DNA of 26,342 nucleotides, taken from assembly GCA_945787595.1 (NCBI GenBank), contig CALZJV010000032.1:1-26342 (forward strand). The letters run 5' to 3'. This document shows, one piece after another, positions 1 to 26,342 of the stretch; the stretch's first letter is position 1; each line of letters begins with the position of its first letter. The position numbers and the translations under genes are program-made. The notes below the pieces were generated by a model. That model saw nothing but the letters and a program-made list of their open reading frames with translations. It did no database searches and was not told the DNA's origin. Source of the DNA: an uncultured Desulfobacterales bacterium. Its GTDB lineage: Bacteria > Desulfobacterota > Desulfobacteria > Desulfobacterales > JAFDCJ01.

Positions 1-631
1 GTCGTCTGTCGGCTTGCGGTCAAGTTTTTCGAGCTGACCACACCCATCTCTTCCATGGTCTTTGTGATATTATCTGAGGACTTGGCCTGCTGAATTGCTG
101 CTAAAGAGATGGACTGGATCAACTCTGCCAGTTGGTTGGAAACAGCCTCAATTTCTTGTAGCTTTTGATGCGCGTTGTTGGCCAGCGAAGAACCTTCTAC
201 AACACGCTGAATACTTTCTTCCATGCTGGATCCGGCCTCATTAATTTCTCCCTGGATGTTTTTTATGAGGGTATCGATCTGCTTGGTGGCGTTGGTTGAA
301 CGCTCGGCCAAACGCTGGACCTCCTCGGCTACCACGGCAAATCCGCGTCCGGCGTCACCCGCCATTGCGGCCTGGATAGATGCGTTTAGGGCCAGAATTG
401 ACGTACGATCTGCAATGTCATTGATAAGCTGAACAATATTTCCGATCTCCTGGGAACTCTCACCCAGGCGTTTAATGGAGCGTGAGGTTTCTTGAACGTT
501 ATTGCGAATTTCTTCCATTGCCTTGTTGGTATTTTGGACTGCCTCGGCACCCTCTTTTGCATTCAGGGTGGATTGTTTAGAAACCGTCGCCGACTGGATG
601 GCATTCTTAGCCACCTGTCTGATAGATGCTT
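1..631 (-). pseudogene. PilJ-like chemoreceptor, C-terminal signalling part (out of frame with its N-terminus; cut by window edge)
   Basis: Translating the minus strand from about 629 to 1 gives an open chemoreceptor signalling domain that starts [10 protein letters not shown] and continues past the window edge. It contains the hairpin tip that binds CheA and CheW: the stretch [16 protein letters not shown], then [18 protein letters not shown] and QRLAERS. The [14 protein letters not shown] variant is typical of PilJ-type receptors. The fragment has no good start of its own and lies in a different frame from the upstream sensor half (563-2101), so it is the second half of one broken receptor gene. 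It would only be made if the frame is restored, for example if the break is a sequencing or assembly error. The true C-terminal end lies outside the window. Confidence 0.8.
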
Positions 632-2101
632 CTTGACGACCCCGCTGAGCTGTTCGGCCATGGTGTTAAAGGAGTCGGCGATAGCACCGGTCAATTCTGC
701 CGTTACTACGGCTCTTCTGCTCAGGTCACCTCCCGCCAGCCCGCTGATCTCATCTAAAAGTTTCACAATTGAAGCCTGGATCTCATCCCGCTCTTCTCTA
801 CTCTGAATGAGGACCAGAGTGTTGTCGAGCATGGCATTGAGGCTTGTCGCCATTTCACCGATTTCATCGCGAGCTTTAACTTTGACGCGAGCGTCGAAGT
901 TACCCAGCCCGATTTCGGAAAACAAGTTCATAATTCTGCGCACCGGACGGACGATAAGTAGGCGGGAAGCCCCCCAGATCGCGATAACCAGGATCAGAAA
1001 TGCAACAGCCGAAATATAGGATATTTTTTTAATCACCGCGTTCACCGGTGCTATGATCTCTTCTTCGTTTACGGCCATGGCAAGCATCCAGTTTCCCATT
1101 TTGATAGGAGAAAAGATAAAATATTGGGTTTCATCATCTAAAGGACTAGGCATTTTAGCAATACCCTTAACTTTTGAGGCAAAATATTTTCCGAAAATCT
1201 CGTTATATTCTTCGAGATCGGCCAATTTATCCCCGGGACTAATACGCCATGCGTGCTCGCCCGTTGAGGTGACGAATTGACCTTCGCCGCTCAATAGAAA
1301 AAGGCTTGCGCTCGCGTATGGTTTAAAGTCTTTCAATTGCTCATACAGCATGTCCAGGGAACGGTCGATTCCGACGATTCCTCTGAATTGTTCCTCAATA
1401 ACCAGCGGATATGATATGGATATCATAGGGATATCCTCGTTGGTGAACGGCTCGCTGTAATACAGGAATTCTTCTGTTTTTGCCTTGGATCCCACAAGCT
1501 CCTGCCACTTGTTTTGGGTAACCATGTACCTTTCGCTGCCATCCACTTCTTCAGAAGGTGTCAACAGAATCACGTCCCGAACCATGCCATCCTGCCAGTA
1601 CCAGTAAGGGATAAAGCGGCCGTCATCGGTGTACAGCACCCTGTTGCCGTAGAGTTCGTCCTGACCGTCAGCATTCGGCTCGTAATTGATGTAAGCTCCC
1701 ATGATGTTAGGAAAGCGCTGCAAAAGGTCCTTCGCATACCTCAAGGATTGCAGCCGTTGGCCGAACGACCCATTCGCCTGGGAAATAGCCATGGACACGA
1801 CCACCGAACCCAGTTGCTGGTTCTCCCTGTTGGTCTGTTCGGCAATGTTATCCAGGGTTGTCTGCATGATTTGCATACGGTCGGCAATAATCGAGTCGCG
1901 GTAGGCCATCGTTACCACTACGGTAACTGCCGCCAGGGTCACGAACACCGTCAACACGACGACTACCTGAAGCTTTGTACCGACACCGAACTTCGGTCTA
2001 AACCTAAAATTTTTCAGAATGTTTAATTTTTTTAAATGTCCTGCAATTTCAGAAATATTCATATTCTTGGAACCTTTAGTTGTTTTCCGTTTGTTAAACA
2101 C
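563..2101 (-). CDS. PilJ-like methyl-accepting chemotaxis protein, sensor half (frameshifted at about 630)
   Basis: This is a membrane chemoreceptor that should feed the CheA encoded upstream. Counting from the GTG at 2101, a first membrane helix lies at about residues 45-66, a periplasmic Cache-like sensor at about 70-345, and a second helix at about 361-383. A HAMP domain ([10 protein letters not shown] through [13 protein letters not shown]) follows at about 385-430. A second HAMP-like segment, [15 protein letters not shown] through [15 protein letters not shown], is the hallmark of PilJ-type receptors. After SGVVKK the frame breaks and 20 nonsense residues follow to a stop at 563. Family members normally have about 50 coiled-coil residues here before the ASIRQVA.NA motif, so the defect looks like an internal deletion rather than a single lost base. 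GTG at 2101 is preferred because AAGGAG lies 6 bases upstream; a TTG at 2116 and an ATG at 2062 are alternatives. Confidence 0.82.
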
Positions 2102-2177
2102 TTTTGTCTCCTTCAAGCTGTATCTGTTTATTCAATATTGGTTTTACCGGATTCAGTAAGTTTGATCTTCTCAAGCC

Positions 2178-2585
2178 TCATCCTGTTAGACGCGTTTCCT
2201 GATTGGATGTGGGTTCGTCGGACAAAAGCCGGGTGACATTGGCCAGCAAAACATCTTCGGCTAAGGGCTTTGTCAAGTACTCATCTGCCCCCTGCTTTAG
2301 TCCCCAAAAGCGATCACTGTCCTGCGACTTGCTGGTCATCATGAGGATTTTTATGTCCTGGGTGGCTGGTGATGTTTTTAGCTGACGACATACTTGAAAG
2401 CCGTTTTTCTTAGGTAAGATGACGTCCAGGACAATCAGTTTAGGATTTTCCTGGACGGCTTTTTCAAGAGCTTCTTCACCATCAATAGCGGTGATGATTT
2501 CATATCCGGAGCCCTGCAGAAAGTCTGCAATTTTGCGCAGATATGTCGGACTGTCCTCAACTATTAAAATTTTTGAGTTGGCCAT
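2178..2585 (-). CDS. Single-domain response regulator (CheY/PilH-like)
   Basis: This is a stand-alone receiver of 135 residues with no output domain, expected to take phosphate from the operon's CheA and either relay it or act as a phosphate sink. The acidic pocket is E10-D11, the phospho-acceptor is D54 in IVLDVILPK, T84 is in LMMTSK, and K106 is in YLTKPLAE, so every catalytic residue is present. The sequence resembles PilH/PilG-type regulators, including a QGADEYLTKP segment. The ATG at 2585 is preceded by AAGGAG with a 6-base gap. It lies 76 bases upstream of the receptor start at 2101, which fits co-transcription with the receptor. Whether it is the PilG-like or PilH-like regulator cannot be told from sequence alone. 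Confidence 0.93.
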   Translation of the reverse strand: MANSKILIVEDSPTYLRKIADFLQGSGYEIITAIDGEEALEKAVQENPKLIVLDVILPKKNGFQVCRQLKTSPATQDIKILMMTSKSQDSDRFWGLKQGADEYLTKPLAEDVLLANVTRLLSDEPTSNQETRLTG

Positions 2586-2694
2586 TTTTTTCTCCTTCTT
2601 TTTTTGCTATTTTCCATTCGGAAAATTCTTCCCCACTAAAACAGGAAGATGCTTCCGATCAGAAAATAGCTAAAGTTAAACAAATGCGACTGCT

Positions 2695-2750
2695 TCCCCG
2701 TCTTGGGGAGTCGAAGGGCCGGGTTGCGGGTGCTTTAACTCCGGCCCTTC
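2695..2750 (-). terminator. Two hairpins in the gap between the 51-residue gene and the receiver gene
   Basis: A 10-bp perfect stem (GAAGGGCCGG at 2713-2722 pairing with CCGGCCCTTC at 2741-2750) lies 18 bases beyond the stop of the small gene. A weaker 5-bp stem (TCCCC at 2695-2699 with GGGGA at 2705-2709) follows it. Neither is followed by a run of U on the minus strand, so a classical Rho-independent terminator is doubtful. Partial attenuation, RNA processing or 3'-end protection inside the operon are alternatives. Confidence 0.4.
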
Positions 2751-2767
2751 CTCCTTGGCTTAAATAT

Positions 2768-2923
2768 TTACCGTTTCATAAATTGGTCTATACCTTCTTC
2801 TTTCCAAACTTTCAGAGTTTTTTTGTCCTTTCCATCTATTTTGACTCCAATAGCATTGATCGGGACATCGTGCTGCTTCTGAATCTCGATCCAGTTCTTT
2901 TTTATAGCACTGTCAATACCCAT
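2768..2923 (-). CDS. Small hypothetical protein, 51 residues
   Basis: I do not recognise this family. The predicted protein is 51 residues, soluble, lysine-rich and without cysteine. It begins MGIDSAIKKNW and ends GIDQFMKR, and has no membrane segment or signal peptide. It is likely a real gene: a strong ribosome-binding site (GGGAGGTGA) sits 5 bases before the ATG at 2923, and that site overlaps the stop codon of the upstream M16 peptidase gene, so the two are probably translationally coupled. A longer frame starting at 2965 lies inside the peptidase and is not preferred. Its place in a chemosensory operon suggests an accessory role, but nothing in the sequence shows one. Confidence 0.65.
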   Translation of the reverse strand: MGIDSAIKKNWIEIQKQHDVPINAIGVKIDGKDKKTLKVWKEEGIDQFMKR

Positions 2924-2927
2924 TGAA

Positions 2928-4235
2928 TCACCTCCCTTCTTTGCGGATATATTGATTATCGTCAAAAAGTCTTTGAATGGATAAAAGTTGATAGTGACCG
3001 GGAGCTTCTGGTCCGACTACTGCGACTGCTGTCTGGCTGAACGCATCATGCAAAACCTCGTCTGTCAGGGACCGTAACTTCTTGGGTTGGATTGCATCGA
3101 TTTGAGCCAGGATCTCTTCATCCGGCATGTATCTGCCGAAGTAGAGTTCCTGTGATGCCAAACGGTTCATCCGGGTACTGGTATTTTCCCCTGAAATAAG
3201 ATGCTGCCCGCACAGGTGCATTTTTGCTTTCCAAAGTTCTTCTTCATCTACCGGTTCATTGGCGGATATCAATTTCCACAATTCATCAAAGACCAATTCC
3301 AATACCTGCAAGATACTATCCGGAGCTGCACAGCCTTCAACCATCAGCATTCCATCATCGCGGTAAGCATGATATTCTGAGCTGAGATGATAAACCAATC
3401 CCCGACTTTCCCGCACCCGACGAAATAAACGCGAACTGATGCCTCCTCCCAGGATATTGTTGAGAACATGCATTCCATAGCGCCCCGGATCAGCATACGG
3501 GCAGGCCCGGATTCCCAGGGAAAAGTAAACCTGGGAGACTGGCATGTTTTCCAAGACGACGCCCGGGTGAAATACGGGTGGCGTTTTGGCGATCGGCAAG
3601 CTATTTCCTATCATCCGCCAAAAGGCATCCCGCACCTGGGCGACAAAATCCTCATGATCGACGTTACCGGCGGCAGCGACAATAATACGGTCTGGAGAAT
3701 AATGTTCATGAACATAATAGATGACATCCTCGCGGGTCAAAGGTGTGATCGTTTCGGCTCGGCCGGCGATGGAACGGCCCAAGGGATGATCAGACCAAGT
3801 AAAGGCTTTTAAAAGATCATGAGCTCGTTCGGATGGCATGTCACTGGCGGATTCAATCTCACGGAATATGGCTGTTTTTTCCCTCTCAAGGCTGTCGGGA
3901 GGAAAGATCGAATTAAGCAGAATATCGCCTAATAGATCCAGAGCGTAGGTAAAATAATCATCCAGCACAGTGGCTGAGTAACAGGTGAAATCACGGGCAG
4001 TGAAAGCCCCCAGGTGTCCACCGGCTTCATCCATCAAACGGGCAATTTGAGTCGCATTGCGACTGCTGGTGCCGCAAAACATAGCATGCTCCACCAAATG
4101 CGCCAGGCCGCTCTGCTCCGGAGCTTCGTCGAAAGGGCCTGCATCTACCAGAATACCCATTGAGATTGAGCGATGTTCGGACATGGTTTCAGTCACAACT
4201 CTTATGCCGTTTTCCAATGTCGACTTTCGATACAT
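2928..4235 (-). CDS. M16 family zinc metallopeptidase (insulinase / processing-peptidase type)
   Basis: This protein of 435 residues matches the one-chain M16B peptidases. The inverted zinc motif HLVEH is at residues 46-50, with the third ligand E126 in REIESA, 76 residues after H50, which is the family spacing. The second, inactive-type half carries the usual GGGISSRLFRRVRESRGLVY stretch, the R/Y loop that contacts substrate. There is no signal peptide, so a cytoplasmic role in peptide or protein processing is likely. The ATG at 4235 is chosen because AAGGAG lies 5 bases upstream; a GTG at 4241 is directly abutted by that site and is less likely. The gene lies inside a chemosensory operon, 147 bases after a CheW gene and overlapping the Shine-Dalgarno sequence of the next small gene. 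No function linking it to chemotaxis is known to me. Confidence 0.93.
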   Translation of the reverse strand: MYRKSTLENGIRVVTETMSEHRSISMGILVDAGPFDEAPEQSGLAHLVEHAMFCGTSSRNATQIARLMDEAGGHLGAFTARDFTCYSATVLDDYFTYALDLLGDILLNSIFPPDSLEREKTAIFREIESASDMPSERAHDLLKAFTWSDHPLGRSIAGRAETITPLTREDVIYYVHEHYSPDRIIVAAAGNVDHEDFVAQVRDAFWRMIGNSLPIAKTPPVFHPGVVLENMPVSQVYFSLGIRACPYADPGRYGMHVLNNILGGGISSRLFRRVRESRGLVYHLSSEYHAYRDDGMLMVEGCAAPDSILQVLELVFDELWKLISANEPVDEEELWKAKMHLCGQHLISGENTSTRMNRLASQELYFGRYMPDEEILAQIDAIQPKKLRSLTDEVLHDAFSQTAVAVVGPEAPGHYQLLSIQRLFDDNQYIRKEGR

Positions 4236-4382
4236 GCCCACTCCTTCTCCTAAGCCTTAAGTCCCAGTTGTAGGCTCAGGCGGAATTCTTCCGCAACCAC
4301 CAGCCAAAGCTTTGAAATGACGGTTTTATTCCCTACGGAATATGCAACCTGCCAACTTGGTAATCGTAGTTTCATGAAAAGT

Positions 4383-4874
4383 TCAATTTCTTCCATCAAG
4401 GATGTTTTTCATATGAGCCACAACTAAAAATCCGTCTTCCCATTCATAAACACCCTTTGTTAATAGGTTTTCCGGAATCCATTCATCAGAAACCGGAGAG
4501 CTTTCAATTGGAAGCGTCAGCATTCGAATAGGAGGAACAATTCGAAGCATGATTCGATAAATACCTATCGAAGCGGTTTCATTTTTTAATGCTCGTACCA
4601 CCATCAGTCGTTGAATTTTTGAGGAGTTTAAATGCTCCAAACCCAGACATGCCTCTAAAGAGATAACCGGCAAAACCTGATTACGCCACTCTGCTACCCC
4701 TTCTATATAAGATGGAGAAAAGGGAACTGGCCGCACCGCTGAATCCATTACAATGTCTTCCATCTGGTACTGGCTGAACACAAAATAAATCTGCCTGTTC
4801 GATACCGGTGGAGTCTGCGCAGAGTAAATAAGCACCCTTTGCTCCGGGGTTGAAATTTGATCATTGTTCCGCAT
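4383..4874 (-). CDS. CheW-like coupling protein
   Basis: This protein of 163 residues is one CheW-type SH3-like domain that would bridge receptor and CheA. Recognisable parts are QIYFVFSQYQMEDIVMDSAVRPVPFSP, then YIEGVAEWRNQVLPVISLEACLGL (the conserved G-x-x-x-x-R-x-x-x-x-P-V-x-x-L pattern), and a closing GVYEWEDGFLVVAHMKNIL. It is more divergent than the CheW at 8994-9623. The start at 4874 has an AAAGG 8 bases upstream and is 24 bases after the stop of the preceding CheW-like gene, so the two are in one transcript. It is one of three CheW-fold proteins besides the one fused in CheA. Confidence 0.87.
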   Translation of the reverse strand: MRNNDQISTPEQRVLIYSAQTPPVSNRQIYFVFSQYQMEDIVMDSAVRPVPFSPSYIEGVAEWRNQVLPVISLEACLGLEHLNSSKIQRLMVVRALKNETASIGIYRIMLRIVPPIRMLTLPIESSPVSDEWIPENLLTKGVYEWEDGFLVVAHMKNILDGRN

Positions 4875-4898
4875 CTCTTAAACCTTTTATCTTACGAA

Positions 4899-5675
4899 TC
4901 ACTCTGAATCTGTCGGTTCGGCTTGAGGTGAACCATCCTTGTCGGTATGCAGAAAATTCGCCAGGAATGAGGCTGACTCGCATTGTGATTCATCATCATT
5001 ATCAACTGTATCATTTATTTCAGGGATCATGTCCACTATCTCTAAATTTTCAGCCGGCGGTCTGAATTCGTTGTTGGCTTCAGTCTGCTGTACTTCATCA
5101 ACATCAGAGTCTTTTGTCCAATGGCCAAAAAGCGACATGGTGCTGTGATCTGAAACGGTTGATATCTCGTTTTCAAGCATGATAATTTCTTCTGCTTCAG
5201 AGGAGGCATCACCACAATCCGAAATGTCTGTGGCATTTTGTGCGTTAGCTGTTTCTTGAACGCCTTTTTCAATTCCTTCCGGTGCCAAAAGCAAAATTAG
5301 TGTGTCTTCATGTCTCAAAACCTTTGGAAAGCATGACATCGAAGCGCCTTTAAATATGGGAGAAAGCGGTTTGACCTTCTCGGTATCAACGGATACAACC
5401 TGGTCTACGCGGCTGACGATCATCCCCATAGATTGCCCTCCTATTTCTACCATAATCATTTTTTCATTTTCAGAATCACGGCGGGTAGTATCTTTTTCAA
5501 AGATAGAGACAAGGTCATAAAACGAGGTTAGCTTGTCATCTAACACCCGGGTGAGCTGGTTGCTGCCATCGGCCCCTTCGTCAGCAATATGCTTCACACT
5601 TTGTATGTTCTTGACGCGTGGTAGATCGATGCCAAATGGCATTGTCCCTACCTGGAATAGCAGCATTTTTTTCAT
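4899..5675 (-). CDS. CheW-like protein with long acidic C-terminal tail
   Basis: Residues 1 to about 132 read as a CheW-fold domain: MLLFQVGTMPFGIDLPRVKNI, a FYDLVSIFE segment, then MIMVEIGGQSMGMIVSRVDQVVSV and a closing HEDTLILLLAPE. The remaining ~125 residues are strongly acidic, low in hydrophobics and probably disordered, with runs such as SDCGDASSEAEEIIMLENE and NDTVDNDDESQCES, ending HTDKDGSPQAEPTDSE. Such a tail is not part of ordinary CheW and could be a binding or tethering segment. The ATG at 5675 has AAGG just upstream inside the perfect palindrome AAGGTACCTT (5677-5686). It follows CheA by 132 bases and precedes the next CheW gene by 24. Confidence 0.75.
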   Translation of the reverse strand: MKKMLLFQVGTMPFGIDLPRVKNIQSVKHIADEGADGSNQLTRVLDDKLTSFYDLVSIFEKDTTRRDSENEKMIMVEIGGQSMGMIVSRVDQVVSVDTEKVKPLSPIFKGASMSCFPKVLRHEDTLILLLAPEGIEKGVQETANAQNATDISDCGDASSEAEEIIMLENEISTVSDHSTMSLFGHWTKDSDVDEVQQTEANNEFRPPAENLEIVDMIPEINDTVDNDDESQCESASFLANFLHTDKDGSPQAEPTDSE

Positions 5676-5807
5676 TAAGGTACCTTCTATTCAACGATAT
5701 TTTAATTATTAAGCGAGGGAAAGTAATCAGACGTCGGAATTGAATTTAACGGCCATCTCAGCGAAATTAAAATTAATATTCCATCTGCCGGCGGTTTCTA
5801 CTTTTCC

Positions 5808-8800
5808 TTATTTTGATTCTCTACCTGTCAGTTTTAAGATTAAACGCACAAATTCATCATCATTGTAAGGTTTGACTATAAATCCTTTGGCTCCCAGAGC
5901 TTTGGCTTTGTCCCGATGCTTGGTTGCAGTTCTCGAGGTCAGCATCACAACCGGGATATCATCAAAGCCGACCTGCGCCTTGAGGGCACCTAAAAATTCA
6001 TAGCCATTCATTCGAGGCATTTCGATATCAAGCACAATCAGATCGGGACGACTTTCGCTCAACCTGTCTAGAGCATCGATGCCGTCTTTGGCTGTTAGTA
6101 CCTTCCACCCCTGATTTTCCATAAGTCGCGAGACTACCTGCCGGATACTGACGGAGTCATCTACAATCATTATATTAAGGGGCCTTTCTATTATAAGCTC
6201 CTTATCGGTATGAGTAGCCTCCAGCATTGTCGTCTGCGACCATAGCAATTCTTCTATGTTCAAGATGGGGATCACACTTCCGTCACCCATGATCGTAGCT
6301 CCGGATACTCCCTTTACATAGCGAAGGTGTGAGCCCAGGCTCTTGATAACAATTTCTTTTTGGCCCACTAGGGTATCAATCACGAGTGTCCCCCTTCGAC
6401 CACCGGTTTCAACCACCAATGTTATCGGATATTCCCCTGCTGACACAGGCTCGGTATCTCTTTTTCCGGCACTTAGCAGTCCTACCATGTGAAAAAGAGG
6501 CAACACCTCGTCATTCAACCTTAAAGCGTCTTGATTGGGTCCCATAATATTTTCCGGGTTTAATCGGATGATCTCGCTGATCTCATTTAAAGCGATGGCG
6601 TATGTTTGTCCACGGACAGTAAATAGCAGCGCCTGCACAGCCGCCAAGGTTAAAGGAATGCGAATGGTAAACATTGTCCCGTGCCCTTTTTCAGATGCCA
6701 CCCGAATAACGCCTTTAAGATTCTGGATATTTTCTTTAACCACATCCATCCCCACGCCACGGCCCGAGATTTCGCTGATCTCCGTGCGAGTGCTGAAACC
6801 GGGATAAAAAATAAATTGAGAAAGCTCATCATCAGACATCTCATCGACCCTATCAGAGAGCCGCATTTTGCGAACCGCCGTTCTGATAGCGGAGTAGTCG
6901 AGGCCGGCGCCATCGTCCGCTATGCGAATCACAACCTGGTTTCCTTCACGCGAAGACTCCAGTTTAATGGTAGCAACCGGCGGTTTCCCCTGCGATTGCC
7001 TCAAGTCCTGTGGTTCAACACCATGATCGACGGCATTTCTGAGCAAGTGCATCAGCGGGTCTGCAATTTTTTCCCAAATCAGTTTGTCCAGCTCAATGTC
7101 TTCGCCCGTAACGACCAGGTTGACCTTTTTATCCAGATTTCCAGCAATCTCACGCACGGTTCGGCGCAATTTATTCGTAATAATCGTGATTGGGGTCATG
7201 CGTGCCCGCATCATCTTGTCCTGCAGCTCACTGAGAATTACCCGTTGTCGGGTGAGACGGCCGTCAAAATCGCTGTGAAGGTTTGATAATTGTGTGTGGA
7301 GTGTACCCACATCAACGGCGGATTCATTTAATTTGCGGATAATCAGATTTAATTCGGAATATCGATCCAGTTCCAATGTATCAAAATCATCAAAATCAGC
7401 TGTTTGCACCGCATCCGCACTATTTGTTGCAGAAAAATCAGGTATTGCCCTTAGCTGTTCAAGGGCTTCTACTTCATAGCTGACCTCCAGATCTCGTGCA
7501 ATCAGTTTGAGGCGTTCGCGATATAGTTCAAGATCATGAACGGAATCCGTAAAGGTCTCCATTTTTTGGTCAAATGCACTCAAGGCAATAATAAGCTCAC
7601 CGGTCAGGTTGACTAGATCATCGAACCGCGCCATGTCTACCTTGAGTGTCTTGGTAAACCGGGCACCCAATTCCGAAATATCATCTACTTGCGGAAGTTC
7701 TTCGAATAAATCTGGTTGGGTACTTTCGTCGGTGGATTTTTCAGCTTGCAAAATTTTATACAGCTTTGAGATTGCCTCCTGATCGGTTTCTGGCTTTCTT
7801 TCTCTAACCGTTGTTTCTTTTTCTGAAGGTTTCCGCCCCATTATTTCTTTGTACTGATTTTTTAAGGATTGGGCCTTGGCCGAATAAAGCTCTTGAGGCT
7901 TGCTGATGATTCGTTCCAGGATATCTGAGGACTCAGCTAGCACCGTTACAATTTCCGGAGAAATTTCCTGGGCCTCTTCATACAACCAATCCAGAACATC
8001 TTCCAGACTGTGGGCGTATGTTGCAAAATCCTGAAATCCAATAACTGCGGCAGCTCCTTTTAAAGTATGAACGGATCGCCGGATCCGGCGCGATTCTTCC
8101 CGCAGAGTGGATGAAATGGGAATGGTTGTTTTTACCTGCTTATCAAGAATGTTTAAGGAACGCCCAAGATCCTCCAGGTGTTCTTCCGCTTCCTCATAAA
8201 AACTTTCCAGCAGTTGGGGCGAAATCTCCAAACTGGTTTTTTCTTCTAGATTGGTTGTCTCGATGCCTTCTTCGGCATCAACCGGGTATCCGTCCTTTGG
8301 CCAAACAGATCCAGAAGGTGAAATCGGTTCAGTCTCGAGGCCGGATACCGCTGGAAGTTGGCTGAACGGCTCTGAACCGGGTTTCTGGCTTTTTTCAGGT
8401 TCAATCTTTTCTTCAGCACTGAGCCCCTCATTTTGAGGAACTGACTCCAGCAGTTGGTTAAGCGTTTGATCATCCTCTGCCATGGAAAGCCGCCGGATTC
8501 GCCTGAAGGCCAATACCGTCTCTTTGAGCATAGTTCGAGACGCCACCCCTCCGTTCATGTACCCGAGGCAATATTCCCTGAACAAATCAACGGTTTTCTG
8601 CATAGTATTGAAAGCTTCGTCGCTAAACTCATGTTTACCAGCAATTATATCATCCAGGTATTCTTCCATCTGAAAGGCTATCTGGCTTAATCCGTTCAAC
8701 CCAACCAAGGAGGACGCCCCTTTTATTGTGTGCACCAATCGATGGGTCTCTTCGAGTGCTTCACTTTGCTCTGATTCTTTTTTTAAAGATTCCAATCCAT

Positions 8801-8876
8801 TGATTAAGGTAGGAATGTAGCTCCCTACTTCTTCGATAAAATCTTTTATCATTTCAATATTGGGCGGCATGGACAT
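5808..8876 (-). CDS. Hybrid chemotaxis histidine kinase CheA (ChpA-like: two Hpt domains, kinase core, CheW, receiver)
   Basis: This is the central kinase of the cluster, 1022 residues. Hpt domain 1 has its phospho-histidine H49 in HTIKGA, and Hpt domain 2 has H270 in HTLKGAA. An acidic linker leads to the dimerisation helices from about 410. The ATPase shows its N box at 611-620 (LLRNAVDHGV), G1 at about 653-660 (ADDGAGLD) and G2 at 704-713 (SGRGVGMDVV). A CheW-like regulatory domain covers about 740-880. The C-terminal receiver has D906/D907, phospho-acceptor D950, T980 and K1002, all intact. This architecture is that of ChpA/PilL-type kinases, though with two Hpt domains rather than ChpA's larger set. 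The ATG at 8876 is preceded by AAGGAGG at a good distance; a second ATG at 8870 is less well placed. No separate P2 (CheY-binding) domain is evident. Confidence 0.96.
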   Translation of the reverse strand: MSMPPNIEMIKDFIEEVGSYIPTLINGLESLKKESEQSEALEETHRLVHTIKGASSLVGLNGLSQIAFQMEEYLDDIIAGKHEFSDEAFNTMQKTVDLFREYCLGYMNGGVASRTMLKETVLAFRRIRRLSMAEDDQTLNQLLESVPQNEGLSAEEKIEPEKSQKPGSEPFSQLPAVSGLETEPISPSGSVWPKDGYPVDAEEGIETTNLEEKTSLEISPQLLESFYEEAEEHLEDLGRSLNILDKQVKTTIPISSTLREESRRIRRSVHTLKGAAAVIGFQDFATYAHSLEDVLDWLYEEAQEISPEIVTVLAESSDILERIISKPQELYSAKAQSLKNQYKEIMGRKPSEKETTVRERKPETDQEAISKLYKILQAEKSTDESTQPDLFEELPQVDDISELGARFTKTLKVDMARFDDLVNLTGELIIALSAFDQKMETFTDSVHDLELYRERLKLIARDLEVSYEVEALEQLRAIPDFSATNSADAVQTADFDDFDTLELDRYSELNLIIRKLNESAVDVGTLHTQLSNLHSDFDGRLTRQRVILSELQDKMMRARMTPITIITNKLRRTVREIAGNLDKKVNLVVTGEDIELDKLIWEKIADPLMHLLRNAVDHGVEPQDLRQSQGKPPVATIKLESSREGNQVVIRIADDGAGLDYSAIRTAVRKMRLSDRVDEMSDDELSQFIFYPGFSTRTEISEISGRGVGMDVVKENIQNLKGVIRVASEKGHGTMFTIRIPLTLAAVQALLFTVRGQTYAIALNEISEIIRLNPENIMGPNQDALRLNDEVLPLFHMVGLLSAGKRDTEPVSAGEYPITLVVETGGRRGTLVIDTLVGQKEIVIKSLGSHLRYVKGVSGATIMGDGSVIPILNIEELLWSQTTMLEATHTDKELIIERPLNIMIVDDSVSIRQVVSRLMENQGWKVLTAKDGIDALDRLSESRPDLIVLDIEMPRMNGYEFLGALKAQVGFDDIPVVMLTSRTATKHRDKAKALGAKGFIVKPYNDDEFVRLILKLTGRESK

Positions 8877-8993
8877 ATATAGCCTCCTTAACAGGTTAAC
8901 CGGATCGCGCGATTTTATTTAATAATACCTTGTTTTGGTTTAAATTTTATCCTTGAGACACAATGATTGTTTTAATTATAAAGGCTACACATT

Positions 8994-9623
8994 CTAATTT
9001 TCTTTGAAACCTGTCATACGCGCGGAAGATAACAGTTTATCGATATCAAGCATATTTGTTAGATTTCCTCCCGAGACAGCCACCCCCAAAATATAGTTCG
9101 CTATTTCTCCTTCTCTGTAGGGGCTGTTTTGGAGATCAGCGTCTATTTGATCCACAGAAAGAATGCCAATAATTCTGTCAACGATGATACCCACTTTCAT
9201 GTCTTGATTATGAAGGATGAGATAACGACGTTCTAATTTAACCCCAGTTGAAGAAATTCCAAAAAAAGCCTTCAGATTTATAAAGGAGATAATCTCGCCG
9301 CGTACATTGCTGATACCCAGGACCCAGTTCGGCAGATTCGGCAGTGGCGTAATGTCCGGACGGCGTCCAATCTCAACGGCACTGGAGAGGGGAAGTGCAA
9401 AGAGCGTTTTCTCCAGGGCAAACAGGATAAATTGGTCTTGCAGGGATGCAGACGTTATATCCGATTTAATGGATAATTCTTCTTTGCTTGTATCGATAGC
9501 AGAAGGCCCCCCTATTTCGCTGTCAATTTCGGCAATTATTTCAGATAGAGAAAGGATGGTTTGACCCCGTCCGGTTTCCGCTCCCGGATTAAAGCTTTCT
9601 TCAGGTTTGTTTGTTATTTCCAT
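8994..9623 (-). CDS. CheW coupling protein with N-terminal extension
   Basis: The protein has 209 residues. The CheW domain covers about 63-205, with QFILFALEKTLFALPLSSAVEI, the signature WVLGISNVRGEIISFINLKAFF and IGILSVDQI. It is preceded by about 60 polar residues not found in minimal CheW proteins. It is the most canonical adaptor of the three here and the likeliest partner for the CheA encoded 117 bases downstream. Its ATG directly follows the TAA of the upstream DUF4388 gene with no gap (stop 9624-9626, start 9621-9623), which implies translational coupling between the two. Confidence 0.92.
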   Translation of the reverse strand: MEITNKPEESFNPGAETGRGQTILSLSEIIAEIDSEIGGPSAIDTSKEELSIKSDITSASLQDQFILFALEKTLFALPLSSAVEIGRRPDITPLPNLPNWVLGISNVRGEIISFINLKAFFGISSTGVKLERRYLILHNQDMKVGIIVDRIIGILSVDQIDADLQNSPYREGEIANYILGVAVSGGNLTNMLDIDKLLSSARMTGFKEN

Positions 9624-10985
9624 TTACTTAATATACCTCTCAATGGTTTCAACCAGTTGTGCCGGATCAAAAGGCTTTGTAAGATAAGCCGAAGAACCGG
9701 CTACTTTGCCTTTAACCTTATTGATAATACCATCCTTGCTGGTCAGCATGATGACCGGAATATACTTAAACTCTGGATTTTCCCTGATAATAGATAGTAT
9801 CTGATAGCCGTCCATCTTTGGCAGGATGATATCCAGCAGGATTAGATCGGGTTTGGCTTCATTTAACCTGCTCAAAGCCTCAAGCCCATCTGCTGCCTCT
9901 ATAATTTCAAAACCTTTCTGACTTAGCGTAATTGATATGACCTTGCGAATTGTTGAACTGTCTTCTACGACAAGTATTTTTTTTCTCATCTTGTCGTGTA
10001 ATGATTTAATGGTCGAATCGCTGTCATTATCGATGGCCGGCAACTCATTGGATAAAAGTGATCCATTGGAGGCCATGTGTTTCAGCAATACATCCAATTG
10101 GTTGGAATAAAATTGCTCTCCGGGGACAAGCTTTGAGGCAAGGTCCAGATGGTTTAGTGCGTCTTCATAGTTATCCATGTTGAGATAGACCATACCCAGC
10201 CAATAGTGCGCTTGGGTATTTTTTTCTCTTTCTATGACCCGGGTATATCTAACAACCGCCTCTTTCAGGATCTTTTCGTTGCCGGTGTGTTCCAACTCAA
10301 AAAAATTATTATGGATGAGTAAATGGCACCCGCAGTATGGGCAAGTAACAGCATCACTTTCCAATGGCACCCAGCAGAACGGACATCTATGGAAAGGATC
10401 CTCATGCAATCCGTTTTTCACCTGTTGGAATTTTTTAACCTCCTCCATGATTTCCGGATCATCCGGTGCAATTTTTTGCGCATTGTTTAATGATCCTGCA
10501 ACAGCCTTGAAATTCGCAGAAATTCTCGAAAACCATAACCAGGCCCTGTGATTTCGTTTATCCAGCTTTAAAATTTTACCTAACAGTAATTTTGCTTTTT
10601 TAAGGTGATACCCTTCAGCCTCCTGTATGGCCTCATCCAGGAGATCCGCTTGCTCGAGAAGTGCACCATTTTCATCGACATGGCGGGTGGAGTTAAGCAG
10701 GATCTGCATTAGCGGTGTATGAACTTTTCTTTCCGTTTGGCAGCTATCTTGTACTTCAGCCTGCGCATTTTTCCAGGAGATAATTCTGGTAGCCGCTTTT
10801 TCACCGTCCATACCATCGGCTTCAGCATTTACCAATTCCCCTTTGTTGATATAAAGATATCCAACTTTAGTTTTTGACTTCACCTTGAGGGTGCAAGTTT
10901 TTTGTTCCAGATTAATCAGCTGTAAAAAATTGGCAAGCATAAACCCGCTGATAAAAACGTTTGATTTTTCTTTTACAGAGTTCAT
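9624..10985 (-). CDS. DUF4388 / zinc ribbon / TPR / receiver-domain protein
   Basis: This is a multidomain protein of 453 residues and the first gene of the chemosensory operon. Residues 1-100 look like a DUF4388 (PATAN-type) domain: GFMLANFLQLINLEQKTCTL followed by GYLYINKGELVNAE. Residues about 110-190 resemble TPR helices, ending KIAPDDPEIMEEV. A zinc ribbon uses C201, C204, C215 and C218 (CPFC...CPYC). More TPR units follow at about 235-300. The receiver domain (335-453) has E341/D342, phospho-acceptor D385 in LILLDIILPK, a MLTSK threonine and a LTKPF lysine, so it should be phosphorylatable by CheA. DUF4388 is commonly joined to receivers in Desulfobacterota and myxobacteria and may bind partner proteins. 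The start at 10985 has only a weak ribosome-binding site. Confidence 0.88.
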   Translation of the reverse strand: MNSVKEKSNVFISGFMLANFLQLINLEQKTCTLKVKSKTKVGYLYINKGELVNAEADGMDGEKAATRIISWKNAQAEVQDSCQTERKVHTPLMQILLNSTRHVDENGALLEQADLLDEAIQEAEGYHLKKAKLLLGKILKLDKRNHRAWLWFSRISANFKAVAGSLNNAQKIAPDDPEIMEEVKKFQQVKNGLHEDPFHRCPFCWVPLESDAVTCPYCGCHLLIHNNFFELEHTGNEKILKEAVVRYTRVIEREKNTQAHYWLGMVYLNMDNYEDALNHLDLASKLVPGEQFYSNQLDVLLKHMASNGSLLSNELPAIDNDSDSTIKSLHDKMRKKILVVEDSSTIRKVISITLSQKGFEIIEAADGLEALSRLNEAKPDLILLDIILPKMDGYQILSIIRENPEFKYIPVIMLTSKDGIINKVKGKVAGSSAYLTKPFDPAQLVETIERYIK

Positions 10986-11013
10986 AAATTCTGTCCCATG
11001 ATCTCAGTTTCTG

Positions 11014-11043
11014 CCGGTTAATCCCGCTATTTAAATTAACCGG
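11014..11043. promoter_or_regulatory. Inverted repeat CCGGTTAAT-N12-ATTAACCGG upstream of the chemosensory operon
   Basis: Two perfect 9-bp arms (11014-11022 and 11035-11043) lie 29 to 58 bases upstream of the first gene of the minus-strand operon. They lie in the divergent space shared with the small plus-strand frame at 11138. The position fits an operator or a 5'-leader hairpin. No convincing sigma-70, sigma-28 or sigma-54 promoter was seen next to it. Confidence 0.4.
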
Positions 11044-11137
11044 TCTTATTCAGATAGATTGGGTTTTCGAAAACTCCTGATCCGCATAGGTGCTTCAGTC
11101 AAAGGTCGGCAGTCTACAGGTACCGGGAGGATAATCC

Positions 11138-11341
11138 ATGCTTGTGATTGATCAATTTAATAAAAGCAAAATTCATACCCATTATAAATTATTTCAATAT
11201 GTTATCGAAATTGATGAACTCAGGTTAGAAGTACCTAATCTTCACTATAACGTCTTTTGGCACTTTATCGAAAAACTTAAGAAAAAAAATTTAAGAGTTG
11301 AAATAGGGGTGATGATGACGATAGTTACAAACTATAATTAG
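11138..11341 (+). CDS. Small hypothetical protein, 67 residues
   Basis: I do not recognise this frame. It would encode 67 residues, rich in I/L/N/K, beginning MLVIDQFNKSK and containing VFWHFIEKLKKKNLRVEIGV. It has no signal peptide or clear membrane helix. The main support is a good ribosome-binding site (GGGAGG, 7 bases before the ATG) and the lack of any competing gene on either strand. Base composition is markedly more AT-rich than the neighbouring chemosensory genes. It is transcribed away from the chemosensory operon and towards the end of the diguanylate cyclase gene. It could equally be a chance frame. Confidence 0.35.
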   Translation: MLVIDQFNKSKIHTHYKLFQYVIEIDELRLEVPNLHYNVFWHFIEKLKKKNLRVEIGVMMTIVTNYN

Positions 11342-11451
11342 ATGCCATAAATGGAAAATTAATGACGGACTGAAAACTTCTATTCTGATAAGGTCGGAAT
11401 TGCTGATTCGGCCCGGCCGAAAAGACGCTTCCGCAGCAGCAGGTTGTGGCG

Positions 11452-11478
11452 ATAATGATTAAGGGAAAAAATCATTAT
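11452..11478. terminator. 9-bp hairpin at the 3' end of the GGDEF gene
   Basis: ATAATGATT (11452-11460) and AATCATTAT (11470-11478) are perfect complements with a 9-base loop, and the cyclase stop codon (11475-11477) lies inside the right arm. A second compact dyad, TTCGGCC-C-GGCCGAA, lies nearby at 11407-11421. One or both could end transcription from either side, since the small frame at 11138-11341 converges here. No clean U-run follows, so the call is tentative. Confidence 0.35.
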
Positions 11479-12404
11479 ACCGGCTGCGACAGGACGGGCC
11501 CTATAGATATTTTGTTTCGTCCCTTTTTTTTAGAAACATACATTGCGCTATCCGCACGGTGAACGAAACTTTTTATATCTTCATCAGTCAGATATTCAAC
11601 CACCCCAATGCTCACAGTTACTTTCAACGGTTTGGGATATGATAGCGCTTGAGTCTCATATTCGACCGCATGTCTTACTCTCTCGGCAACTGAAATCGCC
11701 ATTTCAAGCTCTGTTTCAGGTAGAATTATTGTGAATTCATCCCCGGCATACCTGTAGGCGGTGTCTTGCATTCTAATAGCTGATTTTATTATTTCCCCGA
11801 TACCGGCAAGGATCTTATCCCCGAAAAGGTGCCCGTATGTGTCATTCAATGATTTGAATTTATCGATATCCATCAGAATTAGGGCAAGAGGGCGAAAATA
11901 ACGATTGGATCTATCGACCTCTTGAGCGATATGCCTATAAAACTGTCTTGTATTAAAAAGACCTGTCAAATCGTCTCTAGTCGTTAGGTGGGTCAATTCT
12001 TCCATTTTTCGGCTATTTTCTTGTATTTCTGTGCGTTTTTTTAGCACGACGTTAATTCTAAGCAACAGATCTTCCAACCGTATCGGTTTAATAATCAAAT
12101 CACTTGCTCCACGGGCCATGGCATCTTCTATTGAGTAATCTAGAGAATAGCCCGTCATAATTATAACATCGGCTTTATAGTCATGCCTTATGATTTTGGT
12201 TAACTCTAAGCCGTTCATGCCTGGCAATTCGACATCCGTAAGAACAATGCCAATTTCTTGATTCTGGAGAATTTCAAGCCCCTCTTCGGCACTGATAGCC
12301 ATAAAAGATTCAAAACCTGATTTTTCAAGAAAAATGTGGATCAATTTACGTATTGCTTTGTCGTCTTCTACAACTAAAATTTTGGCTCTTATAACATCAG
12401 ACAT
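11475..12404 (-). CDS. Response regulator with GGDEF domain (diguanylate cyclase, PleD-like)
   Basis: With the start at 12404 the protein has 309 residues. The receiver (about 6-120) has E13/D14/D15, phospho-acceptor D57 in VLTDVELPG, T84 and K106. A helical linker leads to a GGDEF domain, which would make cyclic di-GMP from two GTP. The active-site motif is AGDEF, with Ala for the first Gly, a variant known to be active in some cyclases. The product-inhibition site RxxD (RMQD) lies five residues before it and is intact. DDLTGLFNTRQF and DIDKFKSLNDTYGHLFGD are typical. The ATG at 12404 begins right at the receiver; an ATG at 12464 or TTG at 12491 would add up to 29 residues with no domain, and none of the three has a strong ribosome-binding site. 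The gene is probably monocistronic. Confidence 0.9.
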   Translation of the reverse strand: MSDVIRAKILVVEDDKAIRKLIHIFLEKSGFESFMAISAEEGLEILQNQEIGIVLTDVELPGMNGLELTKIIRHDYKADVIIMTGYSLDYSIEDAMARGASDLIIKPIRLEDLLLRINVVLKKRTEIQENSRKMEELTHLTTRDDLTGLFNTRQFYRHIAQEVDRSNRYFRPLALILMDIDKFKSLNDTYGHLFGDKILAGIGEIIKSAIRMQDTAYRYAGDEFTIILPETELEMAISVAERVRHAVEYETQALSYPKPLKVTVSIGVVEYLTDEDIKSFVHRADSAMYVSKKKGRNKISIGPVLSQPV

Positions 12405-12854
12405 TTCAGATATCCCAATTCCATAAGAAAGATAAGAACGCTCATTATTTGTCTTCAGCTTCATCTTCAATTTAATGCGATAAGGCCTCAAATGATTATG
12501 GGTCTTTTTGTGATAAATTGAATGCTCAAAGAATGTATCAGACTTATTATCGGCAAATGGGGAAAATCCTTTAGGATTTGGTAAGGTTCTGCGGTCGACA
12601 ATATTTCATAAAGGGGGAATTCACTAGCAATTCGAATCATGGCAAAGGGTCAAATTATTAAATACATGTTTTGATGTATGGCTCAGATCGACGAAGGTGT
12701 TTTGAATTTTTACCTAATTTGAAGGATTTTTTGGGAAGAGATGTGCTGAGATCTTTATACCTGATGATTCGCGAAAACCAGCCCGGAGGAATAAGGGCCT
12801 CATTCTACAGGGCTGCCAGGCGCGCCCATGGATATGGCGAGGATTTTTTATATC
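12405..12854. other. Intergenic stretch between GGDEF and M50 genes
   Basis: No gene is supported here. A plus-strand frame at 12671-12880 (69 residues) has no ribosome-binding site, matches nothing I know, and overlaps the 3' end of the M50 gene. A small perfect dyad AAATCC-TTTA-GGATTT (12564-12579) is the only structured element seen. The stretch should contain the promoter of the GGDEF gene, but no clear -35/-10 pair stands out. Confidence 0.5.
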
Positions 12855-13490
12855 TTAAATTCCCGCAAAGATGTTGCTGAAAAATTTCACAAAAGGCCAG
12901 ATGATGCCCCCCAGAACAGGCACACCTGTTAGCCTCCCGAATATGATTAATCCAAGGAGGATAAATGGGCCGTAGCGTTCCAAGAAATAAAACAATTTCC
13001 CAAACCTGTCCGGCAGAAGACCGGCTAATATTTTGGAACCGTCCAGCGGGGCAATGGGTAGGATGTTGAAAAATGCCAGTGCCAGATTGATCCGCAGGCT
13101 CATAAATACCACGTAAATGATTAAACCCATGAAGGAAGTCCGATCGGGTGTCTCACCCGTGGCGATAAGTATTCTGAGCAAAATGCCGCTGGAAAGTGCT
13201 AAAATCATATTCGCCAAGGGTCCTGCGGCACTAATCCAGAGCATGTCCTTTTTGGGATTTTTCAGGCGATACGGATTTACCGGTACCGGTTTGGCCCACC
13301 CGAAGTGTACCAGAAATATCATGATCGTGCCCAATGGATCCAGATGTCGCAGTGGATTCAGTGATAGACGTCCACTTTGCTTGGCGGTATCATCTCCAAA
13401 CCGGTTGGCAACATAAGCATGGGCATACTCATGAAACGTTAATGCCAGTAAAATCGGTGGAGCAATCAGCAGCAGGGTTTGAATTTGCAT
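12855..13490 (-). CDS. M50 family site-2-type intramembrane metalloprotease (YwhC-like)
   Basis: This is a polytopic membrane protein of 211 residues. The zinc motif HEYAH is at residues 20-24 in the first helix, and the third-ligand motif FFNILPIAPLDGSKIL (NxxP..PLDG) lies about 120 residues later. Four hydrophobic stretches are visible. There is no PDZ domain, so it belongs to the short S2P-like group rather than RseP. Such proteases cut membrane-bound substrates inside the bilayer, but the substrate of this subgroup is generally unknown. The ATG at 13490 is preceded by AAGGA 6 bases upstream. It appears to stand alone, with 277 bases to the upstream MarR gene on the same strand. Confidence 0.93.
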   Translation of the reverse strand: MQIQTLLLIAPPILLALTFHEYAHAYVANRFGDDTAKQSGRLSLNPLRHLDPLGTIMIFLVHFGWAKPVPVNPYRLKNPKKDMLWISAAGPLANMILALSSGILLRILIATGETPDRTSFMGLIIYVVFMSLRINLALAFFNILPIAPLDGSKILAGLLPDRFGKLFYFLERYGPFILLGLIIFGRLTGVPVLGGIIWPFVKFFSNIFAGI

Positions 13491-13767
13491 ATTTTTTCCT
13501 TAATCAAACAGCGATCACAAACGATAAATTACTATAGCATGGATCCCGGATTGGCAGAAAGCGATTTTAAAATCCTTACTAATCCACCAGTTAAAGGCTC
13601 ATTTTTGTTCAATTTCAGGGAAGATGATCCGCAGCAGGCGGAGGGTTTGTAGCAGAAATTGGTCAAAATGGGACGTATTGGAAAGGCTCAATTCAAAATG
13701 GTGTTATTTTTCTAAAAGGGTTTATTCTATATTTGAGATCTTGGTCCTTAGGATCATGATTTTCGGA

Positions 13768-14223
13768 TTAGATTTCCAATTTTTCAAGCTGGTTGAGATC
13801 CTCAGTCAATCGATGGATACGCATGCCCAATGTCTCGACGACGCCGGACTGTGCTTCAAGCCACAATGGCAACGCCCGCTGCAAAATGCTCCTGCCCTCA
13901 TGGGTTAATTTGAGAACACGGGTTCTTTGATCCTTACCGGGACTGGTGCGGACGAGCCCTTGCCGTTCCAGAGGTTTCAGGTTGCGATTTAGAGTAGTAC
14001 GATTGAGCAGCAAAAGATCGGCAAGCTGGGTGATAGTAATCGAAGGATTTAGATAAATTGCGTTCAGCAATGTAAACTGGGTTCCTTTCAACCCCGCTGA
14101 TTTTAAATGCACATCATAATAATTCCCCACTACTCGCGCCGCCCGGCGCACCCGCTGGCCCATACAGCTGTTCTCAACTTTTCGGCATATTCCTGTTAGG
14201 CGATCTTTATTTTCACTGTTCAT
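13768..14223 (-). CDS. MarR-family transcriptional regulator
   Basis: This protein of 151 residues has the winged helix-turn-helix of MarR proteins: LKGTQFTLLNAIYLNPSITI, then QLADLLLLNRTTLNRNLKPL as recognition helix, and GLVRTSPGKDQRTRVLKLT as the wing with the DQRxR signature. It would act as a dimeric DNA-binding repressor responding to small ligands or redox state. It has one cysteine near the N-terminus (C13) and another at C20. No Shine-Dalgarno sequence lies before the ATG; instead the -10 element of a strong promoter is only 8 bases away, so the mRNA is probably leaderless. No obvious target gene is adjacent other than itself, although the M50 gene lies downstream on the same strand. 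Confidence 0.92.
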   Translation of the reverse strand: MNSENKDRLTGICRKVENSCMGQRVRRAARVVGNYYDVHLKSAGLKGTQFTLLNAIYLNPSITITQLADLLLLNRTTLNRNLKPLERQGLVRTSPGKDQRTRVLKLTHEGRSILQRALPLWLEAQSGVVETLGMRIHRLTEDLNQLEKLEI

Positions 14224-14224
14224 G

Positions 14225-14260
14225 ATAGATGTATATACACATTAAAGTGTCGATTGTCAA
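14225..14260 (-). promoter_or_regulatory. Sigma-70 promoter and overlapping dyads of the MarR gene
   Basis: On the minus strand TTGACA (14255-14260) and TATATA (14232-14237) are separated by exactly 17 bases. Transcription should start near 14225, two bases before the ATG. The perfect palindrome TGTATATACA (14230-14239) covers the -10, and ACAC-N6-GTGT (14237-14250) occupies the spacer. Both are good candidates for an autorepression operator. Confidence 0.7.
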
Positions 14261-14475
14261 CAGTTTCGGCCTATTTTTTTTAGTGCTACCAGTGGTGGAA
14301 AATTACACCCTATTTGAGCGAAAGTGGAGAATTCCCCAGCTCCAAGGCATCAAGGGTGAAGCCGTATCCATATAGTGTCCACCTTGGCAGGGAATAACAC
14401 TGGAGATGTGGGATTATCGGCTTTCCTATGTTTTCGAGTTATACGTCGTGGTGAAATGATTTGCTAACAAGTTCT

Positions 14476-15120
14476 TCAGGTTAGATGCTGGAATCCAACA
14501 GAAACTTCGGCGGATTTAACTCCGAATACTCCGACGAAAAATCCGACGCATCCTCCCACCAAGTGGGCAAGGGGCACGGGGACCATGTTGGTATGGGTGT
14601 TGCCGACAAAAATGGTCAGGCCGGTGGCAGTCTCGTATAATATTTTTGCGACTAAGCCGCTGAGCAGTAAGGAAAATAAGGCCACCCAGATCCAGCTGCG
14701 AGATCGTATCTCCCGCTTGATGAAAAGGACCATCAGCAATGAGTAAAAGGCACAATCCAGTCCGGACAGTCCGCCGTAAATTATAAGACCCGGCATGCCC
14801 CACCAGATGACGACGGGAATGGAGATGGCGGATATCCCCACGGTTGCATAATATCTTTTTGGGTCCATGATTTCGCACAAAGATCCCAGAACTAGAAATG
14901 TAGTGGCGGACCAGAAGAGGTGATCGGTCGAAAGGTGCACCCAATGGCAGGTGATCAGACGCCACAGTTCATGAGGGACATGGGCGGATCGGTCATAGAG
15001 CAACTGAATTCGCAAGCTATAGGAAAAGTGGATGATCGCAGCCGCCACGGTGAGCAGCAGTGAGACGCAGGGGATGCGCCTCACTGACTGACCAACTATT
15101 TGAATACGTTTATAATACAT
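14476..15120 (-). CDS. Rhombosortase-like rhomboid-family intramembrane serine protease
   Basis: This is a compact rhomboid fold of 214 residues with about six membrane helices and no extra domains, the size of rhombosortases (GlyGly-CTERM proteases, RrtA type). The catalytic serine is S119 in YGGLSG and the partner histidine is H186 in PLAHLVGG. ELWRLITCHWVHLSTDHLFW matches the conserved W-R-x-x-T-x-H-x-x-H loop and helix. Known members cut the C-terminal sorting tail of secreted proteins in the inner membrane. The gene starts 6 bases after the stop of the VIT/vWA gene, and that protein ends in a Gly-rich stretch, a helix and a basic tail, so it is the obvious substrate. Both are likely transcribed from the sigma-54 promoter at 17273. 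An ordinary rhomboid protease is the alternative. Confidence 0.82.
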   Translation of the reverse strand: MYYKRIQIVGQSVRRIPCVSLLLTVAAAIIHFSYSLRIQLLYDRSAHVPHELWRLITCHWVHLSTDHLFWSATTFLVLGSLCEIMDPKRYYATVGISAISIPVVIWWGMPGLIIYGGLSGLDCAFYSLLMVLFIKREIRSRSWIWVALFSLLLSGLVAKILYETATGLTIFVGNTHTNMVPVPLAHLVGGCVGFFVGVFGVKSAEVSVGFQHLT

Positions 15121-15126
15121 AATTTT

Positions 15127-17127
15127 TTAGCTATTTTTCTTCCGGATTATGAGTCTCAGGCCGCCGAGGGCAGTCAAAACAAATGCCACGAGGCCGGTGA
15201 TAGGATCGATGGCGCCACCTCCACCCCCCAGCTTGGGTACTTTGAATTTAAAAGCCGGTTTTTTCTGGTCAACCCGGTAGTTTTTAACTGGCTGTTGCGA
15301 TCTTAAGGACCGAGCCTGCTGCTCCCGCGTGATGCGGGTCCGATTGCGCCTCTCGATTCCCCGATCGGCGAAAGCCGTGTCTGTGAGAACCACCATGGAG
15401 GTGTAATCGGTGACGATCTGATAGGTCAGACCAAGGTCCTTGATGGCGTCCTCCGACTCCGACACCGGCATCGTTCCGATCCTTTCCATGGCTTCGATTT
15501 TCTCGATGGTGGCCAGGGCCCAGAGCCTTTCCAGTTCCGGATTGTCCCCCTCAATGTCCGGAAATAAAAAGTCCGTTGTGTAGGTTTTGTCCTCTCCGGT
15601 CAGGTTGGCTTTGAGTGTAACCCGGGCACTTCCGCCCTTTTCATATTTTCCGAAGAATACAAGCTGCTGGCCGCGATAGACCTTTTTAAATGTATCATCG
15701 GTCATGTCGAAAACTTTCACGCCTGAAATTTTGATCTCGGCATCGAGAAGGGCTTCGTAATTGATTTTGCTGCCGGCCAGCAGGAGCTTGCCCATGATGT
15801 CATCGGTGTTTGAAATAGTGTCGTAAAATCCGCCGGTCGTTTGGGTAATGGTTTGCATCAAAGGCCAGTTGGAACTGTTTCCCAGCAAAAAGCCAAAAAT
15901 CCGGACGTCAACCTGCTGCAGTAACTTGTAAAATTCCTCAGGGTTGACGACACCCGTGTTGGTCACCGCGTCGGTAACGAGGATGATGTTCGCAGCGCGG
16001 TCGTCATCCAGATGTTTCAGCGCCAGGGAAAGGCCTGCGTAGAGGTTGGTGCTTCCGCCGGAGCTGAGCGAGTCGATCATCTCCCGCGCCTTGATCAAAG
16101 AGGCGTCGGATGCCGGCAGCCATTCACGTGTCAATTCAGCGGCTTGACTGGAAAACGTCACGATCCGAAATCGGTCGCCGGGTTTGAGTTTTTCCATGGC
16201 TTTCATGACACCGTGCTTAAAAGTTCCCATTTTGGATTGCATACTGCCGGAGACATCCAAAACAAAGCAATAGTCGGAACCGTTTGCCAGCGGTTTTAAA
16301 TCAAGGCCAGGCGTAATCACCATCATGAAGGTGCCGGGCTTGGCCGGATCGTCACGATAAGGGATGACTTCTATTCTGCCGGGCAGATCGTCCTGCAGGC
16401 GGTAGTAAAAAATGAAATCCCGGTTCAGACTCATATCCGTCAGCTGCATCTGCACGTTGTAATGATCTTCAGCCGGTCTGCTTATCTGAGCCGCTGCTTC
16501 GAATCCGGGTACACGCACGTCCTGGACAGGGTATGCTGATTTTAATTCTAGGTTTAGCGAAAATGTGTTTTCAACCTTGGCGTTGGTCGTCCAGAAGCTC
16601 ATGCCGGCTTCGTCGGTGCCGCCGTCTTCTAAGGGATAAAGGTAGCGGCCAATCCCGGTGTCGATGCCAAGGGGCTGGTAGTACAGAAATCGAATTTTGG
16701 TTTCATCATTGGCAGGCACCGGGTGGACTTTGAACTCAAAAGTATAAAACTCATTTTTTTCGGCAAGGCCCGCCTCGTTTCCCCGGCTCTTTTCCTCTGC
16801 ATAGATTTGCCGGGCTTTTTGTTTTTCCAGCACTTCGCCGCGGATTTCCCGTTCACCCACATATATAGTTACCTCCGATAAGCTTGCACTTTTGGGCAAT
16901 GGAAAACTGTAGATGGCCTCAAGGTCTTGACTGTTGGCGTTATAAAAAGTTTGGTGGACCTCGGTCATAGCAAAGCCGTTATTGATCACCACATTGACTT
17001 GATGGTCAAGTATCCGGATGGGCTGATGGCCGGAGCCGATAGGGGTAAGAATCCCGGCAGCCTGACTCACCGTCGGGGCCATCCCAACAAGTAGTATCAG
17101 AATAAAAAAAGCGATTTGTTTTTTCAT
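15127..17127 (-). CDS. Secreted VIT / von Willebrand factor A protein with GlyGly-CTERM-like tail
   Basis: This exported protein of 666 residues has a signal peptide at about 1-24 (hydrophobic run, then SQAAG). A VIT domain covers about 30-160, with FYNANSQDLEAIYSFPLP and the GEREIRGEVLEKQKARQIYAEE segment. A von Willebrand A domain starts at about 284, with an intact metal site: D291, S293 and S295 in DVSGS, T360 in GGST, and D386 in VTDA. The C-terminus has five glycines (634-638), a hydrophobic helix (about 641-660) and the basic end RKKNS. That three-part tail resembles the GlyGly-CTERM signal cut by rhombosortases, one of which is encoded next. VIT/vWA proteins of this kind are also known as sortase targets in marine proteobacteria, there with an LPXTG-type end. 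A surface-adhesion or protein-binding role is inferred. Translation starts at 17127 behind GGAGGGTAAC. Confidence 0.92.
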   Translation of the reverse strand: MKKQIAFFILILLVGMAPTVSQAAGILTPIGSGHQPIRILDHQVNVVINNGFAMTEVHQTFYNANSQDLEAIYSFPLPKSASLSEVTIYVGEREIRGEVLEKQKARQIYAEEKSRGNEAGLAEKNEFYTFEFKVHPVPANDETKIRFLYYQPLGIDTGIGRYLYPLEDGGTDEAGMSFWTTNAKVENTFSLNLELKSAYPVQDVRVPGFEAAAQISRPAEDHYNVQMQLTDMSLNRDFIFYYRLQDDLPGRIEVIPYRDDPAKPGTFMMVITPGLDLKPLANGSDYCFVLDVSGSMQSKMGTFKHGVMKAMEKLKPGDRFRIVTFSSQAAELTREWLPASDASLIKAREMIDSLSSGGSTNLYAGLSLALKHLDDDRAANIILVTDAVTNTGVVNPEEFYKLLQQVDVRIFGFLLGNSSNWPLMQTITQTTGGFYDTISNTDDIMGKLLLAGSKINYEALLDAEIKISGVKVFDMTDDTFKKVYRGQQLVFFGKYEKGGSARVTLKANLTGEDKTYTTDFLFPDIEGDNPELERLWALATIEKIEAMERIGTMPVSESEDAIKDLGLTYQIVTDYTSMVVLTDTAFADRGIERRNRTRITREQQARSLRSQQPVKNYRVDQKKPAFKFKVPKLGGGGGAIDPITGLVAFVLTALGGLRLIIRKKNS

Positions 17128-17272
17128 GTTACCCTCCTTTTCCGGATTTCCCGGAGATTTAAAATACTATACGCGACAAGCCAATCAAATTTAAAATTTT
17201 GCCCCTGACGGAATCCCAAGGCGCTAATAAATTTGAAAGATCAAATCTCGGTTGATCGGCACATATCGAAAA

Positions 17273-17288
17273 AGCAACACGTGTGCCA
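17273..17288 (-). promoter_or_regulatory. Sigma-54 (RpoN) promoter of the VIT/vWA-rhombosortase pair
   Basis: Read on the minus strand the site is TGGCAC-ACGTG-TTGCT, matching the consensus TGGCAC-N5-TTGCW with the invariant GG and GC ten bases apart. The start of transcription should fall near 17262, leaving a 5' leader of about 135 bases before the ATG at 17127. The divergent neighbour encodes a sigma-54 activator, which strengthens the call. Confidence 0.85.
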
Positions 17289-17297
17289 GGAATTAAA

Positions 17298-17331
17298 TTG
17301 ATAAGCGGTTATCAAATTAACCATTTGATAA
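17298..17331. promoter_or_regulatory. Three TTGATAA half-sites upstream of the sigma-54 promoter
   Basis: TTGATAA (17298-17304), its complement TTATCAA (17309-17315) and a third copy TTTGATAA (17324-17331) form two overlapping perfect dyads, with spacers of 4 and 5 bases. They begin 10 bases upstream of the -24 element, which is closer than usual for an enhancer. They could bind the divergently encoded activator or a second regulator. Confidence 0.45.
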
Positions 17332-17668
17332 ATTGAGAAATAATAAAAAAATCGAGGAAATTTCGAAGTAAAATCGAAACAGATAGGTCGATAAAACTAT
17401 ACTTTTTTTGAATACATATATTCAATAATGGTATAAAATGGATAAAAGTTGACAATTATTTCGATAATAAATTGAATTATATATAATTATAAACTTATAA
17501 GGAGTAGATAACATGGCCACAGCAGACTGGTTAATGCGATGTTTGAATTGGAAAAATTACTAAAACCTTGGATATCAGAAATAAATCACAATATTATCAA
17601 ATAATTAAAAAGCCTATACAATATATGTATATCCCTGATTCAGATAAGCAGGCAAATGAAAGGATTAT
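17332..17668. other. AT-rich leader region of the sigma-54 activator gene, with a possible 16-residue ORF
   Basis: This stretch is very AT-rich and full of dyads: TTGAATA-N4-TATTCAA (17408-17425), the perfect palindrome AATTATATATAATT (17475-17488), and TATACA-N5-TGTATA just before the gene. A TTGACA at 17449-17454 could be a -35, but its -10 (TTGAAT at 17472-17477) is poor. A 16-codon frame at 17513-17563, MATADWLMRCLNWKNY, follows an excellent AAGGAG at an 8-base spacing. It may be a leader peptide or a small protein, or a relic. IHF or H-NS-like binding would fit the composition but was not shown. Confidence 0.4.
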
Positions 17669-19204
17669 ATGGTGGCCATTTTAGAACCGGAAAAACGCTC
17701 TTTTTTGACATCCGTCACTAGGGTCAGCTATGCAAACCCTTTCCTTCCCGAGCGTATCGAATATGAGCGGCAAGCCCTGGGAGCTGAATTTGACGAATCA
17801 CATGCCAACTGGAACCTTTTGGGGGACGACCCGGAAACGCATCAAATCAACACAACGAAAATTGCACAGCGAGCTTACCCCATCATTGCAGGGTTCCAGG
17901 CGCAGTTGAAAAAGGGGGTGGCGGCAACCGGTCAGGAAATTCAGCTTTATGAAGATACGGTTCTTTTTTTGCTCTTTTATAATTACGCCCAGAGATTCAA
18001 GAAAAGCATTATCGACCCGAAAAAGGGACGGACTTATGACTACTTTGAAGAGTTTTTCGAGTACTGGTCGTTCTTTTTTAACATTTCCGGCTACAATCTG
18101 CCGCAGAAAGGGGAGGCGGCACACATTTTTGCCTGTTCCTTTCAAGTACGCCGGGCTTTCTATTATATTTTCAGGGCCATCATCGGGCGTTCGTCAGTGG
18201 CAGCAAACTTGCGAGCCATGGTATGGACGTCTATCTTTACCCACGACATGCGCCGCTATCGCCGCTCCTTTTATAAATGCATGGGTGATTTTAGCACCTT
18301 GATCATCGGACCGACGGGATCTGGCAAAGAGCTTGTTGCTCGCGCCATAGGTCTTTCGCGGTACATCCGGTTTGATCCCGAGTCCTTGACCTTTGAAAAA
18401 GATTTTTCAGAAACCTTTTTCCCTATCAACCTTTCGGCATTGCCTTTGACCCTGATCGAGTCGGAGTTGTTTGGCCATCGGCGTGGGGCATTCACCGGCG
18501 CCTTGGAAGATCGCAAGGGATGGCTGGAAGTTTGTCCGTCGCAAGGCAGTGTCTTTCTGGATGAAATCGGGGAGTTGGACGCCCTCATCCAGGTGAAACT
18601 GCTCAGGGTGATCCAGGCACGGACATTTCAACCCCTGGGATCGACAAAGTCTCATAGCTTCAAAGGCAAGATTGTGGCGGCCACCCATCGCGACCTCCAT
18701 TACGCCATGGAGCAGGGAGAATTCAGAAAGGATTTTTATTACCGGCTATGTTCAGACATCATCACGACACCATCTTTGAACCAACAAATCCGGGAATCTC
18801 CTGAGGTGTTGTGGGATCTGATCGGTTACATTTCCCAGCGGGTTGCAGGTTCGGAATGGGAGGAGGTCGCCGGGGAAGTGCAATCCTGGATTGGAGATCA
18901 CCTTGGCATGGAATACTCTTGGCCGGGCAATATTCGTGAACTGGAACAGTGCGTCCGCAACGTGATGATCCGGCGGGAGTACCATCCCTCGGGGAATCTT
19001 GTCGCGAGGATCGACGAGCGGCTCCCGGTTGGATTTCAGGAAGGGTCGCTCAGCCTCGAGGAATTCTGCAGTCTTTATTGTACCCACGTTTACTCACGTG
19101 CCGGTTCATTCGTAGAGACGGCGCGACGCTTGAAAATCGACAGAAGAACAGTGAAGAAATACGTGGATACAGGTTTTTCCGCAAGGGGACGCGTAAAGCA
19201 ATAA
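17669..19204 (+). CDS. Sigma-54-dependent transcriptional activator (AAA+ enhancer-binding protein)
   Basis: The protein has 511 residues. The AAA+ core (about 190-425) shows Walker A GPTGSGKE, the sigma-54-contacting loop GAFTGA in ELFGHRRGAFTGALEDRKGW, Walker B SVFLDEIGEL, the sensor region ATHRDL with FRKDFYYRL, and SWPGNIRELEQCVRN. A helix-turn-helix end (about 465-505: SFVETARRLKIDRRTVKKYV) would bind DNA. The first ~190 residues are not a receiver, GAF, PAS or FHA domain that I can name; FTHDMRRYRRSFYKCMGDFSTLIIGPTG leads into the AAA+ part, as in a group of deltaproteobacterial activators. The ATG at 17669 has AAAGGA 4 bases upstream. It is divergent from the VIT/vWA and rhombosortase genes, whose promoter is of sigma-54 type, so these are its most likely targets. 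The signal it senses is unknown. Confidence 0.93.
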   Translation: MVAILEPEKRSFLTSVTRVSYANPFLPERIEYERQALGAEFDESHANWNLLGDDPETHQINTTKIAQRAYPIIAGFQAQLKKGVAATGQEIQLYEDTVLFLLFYNYAQRFKKSIIDPKKGRTYDYFEEFFEYWSFFFNISGYNLPQKGEAAHIFACSFQVRRAFYYIFRAIIGRSSVAANLRAMVWTSIFTHDMRRYRRSFYKCMGDFSTLIIGPTGSGKELVARAIGLSRYIRFDPESLTFEKDFSETFFPINLSALPLTLIESELFGHRRGAFTGALEDRKGWLEVCPSQGSVFLDEIGELDALIQVKLLRVIQARTFQPLGSTKSHSFKGKIVAATHRDLHYAMEQGEFRKDFYYRLCSDIITTPSLNQQIRESPEVLWDLIGYISQRVAGSEWEEVAGEVQSWIGDHLGMEYSWPGNIRELEQCVRNVMIRREYHPSGNLVARIDERLPVGFQEGSLSLEEFCSLYCTHVYSRAGSFVETARRLKIDRRTVKKYVDTGFSARGRVKQ

Positions 19205-19233
19205 TTGAAAAATTGTTGGGTTTCTCTTGACTC

Positions 19234-19380
19234 AGAAAGCAACACTGTGCTTTCTTAGTGCTTCGATTCGCAATTACAGTGACATATAATTATTGACCAA
19301 TCCAACATAATTGCTTACTCAGCACTAAGTCGTGAGTGAGCAAATACGTCAGCGTATTTACGAATCGATGGACTTAGTAA
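19234..19380. repeat. Nested inverted repeats in the gap before the methyltransferase gene
   Basis: Several pairings overlap here. AGAAAGCA/TGCTTTCT (19234-19241, 19248-19255) could terminate the activator mRNA. CTTAGTGC (19254-19261) pairs with GCACTAAG (19322-19329). A 20-base outer arm at 19251-19270 is an imperfect complement of 19361-19380. TTGCTTACTCA (19311-19321) pairs with TGAGTGAGCAA (19333-19343) with one mismatch. AAATACG-TCAG-CGTATTT lies at 19342-19359. This could be a structured RNA or a miniature mobile element remnant. No target-site duplication is evident. Confidence 0.5.
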
Positions 19381-19434
19381 CGCCTTGGATTTCTGTCCGC
19401 CATCCCCTGAACTCTTTATCGAGAAATCGCCTGC

Positions 19435-19917
19435 ATGAAGACGTATACAGCCTTTTACAAATCACCGCTGGGATCTATTAAAATAGTCGGAAATCAGGAT
19501 TGCATTTTATCCCTGGATTTTGTTGAGGAAGAGCTGCCGGATGATACCGACCTGCCCTTTTGTTTAAAAGCCGGTCTCAAGCAAATTAACGAGTATTTCA
19601 AGGGGAATCGAAGCCAATTTTTGTTAAAGCTTAATCCCGAGGGCACAAAATTTCAAAGAATGGTCTGGCGGCAACTTGAAAAAATACCTTTCGGTGAAGT
19701 GGTATCCTATGGGCAGATCGCGGGCGCCATCGGCAAGCCCAACGCATCCCGGGCAGTGGGAAGTGCCAACGGGAAAAACCCCATTGCAATCATCATTCCC
19801 TGCCATCGGGTCATTGGAAGTGATGGGAGTTTGACCGGATACGGTGGCGGTCTCTGGCGCAAGGAATGGCTGATAAAACACGAAAGGGGTTACCTTCCCG
19901 ATGATATGACCGCATAG
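19435..19917 (+). CDS. ogt: Methylated-DNA-protein-cysteine S-methyltransferase
   Basis: This is a suicide DNA-repair protein of 160 residues that transfers methyl groups from O6-methylguanine or O4-methylthymine to its own cysteine. The acceptor is C123 in IIIPCHRVIGSDGSLTGYGG, the complete family signature. The helix-turn-helix that flips the base is at about 70-112, with PFGEVVSYGQIAGAIGKPNASRAVG and the arginine finger R106. The N-terminal ribonuclease-H-like part begins YTAFYKSPLGSIKIV. Length matches Ogt rather than the larger Ada. No strong ribosome-binding site precedes the ATG at 19435. It stands alone between two repeat-rich gaps. Confidence 0.95.
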   Translation: MKTYTAFYKSPLGSIKIVGNQDCILSLDFVEEELPDDTDLPFCLKAGLKQINEYFKGNRSQFLLKLNPEGTKFQRMVWRQLEKIPFGEVVSYGQIAGAIGKPNASRAVGSANGKNPIAIIIPCHRVIGSDGSLTGYGGGLWRKEWLIKHERGYLPDDMTA

Positions 19918-19961
19918 GCCCTTAATGGGTTTTATCTGACAACATGTTGTAAGATAATGAA

Positions 19962-20117
19962 GGTTTCAGGTGTCACGTTTCAGGAATTAAAATTCAAATA
20001 ACAAATCACAATGACCGAAATTCAAAATTCCAAACAATTGGTTTTTGATTTTATTTGAGATTTGGATATTGTAATTTGGAATTTATTTGTATTTTGGTGC
20101 TTGTCATTTGCTATTTC
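19962..20117. repeat. Heptamer-periodic repeats, including a long imperfect palindrome, between ogt and era
   Basis: Three heptamers GGTTTCA-GGTGTCA-CGTTTCA lie at 19962-19982. A left arm then starts at 19995 (CAAATAA, CAAATCA, CAATGAC, each 7 bases apart). A right arm at about 20051-20117 has the complementary sense (TTATTTG, AGATTTG, GATATTG, TAATTTG, then after a shift TATTTTG, GTGCTTG, TCATTTG). Left and right arms are imperfect inverted complements over about 40 bases. No coding frame is supported. Confidence 0.75.
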
Positions 20118-20194
20118 CGGTTTATCCGCGTTTAGGCCCTTATGAAATAGTTTTTGTGCCTTTGTGGCCATTTTCCGGTATTCCAGGTTAGGTT

Positions 20195-21136
20195 TCAATA
20201 ACCAAATCTTCGTATTGCCTTTGTGTCTTTACGCCAGTTTTTCTGAACCCTCACAAAAAGCTTTAAATAAACCTTGGTCCCCAGCATATGTTCTATTTGC
20301 TCACGGGATCGTATACCGATTTGCTTCAATTTGCTGCCTTTTTTCCCGATGACGATGCCTTTTTGAGAGTCGCGTTCCAGGTGAATGGTCGCCTCGATCT
20401 TCACCTGATTCCCCCTGTTTTTTTCTTTAAAAGCGTCCACTGTGACAACCGTGGCATAGGGAATTTCTTCACCGGTCAACCTGAAAACCTGCTCACGGAT
20501 CAATTCAGCGACGAGAAAGCGTTCGGATACATCCGTGAGGGTATCCTCGGGAAAATAGGGGGGCCCTTGGGGCAAAGCCGATACCATAGCCAGTATCAGC
20601 TCGTTAACCTGGATGCCATTTTTAGCGGATATCGGAACCACTTCACGAAATGGATACGTTTCGGCCCACTCTTCGATGTTTTCAAGTAACCCGTGTTTTT
20701 CAACCAGATCTATTTTATTCAGCGCAAGAACTACCGGTTTGCTCTGGTCCTGAAGACGTTTGACAAGGAAGCGTTCGGCTTCGATATCCGGTTGGGCAAC
20801 ATCGATGACCACCAGGATCAGCGGTTGGGCAACATCGATGACCACCAGGATCAGATCGGCATCAGCCACCGCGGAAAAGGCGATATCGACGATTCGCGTG
20901 TTCAGCTTGTCTTTGGCGTGAAATACTCCCGGCGTATCGAAAAAAATCATTTGTGCATCCGGTCTGTGCAGCACACCCAGAATCCGATTTCGCGTTGTTT
21001 GAGGTTTTTTTGAGGTGATGGAGATTTTTTGACCGAGCATCCGGTTTAGCAGGGTGGATTTACCCGCATTGGGCGTGCCGGCAATCGCAATATAGCCGGA
21101 TCTAAAATCGGAATAAGGTTGGTTTTTGTCTGTCAT
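20195..21136 (-). CDS. era: GTPase Era, with an 11-residue internal tandem duplication
   Basis: This essential GTPase binds 16S rRNA near its 3' end during 30S assembly; it has 313 residues here. G1 is GTPNAGKS (20-27), the switch region has TSKKPQTTRNRI, G3 is DTPG (67-70), and G4 is NKID (140-143). G5 is ISAK. The C-terminal KH domain has IVIGKKGSKLKQIG, and the protein ends FVRVQKNWRKDTKAIRRFGY, typical of Era. Residues 95-105 (LILVVIDVAQP) are repeated exactly at 106-116, so one copy is extra relative to the family, inserted between the fourth beta strand and the next helix. The ATG at 21136 is chosen; a longer frame to 21193 would translate intergenic heptamer repeats. It follows EngB on the same strand with a 548-base repeat-filled gap. 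Confidence 0.95.
   Translation of the reverse strand: MTDKNQPYSDFRSGYIAIAGTPNAGKSTLLNRMLGQKISITSKKPQTTRNRILGVLHRPDAQMIFFDTPGVFHAKDKLNTRIVDIAFSAVADADLILVVIDVAQPLILVVIDVAQPDIEAERFLVKRLQDQSKPVVLALNKIDLVEKHGLLENIEEWAETYPFREVVPISAKNGIQVNELILAMVSALPQGPPYFPEDTLTDVSERFLVAELIREQVFRLTGEEIPYATVVTVDAFKEKNRGNQVKIEATIHLERDSQKGIVIGKKGSKLKQIGIRSREQIEHMLGTKVYLKLFVRVQKNWRKDTKAIRRFGY
20789..20853. repeat. 33-bp in-frame tandem duplication inside era
   Basis: Bases 20789-20820 recur exactly at 20822-20853 (32 identical bases, period 33). The identity of both copies implies a recent event or an assembly artefact. The reading frame is kept. Confidence 0.95.
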
Positions 21137-21149
21137 TGGCTTACCGGAC

Positions 21150-21177
21150 TGTTTAGGTTTCAGGTTTCGGGTGTCAG
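21150..21177. repeat. Four heptamers just upstream of era
   Basis: Reading the plus strand, TGTTTAG, GTTTCAG, GTTTCGG and GTGTCAG follow each other without gaps, 14 bases upstream of the era start codon. They therefore occupy its 5' leader. They are the same family (CTGAAAC on the other strand) as those at 19962 and 21611. Confidence 0.75.
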
Positions 21178-21218
21178 CCCAGCCGCCGGCCAAAAAGACG
21201 GCCGGTCAAATCGAAAAA

Positions 21219-21578
<360 letters not shown>

Positions 21579-21610
21579 ATATGAGGTTTCAGTATCTAAG
21601 ATCTCCCTCT

Positions 21611-21652
21611 CCTGACACCCGACACCTGAAACCTGAACACTGAACACTGAAA
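21611..21652. repeat. Six CTGAAAC-type heptamers downstream of engB
   Basis: CCTGACA, CCCGACA, CCTGAAA, CCTGAAC, ACTGAAC and ACTGAAA run head to tail without a gap. They lie 32 bases beyond the engB stop codon. Confidence 0.8.
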
Positions 21653-21684
21653 CCTTCATTTTGTCACAAAATGCCGCTTATTCA

Positions 21685-22284
21685 TTATCCCTGCGATCGC
21701 TTCAATTCTGTCAACGATATGATGGCGTCCCAAACCGCATCCCTGCCTTTGCGGGATTTCGCTGAAAACAGGATTAAGTCACTGGAATCCACTTCCAGCG
21801 CATTGGCCACGGCAGCACGTTGTTTTTCCCGTTTGGTTTTTGAGATCTTGTCTGCCTTGGTGAGCACCATTATTCTGGCGATGGAGTAATGCTCAAGCCA
21901 GGCGATAAGATTTTGCTCTTCTTGCCGGGGCGTGCGTCGAATATCCAGGATCACAACCACACCCAATAGTGTGTCGCGACCGGAAAGGTAGGTTTCGATC
22001 ATGGGGCCCCATTTTTTTCTTACAGCTGTCGGGACTTTGGCATAACCGTAACCAGGCAGGTCGACAAAAGTAATCAGGTTATTAATGTCGAAAAAATTGA
22101 TTAGCTGGGTCCGTCCGGGCGTGGAACTGGTCTTTACCAGACGCTTGCGGTTGACAAGGGTATTGATCAGGCTGGATTTACCGACATTGGAACGCCCTGC
22201 GAAAGCCATCTCGGGGAACTTTACCGGAGGATACTGGGCTGGATTGGTAGCACTGGTGACAAATTCAGCGGACAATATTTTCAT
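21685..22284 (-). CDS. engB: Ribosome-biogenesis GTP-binding protein EngB/YsxC (YihA)
   Basis: This is a small GTPase of 199 residues needed for assembly of the 50S ribosomal subunit. G1 is GRSNVGKS (30-37), G2 is in [16 protein letters not shown]3 is [11 protein letters not shown] (from 75), G4 is TKAD in [11 protein letters not shown], and G5 is [13 protein letters not shown]. Length and the short N-terminal lead ([13 protein letters not shown]) are typical. The ATG at 22284 is 80 bases after the end of the upstream aminotransferase gene on the same strand, so the two may be co-transcribed. Confidence 0.97.
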
Positions 22285-22364
22285 GATATTTGAAATTGGG
22301 AAATTCGGTATTTATTGGCGGTCGCAGCACAGTAGATAACCTGAATAAACCGGAAATAACAAAT

Positions 22365-23528
22365 TTATATTGAAGTACGATCCGCCAAATACCTTTCCAA
22401 TCGATCCATCCCTTCTTTAATATTTTCCAAGGAATTGGCATAGGAGAAGCGCAGGTAGCCTTCTCCATTGTGCCCAAAATCGATTCCTGGAGCCACGCCC
22501 ACATGGACTTTTTCCAGGATGTCAAATGCCAGTTTATAGGAATCACCGGATATGTGCCTGGCATTGGCAAAGACATAAAACGCGCCGGTGGGCTCAACGG
22601 TGATGCCGAAACCAATTTCCTTTAACCGGCCGATCATGAAGCGTCGACGCTTGTTATAAATCCTCTTCATCCCGGCCACATCCTCCCCGGCTTCCTTTAA
22701 GGCGGCAATCCCCGCTTGTTGAACCATGGCATTGGCGGATATGAAAAAATTTTGCTGCAGCTTTTGCATGGGCCGGATAAAGGGTTTTGGTGCAATCACG
22801 TAACCCAGCCGCAGCCCGGTCATGGCAAATGCTTTTGAAAATCCGTTCACCACAAAGGCATGATCGGTAAACTCCAATATCGAATGCTCTTTTCCCTCGT
22901 AAACCAGTCCATGGTATATTTCATCGGATACGATATACGGGGCCTTTGGCATGTTCGCCAGAGCCGCAATAGCTTTCATACGGCTTTGCGACAGAAGGTT
23001 GCCGGTGGGATTGGATGGCGAGTTAATAAAAATAGCTTTGGTTTTGGCGGTAATTTTTTCTTTGATGGACTCAGGCCGGTATTGAAAACCATCTTCTTCA
23101 TAAACTCGAATCGTGACCGGTTGCCCCTCGACAAATTTGATAAAATTAGGATAGCACGCATAGTGGGGATCGGAAATTATCACCTGGTCGTCTTTTTCAA
23201 GCAAAGCGGAAAACACCAGAAAAATGGCCGGAGAGGAACCGGAAGTGACAATCACCTGATCCGGGTCGATGGTAACACCATAGGTTGTCAGATAATGTTC
23301 ACAAATGGCGTCACGCAGCTCAAATAAGCCCAGGCTGTGGGTGTAATGGGTATGACCACCTTCCAGCGCTTTGCATGCCGCTTCTTTAACGCAGGTCGGC
23401 GTATCGAAATCCGGCTCCCCCACCTCCAGATGAATGATATGAATGCCTTCACGTTCCATTTCATTGGCCCGCTCCAAGACATCCATGACGATGAAAGAAG
23501 TCATCTCTGCGGTGCGTTTGGAGATCAT
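22365..23528 (-). CDS. PLP-dependent aminotransferase, class I/II (AspC/AAT-like fold)
   Basis: This protein of 387 residues has the fold-type I signature: cofactor lysine K232 in NGFSKAFAMTGLRLGY, N173 in NSPSNPTGN, D202 and Y205 in VSDEIYHGL, and the R of the C-terminal YLRFSYANS that should bind the substrate carboxylate. The N-terminus (FIVMDVLERANEMEREG..IIHLEVGEPDFDTP) is that of aspartate- or aromatic-type aminotransferases widespread in Desulfobacterota. Exact substrate cannot be read from sequence. The ATG at 23528 is preferred because family members start here; a TTG at 23624 would add 32 residues translated from an intergenic repeat. Confidence 0.9.
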   Translation of the reverse strand: MISKRTAEMTSFIVMDVLERANEMEREGIHIIHLEVGEPDFDTPTCVKEAACKALEGGHTHYTHSLGLFELRDAICEHYLTTYGVTIDPDQVIVTSGSSPAIFLVFSALLEKDDQVIISDPHYACYPNFIKFVEGQPVTIRVYEEDGFQYRPESIKEKITAKTKAIFINSPSNPTGNLLSQSRMKAIAALANMPKAPYIVSDEIYHGLVYEGKEHSILEFTDHAFVVNGFSKAFAMTGLRLGYVIAPKPFIRPMQKLQQNFFISANAMVQQAGIAALKEAGEDVAGMKRIYNKRRRFMIGRLKEIGFGITVEPTGAFYVFANARHISGDSYKLAFDILEKVHVGVAPGIDFGHNGEGYLRFSYANSLENIKEGMDRLERYLADRTSI

Positions 23529-23599
23529 GATATCCGCTTCAAATTTGGGTGTTTGAAAATGAGAATCATGCGAAATAAATCCAAAATGAGGTAATATTT

Positions 23600-23663
23600 C
23601 AGCCACCAAGGCACCAAGCCACAAAGGTTATATTTTCTTTGCGCCTTCGTGTCTTGGCGGCTG
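23600..23663. repeat. Imperfect 27-bp inverted repeat upstream of the aminotransferase
   Basis: The left arm 23600-23626 (CAGCCACCAAGGCACC...) pairs with 23637-23663 at about 22 of 27 positions across a 10-base AT-rich loop. Each arm also shows an 8-base period (CCACCAAG, GCACCAAG, CCACAAAG). Between here and the heptamer array at 23814 nothing coding was seen. Confidence 0.75.
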
Positions 23664-23813
23664 AACTTTTAAGCGTCGATTGAGGTGGTTCAGATTGATA
23701 AATGCGAGTGAGTTCCATGCGAAATCGGTCAACTTCATCCATCGCGGCTGAAAGCCGCTCCCACAAATATGAATCACAGATGTTTCAAGAATTTGCAACC
23801 TCTCCCTCGAACC

Positions 23814-23946
23814 CCGCGACCCGCAACCCACAACTCATAACACGCAACTCGCAACCCGCAACTCGCAAACCGTAACCCGCAACTCGCAACCCGCAACTCG
23901 CAACACGCAACCCGTAACCCGCAACTCGCAACCCACAAACCGTAAC
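23814..23946. repeat. Array of 19 consecutive heptamers, consensus NCGCAAC, abutting hisG
   Basis: Nineteen 7-bp units run without a gap, for example CCGCAAC, TCGCAAC, ACGCAAC and CCGTAAC, with variation mostly at positions 1, 3, 4 and 7. The last unit ends one base from the hisG stop codon (23948-23950). On the hisG transcript it would read as repeated GTTGCGN. It is not a CRISPR: units are too short and there are no spacers. Confidence 0.95.
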
Positions 23947-23947
23947 C

Positions 23948-24823
23948 CTAAACCACCTTATTCAATGGATATTCAATAATCCCTTCCGCCCCGTGTTCCA
24001 GTAGTTTCGGAATCAGTTCTCTGACCGTGTCCGAAGCGACTACGATTTCCACCGAAAACCATTTTGATTGGTAAAGGGAGGCAACGGTGGGTGCGTTCAG
24101 GCTTGGCAGCATGCCGATTACATCTTCCATGAGCTCCCCGGGAACATTCATTTTAAGTCCTACCATCTTTTGGCCCAACAGAGCACCTTTCAGCAAGAGG
24201 GCAATCTGCTCGATTTTTTTCCTTTTTTGCGGATTTTTCCAAGATTCGTGGTTTACGATCAGCTGGGTGTTGGTTTGCATCAATTCATGAATAATACGCA
24301 GCCCATGAGCTTTTATGGTGCTTTCTGTTTCCGTTACCTCCACAATGGCATCGGCAAGCCCGGATACCACCTTGGCCTCCGTCGCTCCCCAGGAAAATTC
24401 GACGATCACCTCTATATTGCGTTCAGCAAAATATCGTGTTGTAAACTCAGTGAGTTCTGTTGCTATCTTTTTACCGGCCAGATCCTCCAGTCGCTTTACA
24501 GGAGAGTCGTAGGGGACCGCCACCACCCAGCGAGCCGACCGGGAACTCACTTTAGAATAGACAAGGTCGGCAACGACATGCACATCCGAGCTGTTTTCCG
24601 CAATCCAGTCCTTTCCTGTAAGGCCCGCATCCAGGGTGCCGTTTTGAACATAGTGAGACATTTCCTGGGCCCTGCATATGGCGCACTCGATGGACTCATC
24701 ATCAATTTCCGGGAAGTAACTTCTTCCATTCACATTGATATGCCAGCCGGAACGCTTAAACAAGGCGATGGTGGCGTTTTGAAGGCTTCCTTTGGGAATT
24801 CCGATTTTCAGTCGCGTATTCAC
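23948..24823 (-). CDS. hisG: ATP phosphoribosyltransferase, long form
   Basis: This enzyme makes the first step of histidine synthesis, joining ATP and PRPP to give phosphoribosyl-ATP. With 291 residues it is the long, homohexameric form with a C-terminal ACT-like domain for histidine feedback inhibition, so no HisZ partner is needed. Key parts are [13 protein letters not shown] at the start, [15 protein letters not shown], the PRPP loop in [21 protein letters not shown], and the C-terminal [13 protein letters not shown] with [31 protein letters not shown]. Its ATG overlaps the hisI stop by 4 bases, so it is translated by coupling. The 3' side runs straight into a heptamer array. Confidence 0.97.
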
Positions 24824-25197
24824 TTGTCATATACCTTTCTGGGGTCGAATATCGGTTCCTCCGTAATCCGGATGGACCCGTCTTCGACCTTTTTATAAAA
24901 ACAGCTCCGATGCCCGGTATGACATGCTGCTCCTCCCAGCTGTTCGACTTTTAAGAGCACCGTGTCATCATCGCAGTCTATCCGAATTTCTTTGATTAGC
25001 TGCATATTGCCGGAAGTTTCTCCTTTGACCCAAAGGGTTTGCCGGCTGCGGCTGTAGTATGTGGCTTTGCCGGAGGACAGCGAGGCCTTAAAGGCATCCA
25101 GATTCATATAGGCCAGCATTAATATCTCACCGCTTTGGTAATCCTGAACGATTGCGGGAACGAGCCCACCTGTTTTACTAAAATCGAGTTTGATCAT
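24820..25197 (-). CDS. hisI: Phosphoribosyl-AMP cyclohydrolase
   Basis: This enzyme opens the adenine ring of PR-AMP, the third step of histidine synthesis. It has 125 residues and is the single-function form; no HisE (PR-ATP pyrophosphatase) domain follows. Metal and catalytic residues are in [29 protein letters not shown] (Mg-binding DCDDD, Zn-binding C..H..C), with the substrate region [20 protein letters not shown]. It is the first visible gene of a two-gene hisI-hisG unit. HisE and the rest of the pathway must lie elsewhere. Confidence 0.97.
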
Positions 25198-25530
25198 TGC
25201 TAAATATGATATTGAATTTATCGGTTAAAAGCGCTATTATTAGTTTTAAATAATTAACAAGCCCGGCTGGGGGATTTTAAACCTTATTGATTACCTGTTC
25301 CGGTAAATAATGTCAAATTCTTTTTTTGGAAAATCCAGTGAAGTTATGCCACAATCTCGGTATTTATTGCGCAACCTCAACCTGCTTGCTTATAAACCTT
25401 TTCGTGGTAACTTGATGGTGAATCGACTCATCTCCAAGGCTTGTTCCGGGCACCTTTCAACCACTCACTGCTGCGCAAAATAATTCCAGTATGATGAAAA
25501 GACGATCACGCTATTTAGGGATACCGATAC
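25198..25530. other. Divergent intergenic region between hisI and the PBP1A gene
   Basis: No gene is supported. It should hold the promoters for hisI (minus) and the PBP gene (plus). A weak pair TTGTTA...TAATAG can be drawn for hisI with a short spacer. A small dyad TTACC-N6-GGTAA is present around 25296-25311. None of the long heptamer repeats occurs here. Confidence 0.4.
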
Positions 25531-26342
25531 ATGTCTAAAGAAAAAAGTAGATCAGACATTCGTAAAAATCGTGTACGGCGAAAAAAAAGGGGCTTTTTTA
25601 AAACGCTTGTTTTATGGTCTTTTTTACTGGCAATTATTTTCGTCATTTGCGGCGCAGCCGCCGGCGTGGCAGTCTATTATACCATCAGTATAGATCTGCC
25701 CAAAATAACCTCGCTGTCCGATTATCATCCTTCGATTATTACAACTGTCTACGCCGATGACAATCGTAAAATCGCCGAATTTTTTAAAGAACGTCGTATT
25801 GTCATACCGCTGTCGCAAATGCCGGCGATGCTGGTCGATGCTTTCGTGGCGGCCGAAGATGCAAGGTTTTATAAACACCAGGGTATCGATTTTATAAGTA
25901 TTATCAGAGCTTTTTTTAAAAACCTCGAAGCCGGTACCATCGTACAGGGTGGCAGTACTATTACCCAGCAGGTTACCAAATCGTTTCTTTTAACCCCGGA
26001 GAGAAGTTATAAACGCAAATTGAGAGAGGCCATCCTGGCCTATCGTATCGATAAAGCCATTTCCAAAGAGGATGTTCTTTATCTCTATCTGAACCAGATT
26101 TATCTGGGTCACGGGGCTTATGGCGTGCAGGCGGCTTCCGAGAATTATTTTGGCAAATCCGTCAAAGATTTAAATCTTGCCGAATGTTCCATGCTGGCGG
26201 GATTGCCCCAGGCGCCCAGTAAATATTCGCCATTCAGACACCCCGAACGCGCCAAACAGCGTCAGATATATGTTTTAAACCGGATGGTTGAGGAAGGCTA
26301 CATCGACAACATCCAGGCAACGGAAGCCATCAATACCCAACT
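25531..26342 (+). CDS. mrcA: Penicillin-binding protein 1A-type peptidoglycan synthase, N-terminal part (cut by window edge)
   Basis: The frame stays open from the ATG at 25531 to the end of the window (270 codons). A basic cytoplasmic tail (about 1-22) and one membrane anchor (about 24-48) lead into a GT51 glycosyltransferase domain. Its motifs are AAEDARFYKHQGID (catalytic glutamate in motif 1), GGSTITQQVTKSF (motif 2), KRKLREAILAYRID (motif 3), VLYLYLNQIYLGHGAYGVQAAS (motif 4) and LAECSMLAGLPQAPSKYSP (motif 5). It polymerises lipid II outside the membrane. The penicillin-binding transpeptidase half lies beyond the window, so PBP1A versus another class A PBP is inferred from the anchor and motif spacing. 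A modest AGGGAT lies upstream of the start. Confidence 0.93.
   Translation, partial: MSKEKSRSDIRKNRVRRKKRGFFKTLVLWSFLLAIIFVICGAAAGVAVYYTISIDLPKITSLSDYHPSIITTVYADDNRKIAEFFKERRIVIPLSQMPAMLVDAFVAAEDARFYKHQGIDFISIIRAFFKNLEAGTIVQGGSTITQQVTKSFLLTPERSYKRKLREAILAYRIDKAISKEDVLYLYLNQIYLGHGAYGVQAASENYFGKSVKDLNLAECSMLAGLPQAPSKYSPFRHPERAKQRQIYVLNRMVEEGYIDNIQATEAINTQ

What the first reader, a model, noticed from the sequence alone, without database searches (positions are those of the whole stretch)
14476..19204. RpoN-controlled VIT/vWA surface protein with its own rhombosortase and activator
Three genes and one promoter fit together: a secreted VIT/vWA protein with a Gly-rich/helix/basic tail, a rhombosortase-like protease 6 bases downstream, a near-perfect sigma-54 promoter for that pair, and a divergent sigma-54 activator. 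Established knowledge: rhombosortases process GlyGly-CTERM tails, and in other proteobacteria VIT/vWA proteins are dedicated sortase targets. Inference: this is a one-substrate processing system under its own regulator, comparable in logic to sortase- or exosortase-linked systems.
Basis: partly seen in the sequence, partly recalled or inferred. Interest (0 to 1): 0.75.

Follow-up and report, generated by a model that had tools for sequence, protein, structure and literature searches.

The report
Surface-protein sorting cassette with own switch
Three neighbouring bacterial genes encode a secreted adhesin-like protein, the membrane protease predicted to trim its tail, and a gene switch facing away from them; the set recurs in distant bacterial phyla, and the switch's relatives often sit beside genes that rebuild membrane lipids.

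Summary
In detail: a VIT/vWA protein with a GGGGG-helix-basic tail, a rhombosortase 6 bases downstream, an exact sigma-54 site upstream, and a divergent sigma-54 activator. Dedicated adjacent rhombosortase/target pairs, and VIT/vWA targets, are already in print (PMC3237569); the activator link is what I add. The activator is divergent to vWA in 13 of 20 vWA genomes of one order sample (relatives named Desulfobacterales) and in 17 of 40 activator loci from the phylum of an Opitutaceae genome. Sigma-54 sites (10 or more of 12 positions) lie between them in 12 of 19 and 4 of 16 loci of two activator groups, about 0.3 expected in each. The tail was found once per genome in 10 of 11 relatives. The activator family is wider than this locus: other members sit beside phospholipid acyltransferase (LplT-Aas-like) or fatty-acid megasynthase genes, and five loci combine acyltransferase with rhombosortase or vWA. 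Since a Vibrio rhombosortase product appears joined to phosphatidylethanolamine, I propose, as inference, that this regulator family couples surface-protein lipidation to phospholipid remodelling. Its N-terminal domain has no Pfam match; cleavage, regulation and ligand are untested.

The parts
14476..15120 (-). rhombosortase (rhomboid-family intramembrane serine protease); GLSG serine 119 and histidine 186 invariant in relatives
   Evidence: TIGR03902 88 bits over cut-off 84; PF01694; invariant columns in 16 sequences, the window's included; catalytic roles recalled
15127..17127 (-). secreted VIT/vWA protein, 666 aa; MIDAS-type residues D291, S293, S295, T360, D386 invariant in relatives
   Evidence: PF08487, PF13768, PF00092; alignment A1 of 18 sequences; MIDAS assignment recalled
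17056..17127 (-). signal-peptide-like N-terminus of the vWA protein
   Evidence: sequence read directly; no predictor run
15130..15228 (-). C-terminal sorting-type tail GGGGGAIDP-hydrophobic stretch-RKK, residues 634-666
   Evidence: sequence; invariant glycines; once per genome in 10 of 11 relatives
17273..17288 (-). sigma-54 (-24/-12) promoter TGGCACACGTGTTGCT for vWA-rhombosortase
17293..17320 (.). inverted repeat, 12-bp arms around CCGC, just upstream of the -24 element; possible regulatory site, not seen shared by relatives
17318..17330 (-). IHF-like match TATCAAATGGTTA
   Evidence: 4 matches in the window against 2.04 expected, so weak; consensus recalled
17669..19204 (+). divergent sigma-54 activator: helical N-terminal domain, AAA+ with GAFTGA, Fis-type HTH
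   Evidence: PF00158; alignment A2 of 20 sequences; HTH read from sequence
17669..18283 (+). N-terminal domain of the activator (residues about 1-205), all-helical, without a Pfam match at E <= 0.1
   Evidence: AlphaFold2 mean pLDDT 86.9, pTM 0.85; no PDB match with E <= 0.001

Best explanation
The locus is a dedicated surface-display cassette. The divergent activator, when switched on, drives the sigma-54 promoter at 17273-17288 and so the two-gene unit vWA-rhombosortase. The vWA protein is exported through its signal peptide and held in the inner membrane by its glycine-rich/helix/basic tail. The neighbouring rhombosortase cuts at the glycine run, probably leaving the protein joined to a phospholipid head group, and the protein then moves to the cell surface, where its VIT/vWA part binds something. 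Shown by sequence: the gene pair, the tail, the promoter, and conservation of the layout across phyla. Inferred from Vibrio cholerae VesB: cleavage, lipid attachment and surface location. Inferred: that the adjacent activator is the regulator.
For: Family matches. Layout activator(-)/vWA(+)/rhombosortase(+) in L001-L004 and L008; activator plus vWA before a contig end in L010 and L011. 13 of 20 vWA genomes of an order sample, and 17 of 40 activator loci from the phylum of an Opitutaceae genome, have the activator divergent to vWA; 16 of those 17 also have a rhombosortase, for which TIGR03902 is the best NCBIfam model each time, over its cut-off in 8 and 63.5-82 bits in 8. vWA and rhombosortase: both in 19, rhombosortase alone in 3, vWA alone in 1, neither in 123 of 146 genomes (related genomes, so the Fisher p of 9e-20 overstates). 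Sigma-54 sites of 10 or more of 12 between activator and vWA: 12 of 19 and 4 of 16 loci, 0.26 and 0.31 expected from shuffles; reached in 1.0% of 1241 random segments of vWA loci. Tail once per genome in 10 of 11 relatives; one rhombosortase over cut-off in 9 of 11, none in 2. VesB chemistry: PMC6219818 (abstract and passages).
Against: The curated GlyGly-CTERM model TIGR03501 does not recognise the window's tail. The same model passes its cut-off at places other than the vWA gene in G007, G008 (two places, one in a 315-aa frame) and G010 (it also passes in 1 of 14 control genomes), so a second target in G008 is not excluded. The tail profile was built from the window and six of the relatives, so a diverged second tail could be missed. 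The activator is missing from 3 of the 20 vWA genomes, not seen adjacent in 7, and absent from L005, L006, L007 and L009 as held. In 7 of 16 vWA loci of the second activator group the best site scores 7 or less. Five activators in the phylum of G008 have no vWA nearby. T2SS secretin is seen over cut-off in 19 of 22 rhombosortase genomes but also in 116 of 146 overall, so it does not discriminate. No cleavage, expression or localisation data.
Confidence: 0.78

Rival explanations
1. The activator is a membrane-phospholipid regulator, and the vWA-rhombosortase pair is one branch of a lipid-remodelling regulon: its N-terminal domain responds to (lyso)phospholipid or acyl-chain state; it turns on lysophospholipid re-acylation, fatty-acid synthases or, here, a protein-to-phosphatidylethanolamine transfer system.
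For: Acyltransferase genes within 1 kb of the activator: 13 in 160.9 kb, against 3 in 766.6 kb farther away. The profile was built from 9 of these genes, but profiles from 2 or 3 of them still find 10 or 11 held-out near genes and the same 3 far ones, and a threshold of E 0.1 adds none. Five examined resemble acyl-[ACP]--phospholipid O-acyltransferase, three of them also LplT, all under the curated cut-offs. 10 of 40 loci of the second phylum have such a gene next to the activator; of 17 fetched loci without vWA on the Desulfobacterales side, 7 have a ketoacyl-synthase megasynthase divergent and 2 an acyltransferase (Pfam run on three megasynthases). Acyltransferase together with rhombosortase or vWA and the activator in L105, L118, L175, L196, L203. 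Sigma-54 sites of 10 or more of 12 before 5 of 10 divergent acyltransferase targets, 0.21 expected. G272 and G372 hold two paralogues each, one at vWA, one at an acyltransferase. VesB carries a glycerophosphoethanolamine, possibly PE (PMC6219818 passages).
Against: No ligand or fold evidence: best Foldseek PDB match E 0.8. 26 of 81 activator loci have none of the tested genes within 700 bases, and some neighbour mreB or a carboxylase. None of 7 megasynthase loci has a site scoring 9 or more. The 17 non-vWA loci are 14 of 51 such matches, mostly the best-scoring, and 3: not a random sample.
Confidence: 0.3
2. The rhombosortase only cuts the tail, releasing the vWA protein to periplasm or medium, with no lipid attachment.
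For: Rhomboid proteases normally hydrolyse (recalled); in Vibrio the enzyme that attaches the ethanolamine lipid is not settled (PMC6219818 passages).
Against: VesB mass data in Vibrio; acyltransferase genes in some of these clusters.
Confidence: 0.2
3. The activator acts elsewhere in the genome and its position here is neutral synteny.
For: Family members have varied neighbours; activator absent from 3 of 20 vWA genomes.
Against: Divergent arrangement plus sigma-54 sites in the shared intergenic region across distant lineages and two activator groups.
Confidence: 0.08

Closest known systems
Dedicated GlyGly-CTERM/rhombosortase pairs (Haft and Varghese 2011, PMC3237569)
   Same: Single tail-bearing target beside rhombosortase; VIT/vWA proteins with GlyGly-CTERM tails (their Figure 3C legend); protease and target no more than one gene apart in 16 of 21 single-target genomes (their count)
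   Different: Curated tail model TIGR03501 misses the window's tail; the word 'sigma-54' does not occur in that paper
Vibrio cholerae VesB/RssP (PMC6219818, PMC13393428)
   Same: Rhombosortase acts on Gly-Gly/helix/basic tails
   Different: One enzyme with six tail-bearing proteins, four of them known or putative proteases (abstract); no dedicated activator known to me
Gram-negative sortase with LPXTG VIT/vWA target (TIGR03788/TIGR03784)
   Same: VIT/vWA substrate with an adjacent dedicated sorting enzyme (PMC3237569); I recall, untested here, that it also has its own regulators
   Different: Sortase instead of rhombosortase; window protein 224.6 bits, cut-off 551.65
PEP-CTERM/exosortase systems with sigma-54 control (PrsR; RpoN-dependent pepA, PMC9850573)
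   Same: Sorted surface protein under RpoN
   Different: Exosortase; window activator scores 152.3 bits against cut-off 502.6 for TIGR02915
LplT-Aas lysophospholipid remodelling (PMC11416262)
   Same: Genes of this type neighbour paralogues of the activator
   Different: None found in the window by the acyltransferase profile

Membership tests
rhombosortase (TIGR03902) | score over curated cut-off | tested here: met
   88 bits against 84
rhombosortase (TIGR03902) | rhomboid Ser/His pair in GxSG and a late helix | tested here: met
   S119 in GLSG and H186 invariant in 16 sequences; roles recalled
rhombosortase (TIGR03902) | co-distributed with a tail-bearing target | tested here: met
   19 of 22 rhombosortase genomes also have the vWA protein
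GlyGly-CTERM protein | Gly motif without Cys, transmembrane stretch, terminal basic residues | tested here: met
   sequence and alignment; criteria as in PMC3237569
GlyGly-CTERM protein | match to curated model TIGR03501 | tested here: not met
   no hit at E <= 1 for the window; among the vWA tails of 11 relatives only that of G009 is over cut-off
GlyGly-CTERM protein | cleavage and ethanolamine-lipid modification after rhombosortase action | not testable with these tools
   needs mass spectrometry
sigma-54 activator (bacterial enhancer-binding protein) | Sigma54_activat AAA+ domain with GAFTGA loop | tested here: met
   PF00158 152.8 bits; GAFTGA at residues 273-278
proteobacterial sortase target (TIGR03788) | score over curated cut-off | tested here: not met
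   224.6 against 551.65
PEP-CTERM response regulator PrsR (TIGR02915) | score over curated cut-off | tested here: not met
   152.3 against 502.6
RtcR (NF038308) | score over curated cut-off | tested here: not met
   182 against 650
known fold for the activator's N-terminal domain | significant match to a solved structure | tested here: inconclusive

The most novel reading that the evidence does not exclude
A cross-phylum family of sigma-54 activators with an uncharacterised helical N-terminal domain reads the state of membrane phospholipids and couples it to their use: lysophospholipid re-acylation, fatty-acid megasynthases, and transfer of one VIT/vWA protein onto phosphatidylethanolamine by rhombosortase.
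Probability: 0.27. Interest if true: 0.82.

Novelty: new variant of a known kind. Interest (0 to 1): 0.6.

Why it matters
Why a rhombosortase is kept for a single surface protein, and when it is made, has no answer in the papers I saw. A conserved divergent activator gives a direct genetic handle on both. If the activator family also governs phospholipid acyl remodelling, it would support phosphatidylethanolamine as the rhombosortase co-substrate and reveal a bacterial programme that ties protein lipidation to membrane-lipid repair.

Tried and rejected

Rows dropped before counts. One search used only the 52 loci with a vWA, acyltransferase or ketoacyl-synthase target on the opposite strand within 700 bases; its two activator groups are split at 480 bits, not by the tree. 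In one search, 40 of 44 matches were fetched; left out were G010 (already held as L010), two pieces in G267 and one in G382. In one search, 5 of 6 matches were fetched anew (the sixth is L008). Of 65 matches, 14 are beside vWA or rhombosortase; of the other 51, 14 were fetched, mostly the best-scoring, plus 3. In one search, L009, L119 and L121 were left out as cut gene starts. Random segments overlap and have a fixed length of 550 bases: 10 or more of 12 in 1.0% of 1241 (vWA loci), 0.6% of 350 (acyltransferase loci) and 5.8% of 242 (megasynthase loci); 11 or more in none, none and 1.7%.
Full report
What is there. On the minus strand the window encodes a 666-aa secreted VIT/vWA protein (15127-17127), followed after six bases by a 214-aa rhomboid protease (14476-15120). 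Divergent to them, on the plus strand, is a 511-aa sigma-54 activator (17669-19204). The protease passes the rhombosortase model TIGR03902 (88 bits, cut-off 84); the vWA protein scores 224.6 bits with the sortase-target model TIGR03788, well under its cut-off of 551.65. Pfam gives VIT, VWA, Rhomboid and Sigma54_activat over their cut-offs, and nothing for activator residues 1-205. In 18 vWA sequences, the window's included, the tail LGGGGGAIDP is invariant; in 16 rhombosortases, likewise, the GLSG serine and the late histidine are invariant.

Promoter. TGGCACACGTGTTGCT at 17273-17288 (-) matches the recalled consensus TGGCACRNNNNTTGCW exactly, the only such match in the window. In the five nearest loci that also hold the activator (L001-L004, L011), a site of 11 or 12 of 12 positions likewise lies upstream of the vWA start, at varying distance.

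Conservation of the layout. A scan of one genome per species with the vWA alignment gave 11 loci, with record titles naming Desulfobacterales, Desulfococcaceae, Deltaproteobacteria, Spirochaetes, Opitutales/Opitutaceae and an unnamed bacterium. Activator, vWA and rhombosortase stand in the window's layout in L001-L004 and L008; L010 and L011 show activator and vWA before the contig ends; L005, L006, L007 and L009 show vWA and rhombosortase without the activator in the stretch held. In 9 of these 11 genomes exactly one rhombosortase passes the cut-off; in eight it lies on the vWA contig downstream of that gene (in G006 about 2 kb on), and in G011 it lies beside the 3' part of a vWA gene on another contig. 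G007's copy beside vWA is under the cut-off (55.5 bits), and G010's contig ends inside the vWA gene.

Wider sample. In 146 genomes of the order of G001 the vWA protein (E <= 1e-60) is in 20, rhombosortase (E <= 1e-15) in 22 (21 over cut-off), both in 19. They are adjacent on one contig in 17. The activator family (E <= 1e-100) is in 54 of 146 and is divergent to the vWA gene in 13 of the 20: G001, G003, G004, G012, G013, G043, G054, G079, G082, G092, G111, G121, G122. In G094 it is divergent to the rhombosortase, the vWA gene lying at the start of another contig. Three vWA genomes (G029, G048, G064) have no family member. The genomes are related, so the Fisher values overstate the strength. 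In the phylum of G010, titled Opitutaceae, 41 of 194 genomes have the activator; of 40 loci fetched, 17 have vWA divergent to it. In 16 of those 17 a rhombosortase is found by a profile built from the trio loci; TIGR03902 is the best NCBIfam model for each of the 16, over its cut-off in 8 and between 63.5 and 82 bits in 8. In the phylum of G008, 6 of 40 genomes have the activator; none of the 5 newly fetched loci has vWA.

Sigma-54 sites. Between activator and vWA, sites of at least 10 of 12 positions occur in 12 of 19 loci of the high-scoring activator group (0.26 expected from shuffles; six of the 12 are the window and its five nearest loci) and in 4 of 16 of the other (0.31 expected). Random segments of the same vWA loci reach 10 in 1.0% of 1241 draws and 11 in none. 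The promoter is therefore conserved in two distant groups, but not universal: in 7 of the 16 the best site scores 7 or less.

Dedicated pair. A profile of the tail (alignment A5 of seven tails) finds one convincing match per genome in 10 of 11 relatives, each time the vWA protein (E 2.4e-4 or better); every other match has E 0.3 or worse. In the eleventh, G010, the vWA gene is cut by the contig end. Six of the seven tails come from these same genomes, so a diverged second tail could escape. With the curated GlyGly-CTERM model, places over the cut-off occur in 4 of 11 genomes: the vWA tail in G009, and other places in G007, G008 (two, one in a 315-aa frame) and G010; it is over the cut-off in 1 of 14 control genomes too. 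The one-substrate reading is thus supported, not proved, in relatives; the window's own genome could not be checked. Loci of the second group carry a different tail, typically GSGPVGP-short helix-RRR.

The activator family. A tree of 54 activators, made before the second-phylum loci were fetched, splits into two well-separated sides. One holds the window and seven other vWA-linked rows plus 18 proteins of unknown context; the other mixes 11 trio-linked rows (one, L118, with rhombosortase only) and 17 other rows. Neighbours of non-trio members were then examined. Of the 17 fetched on the Desulfobacterales side, 7 have a ketoacyl-synthase megasynthase divergent to the activator within 700 bases and an eighth, L133, at 1.1 kb (Pfam run on L132, L133 and L136). 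Over all 81 activator loci, 13 have a PF01553-type acyltransferase gene within 1 kb, against 3 such genes in the remaining 766.6 kb; profiles made from only 2 or 3 of these genes recover 10 or 11 held-out near genes and the same 3 far ones. The five such genes that I examined resemble NCBI's acyl-[ACP]--phospholipid O-acyltransferase and three of them also LplT, under the curated cut-offs. Sigma-54 sites of at least 10 of 12 lie before 5 of 10 divergent acyltransferase targets (0.21 expected), but before none of 7 megasynthases. Some clusters join the two themes. L105 has vWA, rhombosortase and an MFS-acyltransferase gene in a row, the last overlapping the rhombosortase. L196 has a vWA frame (437 aa, no tail in that frame), rhombosortase (85.6 bits), an alpha/beta hydrolase and an LplT-Aas-like gene in a row. 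L118 has rhombosortase divergent to the activator and the acyltransferase directly after the activator. L175 has the acyltransferase divergent to the activator, then a rhombosortase (86.4 bits). L203 has the LplT-Aas-like gene divergent to the activator with a vWA frame after it and no rhombosortase in the stretch held. G272 and G372 each hold two activators, one beside vWA and one beside an acyltransferase. Against this, 26 of 81 loci have none of the tested genes within 700 bases.

Mechanism. In Vibrio cholerae, VesB is cut by rhombosortase and its new C-terminal glycine carries a glycerophosphoethanolamine, possibly from phosphatidylethanolamine (PMC6219818, abstract and passages); processing suffices for membrane association, while a further secretion signal is needed to cross the outer membrane (PMC13393428, abstract). 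LplT and Aas return lysophospholipid to diacyl form (PMC11416262, abstract and first introduction paragraphs). Putting these together, I infer that the activator family responds to phospholipid state and that the window's cassette is its protein-lipidation branch. The step from neighbourhood to sensing is inference; the N-terminal domain (AlphaFold2 pLDDT 86.9) has no significant match to a solved structure, and a middling second look neither shows nor excludes kinship.

What is known and what is new. Adjacency of rhombosortase and a single target, and VIT/vWA proteins with GlyGly-CTERM, LPXTG or PEP-CTERM tails, were described in 2011 (PMC3237569, passages and section 12). RpoN control of a PEP-CTERM gene is published (PMC9850573, abstract). 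I saw no paper that links rhombosortase or GlyGly-CTERM with a sigma-54 regulator in the listings of searches, or with phospholipid remodelling in one search (beyond PMC6219818 itself); the library is incomplete, and searches returned hundreds to thousands of papers of which only the first 8 or 10 were listed. The pair is a member of a known kind; its conserved activator and the activator family's lipid neighbourhood make it a new variant.

Noticed in passing
20789-20854: A perfect 33-bp tandem duplication inside the era-like GTPase gene (20195-21193, -) repeats LILVVIDVAQP in frame; real or an assembly artefact.
   Followed up: partly
L203:1-5378: One open frame holds an alpha/beta-hydrolase part and a vWA part downstream of an LplT-Aas-like gene; the vWA similarity continues past its stop.
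   Followed up: partly
L011:7032-8290: The vWA gene is split over two overlapping frames near the contig end; left as it is.
   Followed up: no
L128, L132-L138: Paralogues of the activator stand divergent to ketoacyl-synthase megasynthases, three of which also match nitronate monooxygenase by Pfam, without recognisable sigma-54 sites in the 7 scanned.
   Followed up: partly
L105-L124: A second tail type GSGPVGP with a very short hydrophobic stretch and RRR end replaces the GGGGG type in related vWA proteins.
   Followed up: partly
L183, L186: Activator family members stand upstream of mreB-like genes on the opposite strand (L186 by sequence likeness only).
   Followed up: no
9624-12491: Two response-regulator genes, one joined to repeat-like sequence and one to a GGDEF-like domain, lie downstream of the cassette; read from sequence only.
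   Followed up: no
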